Below are positions 1-50,559 of a stretch of 50,559 bases of DNA, piece by piece (within the stretch, counting starts at the first letter, position 1; every line of letters begins with the position of its first letter). The stretch comes from Sneathiella sp. (GTDB lineage: Bacteria > Pseudomonadota > Alphaproteobacteria > Sneathiellales > Sneathiellaceae). The stretch spans positions 1 through 50,559 of the forward strand of contig PAKP01000038.1 of the NCBI GenBank assembly GCA_002706985.1. The letters are read 5' to 3'. Both the position numbers and the translations under genes were made by a program. The notes beneath the pieces were generated by a model, which had not been told where the DNA came from, searched no databases, and worked only from the letters and a program-made list of their open reading frames with translations.

Positions 1-506
1 CCGCCGATGATGCGGCCTTCATCATGAAGAATGCGGGCAAGGTCATCATCGTGCCGGGCTACGGCCTGGCGGTGGCGCAGGCCCAGCATGTGCTGCGTGA
101 GATGGTCGATCTCCTGAAGGAAGAGGGGGTCGAGGTTGTCTATGCCATTCACCCGGTGGCGGGCCGCATGCCAGGCCATATGAATGTGCTGCTGGCCGAG
201 GCGCAGGTCCCCTATGACGAGGTGTTCGAGCTGGAGGAAATCAACTCCGACTTCTCCGGCGCCGATGTGGCGCTGGTGGTGGGCGCGAACGACGTGACCA
301 ACCCTGCCGCCCGCGACGACCCGTCCAGCCCGATCTTCGGCATGCCGATCCTCGATGTGGACAAGGCGCGCACGGTGCTGTTCGTGAAACGCTCCATGTC
401 GTCCGGCTATGCCGGGATCGACAACGATCTCTTCTACAAGGACAACACCATGATGCTCCTCGCCGACGCCAAGAAAATGGTCGAGGATATCATCAAGGCG
501 ATCTAG
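1..506 (+). CDS. pntB: NAD(P) transhydrogenase subunit beta, C-terminal part (5' end outside window)
   Basis: This is the cytoplasmic NADP(H)-binding domain III of the proton-translocating transhydrogenase, which couples hydride transfer from NADH to NADP+ with proton entry. The frame is open from base 3, so the gene starts upstream of the window. Visible signatures are the nucleotide-binding loop [11 protein letters not shown], then [34 protein letters not shown] and [10 protein letters not shown], in the usual order for PntB and ending a few residues after KMVEDI. The membrane part and the partner subunits pntAA/pntAB must lie upstream. The stop is TAG at 504-506, followed by a strong terminator. 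Identification is firm. Only the last ~168 codons are visible. Confidence 0.97.
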
Positions 507-527
507 CTCGTCATACAGAGCCAAAAC

Positions 528-559
528 AAAAGCCGCTGATGAAAATCAGCGGCTTTTTT
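528..559 (+). terminator. Rho-independent terminator of the pnt operon
   Basis: Arms AGCCGCTGAT (531-540) and ATCAGCGGCT (545-554) form a perfect 10-bp stem with a GAAA loop, followed by a T-run. Flanking A/T pairs lengthen the stem. It separates pntB from the AT-rich RT locus. Confidence 0.93.
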
Positions 560-588
560 GTTGACGTTAAGAAAAATTAAGAGACCCC

Positions 589-617
589 TTGTATTTGTAA
601 CCTATACCTACCATATG
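589..617 (+). promoter_or_regulatory. Possible promoter of the RT leader
   Basis: TTGTAT (589-594), 17-bp spacer, CATATG (612-617). This is a moderate sigma70-type match. It lies just after the pnt terminator, where a promoter for a leader RNA plus RT transcript would be expected. A second weak candidate is TTGTAG (789-794), N16, TACTAT (811-816), inside the leader. Confidence 0.3.
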
Positions 618-638
618 TTGTGTGCTCAATGGAATCGG

Positions 639-767
639 CTACTGAGTCTGACTGTCGAGATTGTCAAGTACAATATTGATCACATCCTCGATGATGCCTT
701 CCGGCGTCAGCGCGGCTTGAATTAATCTGTATAAGATAATGAGCATCGCTCGTTCCTTGTCGGTCAT
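639..767 (-). CDS. 42-codon ORF antisense to the RT leader (uncertain)
   Basis: ATG to TAG encodes 42 residues beginning MTDKERAMLIILYRLIQ and ending DSQTQ. The residue pattern looks protein-like: two amphipathic helices separated by LTPEG. The frame stays open upstream of the ATG until a TAG next to the second direct-repeat copy (808-821). No good Shine-Dalgarno precedes the ATG. It may be a small gene convergent with pntB, chance, or a coding piece revealed only after reverse transcription of the leader. It is too short for routine gene callers. Confidence 0.3.
   Translation of the reverse strand: MTDKERAMLIILYRLIQAALTPEGIIEDVINIVLDNLDSQTQ
666..681 (+). repeat. Direct repeat copy 1 in the RT leader
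   Basis: AAGTACAATATTGATC. It matches 808-821 apart from two extra bases (AA). The copies start 142 nt apart, or 140 nt apart aligned at their right ends. They bracket the segment holding most of the antisense 42-codon ORF. Confidence 0.6.
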
Positions 768-807
768 AATAATATACCGCAATGCGTTTTGTAGTCCCGC
801 GTTGGCT

Positions 808-821
808 AAGTACTATTGATC
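808..821 (+). repeat. Direct repeat copy 2 in the RT leader
   Basis: AAGTACTATTGATC, a copy of 666-681 lacking two bases. Its GATC overlaps ATCGAG (819-824), which can pair with CTCGAT at 687-692, so both repeat copies sit next to potential stem elements. Confidence 0.6.
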
Positions 822-938
822 GAGAATGGTAGCGGTTAGTTGGCGGAATGCGGCGTGCCTTCGGGAGGCGTCTAGTTTATTAACTAGGATTCCGGGACAG
901 AATTAGTCTCCCGAAGTTTGCAATTTGAGGAGGGGGAA

Positions 939-2207
939 TTGGAGCAGGAATGGTTCAGGAAAAGGACGTATAAGCATTTCGATCGTCCAGTAAATTCTAT
1001 ATTTGTAGAAAATACTATTGATCCAAGCTTTGTTTCTACTCATTCATTTGCGCCACTTATTCAATTCAATAAAGTTACAAAAAAATACAAACTGTGCGCG
1101 GTAGAAAGAAAGCGTAAAGTTGTTAAGAAGTCGCGTGCAATTATGTATGCATCACATAAAGATGCATGTATTTTGTCTTACTATTCCTCCTTACTGGGGA
1201 ATCTTCTCAACAATTACTACTATGAAAATGATTTGGACGAGAACGTTATTGCTTATCGTTCATTGGGGAGAAGTAACTACGATTTTTCCGCCAAAGCATA
1301 TAACTTCGCTATGCTAGAGTCACCGGTTTCTGTTCTTGCTTTTGATGTCTCAGGTTTTTTTGATAACCTTGATCATAAGTTGTTAAAATCAAAGCTAAAA
1401 CGAATACTAAATATGGATGAGCTACCTAAAGATTGGTACGCCATATATAAGTTTGTGACAAAATTTCACTACGTAAAAAAAGACGAACTGAAGTTAATTC
1501 CGGCCTTTTTAAAATCTCTAGATACACCCGGTGTCGAGCCAATTGCTACCGTGGCTGAACTAAAAAGAGAAAAAATAAACTTTTATCCAAACCCCACTCA
1601 TGGAAGAGGTATCCCACAAGGCACTCCAATAAGTGCTACGCTTTCAAATTTATACTTGATGGCTTTTGATAAAGAAATTAAGGACTTTTGCGTATCTATT
1701 GGTGCTTTTTATCAACGTTATTCGGATGATATTTTGGTAATTTGCTCTCCTGAGCGAGAGGGCGAGGTTTCTAAGAAGATAAAATATTTAATGGATAGAG
1801 AAAAGCTTTCTTTAAATGAAGAAAAAACGGAAATCAGGACTTTTGATAAAAATAAAAGAGAATTTACCCCTTCCGATTTGTCCCAATACCTAGGGTTTTC
1901 GTTTGGATATAACGATGTTTTTATTCGACAATCCTCCATGGCCCGACAATGGCGAAAGATGCGCAAGTCGATTCAAAGAACTAAACGTTATGCAGAAATA
2001 AATATTCAGAGTGGCAAATCAAACAAAGTTTATACAAAGAAGTTGCGGCGGAAATTTTCGCCTTTGCAATATAGAAATTTTTCTTCTTATGCTCGACGGG
2101 GAGCACACGCATTTAATTCTCGTAGTATACTCAAACAGACACGACGTCTTGAAAGAGCATTTGAAATGGAATTGCAGAAAATAAAATCAGATCTTGAAAA
2201 GCCTTAA
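939..2207 (+). CDS. Lone defence-type (UG/DRT-like) reverse transcriptase
   Basis: An RNA-directed DNA polymerase of about 422 residues with no second domain. Motif A is FDVSGFFDNLDH, motif B is RGIPQGTPISATLSNLYL, and motif C is RYSDDILVI with both catalytic aspartates. Motif D (LNEEKTEI) and the E region (QYLGFSF) follow, then a basic C-terminal ~100 residues. There is no maturase or HNH domain of group II intron RTs, and I see no retron-like layout. The frame opens at TTG 918, but TTG 939 has GAGGAGGGGG just upstream and is the better start. The gene is much more AT-rich than its neighbours and sits between a terminator and a host lipoprotein gene, so it was probably acquired. Size and the long structured leader best fit DRT2; DRT9 or an unnamed UG group remain possible. 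A role in phage defence is inferred. Confidence 0.85.
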   Translation: MEQEWFRKRTYKHFDRPVNSIFVENTIDPSFVSTHSFAPLIQFNKVTKKYKLCAVERKRKVVKKSRAIMYASHKDACILSYYSSLLGNLLNNYYYENDLDENVIAYRSLGRSNYDFSAKAYNFAMLESPVSVLAFDVSGFFDNLDHKLLKSKLKRILNMDELPKDWYAIYKFVTKFHYVKKDELKLIPAFLKSLDTPGVEPIATVAELKREKINFYPNPTHGRGIPQGTPISATLSNLYLMAFDKEIKDFCVSIGAFYQRYSDDILVICSPEREGEVSKKIKYLMDREKLSLNEEKTEIRTFDKNKREFTPSDLSQYLGFSFGYNDVFIRQSSMARQWRKMRKSIQRTKRYAEINIQSGKSNKVYTKKLRRKFSPLQYRNFSSYARRGAHAFNSRSILKQTRRLERAFEMELQKIKSDLEKP

Positions 2208-2223
2208 CTCCAACGCTTTTTTT
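2197..2223 (+). terminator. Weak terminator overlapping the RT stop codon
   Basis: AAAAGC (2197-2202) and GCTTTT (2215-2220) form a 6-bp stem with a 12-nt loop containing the TAA, followed by a T7 run. The stem is short, so termination may be partial. Confidence 0.4.
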
Positions 2224-2295
2224 GTGATACGGCGCACTTGATCCTTCCGTGGAAAAGCTCATTTCCATGAGGTGGGTTATGGAAGGAGTGTGGCG

Positions 2296-2412
2296 ATGCG
2301 CATTTTACTGATCGGGGCGGCGCTGTTCCTGCTCGCGGCCTGTCAGACGACGACGGCGGAGCAGGACCCGAACCTGATGTGCTGCACCTGGGGCAATAAC
2401 CAGCACCCCTAA
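2296..2412 (+). CDS. Small lipoprotein, 38 aa
   Basis: An ATG preceded by GGAAGGAGTG opens a 38-residue ORF. It has a hydrophobic signal segment (ILLIGAALFLLAAC), a lipobox LAAC with Cys at residue 15, then QTTTAEQDPNLMCC and a short Trp/Asn/His-containing end. After lipidation the mature peptide would be only ~24 residues, anchored to a membrane, with a Cys pair (MCC). Alphaproteobacteria carry many such mini-lipoproteins of unknown role. Base composition is host-like, unlike the RT upstream. The strong ribosome-binding site and clear lipobox make it a likely real gene. Function unknown. Confidence 0.7.
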   Translation: MRILLIGAALFLLAACQTTTAEQDPNLMCCTWGNNQHP

Positions 2413-2428
2413 GGGTGCCGGCTCGCGC

Positions 2429-3046
2429 TCAGTAAAGATTTTCCTTATAGGCAACTTCGAGATAGGCGTCGGACTGTTCCGCGTCCATCCCGGCGATCTG
2501 ATCGGCGAGCACTTGACCGAGTGTCGGGAAGACGTTGCGCTCGACCTGCGTCTCCGGGTCCCAGAGCTTCGAGCGGATCAGCGCCTTCGCGCAATGCATA
2601 TAGGCCGAGGTGACCTTTATCAGCAGCACCGAGCGCGGCAGCTTGCCATCGACGGCGTGGGCCTTCATCAGCTCCGGATCGGTGCTGATCGTCGCCGTGC
2701 CGTTGATGCGCAGGGTCTCGTTGATCCCCGGCACCAGAAAGATCATGCCGACGGCAGGATTACGGAGGATGTTGATCAGGCTGTCGAGGCGGTTGTTGCC
2801 CGGCCGGTCGGGAAGGGCGAGGGTGTTATCGTCCAGCACCGTCACGAAACCCGGCGCATCGCCCCGCGGGGAGGCATCGGCCGTGCCGTCGCCGCCATCG
2901 GTGCTGAGCACGAGGAAGGGGGAGAGCGCGATGAAGTGACGGCAATGCTTGTCGAGCCGGGGAAGCTCCTTCTGCACGGCGCGTTCCGCCGGTTGCTTGT
3001 AGACGCTGTACAGCTCGTCAAAGGTGGTGATGCTGTGCTCACTCAT
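2429..3046 (-). CDS. Pyridoxamine 5'-phosphate oxidase-like FMN-binding protein
   Basis: A 205-residue protein with the split-barrel FMN-binding fold of the PNPOx-like group, close to the MSMEG_1061-type subfamily. Typical stretches are FIALSPFLVLSTDGGDGTADASPRGD, GFVTVLDDNTLALPDRPGNNRLDSL, then NILRNPAVGMIFLVPGINETLRINGTATI. The last resembles the flavin and dimer-interface region of these proteins. It is likely a cytosolic flavin- or F420-type oxidoreductase of unknown substrate, not vitamin B6 synthesis itself. The start ATG has GGGAGAAG a few bases upstream. It is divergent from the cytochrome b561 gene. Confidence 0.85.
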   Translation of the reverse strand: MSEHSITTFDELYSVYKQPAERAVQKELPRLDKHCRHFIALSPFLVLSTDGGDGTADASPRGDAPGFVTVLDDNTLALPDRPGNNRLDSLINILRNPAVGMIFLVPGINETLRINGTATISTDPELMKAHAVDGKLPRSVLLIKVTSAYMHCAKALIRSKLWDPETQVERNVFPTLGQVLADQIAGMDAEQSDAYLEVAYKENLY

Positions 3047-3128
3047 TGTTCTTCTCCCGCTATTTCCGTGTCCGGGACAGGATCGCCCGGGCGCCTTTCT
3101 TTGTACAGAAATCTTTGCGCAGGATCAA

Positions 3129-3156
3129 TTGCGGCAAGTCGGGAATGGGGTATAGT
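3129..3156 (+). promoter_or_regulatory. Promoter of the cytochrome b561 gene
   Basis: TTGCGG (3129-3134), 16-bp spacer, TATAGT (3151-3156), about 37 bases before the GTG start. Good sigma70-type match in the divergent intergenic region. Confidence 0.5.
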
Positions 3157-3192
3157 CGGGCGATATTCTGTCTCAATGAGGAGGCCTTGCCC

Positions 3193-3783
3193 GTGTTTTA
3201 TGACCGCTTCAGTCGTCTGCTGCATCTTCTCTTCGCCGTTGGCATCACCGCGCAGCTGCTGGTCAGCAATGTGATGGAGGAACCGGATGACGGCTATCCC
3301 GGGGATTTCTTCTACGAGATACATGAGCGGATCGGCATCAGCATCTTGGCGCTGCTGGTGATCTACTGGCTCTGGTCGCTGGTGCGCCGGGGGCCGCTCA
3401 GGCTCGGGCATCTGTTCCCGTGGCTGAGCGCGGCCGGGCGGCGGGCGCTGATCGAGGATATCCGCCGCTATATATCCGCGATCCTGACCGTGACCCTGCC
3501 CGGCACGAAGGAGCCGAGCCCGCTCGCCGGGGCGATCCAGGGTCTCGGGCTGCTGGTCGCCACGGGCATGGCCGCGTCCGGCTCGATGATTTTCTTTTTC
3601 GCGCCGGAGACGGGGGAACTGCGCGGCGCACTCCATGAGGTTGAGGATATCCATGAAGCCCTCGCCGTGCTGATGTGGACCTATCTCGCGCTGCATGTCG
3701 GCGCGGCGCTCCTGCATGAGATTTTCGGCCAGCGTATCTTCTTTCAGATGTTCAGCTTCCGCAAAAAAAAGCCGGACAGCTGA
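3193..3783 (+). CDS. Cytochrome b561-type membrane protein
   Basis: A four-helix membrane cytochrome b of about 196 residues. It would carry electrons between a quinone or a partner redox protein and heme b. It begins FYDRFSRLLHLLFAVGITAQLL, with a His in helix 1, then has EIHERIGISILALLVIYWLWSLVRRGP in helix 2, GLGLLVATGMAASGSMIFFF in helix 3 and IHEALAVLMWTYLALHVGAALLHE in helix 4. The His residues in helices 1, 2 and 4 are the expected heme ligands. I chose GTG 3193 because GAGGAGG lies 8 bases upstream. The open frame extends further upstream but without membrane-protein character. It converges with the chemoreceptor gene through a shared terminator. Confidence 0.87.
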   Translation: MFYDRFSRLLHLLFAVGITAQLLVSNVMEEPDDGYPGDFFYEIHERIGISILALLVIYWLWSLVRRGPLRLGHLFPWLSAAGRRALIEDIRRYISAILTVTLPGTKEPSPLAGAIQGLGLLVATGMAASGSMIFFFAPETGELRGALHEVEDIHEALAVLMWTYLALHVGAALLHEIFGQRIFFQMFSFRKKKPDS

Positions 3784-3797
3784 ACTGCCCGGCTTTT
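3767..3797. terminator. Bidirectional terminator
   Basis: AAAAGCCGG (3767-3775) pairs with CCGGCTTTT (3789-3797), with CAG/CTG pairing inside. It gives a T-run on both strands and overlaps the b561 stop. It serves both b561 (+) and the chemoreceptor (-). Confidence 0.85.
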
Positions 3798-3816
3798 CCC
3801 GCTCCCGGCGGTCTGG

Positions 3817-5592
3817 CTAGCTGGCCATGGATCGGATATCGGTAAGGACGGCGGCGACTTCCTCGCGCAGCTTGGCGGAGAATTCCGTCAGTTCCCCGAC
3901 GGAGTCCAGAAGCTGGTTTGCGGAACTGCCGGAGGCGGCCGCCATGTTGGAAACATCGGTGACCGAGCGGGAAACCTCCCCGGTGCTGGCCGAGGCCTGC
4001 TGCACATTGCGGGTGATTTCCAGCGTTGCCGAATTCTGTTCCTCCAGCGCCGTGGCCATGACCTGAACCGTCTCGTTGATGCGGACGATCATTTCCTCGA
4101 TCCGCTTGACTGCTTCGACCGCCTCGGTGGTGGCCGTCTGCATACCGTCGATCTGGCTGGTGATCTGTTCCGTCGCATTGGTGGTCTGGGCGGCCAGGCC
4201 CTTGACCTCGGAGGCGACGACGGCGAAGCCCTTGCCGGCCTCTCCGGCGCGGGCGGCCTCGATCGTGGCGTTCAGCGCCAGCAGGTTCGTCTGGCTGGCG
4301 ATATTGTTGATCAGCTCGATGACATTGCCGATCTCGCCGGCGGAGACCGCCAGCTTGCCGACCACTTCATCGGTTGATTCCGCGACGTCCATCGTTTCCT
4401 TCGACAGCTTGGCGGAGACATCCACCTGGCGGGCGATTTCCTGCAAGGAGGCGGAAAGCTCCTCGGCGGCGGAGGCGACCCCGCTGACATTGCCCGCGGC
4501 CTGTTCAGAGGCGGCGGCGATGGAGGTGGAGTGACGGTCCGTGTCGGCGGCGCTTGTCACCATGCTCCTTGCCTTTTCCTCCATGGTCGCGGCGGCGCCG
4601 GAAATCTGCTGGGCGACCGCATTGACGGAGGTTTCGAGTTTCTGGGCGATGGCCTGGGCGAAGCTGATCCGCTCGGCCGTGGATTTGTCGGCCGCTTCCT
4701 GATCGCGGCGTTTTTCCTCCTCGGCGCGCTGCATCTCGGCCTGGCGGCGGCTTTCCGCCTCGGCGGCCTTCTCCTCGGCATCCTTTTCGCGCTGGATTTC
4801 AAGGGCCTTGACCTTTTCCGCATTGGCCTGGAAGACCTGCACGGCGCGGGACATATCGCCGACATCATCCTTGCGGTCGAGCCCGACGATGGTGATGTCC
4901 TGCTGGCCGTTGGCAAGCGAGGTCATGGCTCCTGTCAGCTGGCTCAGCGGCTTGCCGATAAAGCGGTTCAGAAGGAAGCCGGTGAGCAGCATGATACCGA
5001 ACAGCGCCGCCCCGGTCAGCAGCAGTTGCTGCATCAGGTTGGCGGACAGCCTGTCATTCAGCCGGTTTAGGCTCCAGGCGACGGCGGCATAGCCGACAAG
5101 CTCATCCTTGGGGGTGACAACGGGGGTCAGAACAATCTGGTGCATGCCGGTCATTTCGGAATAGGCGGCATTATCGCCCAGCCCTTCCTTGAGGCGGGCG
5201 AAGTCACCGGCGATGTCGACGGTCGGCAGGCTGTCCGACTTATATTCAGTGACGACATTGCCATCGCTATCGAAGGTGACGATATCGGCAAGGACACTGT
5301 CCTCATTGCCGACCAGCTCATGATAGACTTCAGCGATTTTATCGGGCTTTTTCCATTTGAGCGCCCCGGAGAGCTGCTCGGCCATCAGGTTGGTGATGGT
5401 CAGGTTGTTGGAAATCGCCAGATTCTCAAGGTCCTGACGCTGGTTCTGCAGCCCCAGGAACACGAGAAGCGAGAGACCCATCAGGGTCGTGGCGAAAACG
5501 ACAAGAAGAATTTTACGGCTTACGGTCAGCTTGACCGCGGCTTTCTTTTTGTCAACTTCGGTGTCCATGGTCGTCGGGGTCTCAACGCTCAT
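3817..5592 (-). CDS. Methyl-accepting chemotaxis protein
   Basis: A 591-residue transmembrane chemoreceptor that signals to CheW/CheA. It has a short cytoplasmic N-terminus, TM1 near residues 27-47, a ~140-residue periplasmic ligand domain and TM2 near 187-208 ([19 protein letters not shown]). Then come a HAMP domain and a Lys/Glu/Ala-rich coiled coil ([20 protein letters not shown]). The signalling hairpin tip reads [43 protein letters not shown]. No CheW-binding pentapeptide is seen at the C-terminus. It follows the secreted sensor gene on the same strand with a 48-bp gap, so the two are probably co-transcribed. The ligand is unknown. Confidence 0.95.
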
Positions 5593-5640
5593 CTTGTTTT
5601 TATTCCTTTGATAGTGCCTGAAAAGGAGAAATGCGGAGGC

Positions 5641-6225
5641 CTATTCCAGCATTTCCACATTGACGCCGATGGTGACGGCCCCGATCGGCTGATTGGTGTC
5701 AGGATCGACAACGGCGAGGCTGACCTGCGACTGGTAGGTCTGGGAGGAATCGTCGAACTCAACTTCGTCGATCAGGACGGCGGACGGGCCAACGCCATAG
5801 GTCTTCTGCCATTTTGCCTCGTCGCCCTGCCAGTAGTCGGAGGTGACGTCGCTCTGGCCGACATTCAGGCCCTTCATGTCCATCACAAAGATCTCGGTAT
5901 AGAGACCCTGGGCGTTGTTCTTCACATCCTTGAGGTACGCGGAAAGGCTATTGCCGAGGACGGAATTGATCATGCTCTGGTCACCGCCGGCAGTTTCGGC
6001 GCGCCATTTCTTGTCCTGGCTGTCGATGTCGCTCTGGCTGAGGTTGGCGGATTTCTTGTTCTGTTCTTTGACGGCGGCGACAACCTGTTCGCTCTGTGTC
6101 CAGTTGCGCATGTCGCTGTCGACCATCTTCTGGATGGCGTCGGTATAGTCATTGGCGGCGGCGGTCGATGCCAGTCCGGCAAATGCCGCGATTGCGACAA
6201 AAGAGGAAACTGCCTTACGGATCAT
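5641..6225 (-). CDS. Secreted PDC/Cache-type sensor protein
   Basis: A 194-residue exported protein. The first 24 residues form a signal peptide (RKAVSSFVAIAAFAGLASTAAAND), and there is no further membrane segment. The mature part resembles a PDC/Cache sensor fold: IFVMDMKGLNVGQSDVTSDYWQGDEAKWQKTY, then IDEVEFDDSSQTYQSQVSLAVVDPDTNQPIGAVTIGVNVE. Cache domains normally sit inside receptors; here it is a free periplasmic protein encoded just before a chemoreceptor. The simplest reading is that it presents a ligand to that receptor or acts as its detachable sensor. That partnership is inferred from the operon layout. The start has the common GGAGTAACACC leader. Confidence 0.75.
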   Translation of the reverse strand: MIRKAVSSFVAIAAFAGLASTAAANDYTDAIQKMVDSDMRNWTQSEQVVAAVKEQNKKSANLSQSDIDSQDKKWRAETAGGDQSMINSVLGNSLSAYLKDVKNNAQGLYTEIFVMDMKGLNVGQSDVTSDYWQGDEAKWQKTYGVGPSAVLIDEVEFDDSSQTYQSQVSLAVVDPDTNQPIGAVTIGVNVEMLE

Positions 6226-6381
6226 GGTGTTACTCCAATATTATAAATAATATTCAATAAAAGTCTGTATTCCCGGGTCGATATTTTTGATTTCTCATCC
6301 CTGAAAGTATTTCGAGAATACGGGAGAAACTCTTTATTTATGGTTAATCAGCGGACGCGGTGCGGGCAGTGACGCGGCTTG

Positions 6382-8376
6382 TCAGGCGACCTGACGACTG
6401 CGGTCGCGCGGCAGGGAGACGGTGACCCGCGTGCCGTAGCCGAATTCACTTTCGATATTCAGCGTGCCTTCATGAGCGGCGACGAAGGACTGCACGATGG
6501 AGAGGCCGAGACCAGCCCCCTCATGGGTGATGAGGGAGTTCGAATGGCCCTTGACGAAGGGGTCGGTGATCTTGGGAAGCTGTTCCTTCCGGATGCCGTC
6601 GCCGGTGTCGGCCACGATGATCACCACCTTGTCGTCATCGGCTTCTGCGGTCAGGGTAACCTTGTCTCCCGAATGGGAGAATTTGACGGCATTGGTCAGG
6701 AGGTTGAGGAAGATCTGGCGGAGCGCGGTTTCATCGGCGGAGATGACGGGCAGGCTCGCATCCGCGACCATCGTCAGCATGATTCCCTGCTTGCGGGCGC
6801 GCTGACGGACCGCTTTCACACAGCTCGACAGGAGATCGAGAAGGGCGACGGGCTCCATCACCATCTGGCGCTTGCCCAGCTCTATCGCCGAGATATCGAG
6901 CACCTCGTCGATCAGCGCCAGCAGATGCTTGCCGCTGTGATTGATGTCCTTGGCATACTCGATATATTTATGGTTGCCGACCGGACCGAAATACTGACCG
7001 GTCAGGATATCGCTGAACCCGATGATCGCGTTGAGCGGGGTCCGGAGTTCATGGCTCATGGTCGCCAGGAATTTCGATTTCGACTGGCTTGCCTCCTCGG
7101 CTTTTAGAAGCGCATCGCGCAGCGCCTGCTCGGTCTTCTTGTTGCTGCTGATGTCGGTCAGGGTGCAGCCGATGGCCGTGACATTGCCGTGATCGTCGAT
7201 GATCGGAAACATATGACCCAGCGTCGGCATGATCCCGCCGCCAACGACGGGACTGAGATACTCATATTCCGTCATTTCCTTGGTTTCGAGGGTCTGCCGC
7301 TCCTGATCCTGCACTTCCTTGCTGTAGGCCTTGGGGAAGAAGTCGGCCGCCGTCCGCCCTTCGATGAGGGCATGTTCCGGATTGAACAGTTCATGCCAGC
7401 GGGAGTTGGCATGGATGTAGTTGCCCTTGGCGTCCTTGATGATGATGGCGGAGGGGGTATGCTCGATAAAGGTCCGGAACAGCTTGTCGCTCGCCTTCAC
7501 TTTCAGCTGACGCACCATCGCGAGATGGATCAGCCAGGCAACGGCGATACAGAGCAGGATGAGCGTGAACAGGACGATCTCGTCGACCATCGTTTCGTAG
7601 GCCGCAATCGTCTCGTCCTTCGGCATCAGGTTGATGGTCCAGACCCGGTTGCCAATCAGTATCCATTTGCTCAGCACGTCATCCCGCCCGGCCATGGTAT
7701 CGACCGTGCCGAAGATGCGCCGGTCCTTGTCCATGAGCATGACGTCATGCTTGCTCAGCAGGGTTTCCGGCATGGCGGCCTGCAGCAGCGGTTCGGTCCG
7801 GAAGACGATATTCACGAAGCCGGTCAGCCGTTCCATCTTGATGACCGGGATATAGGCGACAAAGCCGTTTCCGCCCTGGGTCAGCGGGAATGGAATGGTC
7901 ACCTGCAGACGGCCGGTTGCTTCGGCCTCTGCAATTGCCGCTGCGGCGAACAAGACGTTGCGCACATTCAGGTTCTGCGCTGCTTCATTTCCCTCGAGCG
8001 GCGTGACCCAGCGGATCACCCCCTTGGAGTCGATCCAGTTGATCGCCTGGAAATCGGTAAAAAGATCGTGGATATAATCGGTCTGCTTGAGGAATTCCTC
8101 GCGATTGGCAATCGTCCCATCGGCCAATCCGTCGCGGAGCTGCTCGCCGATAGCAAGCCGTGTCGATATATGGGATTCCAGCCGCGCCGCGAAATTGGCG
8201 AGGTCATTGCGCGCCTCGGTCACATGCCCCTCGGATTCCGATGTCGGGGTCACTGCCCAGGCGGCGACAACGATCAGGATCATGAACACGCCAATGACGG
8301 ACGGCACCAGCGTCGTCCGACGCGGGAGCCGCCCGAGACCGCGCCGCAGATTGTCAATTGCCGAGTTCATTGTCAT
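6382..8376 (-). CDS. CHASE-PAS sensor histidine kinase
   Basis: A 664-residue membrane sensor kinase. TM1 is at about residues 25-42 and TM2 at about 266-287; between them lies a periplasmic CHASE-like domain (FTDFQAINWIDSKGVIRWVTP). A PAS domain follows at about 300-412 (HTPSAIIIKDAKGNYIHANSRW). The HisKA motif is FLATMSHELRTPLNAIIGFSDI with phospho-acceptor His442, and then come the HATPase boxes NLLTNAVKFSH, VADTGDGI and GAGLGLSIV. No receiver domain is fused, so it needs a separate response regulator, and none is encoded nearby. It lies upstream of the Cache/chemoreceptor pair on the same strand but across a 156-bp gap. The signal is unknown. Confidence 0.93.
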   Translation of the reverse strand: MTMNSAIDNLRRGLGRLPRRTTLVPSVIGVFMILIVVAAWAVTPTSESEGHVTEARNDLANFAARLESHISTRLAIGEQLRDGLADGTIANREEFLKQTDYIHDLFTDFQAINWIDSKGVIRWVTPLEGNEAAQNLNVRNVLFAAAAIAEAEATGRLQVTIPFPLTQGGNGFVAYIPVIKMERLTGFVNIVFRTEPLLQAAMPETLLSKHDVMLMDKDRRIFGTVDTMAGRDDVLSKWILIGNRVWTINLMPKDETIAAYETMVDEIVLFTLILLCIAVAWLIHLAMVRQLKVKASDKLFRTFIEHTPSAIIIKDAKGNYIHANSRWHELFNPEHALIEGRTAADFFPKAYSKEVQDQERQTLETKEMTEYEYLSPVVGGGIMPTLGHMFPIIDDHGNVTAIGCTLTDISSNKKTEQALRDALLKAEEASQSKSKFLATMSHELRTPLNAIIGFSDILTGQYFGPVGNHKYIEYAKDINHSGKHLLALIDEVLDISAIELGKRQMVMEPVALLDLLSSCVKAVRQRARKQGIMLTMVADASLPVISADETALRQIFLNLLTNAVKFSHSGDKVTLTAEADDDKVVIIVADTGDGIRKEQLPKITDPFVKGHSNSLITHEGAGLGLSIVQSFVAAHEGTLNIESEFGYGTRVTVSLPRDRSRQVA

Positions 8377-8490
8377 CGCTGAATTCTAGTAAACAAACTC
8401 CTAATAAATCCTAAACAACTTTCCCAAGTTTTTACCTTTTTTCACCTGTTCCGGGTCCGGTCACATCTCTGTGAAAGTTCCGCTTTCCCG

Positions 8491-8519
8491 TTGCATTTAT
8501 AGCATTAATAAAATCTAAT
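8491..8519 (+). promoter_or_regulatory. Promoter of the lectin-like gene
   Basis: TTGCAT (8491-8496), 17-bp spacer, TCTAAT (8514-8519), about 65 bases before the start codon. Good spacing and a near-consensus -10. Confidence 0.45.
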
Positions 8520-8584
8520 TTACAGGGAGCGGGTTACCGCCCCCGTCACACCGCGCGCCGCGCCCGAATTGAAAGGATTTGACC

Positions 8585-9229
8585 ATGTCTTTGCTGAAAT
8601 CGCTTGCCGCCGCTTCCCTGCTTGTCATGGCCGCCTTTCCGGCCACCGGCGTTGAGGATCCGCCCATGGGCTTCTTCGTCACCAGCGTCGGGCCGGGCAA
8701 CGGCGGCGACCTTGGCGGACTTGAAGGGGCGGATGCCTGGTGCAGCAGGCTCGCAAGCGACGCCGGCGCCCCGGCGCGGACATGGCGCGCCTATCTCTCC
8801 ACGCAGGAAGAGGGCAAGCGCGGCATCTCGGCGCGGGAGCGGATCGGCACCGGCCCCTGGTACAATGCGCTGGGCGAGCTGATCGCGAGCGATCTCGATG
8901 AGCTGCATCTCAATCCCAATATCGTCGCCCGCACGGCGCTCGATGAAAACGGCAACCGCGTCAAGGGGCGCGGGGACAGCCCCAACGAGCATGACATCCT
9001 GACCGGCACCATGTCGGACGGCACCGCCTATTTCCCGAGCGTGACCGAGGATAAGACCTGCCGCAACTGGACGAGTTCAACCGAGGGGAGCGCCACCGTC
9101 GGCCATCATGACCGCCATGGCGGCGGAAATACCTCGTGGAACGCCGCCCACGACAGCCGCGGCTGCAGCCCGGACAATCTCAAAAGCACGGGCGGCAACG
9201 GCTATTTCTACTGTTTCGCGGCGGACTAG
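8585..9229 (+). CDS. Secreted lectin-like (C-type-lectin-fold) protein
   Basis: A 214-residue exported protein. A signal peptide covers about residues 1-23 (LLKSLAAASLLVMAAFPATG). The mature part matches a family usually annotated as bacterial 'lectin': GFFVTSVGPGNGGDLGGLEGADAWCSRLA, TWRAYLSTQ, RIGTGPWYNA, GRGDSPNEHDILTG, CRNWTSS and ATVGHHDRHGG, ending near GCSPDNLKSTGGNGYFYCFA. Four cysteines probably form disulfides. Carbohydrate binding is a fold-based assumption, not shown here. The ATG at 8585 has AAAGGA at proper spacing and is preferred over the in-frame TTG six bases earlier. It stands alone between divergent and convergent neighbours. Confidence 0.75.
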   Translation: MSLLKSLAAASLLVMAAFPATGVEDPPMGFFVTSVGPGNGGDLGGLEGADAWCSRLASDAGAPARTWRAYLSTQEEGKRGISARERIGTGPWYNALGELIASDLDELHLNPNIVARTALDENGNRVKGRGDSPNEHDILTGTMSDGTAYFPSVTEDKTCRNWTSSTEGSATVGHHDRHGGGNTSWNAAHDSRGCSPDNLKSTGGNGYFYCFAAD

Positions 9230-9272
9230 CGGCACATAAAGGCGGGGAGGGCTGTCATGACGCGCCATCGTC

Positions 9273-9995
9273 CTAGGCGGTTTCCTGATACTCCCGCAGT
9301 CCGATGACATTGTAATAAAGGAAGGTGACCGTACTGATCCAGACGGCGAGGGTAACGGAGAAAACCACACTGAGGCCAAGGGCCATGATCACACCACCCA
9401 CAATGGATGAAAGAATGCTGCCGATGATCAGCGAGATTGCCGCCGTCGCCCCGATAAGCCCGCCGGAGATGAGGAGCCAAAACAGGAATGCCAGCACGAT
9501 GGAGAAGCTGTATTCAACGGCTTTCGTTAAGAACAGACCGAGGCGGATCGGCTGATCAAGGGCAATGGCTGGATAGAAGAACGCCAATATGCAGACAGGG
9601 AAGAGCATCACGATGGCTGTCAGGACGAGTGCTATTTCCTCTGGCAGGGACGCTGCCAGAAAGATGCCGATGAAGACAAGCAGCAGGCTCGCGAACAGCG
9701 CAAAAAGGCCATATTTGACCTCCCGCATTCCCAGCCGCACCGCGAAGCCTTTCAGGTTTCTTTCCCCCGGGATCAGCGAATAGCGATGCCAGGAGACGGC
9801 GAAGACGGCATACAGCAGCACAAGAAAAAAGCTGGCCCACGAGGCCAGCACGCCATCTGCAAGATTACCGAGCGTTACTATGATGCTGCTGATGAGGATA
9901 ATAAGCGCCGCTCGATGAAGGCAGGGGCGGATATTCTGAAGGACAAAATAGATTGCCGTCACGCCAAGTTTCGGCACAGATAGAAGATTTTCCAA
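9273..9995 (-). CDS. Integral membrane protein, unknown
   Basis: A 240-residue, very hydrophobic protein with about six membrane helices. Examples are AALIILISSIIVTLGNLADG, FFLVLLYAVFAVSWHRY, LFALFASLLLVFIGIFLAAS and IALVLTAIVMLFPVCILAFFYPAIAL. A cytoplasmic loop contains YSLIPGERNLKGFAVRLG. I recognise no catalytic or transport signature; the general look is like small glycerophosphodiesterase-type or DUF membrane modules, but I do not assign one. It is the last host-like gene before an AT-rich insertion upstream. Confidence 0.6.
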   Translation of the reverse strand: MENLLSVPKLGVTAIYFVLQNIRPCLHRAALIILISSIIVTLGNLADGVLASWASFFLVLLYAVFAVSWHRYSLIPGERNLKGFAVRLGMREVKYGLFALFASLLLVFIGIFLAASLPEEIALVLTAIVMLFPVCILAFFYPAIALDQPIRLGLFLTKAVEYSFSIVLAFLFWLLISGGLIGATAAISLIIGSILSSIVGGVIMALGLSVVFSVTLAVWISTVTFLYYNVIGLREYQETA

Positions 9996-10075
9996 AATAA
10001 CCCTCGCGATTTTTTGATTAGGATAATTTCACCCGGAGACTATTCTATTTCGCAACAAAAGCGCAAGGAAATGGC

Positions 10076-11191
10076 TTACTTGGGCCAGTTTTCGGGTAGC
10101 TCTAAAATTTCATGAACAGATCGACCTTCATCTAAATGAATTCCTTTCTCGTCTATACGTAACTGAGGAAGGAAGTTAAAAAAATCATTCAATGGATATT
10201 CGGCTTCGGGGTTGCGCCATAGTGCATGTGATCTACTAGCGATATTATGTGGATCTATTCCATCAAAAAACCATAACCCACTCAATCGAGAACTTGGGCG
10301 ATTTTCGTTTTCAAGGTAAGCATTTAAAATTTCATCAGGCAGATAACCAAAAGCTCTAAAATTCAGGGAAACCACAAACGGCATTTTAAGATCGCCATAT
10401 TTTTCTTGCTTTTTGTTTATCACATTCTGAATTCGTTTTTCACCATCAGCAAAATAAGAACCAAGTGGCCCTGTACTAATCAGAAGTTTCGATTGCCCTC
10501 TTAACCATCGAGGAATGGGCATTGGTCGAAATCTCAAATGCCAGCCGTTGATTTCTTTTTCAAATATTGGGATTTTTTCCTTGAGATTTTTTGCCTCATA
10601 TTCCTCTATTTCGTCAGGGTCGAGTTCGTCGAGCCATTTGTGGATTTCTGCGCGAAGCTTTTTCCCGCTAGGTTGTGAAGTAGGCTCACCATCCTCGGTG
10701 AGTATTAAACGAAAATTTCTATGGGGAAGCGCATCCAAAGTATCTTTTATCGTCTCTTTGACTAAATTTATCCCCTCTTTTTCTTGAATGAACTCAGAAC
10801 TGCAAACGGCTTCCAATATAAATTTTTGATCTTTGCTTGTTGTTACTAGAAATTCAGGTTTTGTCTCTTTCTCATTTCCCATATCCGGATGAGGGATAAG
10901 GGTACATCCAGATTTTAACAGCATTTCATGTAATAGTAGTTCGAAGCTGGCAGATCGAAACTGATGTTCATTCTTATTCCATAGTCTAATTTTTAACTCT
11001 GCGAATTCTTTTTCTGGATAATGAGATGCACAATAATTGAGAAAATCTCGAATTTTCTCAAATTCAGGCCGACTGCACCGATCAAGGAAGGCAATGGAAA
11101 GCTCCGCACCTTTCATTATGGATGCATCAGTTCTTTGATAAACTTCAAATATCATTGTATCAGTAAGGTCATTTCCTTTGACAATCTTCAA
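10076..11191 (-). CDS. AT-rich orphan, possible PD-(D/E)XK-like protein
   Basis: A 371-residue soluble protein that I cannot name. Residues ~75-135 carry a pattern seen in nuclease-fold proteins: SASFELLLHEMLLKSGCTLIPHP, then KPEFLVTTSKDQKFILEAV. This resembles helix-E, then D/E-strand, then E-x-K of PD-(D/E)XK nucleases, but the usual Lys after the last Glu is missing. The middle has a long acidic helical stretch (DELDPDEIEEYEAKNLKEK). Base composition is far more AT-rich than the flanking genes, pointing to transfer. The frame opens with TTG 11191, only a few bases after the predicted transcription start; ATG 11155 is an alternative start. Its own promoter fits a single-gene defence cassette, but that role is inference. 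Confidence 0.6.
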   Translation of the reverse strand: MKIVKGNDLTDTMIFEVYQRTDASIMKGAELSIAFLDRCSRPEFEKIRDFLNYCASHYPEKEFAELKIRLWNKNEHQFRSASFELLLHEMLLKSGCTLIPHPDMGNEKETKPEFLVTTSKDQKFILEAVCSSEFIQEKEGINLVKETIKDTLDALPHRNFRLILTEDGEPTSQPSGKKLRAEIHKWLDELDPDEIEEYEAKNLKEKIPIFEKEINGWHLRFRPMPIPRWLRGQSKLLISTGPLGSYFADGEKRIQNVINKKQEKYGDLKMPFVVSLNFRAFGYLPDEILNAYLENENRPSSRLSGLWFFDGIDPHNIASRSHALWRNPEAEYPLNDFFNFLPQLRIDEKGIHLDEGRSVHEILELPENWPK

Positions 11192-11195
11192 AATC

Positions 11196-11207
11196 TATAC
11201 TAGTATA
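11196..11207. promoter_or_regulatory. 12-bp palindrome on the -10 box
   Basis: TATACTAGTATA is perfectly self-complementary and covers the -10 of the promoter for the AT-rich orphan. It may be a repressor site or simply an AT-rich coincidence. Confidence 0.35.
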
Positions 11208-11230
11208 TACGCCTTCCTTAATCGTGACAA
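11202..11230 (-). promoter_or_regulatory. Promoter of the AT-rich orphan gene
   Basis: Reading leftward: TTGTCA (11230-11225), 17-bp spacer, TATACT (11207-11202). Each hexamer is five of six to consensus. Transcription would start near 11195, almost at the TTG start codon, implying a very short leader or a downstream start. Confidence 0.6.
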
Positions 11231-11262
11231 ACTTCTGTAAAAAACGTCTGCGATCAGGTGTG

Positions 11263-11299
11263 AGAAAGCCGCGCGGGAGTGTTCCGCACGCGGCTTTCT
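11263..11299. terminator. Inverted repeat, probable terminator of the membrane-protein gene
   Basis: AGAAAGCCGCG (11263-11273) and CGCGGCTTTCT (11289-11299) form an 11-bp perfect stem. It lies just past the stop of the leftward gene 11317-11721. The T-run on that strand is broken (TTTCTCAC), so strength is uncertain. Confidence 0.6.
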
Positions 11300-11316
11300 G
11301 TGTCATCCGGAGGATG

Positions 11317-11721
11317 TCAGGCTGTCCGGGGATGGTGATCCCCCAGGCGCCTGAGGCCGACGGTCTGAAGGACTGCAAGGACAGCCACGGCGATGGCAAT
11401 AAGCTCGATCGTCCACTGTCCCGGCACCGTCAGGCTGCCTGAGAACAACAGGAGGGCGAGGCCACTCCCCACCACCCAGGCAACGTCGGCGGCAATGATA
11501 GCCTTGGCGAACAGCGGATTTATTGGATTCCGCGTGGCCGTCCAGGCAACATCGGCAGCGAAGAGCACCAAGCCCGCCCCAAGCACATAGAGGATCCATG
11601 AGGCGATCCCCGTCCACTGTGCCAAGGGGTCCGCGAAGGCGAGCGCCGCCCCTCCGAAGAGAAGCGAGGACCCCGCATTGATCAGCAGGGTGTTTCGAAG
11701 CAGGTTCGACTTGTCCGTCAT
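11317..11721 (-). CDS. Four-helix membrane protein
   Basis: A 134-residue protein with four hydrophobic helices, for example TLLINAGSSLLFGGAALAFA, ASWILYVLGAGLVLFAADVAW, AIIAADVAWVVGSGLALLLF and IELIAIAVAVLAVLQTVGL. It ends with a short polar tail (RRLGDHHPRTA). No transport or enzyme motif is visible; the layout is like small DoxX/DUF-type membrane proteins. It is divergent from the XRE/MmyB regulator, with an inverted repeat between them, so it may be that regulator's target. Confidence 0.65.
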   Translation of the reverse strand: MTDKSNLLRNTLLINAGSSLLFGGAALAFADPLAQWTGIASWILYVLGAGLVLFAADVAWTATRNPINPLFAKAIIAADVAWVVGSGLALLLFSGSLTVPGQWTIELIAIAVAVLAVLQTVGLRRLGDHHPRTA

Positions 11722-11794
11722 CTTGATCTCCTTTCAGTTGAATGACTCATGACGTTCACTCAAAGCAGGATGGCGGGGACAGGTTATCTTCTCA

Positions 11795-11811
11795 ATTACC
11801 TCACGGGTAAT
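11795..11811. promoter_or_regulatory. Candidate operator in the divergent region
   Basis: ATTACC-TCACG-GGTAAT, an inverted repeat with 6-bp arms. It lies between the membrane protein gene (-) and the XRE/MmyB regulator gene (+), where an autoregulatory site is expected. Confidence 0.4.
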
Positions 11812-11868
11812 GTTCCTGATTTTGTTTTCGGGCTATTGTGGATGCCGGAAATGAGAAAAGGAGAGACT

Positions 11869-12690
11869 ATGACCGCGTCAGCCATGCAAACCCCGGTGCC
11901 CGAGCTTGGCAGGCTCCTCAAGCACTGGCGGCAGGTTCAGGGGCTCAGCCAGCTCGATCTCGCCCTGGAGGCGGGAAGCTCGGCACGGCACTTGAGCTTT
12001 ATCGAGACCGGCCGCTCAAGCGCGAGCCGGGAGATGGTGCTGCGCCTTGGCGACGCGCTGGAATTGCCCTTGCGTGAACGCAACCGCCTCTTGAACGCGG
12101 CGGGCTACACGGCGGCCTACAGTGCGCGCCCGCTTGGGGATGCGCATCTTGAAACCGTGCGCAACGCCCTCGATCACATATTGAAGCAGCAGGAGCCTTT
12201 TCCTGCGATCGTGATGAACCGGTGCTTCGATATCCTGATGATCAACGCGGCGGGGGCGAAGCTGATGGCGATGCTCGGCCTTGGCGATGCGGGGGCGGAG
12301 GGGCCGCCGAATGTGCTGCGGCTGACGCTGCACCCGGACGGGCTCCGCCGTGTGCTGAAGGACTGGGAACCGGCGGCGCGGCATATTGTCGAACGCGCCC
12401 ACCGGCAGCTCAAGGGCGCGGAGGAGAATGACCCGCTCCGCAAATTACTGGCCGATGTGCTGGACTATCCGGGCGTGCCCGAAAGCTTCGCGGCCGAAAA
12501 TCCGTCCCATGACGCGCTGCCCGTTCTGCCGCTGGAATTCGTGATTGAGGGGGTCACCCTGTCCTGGATCACGACGGTCGCGAGTTTCGGAACCCCGCAG
12601 GATGTCACGGCGGAGGAAATCATGATCGAGAGTTTCTTTCCCGCCAATGCCGAGACCGAGGCCGCCGTCCGCGCGCAAAACCAGGCGTAG
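11869..12690 (+). CDS. XRE-family regulator with MmyB-like ligand domain
   Basis: A 273-residue DNA-binding protein. The N-terminal HTH covers residues ~10-70 (GRLLKHWRQVQGLSQLDLALEAGSSARHLSFIETGRSSASREMVLRLGDAL). The C-terminal ~190 residues form the MmyB-like PAS-related ligand domain: PAIVMNRCFDILMINAAGAKLM, NVLRLTLHPDGLRRVLKDWEPAARHIVERAHRQ. In this family the domain is thought to bind small acyl-type ligands and the regulators usually control a neighbouring divergent gene. The start ATG at 11869 has AAGGAG five bases upstream and is preferred over earlier in-frame ATGs at 11749 and 11851. Confidence 0.9.
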   Translation: MTASAMQTPVPELGRLLKHWRQVQGLSQLDLALEAGSSARHLSFIETGRSSASREMVLRLGDALELPLRERNRLLNAAGYTAAYSARPLGDAHLETVRNALDHILKQQEPFPAIVMNRCFDILMINAAGAKLMAMLGLGDAGAEGPPNVLRLTLHPDGLRRVLKDWEPAARHIVERAHRQLKGAEENDPLRKLLADVLDYPGVPESFAAENPSHDALPVLPLEFVIEGVTLSWITTVASFGTPQDVTAEEIMIESFFPANAETEAAVRAQNQA

Positions 12691-12731
12691 GCGGGGCGGC
12701 ACGCTCCAGGAAACATCCATCCAGAAACGCC

Positions 12732-12765
12732 AAAAGCCGCAACCCGGATCGCCGGTGCGGCTTTT
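12732..12765. terminator. Bidirectional terminator between the XRE gene and rpsU
   Basis: AAAAGCCGCA (12732-12741) pairs with TGCGGCTTTT (12756-12765), with further CCGG pairing inside. T-runs lie on both strands. Confidence 0.88.
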
Positions 12766-12801
12766 CATGCTGGTAAGTCCCGGCGAACCGGGGGAGGCTG
12801 C

Positions 12802-13002
12802 TCAGCCTTCGCGCTGCATCCGTTTGCGGGCGAGCTTGCGGGCGCGACGAATGGCTTCCGCCTTCTGGCGGGCGCGCTTTTCCGACGGCTTTTCATAAGC
12901 GCCGCGGAGTTTCAGTTCCCGGAAAATGCCTTCGCGCTGCATTTTCTTTTTCAGCGCCCGGAGCGCCTGGTCTACATTGTTGTCACGAACAGAGACTTGC
13001 AC
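12802..13002 (-). CDS. rpsU: 30S ribosomal protein S21
   Basis: A 66-residue, very basic protein that matches bS21: [33 protein letters not shown], followed by [21 protein letters not shown] and a Lys/Arg tail. It binds the small subunit near the anti-Shine-Dalgarno region and helps initiation. Length is typical. Here rpsU faces away from def/COQ9, and its leader of AT-rich sequence lies at 13003-13165. Confidence 0.97.
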
Positions 13003-13165
13003 AGTTAATCGTGCTCCTATCTAAATCCTAAAGTTTAACCGATTACGGAGTGGCCGCGGGTGTAGCACGCTTCATTTCCCCTGTGAAGGGGAAAACCACA
13101 TTTTTAAGGTGAATTCCTTAAAGAAAAGAGTAAATAACATAAAAGAGACGAAAAAGGAAGGGCTT

Positions 13166-13723
13166 ATGGCGATCCGCGATATTCTTAAGATGGGAAATCC
13201 GCTGCTGCGCGAGGTGGCGGCGCCCCACAGTCCGCCCTTTGGCGATGATATATATCAGCTTGTCGAGGATATGCGCGCGAGCCTGGAGGCGGTCGGCGGG
13301 GTCGGCCTGGCCGCGCCGCAGATCGGGGTGTCGAAATCCCTCGTCATCTTCGAGGTGCCGGATGACCGCGTGCAGCGCGAGGACGGGGAAATGGCCGAGG
13401 GCGTACCCTCCACCGTCCTGATCAACCCGAAAATCGAGCCGCTTTCGGACGAGATGGAACTCGGCTGGGAGGGTTGCCTGTCGGTCCCGGGCCTGCGCGG
13501 CCTCGTCCCGCGGCACACCCATATCCGCTATCGCGGCCTCGCCCTCGACGGCAGCGCGATCGATGTCGAGGCGCGCGGCTTCCACGCCCGCGTCGTGCAG
13601 CATGAATGCGACCATCTTTTCGGCATTTTATATCCCGAGCGGATGACAGACATGCGCTATCTGGTGTATGAAAGTGAAGTCGAGGCCTTCATGGAGGGGC
13701 TTCGCAAATCCGCAGCCGAATAG
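13166..13723 (+). CDS. def: Peptide deformylase
   Basis: A 185-residue metalloenzyme that removes the N-formyl group from new proteins. All three family motifs are present: GVGLAAPQIG (motif 1), EGCLSVPG (motif 2, metal-binding Cys) and QHECDHLFG (motif 3, HExxH-type with two metal His and catalytic Glu). The start ATG 13166 has AAGGAAGGG five bases upstream; an in-frame start 57 bases earlier lacks support. The COQ9-family gene follows after a 9-bp gap, so they form an operon. It lacks the usual neighbour fmt, so it may be a second deformylase copy. Confidence 0.94.
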   Translation: MAIRDILKMGNPLLREVAAPHSPPFGDDIYQLVEDMRASLEAVGGVGLAAPQIGVSKSLVIFEVPDDRVQREDGEMAEGVPSTVLINPKIEPLSDEMELGWEGCLSVPGLRGLVPRHTHIRYRGLALDGSAIDVEARGFHARVVQHECDHLFGILYPERMTDMRYLVYESEVEAFMEGLRKSAAE

Positions 13724-13732
13724 GAGCGCGTC

Positions 13733-14410
13733 ATGAGCAAGAGCGACGACAATGCGACGATCGAGCGGGAGCATCAGACCCGCCTGATGGAGGCGGTGCT
13801 GCCCCATGTGCTGTTCGACGGCTGGGGCCCGAAGGCGGTGAAGGCCGCCGCCGCCGACCTGAAGGAGGATGTCGCCATCTTCGATCTCGCCTTCCCGAAC
13901 GGGGCGGTGGATATGATCCGCCTGTTCGTCGAGAATGCCGACGATGCGATGGAGGCGGAGCTTGCAAAGCGCGACGTGCTCTCCCTTAAAATCCGCGAGC
14001 GCATCACCCTTGCCATCCGCGTCAGGCTGGAGCTTTACGCGATGCATAAGGAGGCCGTGCGCCGCGCCGTCAATATCCTCAGCCTGCCGCAGAATGTCCC
14101 GCTCAGCCTCAAGCTGACGGCCAATACGGTCAGCCGCATGTGGTGGGCGACGGGCGATACCTCAAGCGATTATAACTGGTACACCAAGCGCATGACGCTC
14201 GCCGGCGTCTATGGCGCAACCTTGCTCTACTGGCTCTCCGACAAGTCGCCGGGCCATGAGAAAACCTGGGAATTCTTGGGCCGCCGCATCGAGAATGTCA
14301 TGCAGTTCGAGACCGCCAAATACAAATGCCGCGAACGCCTCAAGGAAAAACCCGATTTTTCCCACTTCCCGAGCCCCAAAAGATTCTGGCGGAATTTTAC
14401 GGATCGGTGA
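13733..14410 (+). CDS. COQ9-family ubiquinone biosynthesis protein
   Basis: A 225-residue soluble protein of the COQ9 family, lipid-binding proteins with a TetR-like fold needed for ubiquinone synthesis (in mitochondria a partner of COQ7). Recognisable stretches are VLPHVLFDGWGPKAVKAAAADL, FPNGAVDMIRLFVENADDAM, then RITLAIRVRLELYAMHKEAVRRA and SRMWWATGDTSSDYNWYTKRMTLAGVYGATLLYWLSD. The last is the most conserved block. Length is as expected. It is co-transcribed with def (9-bp gap), and a long hairpin follows downstream. ubiX at 30934 belongs to the same pathway. Confidence 0.93.
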   Translation: MSKSDDNATIEREHQTRLMEAVLPHVLFDGWGPKAVKAAAADLKEDVAIFDLAFPNGAVDMIRLFVENADDAMEAELAKRDVLSLKIRERITLAIRVRLELYAMHKEAVRRAVNILSLPQNVPLSLKLTANTVSRMWWATGDTSSDYNWYTKRMTLAGVYGATLLYWLSDKSPGHEKTWEFLGRRIENVMQFETAKYKCRERLKEKPDFSHFPSPKRFWRNFTDR

Positions 14411-14444
14411 GTAATGGATCTTTAAGACAATTCATTTAAAGAAA

Positions 14445-14480
14445 GGGTAGAAGATGCGCAAAATTGCATACCTTCTACCC
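14445..14480 (+). terminator. Long hairpin after the COQ9 gene, probable terminator
   Basis: GGGTAGAAG (14445-14453) pairs with CTTCTACCC (14472-14480), and inside it ATGC pairs with GCAT, leaving an 8-nt loop and a 2-nt bulge. The downstream sequence is CACTTTGTTTTG, a broken T-run. It could be a terminator or part of a processed RNA. Confidence 0.55.
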
Positions 14481-14754
14481 CACTTTGTTTTGACCATTAA
14501 CCTCTTTTACTTGCAAAAACTAGAATTTTTGAGTATAAGAAATCATTGGCTTTATGATCGCCGATTTAGGGTCGTTCTGTGCTTGCAGGCTAACCAACGG
14601 CCCTTCCTATTTCTTCATCGCTCCAATTGCCGGTCGGCAGAACATTGGAACTCGCTACCCTTCTATCCATATTTCGTCTCCTTTCCGTATTGCGCATAAT
14701 GCAGCAGGCTCAGCTCTTCGTCAAGGCAAAAAAAGTCAAAAATTTTAAAATGAC
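14481..14754. other. AT-rich intergenic stretch without a supported gene
   Basis: About 270 AT-rich bases between the hairpin and the promoter of the next gene. Short forward ORFs here (for example 14454-14699) have no ribosome-binding site, start inside the hairpin and have unlikely composition. I see no RNA gene. It appears to be the left flank of an acquired segment. Confidence 0.5.
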
Positions 14755-14782
14755 TTGCTAGCCTTCTAAATTTAGATATAAT
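14755..14782 (+). promoter_or_regulatory. Promoter of the AT-rich wHTH-like gene
   Basis: TTGCTA (14755-14760), 16-bp spacer, TATAAT (14777-14782, perfect -10), about 25 bases before the start codon. The gene probably has its own expression unit. Confidence 0.6.
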
Positions 14783-14806
14783 AAGAGGCTACACGCAGGA
14801 GAAGTA

Positions 14807-15823
14807 ATGATGAATGATGAAGCACAAAGCTCTAGTAGCAAGAAAAAACGGACCGCGCGCAGCCCATCGTATCCTTCTATTTCACTCAAGAAATCGTTAG
14901 AACAAGTTCGGGCTCTTTACGATCAAGAGGGTGATTATCCTGCCCCTTTGGCTGAAGCAGTGCGATCTTGGGGGTATAGCCAAAAAAGTAGTGGAGGACG
15001 CCAAACTCTTGCGACGCTGAAGTATTTTGGACTCATAGAGGTATCGGGTGATAAAAATAACCGGAAAGTAAAAATCAGTGATATTGGTCGACGTATTATT
15101 CTTGATGAACGTGATGACCAGACGGAAAAAAAGCAACTTATTAAACGCGTAGCCCTCACGCCAGCGCCTCATTTGGCAATTTATGAAGAATATCCTGATG
15201 GATTAGCTTCAGATAATACGGTTACACATTTCTTAGTCTTCGAGAAAAATTTTCAACCTGATGCTGCGGCGGATTTGTTGTCAGAATACAAAGAAACGAT
15301 GATGTTCGCCGATATTTACAATAAGGACACTGCCGGAAATGGTGACGATGCAATAGACGAGGATACAGATGATATAGATGAGGAATCTGTTGAAGTTGGA
15401 GATGTAATTCAATGGACGAGTAAAGGCGTCGACCAGTTTTCTGAAAAGGTAACGGTTTTAGCATTCTCTGACGATGGCAATTGGGTATTCACTGACCAAA
15501 GTCCATCTGCCATTCCGCTAGACGAAGTGACTGTATTACAGAAAAGTAATGGCGAACAACAATCACCTAAAGAACCTCCTGCACCTCCACCGCATGTGTT
15601 GCAGGCATTGAAAGAAAAAGAATCTGGAAAAGAACGTAAAGGCCTCTCCGAAAACGAAAGCATTTTAACCAGTGGAAAACTAAAAAATGGAAGCTTTGAA
15701 GTGCGTGTTAAAGGTGAAATAGGTGCTAAAGACATTGGCAAAATTATAGTTTTGTTAAACGCACAAAAGACAATTTTAGCTGATGAGGATGATGAGTCTG
15801 GATTCGAAATTTCAGAAAAATAA
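14807..15823 (+). CDS. AT-rich orphan with winged-helix-like N-terminus
   Basis: A 338-residue protein that I cannot name. A Ser/Lys-rich start leads into residues ~20-105, which look like a winged helix: LKKSLEQVRALYDQEGDYPAPLAEAV, SSGGRQTLATLKYFGLIEVSG, then VKISDIGRRIILDE. A very acidic linker follows (DDAIDEDTDDIDEESVEVGD), then VIQWTSKGVDQFSEKVTVLAF (barrel-like), a Pro-rich hinge (PPAPPPHV) and a C-terminal domain with KNGSFEVRVKGEIGAKDIGKIIVLL. It was probably acquired, judging by composition and its own promoter and terminator. AGGAGA lies just before the ATGATG start. DNA binding is suggested by the fold pattern only; a role in defence or silencing is speculative. Confidence 0.6.
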   Translation: MMNDEAQSSSSKKKRTARSPSYPSISLKKSLEQVRALYDQEGDYPAPLAEAVRSWGYSQKSSGGRQTLATLKYFGLIEVSGDKNNRKVKISDIGRRIILDERDDQTEKKQLIKRVALTPAPHLAIYEEYPDGLASDNTVTHFLVFEKNFQPDAAADLLSEYKETMMFADIYNKDTAGNGDDAIDEDTDDIDEESVEVGDVIQWTSKGVDQFSEKVTVLAFSDDGNWVFTDQSPSAIPLDEVTVLQKSNGEQQSPKEPPAPPPHVLQALKEKESGKERKGLSENESILTSGKLKNGSFEVRVKGEIGAKDIGKIIVLLNAQKTILADEDDESGFEISEK

Positions 15824-15872
15824 ATGTTGGAAATTTATTTCAGTATCTTAAGTTCGTGCGAGTAGTATACAC

Positions 15873-15897
15873 AAAAGGGCCGATGATCGGCCCTTTT
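15873..15897. terminator. Terminator after the AT-rich orphan
   Basis: AAAAGGGCCGA (15873-15883), loop TGA, TCGGCCCTTTT (15887-15897). This 11-bp perfect stem has T-runs on both strands. Confidence 0.9.
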
Positions 15898-15925
15898 GCT
15901 TTTGCGGCTTCGTCGTTGCAGGGCG

Positions 15926-16122
15926 CTACTTTCCCTCCACCTGTCTTGCGTAGTCGTCGGCATCAAACCAGCCGCGGAAAGCGGTGACCTTGAGGTCGCC
16001 GGAAAGCTCCTGTTCCTCCCATCCCTTGATATGGGGCGGGTTGCCCGTAGTGGCACCATGGCCGATGAAGGTCCGGACATAGATCGCGTGGGTGGCGGCG
16101 ATACGGAGTTCGGCAGGGCATA
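15926..16122 (-). pseudogene. C-terminal remnant of an unknown protein
   Basis: One leftward frame reads a protein-like stretch of about 62 residues: PAELRIAATHAIYVRTFIGHG, then NPPHIKGWEEQELSGDLKV, TAFRGWFDADDYARQ and VEGK, ending in TAG (15928-15926). Codon choice is host-like. No start codon or ribosome-binding site exists in this frame, and the frame runs upstream straight into the BCCT terminator (16124-16155). The ATG next to that terminator (16123-16121) opens a different frame. I read it as the tail of a decayed gene whose 5' part has been lost. I do not recognise the family. Confidence 0.45.
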
Positions 16123-16123
16123 A

Positions 16124-16155
16124 AAAAGGCCAGCGGATCGACCGCTGGCCTTTGC
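16124..16155 (-). terminator. Terminator of the BCCT transporter gene
   Basis: AAAGGCCAGCGG (16127-16138), loop ATCGA, CCGCTGGCCTTT (16144-16155). This 12-bp perfect stem is followed on the minus strand by a T6 run. Confidence 0.92.
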
Positions 16156-16174
16156 TTTTGTCTGGTCGTGCTGT

Positions 16175-17761
16175 TTACGAGACCGGGGAGCCGGCTTCGT
16201 CGACGACGTAGATCTTCTCGTGGCGGAGCCCCATATAGAGGCAGACGCACATGGCGAGGAGGACCACCGTGAAGGGCAGGCCGACCGTGATCGCCGCCGC
16301 CTGTAGCGCGGTCAGGGCATCGGCCCCGCCGCCAAACAGCAGCGCCGCCGCGACGACACCTTCGATGACGACCCAGAAGATCCGCTGCACCACCGGCGCA
16401 TCGACCTTGCCGCCCGCCGTGATCGCGTCGATCACGAGGGAGCCGCTGTCCGATGAGGTGATGAAGAAGACCAGCACCAGCACGATCCCGATCGCCGAGG
16501 TGATGGTCGCCAGCGGCAGGTTCTCCAGCATGTGGAACATCGCCAGCTCGACCGAGTCGAGACCGCCGGCGAGCGTGCCGACACCGTTCTGGATCTGGTC
16601 AAGGGCGGAGCCGCCGAAGACGCTCATCCAGACGAGGGTGACCACGGTCGGGATGATCAGCACGGCGATGATGAACTCGCGCACCGTCCGGCCCTTGGAG
16701 ACGCGGGCGATAAACATGCCGACGAACGGGGACCAGCTGATCCACCAGGCCCAGTAGAACACCGTCCAGCCCTGCATCCAGGCTTCGTCCTGACGGCCGA
16801 AGACGTTGCTGTAGGCAACGATGTCGCCGAGATAGCCGATCAGTGTGTTCCCCATGGTCGCAATAATGACCGCCGTCGGACCGACGATAAAGACGAACAG
16901 CAGCAGCAAGGCGGCAATGCTCATATTGATGTTCGAGAGGATCTTCACCCCGCCGTCGAGCCCGCGGATCACCGAGAACAGCGCCAGCGCCGTGACGACG
17001 ATGATCACCGCGATCTGGGTATTGATCCCGGCCTCGAAGCCGAACAGATAGGCAAGACCGGCCGAGGCCTGCTGCGCCCCGAAGCCGAGCGAGGTCGCCA
17101 GGCCGAACAACGTCGCCAGCACCGCCACCGTATCGATCACATGGCCGAAGAAGCCCCAGCTGTGATCGCCGATCAGCGGATAGAAGGCCGAGCGGATGGT
17201 CAGCGGCAGCCCCTTGTTATAGGAGAAGAACGCCAGGGACAGCGCCACAACCGCGTAGATCGCCCAGGGGTGAAGGCCCCAGTGGAACATGGTCGCACTC
17301 ATGGCAAGGCTCGCCGCTTCGGGCGTTCTCGCCTCGACACCGAGCGGTGTCTCGTACCAGCCGGTGTAATAGGCCGTGGGTTCGGCCACGGACCAGAACA
17401 TCAGGCCAATGCCCATGCCGGCGGCGAACAGCATCGCGAACCAGGACATGCGGCTGAATTCGGGCTTGGCATCCTGCCCGCCCAAACGGATTTTTCCGAC
17501 CGGCAGGAAGATCAGCACAAGGCAGAAAATCACGAAGATATTCCCTGCCAGCATGAACAGCCAGTCAAAGGCGGCAATGGACCACCATTTCGCGCCGTCA
17601 AGGGCGCCTTTCGCGGCTTCGGGCGACATCAGCACGCCGAGCACGAAGAGGATTACCAGGCCGGACGAAACCCAGAAGACAGGGTGATGAACATCCATCC
17701 CCCACTTCTGGAGGTTGCTCTGTCCAACCTCGAAATCTGTTTCATATAAGTCTTCGCTCAT
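16175..17761 (-). CDS. BCCT-family betaine/choline/carnitine transporter
   Basis: A 528-residue, twelve-helix secondary transporter for quaternary ammonium compounds such as glycine betaine, choline or DMSP, used in osmoprotection. Family signatures are MLFAAGMGIGLMFWSVAEP (TM3 region), FHWGLHPWAIYAVVALSLAFF and the BCCT signature GWTVFYWAWWISWSPFVGMF followed by ARVSKGRT. The C-terminal tail is short (LRHEKIYVVDEAGSPVS), so it lacks the long osmosensing tail of BetP. The start has GGGGGAACT just upstream. It ends with its own terminator. Na+ or H+ coupling and the exact substrate cannot be told from sequence. Confidence 0.95.
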   Translation of the reverse strand: MSEDLYETDFEVGQSNLQKWGMDVHHPVFWVSSGLVILFVLGVLMSPEAAKGALDGAKWWSIAAFDWLFMLAGNIFVIFCLVLIFLPVGKIRLGGQDAKPEFSRMSWFAMLFAAGMGIGLMFWSVAEPTAYYTGWYETPLGVEARTPEAASLAMSATMFHWGLHPWAIYAVVALSLAFFSYNKGLPLTIRSAFYPLIGDHSWGFFGHVIDTVAVLATLFGLATSLGFGAQQASAGLAYLFGFEAGINTQIAVIIVVTALALFSVIRGLDGGVKILSNINMSIAALLLLFVFIVGPTAVIIATMGNTLIGYLGDIVAYSNVFGRQDEAWMQGWTVFYWAWWISWSPFVGMFIARVSKGRTVREFIIAVLIIPTVVTLVWMSVFGGSALDQIQNGVGTLAGGLDSVELAMFHMLENLPLATITSAIGIVLVLVFFITSSDSGSLVIDAITAGGKVDAPVVQRIFWVVIEGVVAAALLFGGGADALTALQAAAITVGLPFTVVLLAMCVCLYMGLRHEKIYVVDEAGSPVS

Positions 17762-17930
17762 AGTTCCCCCATATTCTGCCTCCCGGAGCCGGCGCGTTAA
17801 AATTATTCATTCCCGGGATACTCATGATACATGCGCAAGCGGCCCCGAACTTTAACAAATCCGACCCTTGATGTCCAACTGGTCCGGGGTTTTTGGCCCG
17901 AGCGGGGGATTTCCGCGGGCGCGCGATGAG

Positions 17931-18626
17931 TCAGCTTTTTGCGTATAATGGCGTCCGGCCATCGGGGCCATACCCGACCACATCCGGGTCCCACCAGAGG
18001 ATCGGATTGTCGGTGAAGGAGGGGCGGGCTTCCATCCGGTGACACAGGGCCGCAATGCGCGGATGGTCCTGTTCGCGCAATGCGAGTTCCAGCGGCCGGT
18101 TGGCGATAAAGCCGAGATGGCAGGTGAGGAAGATGTCCTGAGCGGAGACGCTGTCACCGAAAAAGCCGCTGTCCGCATCGGGCAACCGCGCCTCCAGCCA
18201 GCCCAGCAGATGCGGGAGCCGTTCCTGCCCGCGGGTGAGATAGTCATTGTCCTGCCAGCGGAAGCCGGTCCATAGCATCTGGCTGATCGTTGTCGCGGCG
18301 GTTCCCAGCGTCTGGATGGTGGCAAAGGTCAGCCTGTCCTCCCATTCCTGGCCGGGCCGGGCGATGGTTGGTGCGAGCAGTCCGGCCCCTTTCGTTGCCG
18401 GGGGATAGGTCGTCAGCAGGTATTCGGCGATAAGGCTGCTTTCCCACAATATCCGGCCATCATCCCAGAACGTCGGCACCTGCAGGGTCGGGGAGGCGGA
18501 GGCCCGTTCCTCCACGGACGGGGTGGTCAGCTCCGCCTGATGCTCATACTCAAGGTCAAGTTCATGAAGTAAAACCCGGACACCCCGCGCATAGGGGGAG
18601 CCGAGTGTATAGCGAAGCGCGCGCAT
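17931..18626 (-). CDS. Glutathione S-transferase family protein
   Basis: A 231-residue soluble enzyme with a thioredoxin-like N-terminal domain (RYTLGSPYARGVRVLLHELDLEYE, ending QVPTFWDDGRILWESSLIAEYL) and an all-helical C-terminal domain (DRLTFATIQTLGTAATTI and FGDSVSAQDIFLTCHLGFI). Ser10 in the SPYAR motif is the likely catalytic residue; the E-S pair in LWESSLI binds the glutathione gamma-glutamyl group. Substrate unknown. The start ATG (18626-18624) is preceded by AGGAGGTCTCC. A 26-bp tandem duplication repeats this ribosome-binding site and ATG directly upstream, in another frame. Confidence 0.9.
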   Translation of the reverse strand: MRALRYTLGSPYARGVRVLLHELDLEYEHQAELTTPSVEERASASPTLQVPTFWDDGRILWESSLIAEYLLTTYPPATKGAGLLAPTIARPGQEWEDRLTFATIQTLGTAATTISQMLWTGFRWQDNDYLTRGQERLPHLLGWLEARLPDADSGFFGDSVSAQDIFLTCHLGFIANRPLELALREQDHPRIAALCHRMEARPSFTDNPILWWDPDVVGYGPDGRTPLYAKS

Positions 18627-18671
18627 GGAGACCTCCTGTCCCAATCGCGCATGGAGACCTCCTGTCCCAAT
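18620..18671 (-). repeat. 26-bp tandem duplication of ribosome-binding site and start codon
   Basis: Two perfect, adjacent 26-bp copies (18620-18645 and 18646-18671). On the minus strand each carries AGGAGGTCTCCATG. The upstream ATG (18652) is 26 nt from the GST start and so in a different frame; its frame runs into the GST gene before stopping. Confidence 0.95.
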
Positions 18672-18721
18672 AAAGCAGGGTTCGATTATAGAACCCCGGC
18701 GCGCGACTGCAAGGACGACCG

Positions 18722-19018
18722 TCAGCCGCGGAAGTTGACCCGGCTGTTGCCGTGGCCGTCGGCGCCGATGACGAGGGTGCCGTTGCCGATGATCTTTACA
18801 TCGTAATAATGCTTCTTGCCAATGTTCTCGAGAAATCCCTTGTAGAACACCACCACATAAATCTCCGTTACATCGACCTGATAGGCATGGGCGGCGCCGA
18901 TCTTGCCGTCTGTTACCTCGACAGTGACCAGTTCCTTCGATTTGTCCTTGGAAAAGAGGACAATCTTCTTCACGTCCGTAACCTTGCTGCCTGAGAGGTC
19001 GAATGTAATCTGGGCCAT
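18722..19018 (-). CDS. Small beta-rich protein, unknown
   Basis: A 98-residue soluble protein: MAQITFDLSGSKVTDVKKIV, then LFSKDKSKELVTVEVTDGKI, VDVTEIYVVVFYKGFLENIG and YDVKIIGNGTLVIGADGHGN. Alternating hydrophobic residues and glycine turns suggest a beta sandwich. There is no signal peptide from this start. I chose ATG 19018 because GGAG lies six bases upstream; ATG 19030 (MEKD) is an in-frame alternative. It is separated from the GST start by ~95 bp on the same strand. I do not recognise the family. Confidence 0.6.
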   Translation of the reverse strand: MAQITFDLSGSKVTDVKKIVLFSKDKSKELVTVEVTDGKIGAAHAYQVDVTEIYVVVFYKGFLENIGKKHYYDVKIIGNGTLVIGADGHGNSRVNFRG

Positions 19019-19166
19019 ATCTTTCTCCATCTTGTTTCTGTTCCTGGCTAAGAGGACGGAAAAAGGCGCAGCTCTGTGACAGGTGAGATCGCAAGGATGG
19101 CAAAATAGCCGTTTGCGCGGCGGGCAATCCGGCTTATTCTCGGGCAAAAACAGACGGGGGCAAGCT

Positions 19167-19634
19167 ATGGGTCGGAAACTCTATTTCAACGATATTGCCA
19201 AGGGCGACTGGTTCGCCGGGGCGACGGTGACGGTGGAGCGGGAGGAGATGCTGGATTTCGGACGGCGCTTCGATGACCAGCCCATGCATTTTGATGCCGA
19301 GGCCGCCCGCGCCATGGGCTTTCCCGATGTGGTGGCCTGTGGCGCCTATACCTTCGCGCTCTCCTCCAAGGCGACGACCCATATCTGGCAGCAATGGCAT
19401 TTCCTGCCCTCCGGCCTTGGGGTGGAGCTGAATTTTCTCGCGCCCCTGCATGCGGGCGATGTGCTGACCACGGAGATGGAAATACTGGAAACCCGACCGA
19501 GTTCCAAACCCGGACGCGGCTGGCTGGAGACGATCCTGCGCTGCGTCAACCAGAAGGGCGTGGCCGCCTTCACCACCAAGGCGCATTTCCTGCTGCTGGA
19601 ACGGCCGGCGGGCGCGGGGGGCGAAAAAGAATAA
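19167..19634 (+). CDS. MaoC-like hot-dog dehydratase
   Basis: A 155-residue single hot-dog domain protein of the MaoC/R-hydratase type, acting on acyl-CoA-like thioesters. Typical features are YFNDIAKGDWFAGATVTVE, MLDFGRRFDDQPMHFDAEAARAMGF (the D-x-QPMHFD catalytic Asp/His segment), VVACGAYTFALSSKA, GVELNFLAPLHAGDVLT and the terminal strand AAFTTKAHFLLLERP. Length is usual for the short monomodular form. The substrate is not inferable. It is transcribed divergently from the small unknown gene and converges with the TIGR02001 porin gene. Confidence 0.88.
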   Translation: MGRKLYFNDIAKGDWFAGATVTVEREEMLDFGRRFDDQPMHFDAEAARAMGFPDVVACGAYTFALSSKATTHIWQQWHFLPSGLGVELNFLAPLHAGDVLTTEMEILETRPSSKPGRGWLETILRCVNQKGVAAFTTKAHFLLLERPAGAGGEKE

Positions 19635-19674
19635 AAAAAGGCCGTCCGACGGGAGTAGGGATCGTCAGACGGCC
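19633..19674 (-). terminator. Terminator of the TIGR02001 gene
   Basis: GGCCGTCCGAC (19640-19650) pairs with GTCAGACGGCC (19664-19674) with one mismatch. On the minus strand a T7 run follows (19639-19633). Confidence 0.85.
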
Positions 19675-19726
19675 AAGTTACAGGACCATGGAAGGGGAGA
19701 CCTCTACATGGCCCAGCGGGAATAAC

Positions 19727-20455
19727 TTAGAAGGAACGTGACACCGAAAGGGCGAAGATGCCGCACAGATCGCTGCACTGGCTGCTGGGCAGGTCCGTAT
19801 CGGTCCAGCCTGCGCTAACGCCGAAACCGGCAATCTCGGTCGAGATGCTGATCCCGTAATCGAGATAGTCGTCTGTTCCCCAGGCGGCATTGTCGTCAAT
19901 CGTCTGATAGCCGACCGTGCCGCTTAACGTGAAATATTCGCCGAGCGGGATATCGATGCCGCCGCTGTAATAGAAGGCATCGCCGCTGCTGCCGAAATAA
20001 TCGGGTGAATAGTTGATGCCGGCGCTGACAGCGGCGAAGCCGAAGTCATAACCGACGGACGGCGCGATTTCGAAGAAATCATAGTTGAGGCTGCTGGACG
20101 CCCCGGGATAGCTGTAATAGATCGCCGAGACATCCCAGCTGAAATTATCGATCGCGCCGCCGACGCCAGCGTAATAGTCAATCTCGACCGTGGCGTCCGT
20201 GAACTTGACGTTGGATGCCCAAACGCCGCCGCTGACGGCAACCGGGCCGAAGTCATATGTATAGTCGAATCCGCCCTGAACGGCCGGTTCGTTATCCGTT
20301 TGTGAAATACCACGGAACGTATAATCAGTTGTGAAACCGATATTGGCGGAAAATTCGCCCGGCACGTCACTCTCTTCCACCAGCGGGGCCGCGTGCGCCA
20401 TTGTGGTGAGACCAAGAGCGAGAACTGTCGTCGAAAGCAGCCTGGAATATTTCAT
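19727..20455 (-). CDS. TIGR02001/TorF-family outer membrane protein
   Basis: A 242-residue exported beta-barrel-type protein. A signal peptide ends at AHAA (KYSRLLSTTVLALGLTTMAHAA). The mature start has the family hallmark FSANIGFTTDYTFRGISQTDNEPAVQGGFDY, followed by repeated aromatic/Gly strands (AVSGGVWASNVKF, IDYYAGVGGAIDNF and IAPSVGYDFGFAAVSAGINYS). It ends in SRSF with a terminal Phe, the usual BAM recognition end. Function is unproven; some members are called putative porins. ATG 20455 has AAAGGA nine bases upstream; the frame also extends to GTG 20476. Confidence 0.85.
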   Translation of the reverse strand: MKYSRLLSTTVLALGLTTMAHAAPLVEESDVPGEFSANIGFTTDYTFRGISQTDNEPAVQGGFDYTYDFGPVAVSGGVWASNVKFTDATVEIDYYAGVGGAIDNFSWDVSAIYYSYPGASSSLNYDFFEIAPSVGYDFGFAAVSAGINYSPDYFGSSGDAFYYSGGIDIPLGEYFTLSGTVGYQTIDDNAAWGTDDYLDYGISISTEIAGFGVSAGWTDTDLPSSQCSDLCGIFALSVSRSF

Positions 20456-20691
20456 TAAAGTAAATCCTTTACTCACGTTGATGATCCTTTAATGAGCAAG
20501 GGATGTGCCAGTTTTTAAAATACAATAAAATCAATGTTTTAGCCTGATGAGTATGTCGGAAAAGACCGCAAATGGCTCAGAATTTAATCAATTTATGTTG
20601 CGCTGCACCATTTTTGAGCAGATTTCCTCTGCTTGGTCTGGCGGTCGCATCAAATTTCCCCTAGATTGGCCCTTCAAACTGGAGGGATTTT

Positions 20692-22500
20692 ATGCGGGCA
20701 GCGGAAATAGAACAGGCGATGGGCCGGGCAACGGCCTTGCAGCGGCGCGGCGAGACGGACGCGGCGGTGGCGCTTTACCGGCAGATTCTCAAGCAGCATC
20801 GTGACCTTGCTCCGGCCCATTACAATCTCGCGCTGCTACTGAAGGATCAGGGCAAGGCGCAGGCGGCGGAAAAATCCTTCACGGCGGCGGTGACGGCGGA
20901 CAAGGGCTATACTCTCGGCTGGCGCGGTTATGCCCGCTTCCTCGGTCAGCGGGGCAAGCATCGCGAGGCCGTCCGCGCCGGGCTGAAGGCGGCGGCGCTG
21001 GAGAATTATTCCGATGCGGCGGTGCAGGAACTGGCCGATCTGATGGCGGGTGCGGGAACGGCGGATCTCGGCGCGCCGGGGGATGAGGCGATGCTGCGCT
21101 GTCTTGGCCGCGACGGGGTCGAGAGCGACCGCATGATTGTCGCGCTGCTGGCGCGCATTCGGCGGCAACCGGGCCTGCAACATCCCCCCAAGGGCAAGGA
21201 CGACTGGCCGGCCTTCAGCGCCGCCCTGACCGAGCCGGTGGTCGCGGCGGCCTTTGCCAGCCTCATTCTGCCCGCCGAGGATATGGAGGCGCTGGTCGCC
21301 TCCGCGCGCCGTCTTGTCTTAAGCGGAGAGGTGACGGCGGAGCCGGAGGTCATCGCCCTTCTCGCGCTGCAGCTTTCCCTATGTGAATATGCGATTGCGC
21401 CGCCGCCGGGGGAGCCACCGCTCGTCACCGGCCTTGAGAGTGCCCTGCTGGCGGCGCTCTATGCACCGTTGCAGCCCGAGATGGCGGACGAGATTCTGGA
21501 AAAGGGGGAGGTGACGCTGACGGCGCTGCCCTGGTGCGGCCAGCTGATGGTGCGCATGGGACCGGAAAAGATGCGCGAATGGGTGTTGAAGGCAACGCTG
21601 CCGTCGATTTCGACGACCAGCGATACCGTCTCCCGCGCTGTACGTGCGCAATATGAGGAAAGCCCCTATCCGCGCTGGCGCGGCCTCCGGGCGGGCGGGG
21701 AGATGGCGTTGCCAAACCTCCTGCGCAGGCTCTTTCCCGCGCTGCCGCCACTGCCGGTAAGCGCGACCCCGACCGTGCTGGTCGCGGGCTGCGGTACCGG
21801 GCGCCATGCGCTCAGGACGGCGCGGCGGATAAAGGATAGCAGGGTGACCGCCATTGATCTCTCCCGCCGCTCTTTAAGTTACGGTGCGCGGCAGGCGGAG
21901 GCCCTCGATATAGAGAATGTCAGCTTTGCCGAGGCGGATATCCTCGACCTGCCGGACAGCCTCGGGCCGTTCGATCTGATCGAGGCCTGCGGCGTGCTGC
22001 ATCATATGGCCGATCCGGAGGCGGCCTGGCGCGGGCTGCTCGACCTGCTGGCCCCCAACGGCGTGATGAAGGTCGCGCTTTACAGCGAGCGCGCGCGGCA
22101 GGATGTGGTCGCGTTCCGCGAGATGGTCGGCGAGGGGATCGAGACGCTCGATCTCCACGACATGCGGGCGTTGCGCCAAAAAATCCAGGCCCTGCCGGAG
22201 GATCACCCCGCCAAGGGCGTCACGCGGGAGCTTGATTTCTACTCCTTAAGCGGTTGCCGCGATCTTCTCTTCCACCGCCATGAGCAGCGCTTCGACATTC
22301 CGCGCCTGCAGGCGGCCATCGAGGAGCTGGGGCTGGACTTTCTCGGCTTCGAATTTACGGAAAGCCGGGTGATGGCGGCCTACCGCGCCCGCCATGGCGA
22401 TGATCCGGGCGGGCGGAACCTCGCCAACTGGGCCGAAATCGAGGCGGAGAACCCAACGCTGTTTCGCGGCATGTACCAGTTCTGGTGCCGGATGCTTTAG
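20692..22500 (+). CDS. TPR protein with class I SAM methyltransferase domain
   Basis: A 602-residue cytoplasmic protein. Residues 1-105 hold TPR helices (GRATALQRRGETDAAVALYRQILKQ, PAHYNLALLLKDQGKAQAAEKSF and GWRGYARFLGQRGKHREAVRAG). After a helical middle region, QYEESPYPRW leads into a SAM methyltransferase: motif I LVAGCGTGRHALRTAR near residue 364, acidic motif TAIDLSRRSLSYG, FAEADILDLPDSLGPFDLIEACGVLHHMADPEAAW and the later LAPNGVMKVALYSE. This is a recurrent alphaproteobacterial architecture whose substrate is unknown. A CTGGAGGG ribosome-binding site precedes ATG 20692. Confidence 0.88.
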   Translation: MRAAEIEQAMGRATALQRRGETDAAVALYRQILKQHRDLAPAHYNLALLLKDQGKAQAAEKSFTAAVTADKGYTLGWRGYARFLGQRGKHREAVRAGLKAAALENYSDAAVQELADLMAGAGTADLGAPGDEAMLRCLGRDGVESDRMIVALLARIRRQPGLQHPPKGKDDWPAFSAALTEPVVAAAFASLILPAEDMEALVASARRLVLSGEVTAEPEVIALLALQLSLCEYAIAPPPGEPPLVTGLESALLAALYAPLQPEMADEILEKGEVTLTALPWCGQLMVRMGPEKMREWVLKATLPSISTTSDTVSRAVRAQYEESPYPRWRGLRAGGEMALPNLLRRLFPALPPLPVSATPTVLVAGCGTGRHALRTARRIKDSRVTAIDLSRRSLSYGARQAEALDIENVSFAEADILDLPDSLGPFDLIEACGVLHHMADPEAAWRGLLDLLAPNGVMKVALYSERARQDVVAFREMVGEGIETLDLHDMRALRQKIQALPEDHPAKGVTRELDFYSLSGCRDLLFHRHEQRFDIPRLQAAIEELGLDFLGFEFTESRVMAAYRARHGDDPGGRNLANWAEIEAENPTLFRGMYQFWCRML

Positions 22501-22594
22501 TGAGTTTGTCTAACATGAATTTTTAATTTCCATGTACTTGAGGCGCGGCTTTATTTATATTCCGTAATATGTCTTAATCAGCGGATTTTGGGGA

Positions 22595-24322
22595 ATGAAT
22601 CAGCAACGCCGACTTGTAACAATCATGGTTGCGGATATTGTCGGCTATAGCCGCATGATGGAGCAGGCGGAAGAAACGGCGGCGTTACATCTGGATATTT
22701 GCCAGAACCTCATCACGAAAACAGTAGCGGAGTATGATGGGCGTATCTTCAACCGTGCGGGCGATGCGGCCTTGGCCGAATTTGCCAGCCCGATTAATGC
22801 AGTAAAGGCTGCCGTCGGGATACGAGAGGGCCTTGCGGCGCAGGATACGGATATTGCCGACAATATAAAAATGCGATTTGGCTTGCATCTCGCTGACGTG
22901 ATAGTTTCGGGCGAAGATCTCATCGGGGATGGCGTCAACCTCGCTGCCCGTATCCAGCAGCAGGCTGAACCTGACAGCATTCACCTCTCCAAGATCCTGT
23001 TTGAGCAAATCAAGCGAAATTCACCTTATTCCTTTGATGATTTGGGCGAGCAGCGCTTTAAGAATATTTCAGAGCCTATTCAGGTTTATCGGCTGAAGGG
23101 GCATCTGGGGTCTCATGTCTTTTTGACGGCACCAAGCCAACGCGCGACCGCGAAAAAGGCTATCCTGCAGAATTCGCTCGCTGTCCTGCCCTTTAGCTCA
23201 ATAGGAGGCGATGACGATCAGCGCTATCTGGCGGAGGGGCTGACAGAGGAGATTATTCTTGAACTCGCGCGTTTCAGGAAGCTGCATGTTGCTTCGCGCA
23301 GCGCCAGCTTTGCATTTCTCGGCCAGAATACCAATCCCGTCGATGTCGCCCGTGATCTTGGCGTTACCTATGTTCTGGAAGGGCAGGTGCGGCGGCTTGG
23401 AGATAAGGTCCGGCTCTCGCTTGAACTTACCAACGGCCAAACAGGAATTGCCGTCTGGGCCGACCGGATGGCACGGAAATTCGAAGACTTGTTCGATCTG
23501 CTGGACTCAATGACGACACAGGTCGCCGCCACTCTTTTGGGAAGACTTGAGGCTGATGCCATCGAGGTAGCGCGGCGCAAGCCGCCCGAAAATATGACCA
23601 GCTATGATTTCATGTTGCGTGGCCTTGATCTGCATCGCGCCGGTGGCATTACATATGATAATTCAAGGGAAGCGGTTAGCTGGTTTGACAAGGCAATTAA
23701 CGAAGACCCGTCGTATGGACCGGCTTATGCCTGGCGTATTTGTGCGGCTTCCTGGCTGCCCGAATTCGATATCAACGATGAAAAACGTTATATCGATAAA
23801 GCACTTGAACTTGATGCTAACAACGCCGAAGCACAGCGGATTATGGGAGTGATCGCAATGCTTGAAGGGAATTATGAGGCGGCGGAGTATCATCATAAAA
23901 GAGCAATGGCACTGAGCCCGTCAGACGCCTATATCATTGCGCGTTGCGCAGCCTTCTATAGTTTCAATGGCGAGCCTGACAAAGCATTGGAGCTGCTTGA
24001 AAAAGCGGAAGAACTGGATGGGCTGCTGCCGGTATGGTGTATTGAAGAGAGAGGGATCGCCTTTTTCTCTGCGGAACGATATGACCTCGCGGTTCAGGCG
24101 TTCAATGCATTACCGGCGCAAACTTCGCGCAGCCGGTTGTATCTTTGCTGTGCCCTGGTTGCCCTCGGGAGGCAAGCGGAGGCCGAGGTTGTTATGCACA
24201 AAGCCTTGGCTGTCAACAAGGAGCTGACCGCGACGAAATTCATCGGCAAGGAAACCTGGCGGGACAAGGCTGTTCGTCACCAGTTACGGCGAAATCTGAT
24301 CGATGCAGGTTTGCCTAAATAG
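22595..24322 (+). CDS. Class III nucleotide cyclase with TolB-like and TPR regions
   Basis: A 575-residue soluble signalling protein. The N-terminal ~170 residues form a class III cyclase domain: MVADIVGYSRMMEQAEE (metal Asp), FNRAGDAALAEFASP (second metal Asp) and GDGVNLAARIQQQAEPD. The Lys that normally reads adenine before the second Asp is Asn here, so activity or base specificity is uncertain. Residues ~185-330 match the TolB-like segment often fused to these cyclases (LAVLPFSSIGGDDDQRYLAEGLTEEIILELAR). TPR repeats follow to the end (PAYAWRICAASW and AEAQRIMGVIAMLEGNYEAAE). It is one of three class III cyclases in this window. Confidence 0.92.
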   Translation: MNQQRRLVTIMVADIVGYSRMMEQAEETAALHLDICQNLITKTVAEYDGRIFNRAGDAALAEFASPINAVKAAVGIREGLAAQDTDIADNIKMRFGLHLADVIVSGEDLIGDGVNLAARIQQQAEPDSIHLSKILFEQIKRNSPYSFDDLGEQRFKNISEPIQVYRLKGHLGSHVFLTAPSQRATAKKAILQNSLAVLPFSSIGGDDDQRYLAEGLTEEIILELARFRKLHVASRSASFAFLGQNTNPVDVARDLGVTYVLEGQVRRLGDKVRLSLELTNGQTGIAVWADRMARKFEDLFDLLDSMTTQVAATLLGRLEADAIEVARRKPPENMTSYDFMLRGLDLHRAGGITYDNSREAVSWFDKAINEDPSYGPAYAWRICAASWLPEFDINDEKRYIDKALELDANNAEAQRIMGVIAMLEGNYEAAEYHHKRAMALSPSDAYIIARCAAFYSFNGEPDKALELLEKAEELDGLLPVWCIEERGIAFFSAERYDLAVQAFNALPAQTSRSRLYLCCALVALGRQAEAEVVMHKALAVNKELTATKFIGKETWRDKAVRHQLRRNLIDAGLPK

Positions 24323-24396
24323 CCGAACTCAAGGGTAGAAGCGCAAATTTTGCTGCGCTGCAATAAAAAGCCTTTTCTTGCGGGGCCGCTTCCCCT

Positions 24397-26049
24397 ATGG
24401 TCGGCGCGAATTTGACCGTTCCTGACATGGAAGCCTATCTCGTGATCAAGCCAACGCTTGCCGCCGTCACCGGCCTGTTGTCCGCCGGACGCAAAACTGC
24501 GGCCCCTATCCGTTATACCCCGGACCGTCTCAAGACGGAACTTCTCTCCGGCCTGACCGTCGCGCTTGCGCTGGTGCCGGAGGCGGTCGCCTTCGCTTTT
24601 GTGGCGGGCGTACATCCGCTGGTCGGGCTCTATGCAGCCTTTATCGTCGGGCTGATCACTGCGCTGATCGGCGGGCGGCCGGGCATGATCTCCGGCGCGA
24701 CCGGGGCGCTCGCTGTCGTGATGGTCTCGCTGGTGGCGCTGCACGGGGTGGAGTATCTTTTTGCGACCGTCGTGCTGATGGGGATATTGCAGATATTGGC
24801 GGGGGTTTTCCGCCTCGGGAAATTTATCCGGCTGGTGCCGCATCCGGTGATGCTCGGCTTCGTGAATGGTCTTGCTATCGTTATCTTCATGGCGCAGCTT
24901 ACCCAGTTCAAGACGGTCGATACCTTCGGGGAGATCGTCTGGATGAGTGGCACGCCGCTTGTCACCATGCTCGGCCTTGTGGCGGCGACCATGGCGATTA
25001 TCTGGCTGATGCCAAAGATGACGAAGGCCATTCCGGCACCGCTTGCCGGCATTGCCATTGTCGCGGCGATCGTCATTGCCTTCGGTGTCGATGTGCCGCG
25101 GGTCGGCGATCTGGCCTCCATCAAGGGCGGACTGCCGGACTTTCATATCCCGATGGTGCCGATCACTTTCGAGACGCTGGAGATTATCTTTCCCTTCGCC
25201 CTGATCCTCGCGGCCATCGGCCTGATCGAGAGTCTGCTGACGCTCAACCTCGTCGGCGAGATCACGGAACAGAGCGGCGGCGCGTCGCAGGAATGCATGG
25301 CGCAGGGCCTCGCCAACACGGTTACGGGGTTCTTCGGCGGCATGGGCGGTTGCGCCATGATCGGCCAGTCGATGATCAATATGAAATCGGGTGGGCGGAC
25401 GCGGCTTTCCGGTATTTCCGCGGCGCTCTTCCTGCTCACCTTCATCCTCTTTGCCTCCCCGCTGATCGAGCAGATCCCGCTCGCGGCGCTGGTCGGCGTC
25501 ATGTTCATGGTGGTGATCGGTACTTTCGCGTGGCAGAGCCTGCGTATCATGCGGATCATCCCGCTCGCCGATACGCTGGTGATCATTCTGGTGACGGCGG
25601 TGACGGTGCTGAGCGACCTCGCGGTGGCGGTCGTGGTGGGGGTGATCGTCTCGGCGCTCGTCTATGCGTGGAACAATGCGCGCCGCATCCATGCGGTGAC
25701 GGAAATCCTGCCGGGCGGCGAAAAAGTCTACAAGATCGAGGGGCCGCTCTTCTTTGGTTCCACCGATGGTTTTGTAGAGCAGTTCGATATAAAGGGCGAC
25801 CCGACCGTCGTCATCGTCGATTTCATGAACAGCCGTGTCGTCGACCAGTCGGCCCTGCAGGCGATCGAGATGCTGGCGTCAAAATATGAGGCGCTCGGCA
25901 AGGCGGTGCAGCTGCGTCATCTGTCGCGGGATTGTCACCGTTTGCTTAACCGCGCCGGGCAATTGATGATCGACTCCGATGATGACCCGAGCTATGGCGT
26001 CGCCGTGGATTACGCGGTCAAGACCGGCATTATGGGCGGTGGCCACTAG
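24397..26049 (+). CDS. SulP-family anion transporter with STAS domain
   Basis: A 550-residue membrane transporter. The SulP membrane domain starts at LKTELLSGLTVALALVPEAVAFAFVAGVHPLVGLYAAFIVG and includes GGRPGMISGATGALAVVM, FPFALILAAIGLIESLLTLNL and GFFGGMGGCAMIGQSMINMKSGGRTRLSG. The C-terminal STAS domain includes KVYKIEGPLFFGSTDGFVEQF and VVIVDFMNSRVVDQSALQAIE. Family substrates are sulfate, bicarbonate, chloride or other anions; which applies is not visible. The start is uncertain (ATG 24397 or 24427, neither with a clear Shine-Dalgarno). The dehalogenase-like gene follows 89 bp downstream on the same strand. Confidence 0.93.
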   Translation: MVGANLTVPDMEAYLVIKPTLAAVTGLLSAGRKTAAPIRYTPDRLKTELLSGLTVALALVPEAVAFAFVAGVHPLVGLYAAFIVGLITALIGGRPGMISGATGALAVVMVSLVALHGVEYLFATVVLMGILQILAGVFRLGKFIRLVPHPVMLGFVNGLAIVIFMAQLTQFKTVDTFGEIVWMSGTPLVTMLGLVAATMAIIWLMPKMTKAIPAPLAGIAIVAAIVIAFGVDVPRVGDLASIKGGLPDFHIPMVPITFETLEIIFPFALILAAIGLIESLLTLNLVGEITEQSGGASQECMAQGLANTVTGFFGGMGGCAMIGQSMINMKSGGRTRLSGISAALFLLTFILFASPLIEQIPLAALVGVMFMVVIGTFAWQSLRIMRIIPLADTLVIILVTAVTVLSDLAVAVVVGVIVSALVYAWNNARRIHAVTEILPGGEKVYKIEGPLFFGSTDGFVEQFDIKGDPTVVIVDFMNSRVVDQSALQAIEMLASKYEALGKAVQLRHLSRDCHRLLNRAGQLMIDSDDDPSYGVAVDYAVKTGIMGGGH

Positions 26050-26138
26050 GCGGTTCAAGTTCAGTCTTGCCTTTGCCGGGGCAGGTCCTATTGTTGGCTT
26101 TCCATATAAAAAACACCAACAATCGGGACATAAGAACA

Positions 26139-26873
26139 ATGCTGAAAAACAAAGTCATCCTGATCACAGATGCCCTGCATTTCCTGGGCAAAACCGGCTG
26201 CCGCGTGATGATCGGCGAGGGCGCGACCGTCTATGCGCAGGACGAGGCCTTTAGCGACGCCGCGTCGCGCGACGCATTCGAGAAGGAAATCCCCGGCGTC
26301 CGACCGCTCGCCGAGCAGGACCCGACGGAGTTGGTCGAGAAAGTCGTTGCCGCCGAAGGGCGGATCGATGTGATGATCAATAATGACGCCTATCCGGCGA
26401 TCAAGTCGGCGATTGACGAGGCGGATATCGAGGAGTTCCGCCGGACGCTGGAGGCGCTGATGGTGCGCGGCTTTCATTTCGCGAAGGCCGCTTCAAAGCA
26501 TATGAAGAAAGTGGGTCGGGGCAAGATCCTGTTCATTTCCTCCGCCGCGCCGAAGAACGGCATCCCGAACTATTCCATGTATGTGGCGGCGCGCGGCGGC
26601 GCCAATGCGCTCGCCCAGACTCTCGCCAAGGAGCTCGCGCGCCATAATATCCAGGTGAATGCGCTGGCGCCGAACTTCATCGAGAGCCCGGACTATTTCC
26701 CGAAGGAACTGCTGGAAAATGAGGCGGCATTCAAGAAAATCACCTCGCAGATCCCGCTTGGCCGTCTCGGCACGCAGGAGGAGGCGGGCGACTATCTTCT
26801 CTTCCTCGCCTCCGACAAGTCGAACTATATCACCGGTCAGGTGCTCTATTTCGCGGGCGGCTGGGCGATCTGA
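26139..26873 (+). CDS. Halohydrin dehalogenase-type SDR protein
   Basis: A 244-residue member of the short-chain dehydrogenase fold, but with both signatures that separate halohydrin dehalogenases from true SDRs. Where SDRs have the NAD glycine motif it has T10-DALH-F15-L-G17, that is T-x4-F-x-G. The catalytic triad fits S-x12-Y-x3-R as Ser135, Tyr148 and Arg152 (an ordinary SDR has Lys at the last position). Enzymes of this type turn vicinal haloalcohols into epoxides, releasing halide without NAD(P)H, and can reopen epoxides with anions. The end VLYFAGGWAI and the length fit known members. NND replaces the NNAG of SDRs. The SulP gene is just upstream. Activity is inferred from motifs only. 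Confidence 0.85.
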   Translation: MLKNKVILITDALHFLGKTGCRVMIGEGATVYAQDEAFSDAASRDAFEKEIPGVRPLAEQDPTELVEKVVAAEGRIDVMINNDAYPAIKSAIDEADIEEFRRTLEALMVRGFHFAKAASKHMKKVGRGKILFISSAAPKNGIPNYSMYVAARGGANALAQTLAKELARHNIQVNALAPNFIESPDYFPKELLENEAAFKKITSQIPLGRLGTQEEAGDYLLFLASDKSNYITGQVLYFAGGWAI

Positions 26874-26876
26874 GGA

Positions 26877-27965
26877 TCAGGCTTTCGGTTTCTGGCTCAA
26901 GGGGAACAGCTTGGTGACATGGCCCATCTTGCGGCCCTCGCGGGCCTCGGCCTTGCCATAGAGATGCAGGCTGTTCTCCGGATCTTCCAGAAGGGCGCCC
27001 CATGTCTCGACATCATCGCCGATCAGGTTTCTCATCACCGCGTTTGAATGTCGCTCAGGCTGGCCCAGCGGCAGGCCGCAGACGGCGCGGATGATCTGGC
27101 GGAACTGGCTGGTGGCGCAACCCTCGATCGTCTAGTGGCCGGAGTTGTGCGGGCGCGGGGCGAGCTCGTTGACGAGAATCCGGTTGTCCTTGGTTACGAA
27201 CATCTCGACCGCGATCATCCCGACAAGGTCGATCTTGGCGGCGATTTTCCCGGCAATCTCCACGGCCTTGTCGACGAGCCGCTTCGGAATGTCGGCGGGT
27301 GCCAGCGTGATATCGAGGATATGGTTCTTGTGGCGGTTCTCGACCGGGCAGTAACAGGCAATCTCGCCCTGCGTGCTGCGGGCGACGATCACCGAAATCT
27401 CCATCTTGAAATTGACGAACCCTTCAAGGATGGAGGGCGCGTCTTTCATCTCCTTCCAGACCTCGTCAAGGTCGCTGCCGCCGGTTATCTTGACCTGACC
27501 CTTGCCGTCATAGCCGAGCCGCCGGGTCTTCAGGATGGCGGGCAGTTTGACCTGCTTGATCGCCTCGACCAGCGCGTCGATGGATTCGACATTGGCAAAG
27601 ACCGCCGTGCCGATGCCGAGATTGTTGATAAAGCTTTTCTCGAACAGCCTGTCCTGCGTGATCTCCAGCACCTTCGCATTGGGGCGCACGGGCACCAGCG
27701 TGTTCAGGAATTCCAGCGTGTCGGTCGGGATATTCTCGAACTCCAGTGTCACCACATCGACGCTTTTGGCGAATTTCTCAAGCGCCGCCTTGTCGCCATA
27801 GGGCGCAACGGTGGAGCAGTGGCTGACCTGGGCGGCGGGGCTGTCCTTCTCAGGGCCAAAGACATGGACGAAATAGCCCATTTCCGCGGCCGCAATGGCC
27901 ATCATCCGGCCAAGCTGGCCATCGCCGAGAATTCCGATATGCCCGCCGGGCGCGATTACTGTCAT
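26877..27965 (-). pseudogene. purK: N5-carboxyaminoimidazole ribonucleotide synthase, interrupted by amber codon
   Basis: The full frame spans 362 codons, a normal PurK length. PurK makes N5-CAIR from AIR, ATP and bicarbonate in purine synthesis. The start is GGHIGILGDGQLGRMMAIAAAEMGY; the ATP-grasp region has ILKTRRLGYDGKGQV and FVNFKMEISVIVARS, then MIAVEMFVTKDNRILVNELAPRPHNSGH. At 27134-27132 the codon for the invariant Trp of NSGHW-T is TAG instead of TGG. The same frame then continues perfectly (TIEGCATSQFRQIIRAVCG) to TGA at 26879-26877. The first open part would give 277 residues lacking the C-terminal 84. PurE lies 11 bp upstream. Either a recent nonsense mutation, a suppressed codon or a sequence error. 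Confidence 0.9.
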
Positions 27966-27976
27966 TTCCGTATGCC

Positions 27977-28465
27977 TTATTGTGGGTCTGTGGCGACGCT
28001 GTCGGTCTGCTGCGCCCGCCAGTCATTGATGGCCTTGGCGTAAGCTTCGTTGGAAAGCGCGAGGATCTGCCCCGCCAGCAGCGCCGCATTGATCGCGCCC
28101 GCCTTGCCGATAGCGAGGGTGCCGACGGGAACGCCGCCCGGCATCTGCGCGATGGAGAGCAGGCTGTCCATGCCTTTCAGCGCCTTGCTTTCGACCGGGA
28201 CACCGAGGACTGGCAGCGGCGTCATCGCGGCGGCCATGCCCGGCAGATGGGCTGCGCCGCCGGCGCCGGCGATAATCACCTTCAGCCCGCGCGCCGCCGC
28301 ATGGGTGGCATATTCATAGAGCCGATCCGGCGTGCGATGGGCGGAGACGATTTTCGTCTCATAGGGAATGTCCAGCCTGTCCAGTATATCGGCAGCATTC
28401 TTCATGGTTTCCCAGTCGGACTGGCTGCCCATGATGATCCCGATTTCAGCATCCCGTTTGGTCAT
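27977..28465 (-). CDS. purE: N5-carboxyaminoimidazole ribonucleotide mutase
   Basis: A 162-residue class I PurE that converts N5-CAIR to CAIR. Diagnostic blocks are [21 protein letters not shown] (phosphate-binding SQSD loop), [35 protein letters not shown] and [47 protein letters not shown]. All key residues are present. The ATG at 28465 gives the usual N-terminus. It is the first gene of the purE-purK operon. It remains intact although purK downstream carries a stop codon. Confidence 0.97.
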
Positions 28466-28660
28466 TCGATGTTCCCTGTTTTGACCCCTGGCGGTACGAA
28501 GCAGGCGATTATAGGCATGCATTGCAAAGACGCAAGGGAAGGTTGAACCTGTCTCGCCAGATGCCGGAAAAGCGCCTTTTATAAAGAGAATTCTTTGAAT
28601 TTTCGGTTAATTTACTCTAAAGTTTCGTAAAATTTTTCAGATCAGGGGATCGGGGGATCT

Positions 28661-29404
28661 ATGAAAATCGAGCCAGGCGGACAGAGCAGGCCGACGCGTG
28701 CAGCCGGGGACAGCCGGAAATCATCCACCAAGACCAGTACCAGCGCCAGCTTTACCGCTCCGGCGCGGGACATTAACGACAGCGCCTCCGTCCTTGGCAT
28801 TCCGGAAGAAGAATTAACGCCGCGCGTACAGGCGGCGATCACCAACCTGATGACGGAGGTGGAAAGCCTGCGCCAGTCGATCCGCGATCTGACCCGGCGG
28901 CTCAATGATGCGGAGCAGGTGGCCGATCAGGACCCGCTCCTGCCAATCTACAATCGCCGCGCCTTCGTGCGGGAGCTGGCACGGGTCAAGGCCTCGGTCG
29001 AGCGCTACCAGACCGAAGCCAGCCTCGTCTATATCGATCTCAACCAGTTCAAATCGGTCAATGACAGCCTCGGCCATGAGGCGGGGGACTATGTGCTCTC
29101 GCAGGTGGCGCTGCGGCTGAAAGAGAGCGTGCGCGATACCGATATCGTCGGACGCCTCGGCGGCGATGAATTCGGCCTGATCCTCGCGCGGACGAAACCG
29201 CAGGACGCCCGTCATCTGATCGACCGCCTGCCCAAGCTGTTTGCCGACAAGCCGATCATCTGGAAAGGCGCGGCGCTACCGACAAGCCTCTCTTCCGGTA
29301 TTGTGCCGATCAGCGCCGGGGAAAACCCGGAGCAGACCTTAAGCGCGGCCGACACCGCAATGTACAAGGAAAAGAACGGCGGAGAAGACCGGCGTGGCGC
29401 GTAA
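28661..29404 (+). CDS. GGDEF-domain diguanylate cyclase
   Basis: A 247-residue soluble protein. After a Ser/Thr-rich, probably disordered N-terminus (~35 residues) a helical segment (TPRVQAAITNLMTEVESLRQ) leads into a GGDEF domain at about 95-245: DPLLPIYNRRAFVREL, LVYIDLNQFKSVNDSLGHEAGDYVL and the intact active-site GRLGGDEFGLIL. The intact motif predicts c-di-GMP synthesis. No RxxD inhibitory site is seen five residues before it. There is no membrane or sensor domain, so control would act through the N-terminal helix or a partner. It is divergent from purE. Confidence 0.92.
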   Translation: MKIEPGGQSRPTRAAGDSRKSSTKTSTSASFTAPARDINDSASVLGIPEEELTPRVQAAITNLMTEVESLRQSIRDLTRRLNDAEQVADQDPLLPIYNRRAFVRELARVKASVERYQTEASLVYIDLNQFKSVNDSLGHEAGDYVLSQVALRLKESVRDTDIVGRLGGDEFGLILARTKPQDARHLIDRLPKLFADKPIIWKGAALPTSLSSGIVPISAGENPEQTLSAADTAMYKEKNGGEDRRGA

Positions 29405-29444
29405 GCACGGTTTGCTTAAGGTGATGACCGCGGGGGTGAAAAGA

Positions 29445-29654
29445 TCAGGCGATGATGTCGGGCAGCAGGGAATTCTGCGCGCGGTAAATCTGGTCCTTCA
29501 GGATAAGTTTGCGCTTTTTCAGCCGCTGAAGCTGCAGCGAGTTGTAGTTGCCGCTCTCGATCAGGGCATCGATCGCCCGGTCAAGGTCTCCATGTTCGGT
29601 TTTCAGCTGTTCCAGTTTCGCCCTGAGCAGTTCCTGCTCATCAATTTCCGCCAT
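29445..29654 (-). CDS. YdcH/DUF465-family small coiled-coil protein
   Basis: A 69-residue helical protein of the DUF465 type: EQELLRAKLEQLKTEHGDLDRAIDALIE, then NSLQLQRLKKRKLILKDQIYR. The family pattern is a helix with EH.dLd..I followed by a basic LKKRKL..KD.I. motif. Function is unknown; members are cytosolic helical hairpins. ATG 29654 has GGAG upstream. A second family member lies at 31649-31831. Confidence 0.85.
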   Translation of the reverse strand: MAEIDEQELLRAKLEQLKTEHGDLDRAIDALIESGNYNSLQLQRLKKRKLILKDQIYRAQNSLLPDIIA

Positions 29655-29804
29655 ATGAAAGGCACTCCGACAACTTTTTTCCAATGAAGCGACAGCTATG
29701 CTACCCTGTTTCGGGTATTGCATCAGGATTATCAGTATTTTACCACTTTTCCCGGGACAATCCTAGCATAGGTCATATTACTTGAAGAAGGGGCGCTGTG
29801 GCAA

Positions 29805-30377
29805 ATGGCGATTTTTTCCTCAGCGGTTTTTCCGCCCAGTCAACTTTGGGATTATGCCATCCGGCTCTATAGCGACGCGCCCGTCGCCGAGGCCTGCCTC
29901 AGATTGCAGGAGCGGCGCGGCCTCGATATCAATCTACTCATGTTCTGTATCTGGACAGCGGCGAGCGGGCGGGGACGCCTCGCGGAGGCCGAGCTTGATG
30001 CCGGGATCGCGGCCGGCGCGCGCTGGCAGGCCGAGGTGGTGGCGCCGCTGCGTCATGTCCGCCGCTATCTCAAGGGACCGACGGCGCCCGCCGATGCCCG
30101 CCTTGGCAGCGAACTCCGCCGCGGCATTGCCGATGGCGAGCTGTTCGCCGAGCATATGGAGCTGTTGTTCCTCAATGATCTGCTGACACGGCCCGCAACC
30201 GGCTCCTTCGGCGCGAGTGAGCGCGGGGAGGCAGCGGCCGACAATCTCGCGGCCTATCTCGGACGGGCTACCGATTCTCTTGATACCGACGATCTGTCGG
30301 ACCTGCTGCTGATCTGGCGGCAGGCCTTTCCCGATGCCGAGCCGCGGCTGACCGGCCTGTTCGGTCCCCATATCTAG
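29805..30377 (+). CDS. TIGR02444-family protein
   Basis: A 190-residue helical protein of the TIGR02444 (DUF2390) family. Family features are FPPSQLWDYAIRLYSDAPVAEACLRLQERRGLDINLLMFCIWTA, then WQAEVVAPLRHVRRYLKG and RRGIADGELFAEHMELLFL. The role is unknown. GAAGAAGGGG precedes the start. The secreted Cys-rich gene follows 36 bp downstream on the same strand. Confidence 0.85.
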   Translation: MAIFSSAVFPPSQLWDYAIRLYSDAPVAEACLRLQERRGLDINLLMFCIWTAASGRGRLAEAELDAGIAAGARWQAEVVAPLRHVRRYLKGPTAPADARLGSELRRGIADGELFAEHMELLFLNDLLTRPATGSFGASERGEAAADNLAAYLGRATDSLDTDDLSDLLLIWRQAFPDAEPRLTGLFGPHI

Positions 30378-30413
30378 CCATTTCCAGTAAGAAGAGTAAA
30401 AGATGAAGAGTTC

Positions 30414-30923
30414 ATGAGACAGCGTAAGACATTCCTTTTGATAACATGCTTCCTATCCCTGCTGGCGATCCCGGCGAGCAGCCAGTCAACCGGTCAACAG
30501 CAGCCGAAGGAACTGGCTCTTGTCATGCGCGATCAGGCGCAATTCTGCAGGATGAAGAAGGACAAGCCCTGTTTCCTGTCCTGTGTAGCGGCAAGCAAGA
30601 ATGCGGGCGATGGCGTCGCCGTGCAGCAATGTAATGCGGACTATCAGCGGGTGCTCGCCGCCAATCCGCCGACGCCCCAGCGCCCCGAGAGGAGCATGAC
30701 ACTCGCCCAGCGCATCGCCCTGATGCCGGACAAGGCTGCTTATTGTAAGGCGAAACAGGCAGTGAATACGGAGAGAGGGATGCGCGGTCCGCTCGATGCC
30801 TGCTTCGGCACTTGCAGTAGCAATCGGGTGAGTGACCTTAACTATCCCGAACGCCAGCGGGAGGGCATCGTCCTCACATGCGAGAATCTCTATTACGCAA
30901 TCTTCCAGAGTCTCGGCAAATAG
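30414..30923 (+). CDS. Secreted Cys-rich protein, unknown
   Basis: A 169-residue exported protein. A signal peptide (RKTFLLITCFLSLLAIPASS) is followed by two similar Cys-containing modules: ELALVMRDQAQFCRMKKDKPCFLSCVAAS and LAQRIALMPDKAAYCKAKQAVNTE, the second ending LDACFGTCSSN. The repeated pattern 'A-[FY]-C-...-C-...-C' suggests two disulfide-linked helical repeats. I do not recognise a named family. It lies 36 bp after the TIGR02444 gene and may share its transcript. Confidence 0.65.
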   Translation: MRQRKTFLLITCFLSLLAIPASSQSTGQQQPKELALVMRDQAQFCRMKKDKPCFLSCVAASKNAGDGVAVQQCNADYQRVLAANPPTPQRPERSMTLAQRIALMPDKAAYCKAKQAVNTERGMRGPLDACFGTCSSNRVSDLNYPERQREGIVLTCENLYYAIFQSLGK

Positions 30924-30933
30924 GGGGAGAGGA

Positions 30934-31515
30934 TCAGGCGTCGCCCTTTAGTCCCCTCCATTCCTTCGCAAGGGCATTTTCCAGCCCCAGCAGGTTGAGC
31001 AGATGACCGGTGAACTGATCGACGATCTCGCCGGTCGTTTCGGGCTTCGTATAGAAGGCGGGGACCGGCGGCGCGACGATCGCCCCCATCTCGGAGAGCT
31101 GTGTCAGGGTCCGAAGATGGCCTGTGTGAAAGGGCGTTTCCCGTACGGCCAGCAATAACTTACGGCGTTCTTTTAAAGTCACGTCTGCGGCACGGGTCAG
31201 CAGGCTGCTGGTCACGCCGGTCGCGATTTCCGACATCGTGCGGATAGAGCAGGGCACAACCACCATGCCCATGGTCTTGAACGAGCCCGAGGCGATGGCA
31301 GCGCCGATATCGGCGGATTTATGAGTATGGGAGGCGAGGGCCTTGACCTCGGAGATGCTCCTCCCCGTCTCCTGCGCGATGGTAATCTCGCCCGCTTTTG
31401 AGATGACGAGATGGGTCTCCAGATCGAGCTTTTGGCAGGCCTCGAGCAGGCGGATGCCGAGCACCGCGCCGGAGGCCCCGCTGATCCCGATTACAAGTCG
31501 TTGATTTTCCGCCAT
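30934..31515 (-). CDS. ubiX: Flavin prenyltransferase
   Basis: A 193-residue UbiX that prenylates FMN to give the cofactor of the decarboxylase UbiD, used in ubiquinone synthesis and aromatic acid metabolism. Recognised blocks are LVIGISGASGAVLGIRLLEAC (FMN-binding), THLVISKAGEITIAQETG, GSFKTMGMVVVPCSIRTMSEIATGVTSSLLTRAADVTLKERRKLLLAVRETPFH and MGAIVAPPVPAFYTKPETTGEIVDQFTGHLLNLLGLE. The C-S and RE/T residues of the active site are present. Start ATG 31515; the frame also contains TTG 31533. Confidence 0.96.
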   Translation of the reverse strand: MAENQRLVIGISGASGAVLGIRLLEACQKLDLETHLVISKAGEITIAQETGRSISEVKALASHTHKSADIGAAIASGSFKTMGMVVVPCSIRTMSEIATGVTSSLLTRAADVTLKERRKLLLAVRETPFHTGHLRTLTQLSEMGAIVAPPVPAFYTKPETTGEIVDQFTGHLLNLLGLENALAKEWRGLKGDA

Positions 31516-31586
31516 ATTATAATTTTCTTTCAAAAATTATGCCCTTCAGGCATTGAATCATGGTCAGTTTATTCATAATTCTGTAA

Positions 31587-31592
31587 TATAAT
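31587..31592 (+). promoter_or_regulatory. Perfect -10 box for the YdcH-like gene
   Basis: TATAAT preceded by TGTAA, about 57 bases upstream of the start codon. The -35 region (about 31564) is a poor match. Confidence 0.45.
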
Positions 31593-31648
31593 GTTGTCTA
31601 CCGCTGGCCCGCCAGCGTCCTGCCGTTTATTAACAAAGGAGATACACT

Positions 31649-31831
31649 ATGAGCACAGCAGATCATGTTGCACAGCTGACCGAAAAACACCACCGCATCG
31701 AAGAAAAAATCGAAAATGAAATGGCCAGCCCGTCCGCAGATCATGTGCATATCAGTGAACTCAAACGCGAAAAACTCAGGATAAAGGAAAAGATAACCAT
31801 GCTCTCGGCGGAGGGTAAAGTCACTCATTAA
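31649..31831 (+). CDS. YdcH/DUF465-family small protein
   Basis: A 60-residue helical protein: DHVAQLTEKHHRIEEKIENEM, then DHVHISELKREKLRIKEKI. It matches the DUF465 helical-hairpin pattern (KHH.IE..I and LK.EKL.IKE.I), like the protein at 29445-29654. The start has AAAGGAG eight bases upstream. It has its own promoter and a strong terminator, so it is a single-gene unit. Function unknown. Confidence 0.87.
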   Translation: MSTADHVAQLTEKHHRIEEKIENEMASPSADHVHISELKREKLRIKEKITMLSAEGKVTH

Positions 31832-31878
31832 AGAGGGGCTTATCCACCGTATTTAACCTCCCGTCACGGGAGCATCCT

Positions 31879-31908
31879 GGCGCCGAAATCGGTTTCGGCG
31901 CCTTTTTT
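31879..31908 (+). terminator. Terminator after the YdcH-like gene
   Basis: GGCGCCGAAA (31879-31888), loop TCGG, TTTCGGCGCC (31893-31902), T6. Perfect 10-bp stem. Confidence 0.93.
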
Positions 31909-32110
31909 ATGATCTGATTTTGCGCGTCGGTCCGGGACGGCAAGAGGGTCGAAATTTTTTCGAAAAAAAAGCGATGCGAAGGGTATCAAAGGGCGGCCGG
32001 TTGGGGTAGGATCACGGCTTGCTCATACAGTAGAATTTGTCGATTTTTCGCGTAAAAACTTTTTACCGATTCGTCAAGCGTAATAATTTTCAAAATTTTT
32101 CCACAACCAG

Positions 32111-32139
32111 TTGACGTCTCATCGGCGTTTATACAATAT
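32111..32139 (+). promoter_or_regulatory. Promoter of nrdAB
   Basis: TTGACG (32111-32116, five of six to consensus), 17-bp spacer, CAATAT (32134-32139). The -10 lies inside the NrdR-like box. Confidence 0.5.
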
Positions 32140-32146
32140 GTAGTGG
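32131..32146 (+). promoter_or_regulatory. NrdR-box-like operator
   Basis: ATACAATATGTAGTGG matches 13 of 16 positions of the NrdR consensus ACACWATATATWGTGT. It covers the -10 box, as expected for ATP/dATP-sensing NrdR repression. A second box three helical turns downstream (32162-32177) is only a weak match. Confidence 0.5.
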
Positions 32147-32340
32147 TTAATGTCGTGTTTGAGTAGATATTGAGTTCCGCTAACGACACCAAAAACGGCA
32201 TATTTTTGAAATTACCGGAATAAACCACCAGCATATCCAGTAATTATTACAAAAATATGGCAAGCGGTGCGAAATATTATTATTGGGGTCGGTCCCGCCG
32301 ATTCCGCAGTATTAGTTGAGATCTGGAAGGGGTAAGAAAA

Positions 32341-34218
32341 ATGCTGGATACAGTTGAAATGCTAACGGATATCGTTCAGGTAAAGGATGGCGCGCGGGTC
32401 CATATTGACCATGGTCGCGACAAATATCTGACGGAATTCGGCATGGCGGTGCTGAAAGACCGCTATCTTCTGCCCGAGGAAAGCTTCCAGGATCTGTTCG
32501 GCCGGGTGGCCAGCGCCTATGGCGAGGATGACGCCCATGCGCAGCGCATCTATGAGTATATCAGCAAGCTCTGGTTCATGCCCTCGACGCCGGTTCTCTC
32601 CAACGGCGGCTCGACGCGCGGTTTGCCGATTTCCTGCTTCCTCAATGAATCGAACGACAGCCTGAAGGGAATCGTCAATCTCTGGACGGAAAATGTCTGG
32701 CTGGCGTCCAAGGGCGGCGGCATCGGCAGCTACTGGGGCAATCTGCGCTCGATCGGCGAAGGTGTCGGCGCGGTCGGCAAGACCTCCGGCGTGGTGCCCT
32801 TCATCCGTGTCATGGACAGCCTGACCCTCGCCATCAGCCAGGGGTCTTTGCGCCGCGGCTCGGCGGCCGTGTACCTCCCCATCTCCCATCCGGAGATCGA
32901 GGAGTTTATCGAGATTCGCCGCCCGACCGGGGGTGATCCCAACCGCAAGACGCCGAACCTGCATCACGGCATCCTTGTCTCCGACGCCTTCATGCGTGCG
33001 GTTGAGGAAGACAAGGAATGGGCGCTGACCAGTCCGCATGATCATGCTGTTGTCCGCACGATCAGCGCCCGCAGCCTGTGGATCCGCATCCTGACGGCCC
33101 GCGTCGAGACCGGCGAGCCCTATATCATCTTCAACGACCGGGTGAACTCCCTGATGCCGGAGCATCACAAGCTCGCCGGGCTGGAAGTGAAAACCTCAAA
33201 CCTCTGCGCGGAAATCACCCTGCCGACGGGCATTGATCATCTCGGCAAGGAGCGGACGGCGGTCTGCTGCCTGTCCTCGCTCAACCTTGAAAAATATGAC
33301 GAATGGGAAGGGCAGGACGGCTTTATCGAGGACGTGATGCTGTTCCTCGACAATGTGCTGCAGGATTTCATCGACCGCGCGCCGGACGAAATGGAACGGG
33401 CGAAATACGCCGCGGCGCGCGAGCGCAGCGTCGGCCTCGGCGTTATGGGCTTTCATTCCTTCCTGCAGGCCAAGCGCGTGCCGCTGGAATCGGTCATGGC
33501 GAAGGTCTGGAACCGCAAGATATTCACCCATATCCAGAAGGGCGTGAACGCTGCCTCCAAGGCGCTGGCGAAAACCCGCGGCGCCTGCCCGGATGCTGCG
33601 GACTATGGTTTCGAGGAGCGCTTCTCCAACAAGACGGCGATTGCGCCGACGGCCTCCATCTCCATCATCTGCGGCGGCGCCAGCCCGGGGATCGAGCCGG
33701 CCGCCGCCAACAGCTATACCCACAAGACGCTCTCGGGCAGCTTCAATGTGCGCAACCCGCATCTGAAACGGCTGCTGGCGGAGAAGGGGCAGGATACGGA
33801 AGAAATCTGGAGTTCCATCACCGTCAAGGAAGGCTCGGTGCAGCATCTCGATTTCTTGGATGATCACGAGAAGGACGTGTTCAAGACCGCGTTCGAGCTG
33901 GACCAGCGCTGGATCGTTGAACTCGCCGCCGATCGCACGCCGATGATCGACCAGTCGCAGTCGGTGAATATCTTCCTGCCCGCCGATGTGCACAAGCGCG
34001 ACCTGCACCAGATTCATTTCATGGCCTGGAAGCAGGGCGTGAAAAGCCTCTATTACTGCCGCTCCAAATCCATGCAGCGCGCGGAAGTGGTGGCGATGAA
34101 GGAGGAACTGCCCGAGGAACTCCGCGAACTCGCCGCGAGCCTTGCGCCCGCCGTCGCCCGCGCGGTCGAAAATGCCGGCGAGGCCGTCGATTACGAAGAA
34201 TGCCTCGCCTGTCAGTAG
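32341..34218 (+). CDS. nrdA: Ribonucleoside-diphosphate reductase large subunit
   Basis: A 625-residue class I alpha subunit that reduces ribonucleoside diphosphates. The ten-stranded barrel is recognised by MPSTPVLSNGGSTRGLPISCFLNE, WLASKGGGIGSYWGNLRSIG, SQGSLRRGSAAVYLPISHPEI, the active-site NLCAEITLPT with its Cys and Glu, GLGVMGFHSFLQ and TAIAPTASISIICGGASPGIEP. The tail CLACQ supplies the redox-shuttle CxxC. The protein is short and begins directly at the barrel, so the N-terminal ATP-cone is absent. Overall activity control by dATP at that site is therefore not expected, leaving NrdR-type control. The GGAAGGGGTAAGAAA ribosome-binding site is strong. nrdB follows after 44 bp. Confidence 0.95.
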   Translation: MLDTVEMLTDIVQVKDGARVHIDHGRDKYLTEFGMAVLKDRYLLPEESFQDLFGRVASAYGEDDAHAQRIYEYISKLWFMPSTPVLSNGGSTRGLPISCFLNESNDSLKGIVNLWTENVWLASKGGGIGSYWGNLRSIGEGVGAVGKTSGVVPFIRVMDSLTLAISQGSLRRGSAAVYLPISHPEIEEFIEIRRPTGGDPNRKTPNLHHGILVSDAFMRAVEEDKEWALTSPHDHAVVRTISARSLWIRILTARVETGEPYIIFNDRVNSLMPEHHKLAGLEVKTSNLCAEITLPTGIDHLGKERTAVCCLSSLNLEKYDEWEGQDGFIEDVMLFLDNVLQDFIDRAPDEMERAKYAAARERSVGLGVMGFHSFLQAKRVPLESVMAKVWNRKIFTHIQKGVNAASKALAKTRGACPDAADYGFEERFSNKTAIAPTASISIICGGASPGIEPAAANSYTHKTLSGSFNVRNPHLKRLLAEKGQDTEEIWSSITVKEGSVQHLDFLDDHEKDVFKTAFELDQRWIVELAADRTPMIDQSQSVNIFLPADVHKRDLHQIHFMAWKQGVKSLYYCRSKSMQRAEVVAMKEELPEELRELAASLAPAVARAVENAGEAVDYEECLACQ

Positions 34219-34262
34219 GGCGGGGCACATCCAACCGATTTTGTGAAGAATAGAATAGAAAC

Positions 34263-35222
34263 ATGTCCCTGCTCGATGCCAAGCCGGTCTACAAACCCTT
34301 CTCCTATCCCTGGTGCTACGATGCCTGGCTGAAACAGCAGCAAATCCACTGGCTGCCGGAGGAAGTGCCGCTCGCCGATGACGTGAAGGACTGGCACAAC
34401 ACCCTCTCGGAGTCGGAGCGGCATCTGCTGACGCAGATTTTCCGCTTCTTCACCCAGTCGGATATCGAGGTGAACAACTGCTACATGCGCCATTACACCC
34501 GCGTCTTCAAACCGACCGAGGTGCAGATGATGCTCGCCGCCTTCTCGAACATGGAGACGGTGCATATCGCCGCCTATTCGCATCTGCTGGACACCATCGG
34601 CATGCCCGAGACGGAATATTCCGCCTTCCTCCATTACAAGGAGATGAAGGACAAATACGACTATATGCAGCAGTTCAATGTCGACAACAAATCGGAGATT
34701 GCGAAGACCCTCGCCGTCTTCGGCGCCTTTACCGAGGGGCTACAGCTGTTCGCGAGTTTCGCCATCCTGCTCAACTTCCCGCGCACCGGCAAGATGAAGG
34801 GGATGGGGCAGATCGTCACCTGGTCCGTCCGCGACGAGAGCCTGCATTGCCACTCCATCATCAAGCTGTTCAAGACCTTCATTTCGGAAAACCCGGAAAT
34901 CTGGACGAAGGAATTCTGTCAGGAGCTCTATGCGACCTGCCGCGAGATCGTCATCCATGAGGACGCCTTTATCGACCTCGCCTTTGGCGCCGGCGATATC
35001 GAGGGGCTGACGGCGGACGAGATCAAGGCCTATATCCGCTATATCGCCGACCGCCGCCTCGTGCAGCTCGGCCTCGATGAAATCTACCATATCGAGAAAA
35101 ACCCGCTCCCCTGGCTCGATGCCATCCTCAACGCCGTCGAGCACACCAACTTCTTCGAGAACCGCGCCACGGAATACTCAAAGGCGGCAACGAAGGGGAC
35201 ATGGGAAGAGGCGTTTGCTTGA
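34263..35222 (+). CDS. nrdB: Ribonucleoside-diphosphate reductase small subunit
   Basis: A 319-residue class I beta subunit that holds the di-iron/tyrosyl radical cofactor. Metal ligands and radical site are visible: FFTQSDIEVNN, SNMETVHIAAYSHLLD (Glu-x-x-His-x-x-x-Tyr, the Tyr in the radical position), FGAFTEGLQLF (Glu) and SVRDESLHCHS (Glu, His). The end is NFFENRATEYSKAATKGTWEEAFA. A normal Tyr suggests class Ia rather than Ic. It forms an operon with nrdA. Eleven bases after its stop an AT-rich foreign gene begins, whose ribosome-binding site GAGGGGAAA starts at the last base of the nrdB stop codon. Confidence 0.96.
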   Translation: MSLLDAKPVYKPFSYPWCYDAWLKQQQIHWLPEEVPLADDVKDWHNTLSESERHLLTQIFRFFTQSDIEVNNCYMRHYTRVFKPTEVQMMLAAFSNMETVHIAAYSHLLDTIGMPETEYSAFLHYKEMKDKYDYMQQFNVDNKSEIAKTLAVFGAFTEGLQLFASFAILLNFPRTGKMKGMGQIVTWSVRDESLHCHSIIKLFKTFISENPEIWTKEFCQELYATCREIVIHEDAFIDLAFGAGDIEGLTADEIKAYIRYIADRRLVQLGLDEIYHIEKNPLPWLDAILNAVEHTNFFENRATEYSKAATKGTWEEAFA

Positions 35223-35232
35223 GGGGAAATAT

Positions 35233-35901
35233 TTGCGAAATAAGACCAACATCGCAGGAGCATTAATTACTGTTGTGTTACCGGGTATCTTCGGGTTTAT
35301 GGAGAAACCTACGGAAATGGGCATTGCTGTCGTTGCATGCGCTATCGCCTTGTCTTTCTTAAATCTTGATAAAATTCAAAGATTTAAAGGCGCTGGTTTT
35401 GAAGCCGAAATGAAGAAAGCTGTCGACGAAGCAAACGCAACAGTCAAACAATTAAGAATAGTTGCATTGACATCAGTAGAGGCAGCTTTAACAACTCTGA
35501 TGTCTAGTAGTTTTTTGGGTGGAACGAATTTGGACACTAAAATCAAGCTTCATGATCAATTGATTAATAGCTTGAAAGAAATAGGAATTTCGGATGTTGA
35601 TATTAATAAATCTTGTGAAAGATGGCATCGCGGAGTGGGATTAATCTTTCACAGAGGTATTAGGAAATCTATCGAAAAAGATAAATTTTCCTCGGAAGCA
35701 GAATATAAAAAGGTAATTTCTGAATACAACAATATACCGTCCTTCCATAGTGATTGGAGTGGACCTTCATCTGAAGAACTTAGAGATTTTATTAATGAAA
35801 AAGCTCATATGGGGCCAGAAACTGAAGAGCTTCTAAAGGATTATGAACATTACGAAAAAACGAAGACATTTCGACGTCGAAATATATTTGTTAATCTCTG
35901 A
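35233..35901 (+). CDS. AT-rich two-TM protein appended to the nrd operon
   Basis: A 222-residue protein that I cannot name. Residues 7-45 form two membrane helices (IAGALITVVLPGIFGFME and MGIAVVACAIALSFLNLD). Then comes a helical segment, IQRFKGAGFEAEMKKAVDEANATVKQLRIVALT, whose 'F-K-G-x-G-F-E-A-E' pattern I associate with small membrane-anchored proteins of defence islands. The rest is soluble and charged (SCERWHRGVGLIFHRGIRKSIE, ending FRRRNIFVNL). TTG 35233 is the start, with GAGGGGAAA at good spacing. The AT content is far above nrdB, so the gene was probably inserted here and uses nrd transcription. It converges with the DUF2971 gene 18 bp away. Function unknown. Confidence 0.6.
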   Translation: MRNKTNIAGALITVVLPGIFGFMEKPTEMGIAVVACAIALSFLNLDKIQRFKGAGFEAEMKKAVDEANATVKQLRIVALTSVEAALTTLMSSSFLGGTNLDTKIKLHDQLINSLKEIGISDVDINKSCERWHRGVGLIFHRGIRKSIEKDKFSSEAEYKKVISEYNNIPSFHSDWSGPSSEELRDFINEKAHMGPETEELLKDYEHYEKTKTFRRRNIFVNL

Positions 35902-35919
35902 GGCTTACAAAAGAATTCA

Positions 35920-36744
35920 TCATAGGTATCGATAACCCGATAGTTCCCATACACCAAATTCAATATTCCACTTCGTACCATTTTTTTGTGCGATATGCCT
36001 TAGATGCTGGAACCCAGAATTTGCCAATTCTTGTGCTGTATTTGGACCTAACGTGATTAAGACATCGGTCTCAGTGTTTGGTAGTTCATGTTCGATGTAC
36101 GGTATGAATACATTTCCTTTACTGGAAATGCGTAGCTTCCTGTCATTCCATCCGGCCGAAGAAACAAGTCTTATTTCATCTTCTGTATGAAATTCAGAAG
36201 ATTTGTGGCTTACTGATAGATCATGCAACTGTCCGAAAAAACGGCCTTTTTTAAGGATTTGGTTAGAAGCTTCTTGCGGACTAGGTTTCGGATCGCCTTT
36301 TTCAACTAGATCCTCAACTAATTGCTTCAAGAAATCATATGTCTCTTTTTGCTGAACTTCTTTAGTGTACTCCATATCTACTAGGCGTGTATTGGGGACG
36401 GTACGCAAATATTCTCGCTTGAATCCAATGCAATATCCTCCTTCTGGAGGACCATATGTTCGATACATAGTTAAATTATCATATCTATTCACAAATGAGG
36501 TGACGTAAGCATGTTTCCGAGCACCTAGGAAACTTTCTATTGCTTCTGCGATCGCATCGGTCATTTCGAAATCTGGCGATTTCCTCTTTCTTCTCAGAAA
36601 TTGGCGAATGTAATTTCTCGAGACATTTCCTTCTCTCTTGTCATTCAAGAAGTTGATGTCGGTCGCCCATATTGTCCGGTTGGATATTATGCTTAGTAGT
36701 GCATGAGCATCTGTGTAGTGATATACGTGATCGCTTAAATCCAT
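35920..36744 (-). CDS. DUF2971-family protein
   Basis: A 274-residue soluble protein with the DUF2971 start SDHVYHYTDAHALLSIISNRTIWATDINFLNDKREG. It continues with ARKHAYVTSFVNRYDNLTMYRTYGPPEGGYCIGFKREYL, which contains the family's conserved 'SFS/T..D...MW..Y' region in variant form, then SSEFHTEDEIRLV. The biochemical role of DUF2971 is unknown. ATG 36744 places the conserved block near the N-terminus; the frame extends to TTG 36825. It is AT-rich like the convergent two-TM gene, and the two may be one inserted unit. Confidence 0.75.
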   Translation of the reverse strand: MDLSDHVYHYTDAHALLSIISNRTIWATDINFLNDKREGNVSRNYIRQFLRRKRKSPDFEMTDAIAEAIESFLGARKHAYVTSFVNRYDNLTMYRTYGPPEGGYCIGFKREYLRTVPNTRLVDMEYTKEVQQKETYDFLKQLVEDLVEKGDPKPSPQEASNQILKKGRFFGQLHDLSVSHKSSEFHTEDEIRLVSSAGWNDRKLRISSKGNVFIPYIEHELPNTETDVLITLGPNTAQELANSGFQHLRHIAQKNGTKWNIEFGVWELSGYRYL

Positions 36745-36911
36745 GGAAATGTTATCCGAATACAACGTTGAAATTATGAAGTGCAATTGTAGCCAAAAGT
36801 CTAGTGTATGTATGCTCTCAATCAATCTAAAATAGTTCCAATAAAGATATATAGGCTTAAACCTCCCCCGCCGTTTATGATGCGCGAGTGTGCGGGCAGG
36901 AGGAGGTGGGG

Positions 36912-38027
36912 ATGAGGCTCTGGAAGAAGGTGAGTATCGGCGTAAGCTCCGGGGTGCTGCTGATTGTCCTCGCCGTGGTCAGCATCGGCTATACCTTAAG
37001 CGCCCATATCTATGGCGCGCGGCTCGCGCGCGGCGAGGCCTCGCCGCATTATCACGAGGGTGGCTTCGTCAATCCGGAGCGGCAGGCCGAATATGAGCTC
37101 AGCTGGGACTATCTGCGGGAGCAGTTCTTCGGCGAGCAGCAGCGCGTGCCGCCGGCGCCGCTGCCGGTGATGATGATGCCCGCCGACTATCTGAGCGGGC
37201 CCGCGCCCGAGGCGTTGCGCGCGACCTGGCTCGGCCATTCCAGCGTCCTGATCGAGATGGCGGGGCTGCGGCTCCTGACCGATCCGGTCCTCTCCGAGCG
37301 GGCATCGCCCTTTCATTTTGCCGGACCGAAGCGCTTTCATCCGTCGCCGCTGCCGCTTGCGGCGCTTGACAATATCGACGCGGCGCTGATCTCCCACAAT
37401 CATTACGATCATATGGATGAGGCGACGGTGCGCCATCTGGCGGCGCAGGGCACGGTGTTCTTCCTCCCCCTCGGCGCGGGCGCGCATCTGGAGGCATGGG
37501 AGGTGCCACCAGAGCAGACTATCGAGCTTGACTGGTGGGAGACGCGGCCCTTTGGCGAACTTGCCATTGTCGCGACGCCAACGCGGCATTATTCGGGGCG
37601 CGGGCTGTTCGATTACAAGGCGACCTTCTGGTCCTCCTGGTCGATCCTCGGGCCCGAGACGCGCGTGTTCTTTAGTGGCGATAGCGGCTATTCGAAGCTG
37701 TTCACGGAGATCGGCGAGCGCTTCGGCCCCTTCGATCTCAACCTGATCAAGGTCGGCTCCTACGGGCCCGGGCAGGCGTGGGAGGATATCCATATGACGC
37801 CGGAGGATGCGGTTCAGGTGGCCCGCGATCTCGGCGGCGGGCCGATGCTGCCGGTGCATTGGGCGACCTTCAACCTCGGCATTCATGCCTGGGACGAGCC
37901 GATCCATCGCACGATCAAGGCGGCGGAGGAAAAGGGCGTCGAGCTTATCACCCCGCATCTCGGCGAGACCGTCGAGATGACCGCCCCGTTCCAGAGCACC
38001 CGCTGGTGGGAGGCGGTCGGGAAGTGA
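36912..38027 (+). CDS. MBL-fold hydrolase, NAPE-PLD-like
   Basis: A 371-residue membrane-anchored metallo-beta-lactamase-fold protein. An N-terminal TM (VSIGVSSGVLLIVLAVVSIGYTLS) is followed by GGFVNPE and the catalytic domain: ATWLGHSSVLIEMAGLRLLTDPVLSERASPFHFAGPKRFHPSPLPL, the HxHxDH metal motif in ALISHNHYDHMDEATV, FFLPLGAGAHLEAW, TPTRHYSGRG, FFSGDSGYSKLF and MLPVHWATFNLG. This set of motifs is typical of NAPE-PLD-like phospholipase D/UlaG-type hydrolases. Lipid substrate is inferred from family only. A strong AGGAGG precedes ATG 36912. Confidence 0.88.
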   Translation: MRLWKKVSIGVSSGVLLIVLAVVSIGYTLSAHIYGARLARGEASPHYHEGGFVNPERQAEYELSWDYLREQFFGEQQRVPPAPLPVMMMPADYLSGPAPEALRATWLGHSSVLIEMAGLRLLTDPVLSERASPFHFAGPKRFHPSPLPLAALDNIDAALISHNHYDHMDEATVRHLAAQGTVFFLPLGAGAHLEAWEVPPEQTIELDWWETRPFGELAIVATPTRHYSGRGLFDYKATFWSSWSILGPETRVFFSGDSGYSKLFTEIGERFGPFDLNLIKVGSYGPGQAWEDIHMTPEDAVQVARDLGGGPMLPVHWATFNLGIHAWDEPIHRTIKAAEEKGVELITPHLGETVEMTAPFQSTRWWEAVGK

Positions 38028-38033
38028 TGGAAA

Positions 38034-38399
38034 CTAGGGCCGGGGCGGGGTCTCCACCTCTTTCATGTCCCCATCGGCCACGGCGAAGGGCTCTCCGCCC
38101 GCTGTCAGTACCGCGCGGTCCTTCATATTCTTGAAATCGAACATGGCATTCAGCACCACGTCATCGCGACCCTGATATTCCTTCGGCCGATAGATACAGA
38201 TGCCCATCTCGTCATCCAGCCTCTGATAGGTGTATGTCGCGTCTCCGGCAAGGACGCCGTTCGCCGTGACGTAGCAGGTTGTCTCGGTCTCATAGGTGAC
38301 CGTATGGGTCGTGAGGTCGGTGAAATCGCCGGTGAGGGAATGATGCACCCCCGTCCATTCAAGGCTTTTACCGACGAGGGAATGCGGGGCGATGGCCAT
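38034..38399 (-). CDS. Small protein, possibly MoaF-like/calycin fold
   Basis: A 121-residue protein: LVGKSLEWTGVHHSLTGDFT, THTVTYETETTCYVTANGVL, ATYTYQRLDDEMGICIYRPK, VLNAMFDFKNMKDRAVLTAG and a short acidic end. Alternating strands with Y-x-Y-x-x-L and 'VLNAMFDF' resemble MoaF-type or lipocalin-like barrels, but the match is loose. No signal peptide. It lies 13 bp downstream of the cyclase-hydrolase gene (whose stop is at 38413) on the same strand, so co-transcription is likely. Confidence 0.5.
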   Translation of the reverse strand: MAIAPHSLVGKSLEWTGVHHSLTGDFTDLTTHTVTYETETTCYVTANGVLAGDATYTYQRLDDEMGICIYRPKEYQGRDDVVLNAMFDFKNMKDRAVLTAGGEPFAVADGDMKEVETPPRP

Positions 38400-38412
38400 A
38401 GGCTCCTTCCTT

Positions 38413-39807
38413 TCAGCTATGCTCCGCGAGAAAGTTCAGTACGTCGCGCTCCAGCAGCGGCCAGGCGGGGTCGTTCTCCGGCACCAGATGGTTCGGGCTG
38501 TCATAGCTGACAAAGCGGGCGTTGGGCAGGGCGGCGGCGAGGCGCTGTCCCTCCTTCAGCGGCTGCATCCTGTCATGGCGGCAATGGGCGACGAGACAGG
38601 GCGCGCGCACCTCGCCCAGCAGCTCCATCACATCCACATTGTCGAGGACTTCGCGGTAGCGCCCGAGATTCTCCGGCGAGATCATCTCGCGCATATCCTC
38701 GGCGAAGCGGCGGCGGTCTTCCTCGCTCGCGCCGGGCACGATGGTCTGCGCGAGCAGATCGCGAAGCGAGGGATACTCATCGTCCCAGCCTGCCCGCATC
38801 ATCGCGCGGAAGGCTTCGGCCAGCTTGGCATCATGTTCGTTGCCGCGTTTCGCCCGGCCCTTTGCATAACCGCCGATCATGACGATGGCGGAGACCCGTT
38901 CCGGCTGACGGGCGGCGAAAGCGGCGGCGATGGCGGCGCCTTGCGAGAAGGCGAGAATGGGTGCGCGGTCGATCCCGGCGGCATCGAACACGGCCTCCAG
39001 ATCGTCGACGAAGCGGTCAACGGAGATTTCCTCCACGTCCCAATCCGAGAGGCCATTGCCACGCGCATCGAAGCGGACGAGGCGATATTTATTCGCAATC
39101 GATGTGGTCATCGGCGCGAAGCCGGGACTGCGCCAGTCGAGCTGCAGATGGCTGATCCAGTTGGGGGCTTTGACGATGGGCGGACCCTCGCCATTTGCCG
39201 TCCAGGCGAGGCGGACTTTGTCCTTCGCGGTGCAGAATTTGATCTCCTGCGCCTCGGAAATGCGGCGGCGTTCCTCTTTGACACCAAGGTCGGAAAAATC
39301 GACCGATAGCACCTCGATCGGCTGCTCGATCCCCTTGTAGCTATGCATCCCCTCCCGGCGGAGGCGGGCCGTGATATGGCTACCCGCAAGGTCGCGGACA
39401 ATGCGCGAGATAAGTATGCCGCCCGGTTCTGCCGCCGCCTGAAGGCGCGCCGCGATATTGACCGCATCGCCAAAGACATCCTCCGCCTCGACGACCACAT
39501 CGCCGACATGGATTCCGGCGCGGAGGCGGATCGGATCGTCGTGGCTGAAGGGCTGGTCGGAAGAGCGGAGTGCGTTCTGGATGGTAACGGCGCAGTTAAG
39601 CGCCTCGATCGCCGCGGAAAACTCGATCAGCGCCCCATCGCCGAGCAGCTTGACCACCCGGCCGTTATGCGCGGTGACGGCGGGCGTGACGATCTCGCGA
39701 AAGATGATGTTCAGCGCTTTCAGCAGCCCGGGCGAATCCGCTTGCATCATCCGGCTGAAACCGACGACATCGAGGGAGAGTATCGCCGCAAGGCGTTGTT
39801 GACGCAT
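38413..39807 (-). CDS. Class III cyclase fused to alpha/beta hydrolase
   Basis: A 464-residue soluble fusion. Residues 1-170 form a class III cyclase: AAILSLDVVGFSRMMQADS (metal Asp), VVKLLGDGALIEF (adenine-type Lys and second Asp) and DVFGDAVNIAARLQAAAEPG. Residues ~190-460 form an alpha/beta hydrolase: WRSPGFAPMTTSIANKYRLVRFDARGNGLSD, the nucleophile elbow ILAFSQGAAIAAAFA, Asp in VAHCRHDRMQP and His in SPNHLVPENDPAW. This fusion is recurrent in alphaproteobacteria; the hydrolase may act as a small-molecule sensor or as an enzyme. ATG 39807 places the cyclase motif at the usual distance; an earlier in-frame start adds 25 residues. Confidence 0.9.
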   Translation of the reverse strand: MRQQRLAAILSLDVVGFSRMMQADSPGLLKALNIIFREIVTPAVTAHNGRVVKLLGDGALIEFSAAIEALNCAVTIQNALRSSDQPFSHDDPIRLRAGIHVGDVVVEAEDVFGDAVNIAARLQAAAEPGGILISRIVRDLAGSHITARLRREGMHSYKGIEQPIEVLSVDFSDLGVKEERRRISEAQEIKFCTAKDKVRLAWTANGEGPPIVKAPNWISHLQLDWRSPGFAPMTTSIANKYRLVRFDARGNGLSDWDVEEISVDRFVDDLEAVFDAAGIDRAPILAFSQGAAIAAAFAARQPERVSAIVMIGGYAKGRAKRGNEHDAKLAEAFRAMMRAGWDDEYPSLRDLLAQTIVPGASEEDRRRFAEDMREMISPENLGRYREVLDNVDVMELLGEVRAPCLVAHCRHDRMQPLKEGQRLAAALPNARFVSYDSPNHLVPENDPAWPLLERDVLNFLAEHS

Positions 39808-39962
39808 CGTATTTGTCCGGCCTGTCTCTGTGAATGACAATAAAGGACCTAGCATTTTTTCGGGAGCCTGCCTAGCAGCCACCGTAGAAAGCTGCTTGCC
39901 GGTGGTTATTTGCCGGTAATCCGTCTAGGCTTGGGGCGTGGAGAATAGCGCGCGAGGTGGAT

Positions 39963-40721
39963 ATGGACAAGAAAGAATACAAGAGAGAGCTCAAGTCCCT
40001 GCAGATCGAGTTGGTCAAGCTGCAGCGGCACATCATTGCCCACGACCAGCAGGTGCTGATTTTGTTCGAAGGACGGGACGCCGCGGGCAAGGACGGCACG
40101 ATCAAGCGGATCACGCAGCATCTCTCTCCGCGGGAAACGCGGGTTGTCGCGCTCGGCAAGCCGTCAAACCGGGAGCAGGCAAGCTGGTATTTTCAGCGCT
40201 ATACCTCCCATCTTCCGGCCGAGGGGGAAATGGCCCTCTTTAACCGCAGCTGGTACAATCGTGCCGGGGTCGAGCGGGTAATGGGCTTCTGCACCGACAA
40301 GGAGTACGATAATTTCATGGCCACGGTCGTCTCATTCGAACAGTTACTGGTCGCGAACGGAGTCCAGCTTCACAAATATTACCTCGATATCACCAAGGAT
40401 GAGCAGGCGGCCCGGCTCGAGGACCGGCGCGTTGATCCGCTCAAGACCTGGAAGATCAGCCCCATAGACGCGGTCGCGCTGGAGCATTGGGACGACTACA
40501 GCGCCGCGCGCAATGAGATGCTGCAGCGAACCCACAATCCGGTCAGCCCGTGGCATATCGTAAGGGCGGATAACAAAAAGCAGGCACGCCTCAATGTGAT
40601 CCGCCACCTGATGGCCCATGTGGACTGCCCGGAGAAGGACCTGACCCATACCCATCCCGACCCGGAGATTATCTTCGAGTTCGATGAGAAGCATCTTATC
40701 GATGGGACGATAGCATCCTAA
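39963..40721 (+). CDS. ppk2: Polyphosphate kinase 2
   Basis: A 252-residue PPK2-family nucleotide kinase that transfers phosphate between polyphosphate and nucleoside di- or monophosphates. Features: Walker A in ILFEGRDAAGKDGTIKRI, then YFQRYTSHLPAEGEMALFNRSWYNRAGVERVMGF (Walker B and lid), HKYYLDITKDEQAARLEDR and DPLKTWKISPIDAVALEHWDDY, ending before the acidic FEFDEKHL. Single-domain length fits class I PPK2. The preceding GAGGTG is at good spacing from ATG 39963. It is divergent from the cyclase-hydrolase gene. Confidence 0.95.
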   Translation: MDKKEYKRELKSLQIELVKLQRHIIAHDQQVLILFEGRDAAGKDGTIKRITQHLSPRETRVVALGKPSNREQASWYFQRYTSHLPAEGEMALFNRSWYNRAGVERVMGFCTDKEYDNFMATVVSFEQLLVANGVQLHKYYLDITKDEQAARLEDRRVDPLKTWKISPIDAVALEHWDDYSAARNEMLQRTHNPVSPWHIVRADNKKQARLNVIRHLMAHVDCPEKDLTHTHPDPEIIFEFDEKHLIDGTIAS

Positions 40722-40757
40722 TCCGGAGGTGCGTGCTCGCCGGAAAAGAGCCTGTGC

Positions 40758-40892
40758 CTATTTGGCGCCTTTGCGCGCGATATTCAGTGTTACTTTCCCG
40801 GCGTTGGAATCATTGGTTGCCAGAACCTTGGCTTTTACCTGTTTCGGTTTCTTGATTTCCTTGTTTCCGCGCTTGTTGTTACCTTTGGACAT
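40758..40892 (-). CDS. Conserved small basic protein, 44 aa
   Basis: A leftward ORF with AAAGGGA seven bases before ATG encodes MSKGNNKRGNKEIKKPKQ, VKAKVLATNDSNAGKVTLNI and ARKGAK. The first part, with KGNNKRGNKE.KKPK, is a pattern I associate with short conserved alphaproteobacterial proteins of unknown role. It is strongly basic and probably binds nucleic acid. Too short for many gene callers. Confidence 0.7.
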   Translation of the reverse strand: MSKGNNKRGNKEIKKPKQVKAKVLATNDSNAGKVTLNIARKGAK

Positions 40893-41036
40893 CTGATTTC
40901 CCTTTCAAGAGAAGTTGGTCGCTATATACACGGATATTATCTTGCCGAAGCCGGGCGCTTACTGTCGCATCCTGTTCGGCGCTTCGTTGCCTCAATCCGG
41001 GCGGGGCAATGAATTCGGGTGAGAGGATGGCCGCGG

Positions 41037-41052
41037 GCCCTGAATTCAGGGC
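41037..41052. repeat. 16-bp perfect palindrome
   Basis: GCCCTGAATTCAGGGC in a 275-bp noncoding stretch (40893-41167) between the 44-aa gene and the GAF-cyclase gene. It has no T-run, so it is more like an operator or a cruciform site than a terminator. Nothing else was found in that stretch. Confidence 0.5.
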
Positions 41053-41167
41053 AGGGACCGCCGCTCAATGCGGGGGTTCGCCGGGTATCCCGGGCGGGTG
41101 GCCAGTTTCACCGCCGGATTATACCACAGTTCTATAAAATACATCCGTTATTTCGCGTTTGCCCGCC

Positions 41168-42487
41168 TCACGGAATCGGCGACGCAATTTTTTTGAACTG
41201 AACTTTTTTCGGATCGCTCATCGTCCAGAGCTTTTCGTTTCCTTTCCGACCGGCCGGATCCTCGGAATAGATTTCTTGCAGGCGGTCAAGGAAATACATT
41301 TTCTGAGGTGCCTTGTTCCTGACTTCGATCGTGCCCCGCAATGTGTAATCAAAAAACGGCGAGGTTTGGTTGAAGACGCGGTCCGAGACGTTGATTTTTC
41401 CCGGCTCGCTGTTCGACTCCAGCCGCGCCGCCAAATTGACGGCATCGCCCCAGATATCATAGGTAAACCGCTTGCGGCCGACCATGCCCGCAATGACCGG
41501 TCCGCTGTGGATACCGATGCGGAATTCAAAAAAGGGCAGCCGCAACTTCTGTCTTTCGGCTTTCAGTTTTGCCACCGCATTTTGCAGGGCCAGGGCGGCG
41601 AGGCAGGCTTTCAATGTATGGAGCCGGTCAGTGGCCGGCACGCCTGCAACGGCCATATAGGCATCGCCGATGGTTTTGATTTTTTCAAGGTCAAATTGCG
41701 TCATCACCTCGTCGAATGCCGCGAAATAACTATTGAGCATGCCGATGAGCATGGCTGGCTCGGCTTTTTCCGCGAAGGCGGTAAATCCGACGACATCGGC
41801 GAAGAGAATGGTTGCATCATTGAAAAACCGCGGCGCGATCTTGTCATTTTCCATCAGTTCGCGGGCAATTGATTCTGGCAGTATTGTCGACAGCAGATTG
41901 TCGGCCCGCGCCTTTTCCGACGCGAGCGCCGAATGGGCGGAATCGAGTTCGCGCATTGTCTCGTCAAGCTCGATGATCCGGCGGCGGTATTCCAGCTGCG
42001 CCATGGTCTGATGCGCGAGGCGGCGGATCGCTTCCTGGCACTCGAAGGAAAGTTCGCGAGGCTTGAAATCCATGACGCAAATGGTGCCGATGGCGAATCC
42101 GTCCGGCGTCACCAGCGGCATGGCGCAATAAAACCCGAGGAAGGGATCGCCGACGACAAAAGGGAAATCCTTGTAATAGTCGTCCTGTTTCAGATCGGGG
42201 ACGAGCACCAACTCGGAGCCGCAGACGGTCACAGAGCAGAAGGCGATCTCGCGCGGGCAACCTTCGAATTCCTCAGGCAGACCGTATTTCGACTTGAACC
42301 AGAAACGGTCGTCCTCGATAAAGCTGACATAGGAAACAGGGCAGTCGCATATCTGTGCGGCAAGCTGGCTGATTTCCTCAAAGACCGTTTCTACCGGTGT
42401 ATCCATTACACGGTAGGTGCGCAGGACCTCATTGCGTTCCGCTTCGTTTTCTGGGGTCGGGTAGGTCAATATCAACGCCTCCTTCAA
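41168..42487 (-). CDS. GAF-domain adenylate cyclase
   Basis: A 439-residue soluble signalling enzyme. GAF domain at ~25-170 (VFEEISQLAAQICDCPVSYVSF, FCSVTVCGSELVLVPDL and FYCAMPLVTPDGFAIGTICVMD), coiled coil ~170-215, then a class III cyclase: ATILFADVVGFTAFAEKAEP (metal Asp), IKTIGDAYMAVAGVP (adenine Lys and second metal Asp), GIHSGPVIAGMVGRKRFTYDIWGDAVNLAARLES (adenine Asp and transition-state Asn/Arg). All catalytic residues are present, so cAMP synthesis is likely, controlled by whatever the GAF domain senses. Confidence 0.93.
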   Translation of the reverse strand: MKEALILTYPTPENEAERNEVLRTYRVMDTPVETVFEEISQLAAQICDCPVSYVSFIEDDRFWFKSKYGLPEEFEGCPREIAFCSVTVCGSELVLVPDLKQDDYYKDFPFVVGDPFLGFYCAMPLVTPDGFAIGTICVMDFKPRELSFECQEAIRRLAHQTMAQLEYRRRIIELDETMRELDSAHSALASEKARADNLLSTILPESIARELMENDKIAPRFFNDATILFADVVGFTAFAEKAEPAMLIGMLNSYFAAFDEVMTQFDLEKIKTIGDAYMAVAGVPATDRLHTLKACLAALALQNAVAKLKAERQKLRLPFFEFRIGIHSGPVIAGMVGRKRFTYDIWGDAVNLAARLESNSEPGKINVSDRVFNQTSPFFDYTLRGTIEVRNKAPQKMYFLDRLQEIYSEDPAGRKGNEKLWTMSDPKKVQFKKIASPIP

Positions 42488-42660
42488 TTCGGGATCCCCT
42501 TAAAAAATGAGCCCCGTAGCGCCAATCGCCCTCATTGCATGGTCACATCGTTTTTCATGCCGTTGTGGATGAAGACTACTTCTTTCTCGTCCCGCTGGCT
42601 AACATTAGTTTTAAGCGGGAGCGGAAAGGCCCGGACACAATGGTAAAGCGATCCGACGGA

Positions 42661-43845
42661 TCAATTCCGCTCCAGCCATTTCAGGTGAAGCACGGCGGCG
42701 AGCGCGAGGAGAGATATCACGAGCAGAAGGGTGAGCAGCGGGATTGCGCCCGACGTCTCGCTCACCAGGATGCCGGTAAGGCCGGTGAGCGCCGCGCCGC
42801 AGCCGACGGTGAGGGCGCCCATCAGCCCGACGGCGGACCCGGCGAGGTCCGGCCGGATCGACATCGCGCCGACATTGGCGCTTGGCAGGGTAAGGCCGTT
42901 GCCGACACCGATCAGCATCAGCGGTCCGAATAATGTGTAGGCGTTGCCCATCCCTGCGAGAAAGAAGAGAAGGCAACTCAATGATCCGGCAACGGAGGCA
43001 AGGCGCCCGGCAAGGATCAGGCTGGTCAGCGGGACGCGATGAGCGAGGCGGCTGGAGGCGAAGGAGCTACAGCTGAAGCCGACGGTAATCGTTCCCATAT
43101 AAACGCCGAGCAGGGCGGGCGACAGGCCAAGCATCACCACCGCGACCAGCGGCACCCCGGCGATGAAGATGTAGAAACCGCTGTTGGAGAACGCCATGCA
43201 GGCGGCATAGTCCCAGTATCGAACCGATTTCAGAAGGTCCGGGTAATTCCTGAACTGCTGCCGGAAATTTTCGCTGCGGTTCCGGTTGGTCTCGCCAAGA
43301 TCGATCCAGCAGAGCAGCAGCGCGATCACACCAAACAGGGTGTAGGTGACAAAGCTCGCGCGCCAGCCGAACAGCTCGTCCAATACCCCGCCGAGCATCG
43401 GCCCGAGCAGCGGCGCCACCGACATCGCCATGGTGATGAGGCTGATGCGCCGCGCCGCCTCCTCCGGGGCAGCGGTATCGCGGACGACGGCAAGGGCGAT
43501 GGCCCATCCGGCAATGACCGCGCCTTGCAGAACCCGGAAGAAAAGGAACACCCAGACATTCGTCGCCAGCGTGCAGACGAAAGACGCGACGACGAAGATG
43601 ACAAGCGCGGTGAGCATGACAGGCCGCCGCCCGAACCGGTCCGACAGCGGCCCGATAATCAGCATCAGCACCGCCGTGATCGCCAGATATCCGGCGACGG
43701 CGAGGGTCAGGAGCGCATATTCCGCCTCGAAATCCAGCGCCATATTGGCGAGCGAAGGCACGAACATATTGAGCGATAACGTCGAGAGCGCCGTAAAGAC
43801 GACCAGCGTGATCATCCGGGGCGGGGTGGTGGCGGCAAGGGGCAT
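42661..43845 (-). CDS. Bcr/CflA-type MFS drug exporter
   Basis: A 394-residue, twelve-helix proton-driven exporter of the DHA1 group. Features: TALSTLSLNMFVPSLANMALDF (TM1), the inter-helix motif GPLSDRFGRRPVML, FFRVLQGAVIAGWAIALAVVRD (motif B and C region), MAMSVAPLLGPMLGGVLDELFGWRASF and the C-terminal half with LIGVGNGLTLPSANVGAM. Substrate unknown; relatives export drugs or sulfonamide-like compounds. Its 5' leader has a 26-codon ORF followed by an attenuator-like terminator directly in front of the gene, so expression may be induced by ribosome stalling. Confidence 0.92.
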   Translation of the reverse strand: MPLAATTPPRMITLVVFTALSTLSLNMFVPSLANMALDFEAEYALLTLAVAGYLAITAVLMLIIGPLSDRFGRRPVMLTALVIFVVASFVCTLATNVWVFLFFRVLQGAVIAGWAIALAVVRDTAAPEEAARRISLITMAMSVAPLLGPMLGGVLDELFGWRASFVTYTLFGVIALLLCWIDLGETNRNRSENFRQQFRNYPDLLKSVRYWDYAACMAFSNSGFYIFIAGVPLVAVVMLGLSPALLGVYMGTITVGFSCSSFASSRLAHRVPLTSLILAGRLASVAGSLSCLLFFLAGMGNAYTLFGPLMLIGVGNGLTLPSANVGAMSIRPDLAGSAVGLMGALTVGCGAALTGLTGILVSETSGAIPLLTLLLVISLLALAAVLHLKWLERN

Positions 43846-43860
43846 GTTGTTCTCGTTATT

Positions 43861-43941
43861 TCACTGCAAAAAAAAGCCCCCGAAGGATCGGAGGCGCATG
43901 GGGTCCGTTTCGGCGTCCGTTACCGGCCCCCGCGCGCGCAT
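43861..43941 (-). CDS. Putative leader peptide, 26 aa
   Basis: ATG (43941) to TGA (43863-43861) encodes MRARGPVTDAETDPMRLRSF and GGFFLQ. The ORF spans the terminator hairpin and ends 15 bp before the exporter start. It is in the position of an attenuation leader peptide. The ribosome-binding site is weak (GTGGG). No similarity to known leader peptides is claimed. Confidence 0.4.
   Translation of the reverse strand: MRARGPVTDAETDPMRLRSFGGFFLQ
43868..43895 (-). terminator. Attenuator-like terminator in the exporter leader
   Basis: On the minus strand GCCTCCGA (43895-43888) pairs with TCGGGGGC (43883-43876) with one mismatch around a 4-nt loop, followed by T8 (43875-43868). It lies 23 bp in front of the exporter start. 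No leftward gene exists upstream whose 3' end it could serve. Confidence 0.7.
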
Positions 43942-43991
43942 CCCACGACAATCACCAATGGCTTTTTCTGAAAACTTCTGATCATGACGTT

Positions 43992-44020
43992 AGGCTAGGT
44001 TCGGTGTGACGCCTAGTCAA
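43992..44020 (-). promoter_or_regulatory. Possible promoter of the exporter leader
   Basis: Reading leftward: TTGACT (44020-44015), 17-bp spacer, TAGCCT (43997-43992). Good -35, weak -10. It would place the leader peptide and attenuator in the transcript. Confidence 0.35.
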
Positions 44021-44124
44021 CCGAAAAGGTCGGTGCCCCGGGTCGATCTTCGCTATTGCTTTTCCCGGAATGGATGGTCATTCTGGGGGAGGAGGGCGCG
44101 CCCGCGCTGATCGGGGTTACTAAA

Positions 44125-45348
44125 ATGAACAATAATACGACCGAACAGTCACCATACCGCTGGGTTATCGTGACAGTGTCCGCCATGATGCTGGCGGTCA
44201 GCATGGGCATGATGGTGAACGGTGCGTCGGTCTTTCTGATCCCGCTTAACCAGGAATTCGGCTGGGACAGGGGGCCGGTCTCGCTGATCAATGTCGCCGG
44301 GCTCATGGGGCTCGCCGTTGGGGGCGTCGTCATGGGCCGGATCGCGGATAAGAGCTCGACCCGGCGCGTCGCGCTTTTCGGCGCGATTGTCCTCGGGCTT
44401 TGTATCCTCGCGGCCTCCCAGGCGGATGAACTCTGGCAGTTCTATGTGCTTTTCTTTATTGCCGGTGCGCTGGGGGCGGGCGCGCTGTTTGCGCCGCTGG
44501 TGGCCAATGTCGGCAACTGGTTTGTGACCGGCGCGGGGCTCGCCGTCGGGATTGTCTCGGCCGGGCAGGCGCTCGGACAGGGGGGCGTTCCCTATGGCAT
44601 TGCAATCCTGATCGAGAGTATCGGCTGGCGAGAGGCGCTGATGGCGATGGGCGGTTTTACCCTCGTCGTACTTGTGCCGCTCGCGCTTACCATCCAGCGT
44701 GCGCCCATCGCAACGCAAGTGGTCGAGGGCGGAGCGGAGGACGAGCCACCGACACCTCTGCCAACGCATATCGTTGTTATCTGGATCAGCGCGGCGGTGC
44801 TGTTCTGCTGCACCTGCATGGCGGTGCCGCTAATGCATCTGGTGCCGCTTATCCAGGACCGGGGCCTGCCGCTTGAGGATGCGGGCAGTGTGATGTTCAT
44901 CATGATGATCGTCGCGGTGCTCGGCCGGATCGTGTTCGGCAAGCTCGCAGATATTCTCGGGGCCGTCCGTGCCTACTGGATTGCGTCCTGCTGGCAGACG
45001 GTGCTCGTCTTCGGCTTTATCCAGATCGAGAGCTTGAGCAGTTTCTATGTCTTCGCCATCATCTACGGCTTCGGTTATGCCGGCGTGATGACGGGTGTGA
45101 TTATCACCGTGCGGGAACTGACGCCGATTGCCAAACGCGCCTCGGCCCTCGGGATTACGACGGTGTTCGCCTGGATCGGCCATGGCGTCGGCGGCTATCA
45201 GGGCGGGTTCTTCTTCGATCTGACCGGAGATTATACTCTGACCTACGCAAACGCGGCGTTAGCCGGTGTGATCAACCTGATTATCGTCGGGGCCCTCTAT
45301 TTCACCATTCGCAAGCGGCAACCATCCCTTTCCGGCGCGACGCTATAA
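44125..45348 (+). CDS. MFS transporter, OFA/monocarboxylate type
   Basis: A 407-residue, twelve-helix transporter: VIVTVSAMMLAVSMGMMVNGASVFLIPL (TM1), EFGWDRGPVSLINVAGLMGLAVGGVVMGRIADKSSTRRV (TM2 and motif A), LFAPLVANVGNWF, GIVSAGQALGQGGVPYGIAIL and FGKLADILGAVRAYW. The 'FGWDRG' motif after TM1 and GNWF are typical of OFA and monocarboxylate/MCT-like MFS members. Substrate unknown, perhaps an organic anion. ATG 44125 gives a normal start. It is divergent from the drug exporter. Confidence 0.9.
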   Translation: MNNNTTEQSPYRWVIVTVSAMMLAVSMGMMVNGASVFLIPLNQEFGWDRGPVSLINVAGLMGLAVGGVVMGRIADKSSTRRVALFGAIVLGLCILAASQADELWQFYVLFFIAGALGAGALFAPLVANVGNWFVTGAGLAVGIVSAGQALGQGGVPYGIAILIESIGWREALMAMGGFTLVVLVPLALTIQRAPIATQVVEGGAEDEPPTPLPTHIVVIWISAAVLFCCTCMAVPLMHLVPLIQDRGLPLEDAGSVMFIMMIVAVLGRIVFGKLADILGAVRAYWIASCWQTVLVFGFIQIESLSSFYVFAIIYGFGYAGVMTGVIITVRELTPIAKRASALGITTVFAWIGHGVGGYQGGFFFDLTGDYTLTYANAALAGVINLIIVGALYFTIRKRQPSLSGATL

Positions 45349-45429
45349 CGCCACGTCAGCGGTTTTCCGTTGCTGCCTGTTCGCTGCGGGGATAAGCTGC
45401 ACTGCAGTATACTCTTAGGAATAACGACA

Positions 45430-46059
45430 ATGATAAGTGAATTGCATCTTCCTCTGATCCTGATTGCCGCCTTCGTTGCGACGGCGAGCCCCGGACCGGC
45501 GACCCTTGCCATCTCCGGCCTGTCGATGAACTCCGGGCGGCGCTACGGGCTTGCCATGGCGGCGGGGGTGACGACGGGCTCGCTCGCCTGGTCAATCTCG
45601 GCGGCCTTCGGGCTTGGCGCGATCATGCTCGCCAATGCCTGGGCGTTCGAGGTGATCCGCTATTTCGGGGCAGCATATCTTCTCTATCTCGCCTATAAAT
45701 CCGCCCGGTCGGCCATGACACGGGGCAGGGTAGTGCAAGCGAGCATGTCCGCCCGAAGCTATCGGTCAGCCTATGGCAAGGGGCTTGCGCTGCATCTCAC
45801 CAACCCGAAGGCCGTGCTTTTCTTCGGCTCCCTCTTTTCCATTGGCGTGCCGGCGGATGCGCCGCTCTCCTCGCTGGCGATCATCATCCTTGCCGTCGGC
45901 GTGCAGAGCACATTGGTCTTTCATGGCTATGCGCTGATCTTCTCAAGCGCGCCGATGGTCGCGGCCTATACCCGCCTGCGTCGCTGGTTCGAAGGCATCT
46001 TCGCCGTCGTCTTCGCCTTCACCGGGTTCAAGATCCTCACTGCCCGGCTCGGCGGGTAA
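45430..46059 (+). CDS. LysE/RhtB-family exporter
   Basis: A 209-residue, six-helix exporter of amino acids or their derivatives. Features: LPLILIAAFVATASPGPATLAISGLSMNSGRRYGLAMAAGVTTGS (TM1 with ASPGP), FEVIRYFGAAYLLYLAYKSARSAM, KGLALHLTNPKAVLFFGSLF (the conserved LTNPK) and RWFEGIFAVVFAFTGFKIL. The length fits the family. ATG 45430 is placed at the normal N-terminus. Substrate not inferable. Confidence 0.92.
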   Translation: MISELHLPLILIAAFVATASPGPATLAISGLSMNSGRRYGLAMAAGVTTGSLAWSISAAFGLGAIMLANAWAFEVIRYFGAAYLLYLAYKSARSAMTRGRVVQASMSARSYRSAYGKGLALHLTNPKAVLFFGSLFSIGVPADAPLSSLAIIILAVGVQSTLVFHGYALIFSSAPMVAAYTRLRRWFEGIFAVVFAFTGFKILTARLGG

Positions 46060-46065
46060 GCGGCC

Positions 46066-46548
46066 CTATTTCTTCTTTTTCTTGGCCTTGGCTTTCTTGG
46101 ACGGCTTGGCGTCCTTCTTCGCCTTCACATCCTTTTTGGCGTCCTTTTTTGATTTGTTGGACTTCTTGTCCTTCTCGATCTTCTTGGATTTTTCAGCCTT
46201 TTTCGCCTTGGCGGGCTTGGCGTCTTTCTTCTTGTCCTTCTTCGGCTTCTCGGTCTTCTTCGCTTTTTTCTTATCGGCTTTGACCGCAGCAGCGGGAACA
46301 TCCGGGGTGGCTGCGGCCGGGACCGGGGCCTTGACCGGCGCGGCGGCGATGTCGGAGACGGGGGCCGGGACAAGGGCCGCCTTTGCCGCCTGGATCAGTT
46401 GCTCGGCGCGGGCCTCGCCGATACCGGAGACGGTGAGAAGCACCGCAATCTCGGCCTTCGCGAGCTGTTCGGCGGTGGTAATGCCCTTTTCGGTGAGACC
46501 GGTGCCCGTGGTCGGGCCGATCCCCTTCACATCAAATATCGTCAGCAT
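46066..46548 (-). CDS. Helix-hairpin-helix protein with histone H1-like Lys-rich tail
   Basis: A 160-residue, extremely basic protein. Residues ~5-60 carry two helix-hairpin-helix units (FDVKGIGPTTGTGLTEKGITTAEQLA and LLTVSGIGEARAEQLIQAAKAA), a DNA-backbone-binding fold. An Ala/Pro/Val-rich hinge follows, then ~70 residues of Lys/Ala/Asp repeats (KKAKKTEKPKKDKKKD, KKDAKKDVKAKKDAKPSKKA), about half lysine by eye, like histone H1-type nucleoid proteins. The likely role is chromatin-like DNA binding. It lies near two other small basic genes on the same strand. The Lys-rich tail is low complexity, so length may vary between strains. Confidence 0.8.
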   Translation of the reverse strand: MLTIFDVKGIGPTTGTGLTEKGITTAEQLAKAEIAVLLTVSGIGEARAEQLIQAAKAALVPAPVSDIAAAPVKAPVPAAATPDVPAAAVKADKKKAKKTEKPKKDKKKDAKPAKAKKAEKSKKIEKDKKSNKSKKDAKKDVKAKKDAKPSKKAKAKKKKK

Positions 46549-46572
46549 GTCAGCTATCCTTGAACCGGAGTG

Positions 46573-46598
46573 AAAAAGGCTGGCGCGATGCCAGCCTT
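46573..46598 (-). terminator. Terminator after the 39-aa Lys-rich gene
   Basis: AAGGCTGGC (46576-46584), loop GCGAT, GCCAGCCTT (46590-46598), with a T5 run on the minus strand. The HhH gene starts just beyond it. Confidence 0.85.
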
Positions 46599-46615
46599 GT
46601 CAATTGCGAGGGCGA

Positions 46616-46735
46616 TCAGGCCGCTTTCTTGAGCGCCTTCTTCGCTTTTTTCAGCTTGCCTTCCTGCTTGGCGACTTTTGCCTTGCGGAGTTTGACTTCT
46701 TTTTTCAGGTCCTTGAGTTTTGCTTTCTTGGCCAT
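46616..46735 (-). CDS. Small Lys-rich helical protein, 39 aa
   Basis: ATG 46735 with AAGGAGG eight bases upstream opens an ORF encoding MAKKAKLKDLKKEVKLRKAK, then VAKQEGKLKKAKKALKKAA, ending at TGA 46616. It is one long amphipathic, highly basic helix and would bind nucleic acid or act as a small structural protein. The strong ribosome-binding site and a dedicated terminator argue for a real gene. Family not recognised. It is flanked by the HhH/H1-like gene and an RHH gene on the same strand. Confidence 0.7.
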   Translation of the reverse strand: MAKKAKLKDLKKEVKLRKAKVAKQEGKLKKAKKALKKAA

Positions 46736-46778
46736 GAATATGCCTCCTTCATTGTCATAATCGGTCTATGCGGGAGCG

Positions 46779-46964
46779 TCAGACATTTTCATGGCGGGCG
46801 TGCTGCTGAAGAAAGTCGCGGATGAACCGGCGGACCTCGCGGGCGGCGCTGGTATCCAACTCGTCACATAGCTCGACGAAGCGGTCCCGTTCCTTGCCCT
46901 TTATGCGAATGATCAACTGGCTGTCTTTCCGTTCCTTTTTCTTCTGCTTCTTCTCTGCCGCCAT
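46779..46964 (-). CDS. Ribbon-helix-helix-type DNA-binding protein
   Basis: A 61-residue protein: a Lys/Glu-rich N-terminus (MAAEKKQKKKERKD), then SQLIIRIKGKERDRFVELCDELDTSAAREVRRFIRDFLQQH. A strand 'QLIIRI' followed by two helices with 'LDTSAAREVRRFI' is the classic RHH/Arc-like layout. No toxin gene is paired with it. ATG 46964 is chosen because GGAG lies 10 bases upstream. A perfect palindrome (47013-47024) lies upstream at the promoter, consistent with autoregulation. Confidence 0.8.
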   Translation of the reverse strand: MAAEKKQKKKERKDSQLIIRIKGKERDRFVELCDELDTSAAREVRRFIRDFLQQHARHENV

Positions 46965-47012
46965 TGCGTCACAACTCCACTGCATCTTCCGACTATACAA
47001 AATGCATATCAC

Positions 47013-47024
47013 ATGTATATACAT
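47013..47024. promoter_or_regulatory. Candidate RHH operator (12-bp palindrome)
   Basis: ATGTATATACAT, perfectly self-complementary, about 50 bases upstream of the RHH start and over the -35 region of a TATAGT -10 box (46997-46992, minus). RHH proteins bind short palindromes of this kind and often repress themselves. Confidence 0.4.
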
Positions 47025-47089
47025 TTTATGTTACAGTTTTATGACAGTCGGGGCAAGGCCATTCAACGATGCCGCGTGAGGGGCGGGGG

Positions 47090-48592
47090 CTATTTATAGA
47101 TCAGCGTGCCGTCATCAAGGTCGGCGGTGCCCAGCGTTTCCTTGTCGACATAATAGTCCTGCGTATGCACCCAGGGATCCTTGTCGCCCTGCTTGGGCAT
47201 GATCGCGAGGGCCCGGGTGATGTAGCCCGCATTGAAGTTTTCAGGATCGACAAAGGGCTTTTCGGGCATGTCCTTATCTTCCTCCCTGAGTTCCGGCACC
47301 ACCATTTTCGCGCCTTTTTGCGCCATATGTTTCATCAGGCGGCAGACGAACTCCGCCACCATGTCCGAGCGCATTGTCCAGCTTGTCCGCAGGTAACCAA
47401 ACACCCAGGCCATGTTCGGAATGCCGGAGAACATGATCGCCCGGTGCGACCAGCAGTCGCCGAAATTGAGCGGTTTGCCGTCGATGGTGAACGCGATATC
47501 GCCGAGCGCGCTCATATTGAAGCCGGTGGCCGAGACGATGATGTCGGCTTTCAACTCCTTGCCGGATTTGAGCAGGATACCGGTTTCCGTGAAATGATCG
47601 ATCTGGTCGGTGACGACCGAGGCATCGCCCTTGCGGATCGCCTGAAACAAATCGCCGTCGGGCACGAAGGCGAGGCGCTGCCGCCACGGGCGGTAGGTCG
47701 GGGTGAAATGCGGATCGACCGGTACGCTGTCGCCGAGATACATCTTCGCGCCCTTGATCAGCTCTTCGCGCAGACCCTCCGGTTCCTCGAACGAGCGGCG
47801 GGTGATCTCCTTCTGGTCGAACAGGACCTTGCGGCGCGCGATCTCATGCACCCATTCGTCGGGCACGTCGAGTTCGCGTAATGTCTCGGCCAGCTCGTCG
47901 CGGTTGGCGCGGGCGGAGAAATAGGTGGGGGAGCGTTGCAGCATGGTGATATGGCCCGCCGTGCCCGCCATCGCCGGGATCAGGGTCGCCGCCGTCGCGC
48001 CGGAGCCGATGACGACAACCTCTTTGCCCGTGTAGTCGAGATCCTCGGGCCAGGTCTGCGGATGGACGATCTCGCCCTGGAAATCCTCCATGCCCGGATA
48101 GTCGGGCATATAGCCCTCGCTATGGCGGTAATACCCCTGACACATCCAGAGGAAGTTGCAGGCATAGGTTTCAAGCGCGCCGGTTTCCGTGTTGCGGACG
48201 CTTAAAGTCCATTGTTTCTCCTCGCTCGACCAGCGGGCGCTCTCGACCTGATGGGAGAATCGGATATGACGGCGCAGGTCATTCTCATCGAGGCTTTCAT
48301 CGAGATAGCGGAGAATCTTGTCCGCGGTCGCGATCGGATCATCCTTCCAGGGCTTCCATTTGAACCCGAAGGTGAAGAGATCGCTGTCGGAGCGGATGCC
48401 CGGATATTTATGGGTCGCCCAGGTGCCGCCGAAGGTCTCCTGCGTCTCAAGGATCGTGAAGCTCTTGTTCGGGCAGAGCTTTTGCAGATGATAGGCGGCA
48501 TCGATGCCCGAAATGCCTGCGCCGACGATCAGCACGTCAAAATACAGGGTTTCTGTTGCTGTATCCGGGGTATTGTCGACCGCCACATCCAT
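47090..48592 (-). CDS. Flavin-containing Baeyer-Villiger-type monooxygenase
   Basis: A 500-residue FAD/NADPH monooxygenase. FAD-binding GxGxxG is in YFDVLIVGAGISGIDAAYHL; the Baeyer-Villiger fingerprint F-x-G-x3-H-x3-W is exact in FQGEIVHPQTWPEDL; the NADPH-binding VVVIGSGATAATL follows; then ADIIVSATGFNM. Enzymes of this class insert oxygen into ketones to give esters or lactones, or oxidise S/N. The substrate is unknown. The ATG at 48592 has AGGAGGA seven bases upstream; the frame continues upstream with no start of similar quality. It is monocistronic as far as I can see. Confidence 0.92.
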   Translation of the reverse strand: MDVAVDNTPDTATETLYFDVLIVGAGISGIDAAYHLQKLCPNKSFTILETQETFGGTWATHKYPGIRSDSDLFTFGFKWKPWKDDPIATADKILRYLDESLDENDLRRHIRFSHQVESARWSSEEKQWTLSVRNTETGALETYACNFLWMCQGYYRHSEGYMPDYPGMEDFQGEIVHPQTWPEDLDYTGKEVVVIGSGATAATLIPAMAGTAGHITMLQRSPTYFSARANRDELAETLRELDVPDEWVHEIARRKVLFDQKEITRRSFEEPEGLREELIKGAKMYLGDSVPVDPHFTPTYRPWRQRLAFVPDGDLFQAIRKGDASVVTDQIDHFTETGILLKSGKELKADIIVSATGFNMSALGDIAFTIDGKPLNFGDCWSHRAIMFSGIPNMAWVFGYLRTSWTMRSDMVAEFVCRLMKHMAQKGAKMVVPELREEDKDMPEKPFVDPENFNAGYITRALAIMPKQGDKDPWVHTQDYYVDKETLGTADLDDGTLIYK

Positions 48593-48723
48593 GGGTTCGT
48601 CCTCCTGCTCGCCTTTGGCGTTATTCTTATAGTTAGAGCATAGCCATCTTCCGGCAACGCGCAATAGTAGATTGCGCATCGGGCCTGTAGAAATTTTTCG
48701 GCGCCTCTGCCGGTCGCTTATAG

Positions 48724-48753
48724 TTGCAAAATAATTTGTTTCCGCCCAATAAT
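48724..48753 (+). promoter_or_regulatory. Possible promoter of the YegP-like gene
   Basis: TTGCAA (48724-48729), 18-bp spacer, AATAAT (48748-48753), about 44 bases before the start codon. AT-rich and moderate. Confidence 0.3.
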
Positions 48754-48796
48754 ATGGAACAAAGTATAAACCGATTTACGAACGGGAGAGCACAGA

Positions 48797-49129
48797 ATGG
48801 CAGGAAAGTTTGAACTTTATAAGGATAACGCGGGGGAATTCCGGTTTCGCCTGAAAGCGGGCAATGGCGAGGTTGTTGGATCTTCAGAGGGCTATAAGGC
48901 GAAGGCAAGCGCGGAAAACGGCATTGAATCGGTGATGAAGAATGCCTCCGATGACGGCCGGTACGAGTTCAAGGAAGGCAAGAACGGTAAATGGTATTTC
49001 AACCTGAAAGCCTCCAACGGTCAGGTCATCCTCTCCAGTCAGGGTTATGCCGATGAGGGCGGCGCCAAGGCGGGCACCGGTGCGGTCGCGCGCGCAGCCG
49101 ACGGCGCGAAAACCGACGACCAGACCTGA
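48797..49129 (+). CDS. YegP-type protein with two DUF1508 repeats
   Basis: A 110-residue protein with two copies of the ~48-residue DUF1508 unit: KFELYKDNAGEFRFRLKAGNGEVVGSSEGYKAKASAENGIESV and YEFKEGKNGKWYFNLKASNGQVILSSQGYADEGGAKAGTGAV. The repeat hallmark 'F.LKA.NG.V..SS.GY' is clear in both. The C-terminus is short and polar (DGAKTDDQT). Function unknown; such proteins are small, soluble and often stress-linked. A strong terminator follows. Confidence 0.92.
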   Translation: MAGKFELYKDNAGEFRFRLKAGNGEVVGSSEGYKAKASAENGIESVMKNASDDGRYEFKEGKNGKWYFNLKASNGQVILSSQGYADEGGAKAGTGAVARAADGAKTDDQT

Positions 49130-49151
49130 TACAATCAATTCTATTATGCCG

Positions 49152-49188
49152 CGGAGCCCGGGGAGCGATCCCCGCGGCTCCGTTTTTT
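49152..49188 (+). terminator. Terminator after the YegP-like gene
   Basis: CGGAGCC (49152-49158) pairs with GGCTCCG (49176-49182), with CGGGGA/TCCCCG pairing inside and T6 after it. Confidence 0.9.
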
Positions 49189-49202
49189 ATGTGAGGGCAG
49201 GA

Positions 49203-49619
49203 ATGACTGAAACGGAAACACGGGCGATACTGGACGCCTATTATGCGGCGCTTAAATCCGGTGATGAGGCGCGCCTCCGGGAGATGGTGACCGAGGATAT
49301 CACGGTCGAATATCACGACAGCCTGGGCGTTCTGCCCTGGGGTGGCACCTGGCGGGGGTTCGAGGCGTTCAGGACATTTCTCGGCCGGGTCGGCGAGCAT
49401 CTGGTGATTGATCAGGTGGAGCCGCTGCAAACTCTGGTCAGTGGGGAGCAGGTGGTTGTCCTTCTGCGAGGTCACTGGACGGCGCAGTCAACGGGCCGCA
49501 AGATGGAGGCTGTCGTTGCCAATCTTTTTACCATGAGAGAAGGTCGCGTCGCCGGATATCAGGTCTTCCCCGACAGCGCCGCCTTCGCAATGGCGCTGGA
49601 TAAGATCGCGCTGCGCTAA
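49203..49619 (+). CDS. NTF2-like / SnoaL-type protein
   Basis: A 138-residue single cone-shaped NTF2-like domain: ILDAYYAALKSGDEARLREMVTEDITVEYHDSLGVLPWGGTWRGFEAFRTFL, then VVVLLRGHWTAQSTGRKMEAVVANLFTMREGRVAGYQVFPDSAAF. This is the pattern of ketosteroid-isomerase-like small enzymes and binding proteins. No catalytic residue can be assigned with confidence. ATG 49203 has AGGGCAGGA upstream. It ends 91 bp before the HAF-repeat protein on the same strand. Confidence 0.85.
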   Translation: MTETETRAILDAYYAALKSGDEARLREMVTEDITVEYHDSLGVLPWGGTWRGFEAFRTFLGRVGEHLVIDQVEPLQTLVSGEQVVVLLRGHWTAQSTGRKMEAVVANLFTMREGRVAGYQVFPDSAAFAMALDKIALR

Positions 49620-49710
49620 GCGCCGTTTTCCAAATGTAAATGCGCCCGCGCGGGCTTTGTTCACACCCTCGACGCGGCAAGCGTCTTGAGGGGAAAGAAG
49701 GAGCCCGCCC

Positions 49711-50559
49711 ATGCAACTGAAAATCTCTTACCTCCTATGCGCCACGGTCATTCTCGGCGTCAGTTTCCTCAACCCAGCGCCGGTTCTCGCCGCCTCGCTT
49801 TACAAGATCACTCTTCTCGGGACGCTCGGCGGGGACACAAGCTCCGCTGTCTCAACGAACAACTCCGGACAGGTCGCGGGATATAGTGATACCGCAGAAG
49901 GTGACAGGCGCGCCTTCGTCTACGATGGCGAGCTAAAGGATCTCGGGACGCTGGGCGGAGACTCAAGCGCCGCCTACAGCATCAATGAAAAGGGGCAGCT
50001 TACCGGCAACAGTCTGACGGCGGACGGGCAAACCCATGCCTTCCTCTATAGCGACGGGAAGATGACGGATATCGGCTCGCTTGGCGGCGGGTTCAGCGAG
50101 GGCTGGGGCATCAATAACGATGGCGCCATCGTTGGCAACAGCACCGCCACGGCGGACGGCCCGTCGGTCACCTTCCTCTATAAGGACGGGGTCATGAGCA
50201 ATATCGGCACGCTCGGCGGCGAGTTTGGCAATGGCGAGAGCATCAATAACAAGGGGCAGATCGCCGGGGACGCCAATACGGCCTCGGGCGACTATCATGC
50301 CTTTGTCCATGAGAAAGGCGTGAACAAGGACATCGGCACGCTCGGCGGAGAGCTCAGCGAATCACGAGAGATCAATGACAAGGGCTGGATCACCGGCTAC
50401 AGCATGACGGAAAATGGCGATATTCACGCCTTTCTCTATGACGGCGATGCGATGATCGATCTCGGAACGCTTGGCGGCAGCTATAGTAACGGCGAGGGGA
50501 TCAGCAGCACGAACCAGATCGTCGGCTACAGTAGCGATGCGGCGGGGCAGGATCTCGCC
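49711..50559 (+). CDS. Secreted HAF-repeat protein (3' end outside window)
   Basis: An exported repeat protein running past the window end with no stop yet (283 codons visible). A signal peptide covers about residues 1-28 (ISYLLCATVILGVSFLNPAPVLA). Then six HAF-family repeats start with LGTLGG-type motifs at residues 36, 78, 121, 165, 208 and 251, a period of 42-44 residues. Each contains 'IN..GQ..G.S' (for example INEKGQLTGNS) and a later 'HAF.Y..G' (HAFLYSDG). This is the TIGR02913-type extracellular repeat, thought to form a beta-propeller. Whether the tail carries a PEP-CTERM or other sorting signal cannot be seen here. The start ATG has GGGAAAGAAGGAG upstream. Confidence 0.85.
   Translation, partial: MQLKISYLLCATVILGVSFLNPAPVLAASLYKITLLGTLGGDTSSAVSTNNSGQVAGYSDTAEGDRRAFVYDGELKDLGTLGGDSSAAYSINEKGQLTGNSLTADGQTHAFLYSDGKMTDIGSLGGGFSEGWGINNDGAIVGNSTATADGPSVTFLYKDGVMSNIGTLGGEFGNGESINNKGQIAGDANTASGDYHAFVHEKGVNKDIGTLGGELSESREINDKGWITGYSMTENGDIHAFLYDGDAMIDLGTLGGSYSNGEGISSTNQIVGYSSDAAGQDLA

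Follow-up and report, generated by a model that had tools for sequence, protein, structure and literature searches.

The stretch of DNA analyzed here (the window, 50,559 nucleotides from Sneathiella sp.) carries on its forward strand a DRT2 locus that consists of a reverse transcriptase (RT) gene and an upstream leader with a predicted noncoding RNA (ncRNA). With a probability of about 0.85, the RT would respond to infection by copying ncRNA nucleotides 785 to 654 repeatedly, which would rebuild a promoter together with a reading frame without end, with arrest of the cell as the predicted outcome. In the sequence of events proposed by analogy with the DRT2 system of Klebsiella pneumoniae (KpnDRT2; PMC12039810, PMC11100668), the leader would be transcribed as ncRNA, synthesis would be primed from the ncRNA 3' end, and phage infection would start rolling-circle copying of nucleotides 785 to 654. 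After each round, on reaching the 5' GTC, the cDNA would return to the 3' GTT; we infer that GTT acts in this clade as ACA does in KpnDRT2 and that, in the window, GAC would sit on GUU through two Watson-Crick pairs and one G-U pair. Second-strand synthesis and transcription of neo from the rebuilt promoter would follow, again as in KpnDRT2, and the repetitive hydrophobic Neo protein would be toxic, giving abortive infection with arrest before phage release. What can be read at the sequence level is the RT family, the covarying leader with its pseudoknot, the predicted split promoter, the putative ribosome-binding site with its ATG in frame, a repeat length divisible by three, and the stop-free frame; in length and frame, 44 relatives are of the same kind.

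The reports on KpnDRT2 (PMC12039810, PMC11100668) describe an RT that makes tandem repeats from nucleotides 29–148 of a 280-nt ncRNA, with an ACA at the start of the template and a second ACA just past its end that are thought to allow realignment. The ACA is described there as conserved among the 42 close relatives of KpnDRT2 that were aligned. The two template ends contribute TTGACA and TATAAT, which are brought to a distance of 17 bp. The repeat length is divisible by three, and one of the antisense frames runs on without a stop to give a protein, Neo, that arrests growth (PMC12039810, PMC11100668). The preprint adds that annotation of Neo was more difficult in clades of greater divergence and that rolling-circle synthesis and neo expression might take other modes (PMC11100668). 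A further report also concerns DRT2 (PMC12596737).

The RT gene (positions 939–2207, forward strand) encodes 422 residues from a TTG start behind the ribosome-binding site GAGGAGGGGG (927–936, as read from the sequence), with a further in-frame TTG upstream at position 918. This start, the length of about 422 residues, and the single-domain character are those of the original prediction, RVT_1 being the sole Pfam domain, and the motifs that it listed, GIPQGTP (residues 224–230) and YSDD (residues 261–264), are present together with the conserved Asp136. The prediction of an AT-rich, solitary RT also held: GC content is 34–37% inside the RT as compared with 59–65% at 2251–5000 and 62% at 1–500, and there is no accessory gene. 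Two PADLOC Drt2 models match the protein with 426.6 bits (E = 3.9e-128) and 344 bits, as compared with 93.3 bits for the best non-Drt2 family. The Drt2 equivalog model of NCBIfam gives 387.1 bits, three bits under its curated cut-off of 390. Among solved structures, three DRT2 chains in the PDB match best, with E values from 8.5e-68 to 2.3e-65. A protein search returned 2167 homologues at E ≤ 0.001; among the 120 matches listed, the closest besides the window's own RT shares 55% identity, and no fewer than three (P0069, P0072, and P0105) are named antiviral reverse transcriptase Drt2. The PADLOC scores, the PDB matches, and the Drt2-named homologues settle the family of the RT. Placement among group II intron or retron RTs, the outcome against which the original prediction was set, does not hold and is exceedingly improbable. 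There is distant similarity to these RTs around motifs B and C, but TIGR04416 for group II introns scores 88.1 bits against a cut-off of 300, and the retron models St85, Ec67, and TIR type score 58.0, 28.5, and 27.6 bits against cut-offs of 235, 450, and 600, all far below what the DRT2 models reach. DRT2 is already annotated in alphaproteobacteria and is not new there, so the suggestion that such a system may be new fails for the system as a whole; it survives for the jump word and the Rfam link described below, both absent from the literature searched.

The region between the pnt terminator and the RT (560–938) had been described as a stem-rich noncoding leader. Besides the RT frame, whose first TTG is at 918, no open reading frame of 60 residues or more overlaps it. 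When folded whole, it is not significantly stable (z = −1.14; 13 of 100 shuffles fold equally well), and comparative folding was therefore used instead; the structure becomes visible by comparison. The leader contains the predicted ncRNA at 620–921, with approximate ends, whereas 560–619 comprises the last part of the pnt terminator region and a probable promoter for the ncRNA and RT. This promoter (589–617, forward strand), inferred from the alignment, comprises TTGTAT, a spacer of about 17 nt, and a CATATG/CCATAT region; its TTG is almost invariant in the alignment and its −10 element is weak. A consensus promoter scan of the window did not find it and also missed the neo promoter, as expected of a promoter that is split.

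Relatives were taken from one genome scan that gave 80 loci. The clade set holds 44 loci that have enough upstream DNA and an RT 41–53% identical to that of the window in the best segment (L005–L041, L043–L048, and L064), or 45 loci with the window. L042, with only 62 nt upstream, was excluded, and the other 35 loci (RT 36% identical or less) were kept out of the leader test. Four excluded loci (L055, L066, L075, and L077) are alphaproteobacterial by title, so the clade is not the whole of alphaproteobacterial DRT2, and three members (L025, L027, and L032) are titled merely Pseudomonadota or Proteobacteria. The leader aligns between the window and all 44 clade loci. The alignment of 28 nonredundant loci, which covers window positions 619–921, places the predicted ncRNA and, within it, a 5' handle hairpin with compensatory changes (626–645; RNAalifold columns 8–27) and a 3' scaffold (786–921) delineated by comparative folding and a covariance model.

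For the 28 nonredundant scaffolds (window positions 784–921 and 27 loci), RNAalifold gave 30 pairs, 24 of them changed on both sides. A pseudoknot between GUCCC (794–798) and GGGAC (894–898) was added by eye and then counted, bringing the total to 35 pairs, 27 of which are changed on both sides as compared with 7–10 when the structure is slid along the alignment. The paired fraction is 96.8% of cells as compared with 31–51% (maximum 50.7%) for slid versions, and none of 500 shuffles reaches any of five measures; related rows can beat shuffles without structure, and a structure derived from the same rows tends to beat its slid versions, and the count of pairs changed on both sides is the stronger part of the covariation evidence. 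Pairing in the pseudoknot amounts to 98.6% across the 28 rows. The window is the sole row with U-A at pair 14–133, the second pseudoknot pair, where both sides differ and pairing is kept. When the window was left out of model building, the resulting covariance model (R2) still recovered 784–921 with 94.2 bits (E = 1.9e-20) and nothing else in the window at E values up to 10. A second model built with the window (R1) matches 19 of the 19 other clade loci given, of which L002 and L003 coincide with training loci L043 and L018 and the majority of the rest nearly duplicate training rows. In 36 non-clade loci R1 had no convincing match, the best being 17.3 bits (E = 0.094). Among 385 genomes of the class, R1 scaffolds occur in three, all among the four that have an RT match; two of the three are L018 and L043, and the RT in the fourth genome is 35% identical. 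The leader is a conserved, covarying predicted ncRNA that includes a pseudoknot. A leader lacking conservation among homologues, the other outcome set against the original prediction, therefore does not apply. Alignment of the leader with those of homologues and a covariance model, the checks proposed with the original prediction, thus agree with PADLOC and the PDB sequences in upholding a defense-type, DRT2-like RT with an ncRNA upstream.

The predicted template (654–785, 132 nt) starts with GTC (654–656), the 5' jump motif, which is GTT in most relatives, and ends right before GTT (786–788), the 3' jump motif, which forms the first bases of the scaffold. The reverse complement of this template, when concatenated, reads TTGACA, 17 nt, TATATT, AAGGA, ATG, and a stop-free frame of 44 codons. 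All of these elements are on the reverse strand. The rebuilt promoter, which would span the repeat junction after joining, consists of the −35 element TTGACA (662–667) and the −10 element TATATT (771–776), one base off the consensus, with a 17-nt spacer once joined. The Shine-Dalgarno-like AAGGA (754–758) precedes the predicted ATG at 746–744, from which one predicted neo repeat (654–785) runs across the junction with no stop. The junction was set on the window after the alignment and the GTT of the other rows had been viewed, so the choice was not blind. Applied at the same two alignment columns, the junction yields in all 45 loci a unit divisible by three with a frame free of stops; its length is 129 nt in 34 loci, 132 nt in six, and 66, 114, 120, 123, and 126 nt in one locus each. 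Scaffold lengths, used as a control, leave remainders of 0, 1, and 2 in 5, 14, and 26 loci. Stops interrupt the two remaining antisense frames in 45 and 43 of the 45 loci, and the frame assigned to neo has a GRAVY value of 0.65 as compared with −0.29 and −0.98 for these two. At the start codon, 41 loci have ATG, two TTG, one GTG, and one a gap, and the column is in frame in all; an SD-like sequence precedes the start in 43 of 45. The promoter spacer is 17 nt in 40 loci, and L022, L034, L038, L040, and L043 are best at 15 or 19 nt. Two plasmid loci that were fetched later, L112 (Rhizobium) and L113 (Neorhizobium), both agree, with GTT/GTT and an open unit of 129 nt, raising the number of predicted neo repeats to 47. 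As a warning, annotation pipelines already record the neo frame, in its unjoined form, as a hypothetical protein of its own.

Openness alone is weak evidence, because shuffled templates are often open. Given their length, 56% are open in some frame (26–28% for dinucleotide shuffles at the window length), so that the frame of the window by itself carries little weight; the sense strand, too, has an open frame in 27 of the 45 units. The product over 18 clusters formed at 70% identity is 10^-4.6, or 10^-13.2 when one third is charged per length, values that are overstated since the clusters share ancestry. When the ends are shifted with equal remainder, 45 of 45 units stay open nearly everywhere within 6 nt; thus the frame test fixes the remainder and the frame but not the exact junction, whose bases are presumptively placed by trimer identity and promoter spacing. 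Substitutions in the template have no third-position excess (1230, 1054, and 1265 at codon positions 1, 2, and 3), so any constraint on the amino acid sequence of Neo is at most loose, and its conservation is not visible. This lack of a codon-position signal is compatible with a class 2 DRT or retron-like RT in which the ncRNA-templated product acts as DNA and the open frame is a by-product, and DNA homopolymers are reported as the product of another DRT (PMC12483538). We nevertheless regard this explanation as very unlikely, since it has to accommodate units that are all divisible by three and open, a start codon column, SD-like sequences in 43 loci, and promoter halves that come to lie 17 nt apart once joined in 40 of the 45. 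A template written out as a neo gene is the preferred reading.

Within that reading, the two ends of the template define a jump word. The end trimers are identical in 41 of 45 loci, or 15 of 18 clusters, and are then always GTT. No other offset within 25 nt reaches this agreement; the next-best offsets agree in 31 loci (the overlapping frame one base upstream) and 27 loci, or in 11 and 7 clusters. The ends that do not match are GTC/GTT in the window and L033 and GTT/GTA in L018 and L028. A blind scan for a jump motif together with a promoter works on most clade members and is inconsistent in many distant loci. It missed the motif pair of the window, since that pair is imperfect. As a positive control, the top row of the scan has ACA, a 17-nt spacer, and an open unit in L050, L052, L053, L056, L060, and L061, that is, in six of the seven loci of one gammaproteobacterial RT branch (not in L051), which matches the published KpnDRT2 rule. 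In L082 (Marinimicrobia), outside the clade, the top row has GTT and an open unit of 120 nt.

The RT tree comprises 76 DRT2 relatives, KpnDRT2 and the other UG families not being on it; L042 was omitted, as were L032, L037, L064, and L082, which have short frames. The GTT clade, with the window among its 42 rows, forms its own branch (100/100); a separate branch (100/99) unites L051 with the six ACA rows, and the remaining rows fall in neither. The window has no ACA at its template ends, and its RT lies outside the branch of the ACA-type relatives. The trimers and the tree together indicate that the word differs by clade and that both copies differ together. We consider it fairly probable that DRT2 lineages have kept the writing of a gene and have swapped the realignment word at both ends in concert, with ACA in the KpnDRT2 kind and GTT in this alphaproteobacterial lineage with the RT-13 scaffold, so that matching ends would suffice and one G-U pair would be enough. 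The known mode fits this clade if GTT is taken as its jump word, and the clade offers a natural experiment on what a realignment word must be. The GTT word was not found in the literature searched and, within it, may be new, with the reservation that the journal version of the preprint, or its supplements, may already contain part of this.

The imperfect pair in the window could also be a decayed motif, in a DRT2 system whose rolling-circle step is impaired or has moved and in which this copy is weak or dead. The GTC/GTT mismatch and its escape from the blind scan fit such decay, as do the RT frames of less than 330 residues in the related loci L032, L037, and L064. The distribution of the locus fits as well: the RT is found in one of 60 relatives, its own genome, 23 of the others belonging to the genus, and the scaffold in one of 24 genomes of the genus, again its own, so that long-term maintenance in the lineage is not apparent. 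Because the locus is missing from the congeners searched, maintenance gives no proof of function in this host. Decay is nonetheless unlikely, as the RT motifs are intact, the pseudoknot is preserved through the window's own compensatory change, the frame and length of the window unit are kept, and L033 combines the same GTC/GTT ends with an open frame.

The closest named relatives of a neighboring gene are from Sneathiella, an alphaproteobacterium, with up to 96% identity. The insertion site was compared with 22 congener pntB loci and with the second pntB match of the same genome (L086–L108). In the empty sites L089 and L086, the match to the window up to positions 559–561 runs straight into the match from positions 2210–2215 (approximate limits). 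By comparison with these two sites, the inserted cassette is about 1.65 kb and consists of the leader and RT only, in keeping with a lone RT. It is placed in the T-run of the pntB terminator and is flanked by imperfect copies of GCTTTTTTGT. The terminator is an intrinsic hairpin at the end of pntB (528–557, its stem listed on the reverse strand), and the left edge of the cassette falls within its T-run; the left copy of the T-rich direct repeat, GCTTTTTTGT, is at 552–561, and the right copy, GCTTTTTTTGTG (2215–2226), marks the right edge in the congener comparison. In L090, window position 563 is joined to 2421, and L094, L092, and L099 have 0.97–1.25 kb of different DNA between the same flanks. 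The other pntB loci compared have different neighbors or no match to the right flank within the stretch compared. A PADLOC check of the neighborhood covered 10 proteins from the first 12.7 kb of the window; two weak domain-level matches, one to the C-terminal part of 6382–8376 and one to a helix-turn-helix in 11749–12690, were not accepted as defense genes. Among viral contigs, none of 15 stretches proved to be a relative and a pattern search had no matches; phage records gave just three matches, all distant. In the order of G131, one of 31 genomes has a match, the one already known.

The end of the scaffold resembles the Rfam family RT-13 (RF03017), one of the RT-n motifs that reportedly stem from a 2017 survey of intergenic regions. 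RT-13 matches 853–921 of the window (forward strand) with 68.5 bits (E = 4.3e-13), 0.6 bits under the gathering score of 69.1, and seven of nine clade loci tested reach that score (all except L018 and L030). It covers the final 69 nt of the window-type scaffold and differs in comprising the outer 3' helix domain alone (67 positions), without the template, the handle, or the 5' pseudoknot arm. Of six non-clade loci tested, RT-12 was found in L050, L052, and L053 and neither family in L056, L059, and L082; RT-12 is thus present in three of the four ACA-type loci tested. Neither the names nor the numbers of RT-13 and RT-12 occur in the literature searched. RT-13 would represent the scaffold of the GTT clade, a link that may be new within that literature and that offers a likely function for RT-13 and also for RT-12 in ACA-type systems.

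The closest functional parallel is KpnDRT2 (DRT2/UG2 of Klebsiella pneumoniae; PDB 9c0i and others). Both loci have a single RT gene, of 425 residues in KpnDRT2 and 422 in the window, and an ncRNA of 280 nt as compared with about 300 nt predicted in the window, each with a handle, a template, and a pseudoknotted 3' domain. In both, the promoter halves are split between the template ends and lie 17 nt apart once joined, and the repeat is divisible by three (120 nt as compared with 132 nt), with an endless antisense frame and a ribosome-binding site and start codon after the −10 element. The two differ in the jump motif, which is ACA in KpnDRT2 and GTC/GTT in the window, and in that KpnDRT2 has YCDD where the window has YSDD. 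The Drt2 systems of Rhizobium (e.g. WSG77505.1 on CP140798.1) have the same anatomy as the window, with GTT/GTT and an open unit, but are plasmid-borne, with a unit of 129 rather than 132 nt, a perfect CGTT repeat, and an RT that is 48% identical to that of the window. If realignment in DRT2 does depend on matching ends, and not on a fixed word, it would in this respect be like that of telomerase.

The site 3' of the pntB terminator is variable at the genus level, as seen when positions 540–2230 of the window are set against five other pntB loci (L086, L089, L092, L094, and L099). It is occupied by DRT2 in the window and is empty in two congeners, and in L092, L094, and L099 it holds about 1 kb of other DNA; the ORFs in this DNA are small and lipoprotein-like in L094, and L092 and L099 each have a single long one. 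A second pntB-like match, 81% identical, lies on a different contig of the same genome as the window (G000:C50:13788-14234).

The neo frame, the stop-free antisense frame predicted from repeated copying of the ncRNA template, has entered public annotation. In the DRT2 templates of the Rhizobium locus L112 (2686–2814, minus strand) and the Neorhizobium plasmid locus L113 (2680–2814, minus strand), the unjoined linear frames are listed as hypothetical proteins, WSG77506.1 and AYD04577.1, respectively; these are not likely to be stand-alone genes. Some database Drt2 proteins (P0025, P0058, and P0069) have N-terminal extensions, reading CVRG... or similar, that resemble the translated conserved 3' end of the ncRNA, and their start codons may have been set too far upstream. 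In L032, L037, and L064, the RT frame counted from the match start is shorter than 330 residues, reflecting a frameshift or stop, despite which the neo frame is open.

A blind scan for the jump motif and promoter halves identified 129-nt open units at the corresponding places in three Dyella loci (L059, L062, and L068), with the shared words TTG, ATTGCA, and ATTAC and an 18-nt spacer; their sequences would perhaps represent a third jump word, besides GTT and ACA. For a Marinimicrobia locus far outside the window's clade (L082), the top row of the scan was an open 120-nt GTT unit about 160–280 nt upstream of the RT match, with a 17-nt spacer; an Rfam search of this locus gave no RT-13 match. 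In three gammaproteobacterial DRT2 systems of the ACA type (L050, L052, and L053), the ncRNA scaffold upstream of drt2 is matched by Rfam RT-12 (RF03016).
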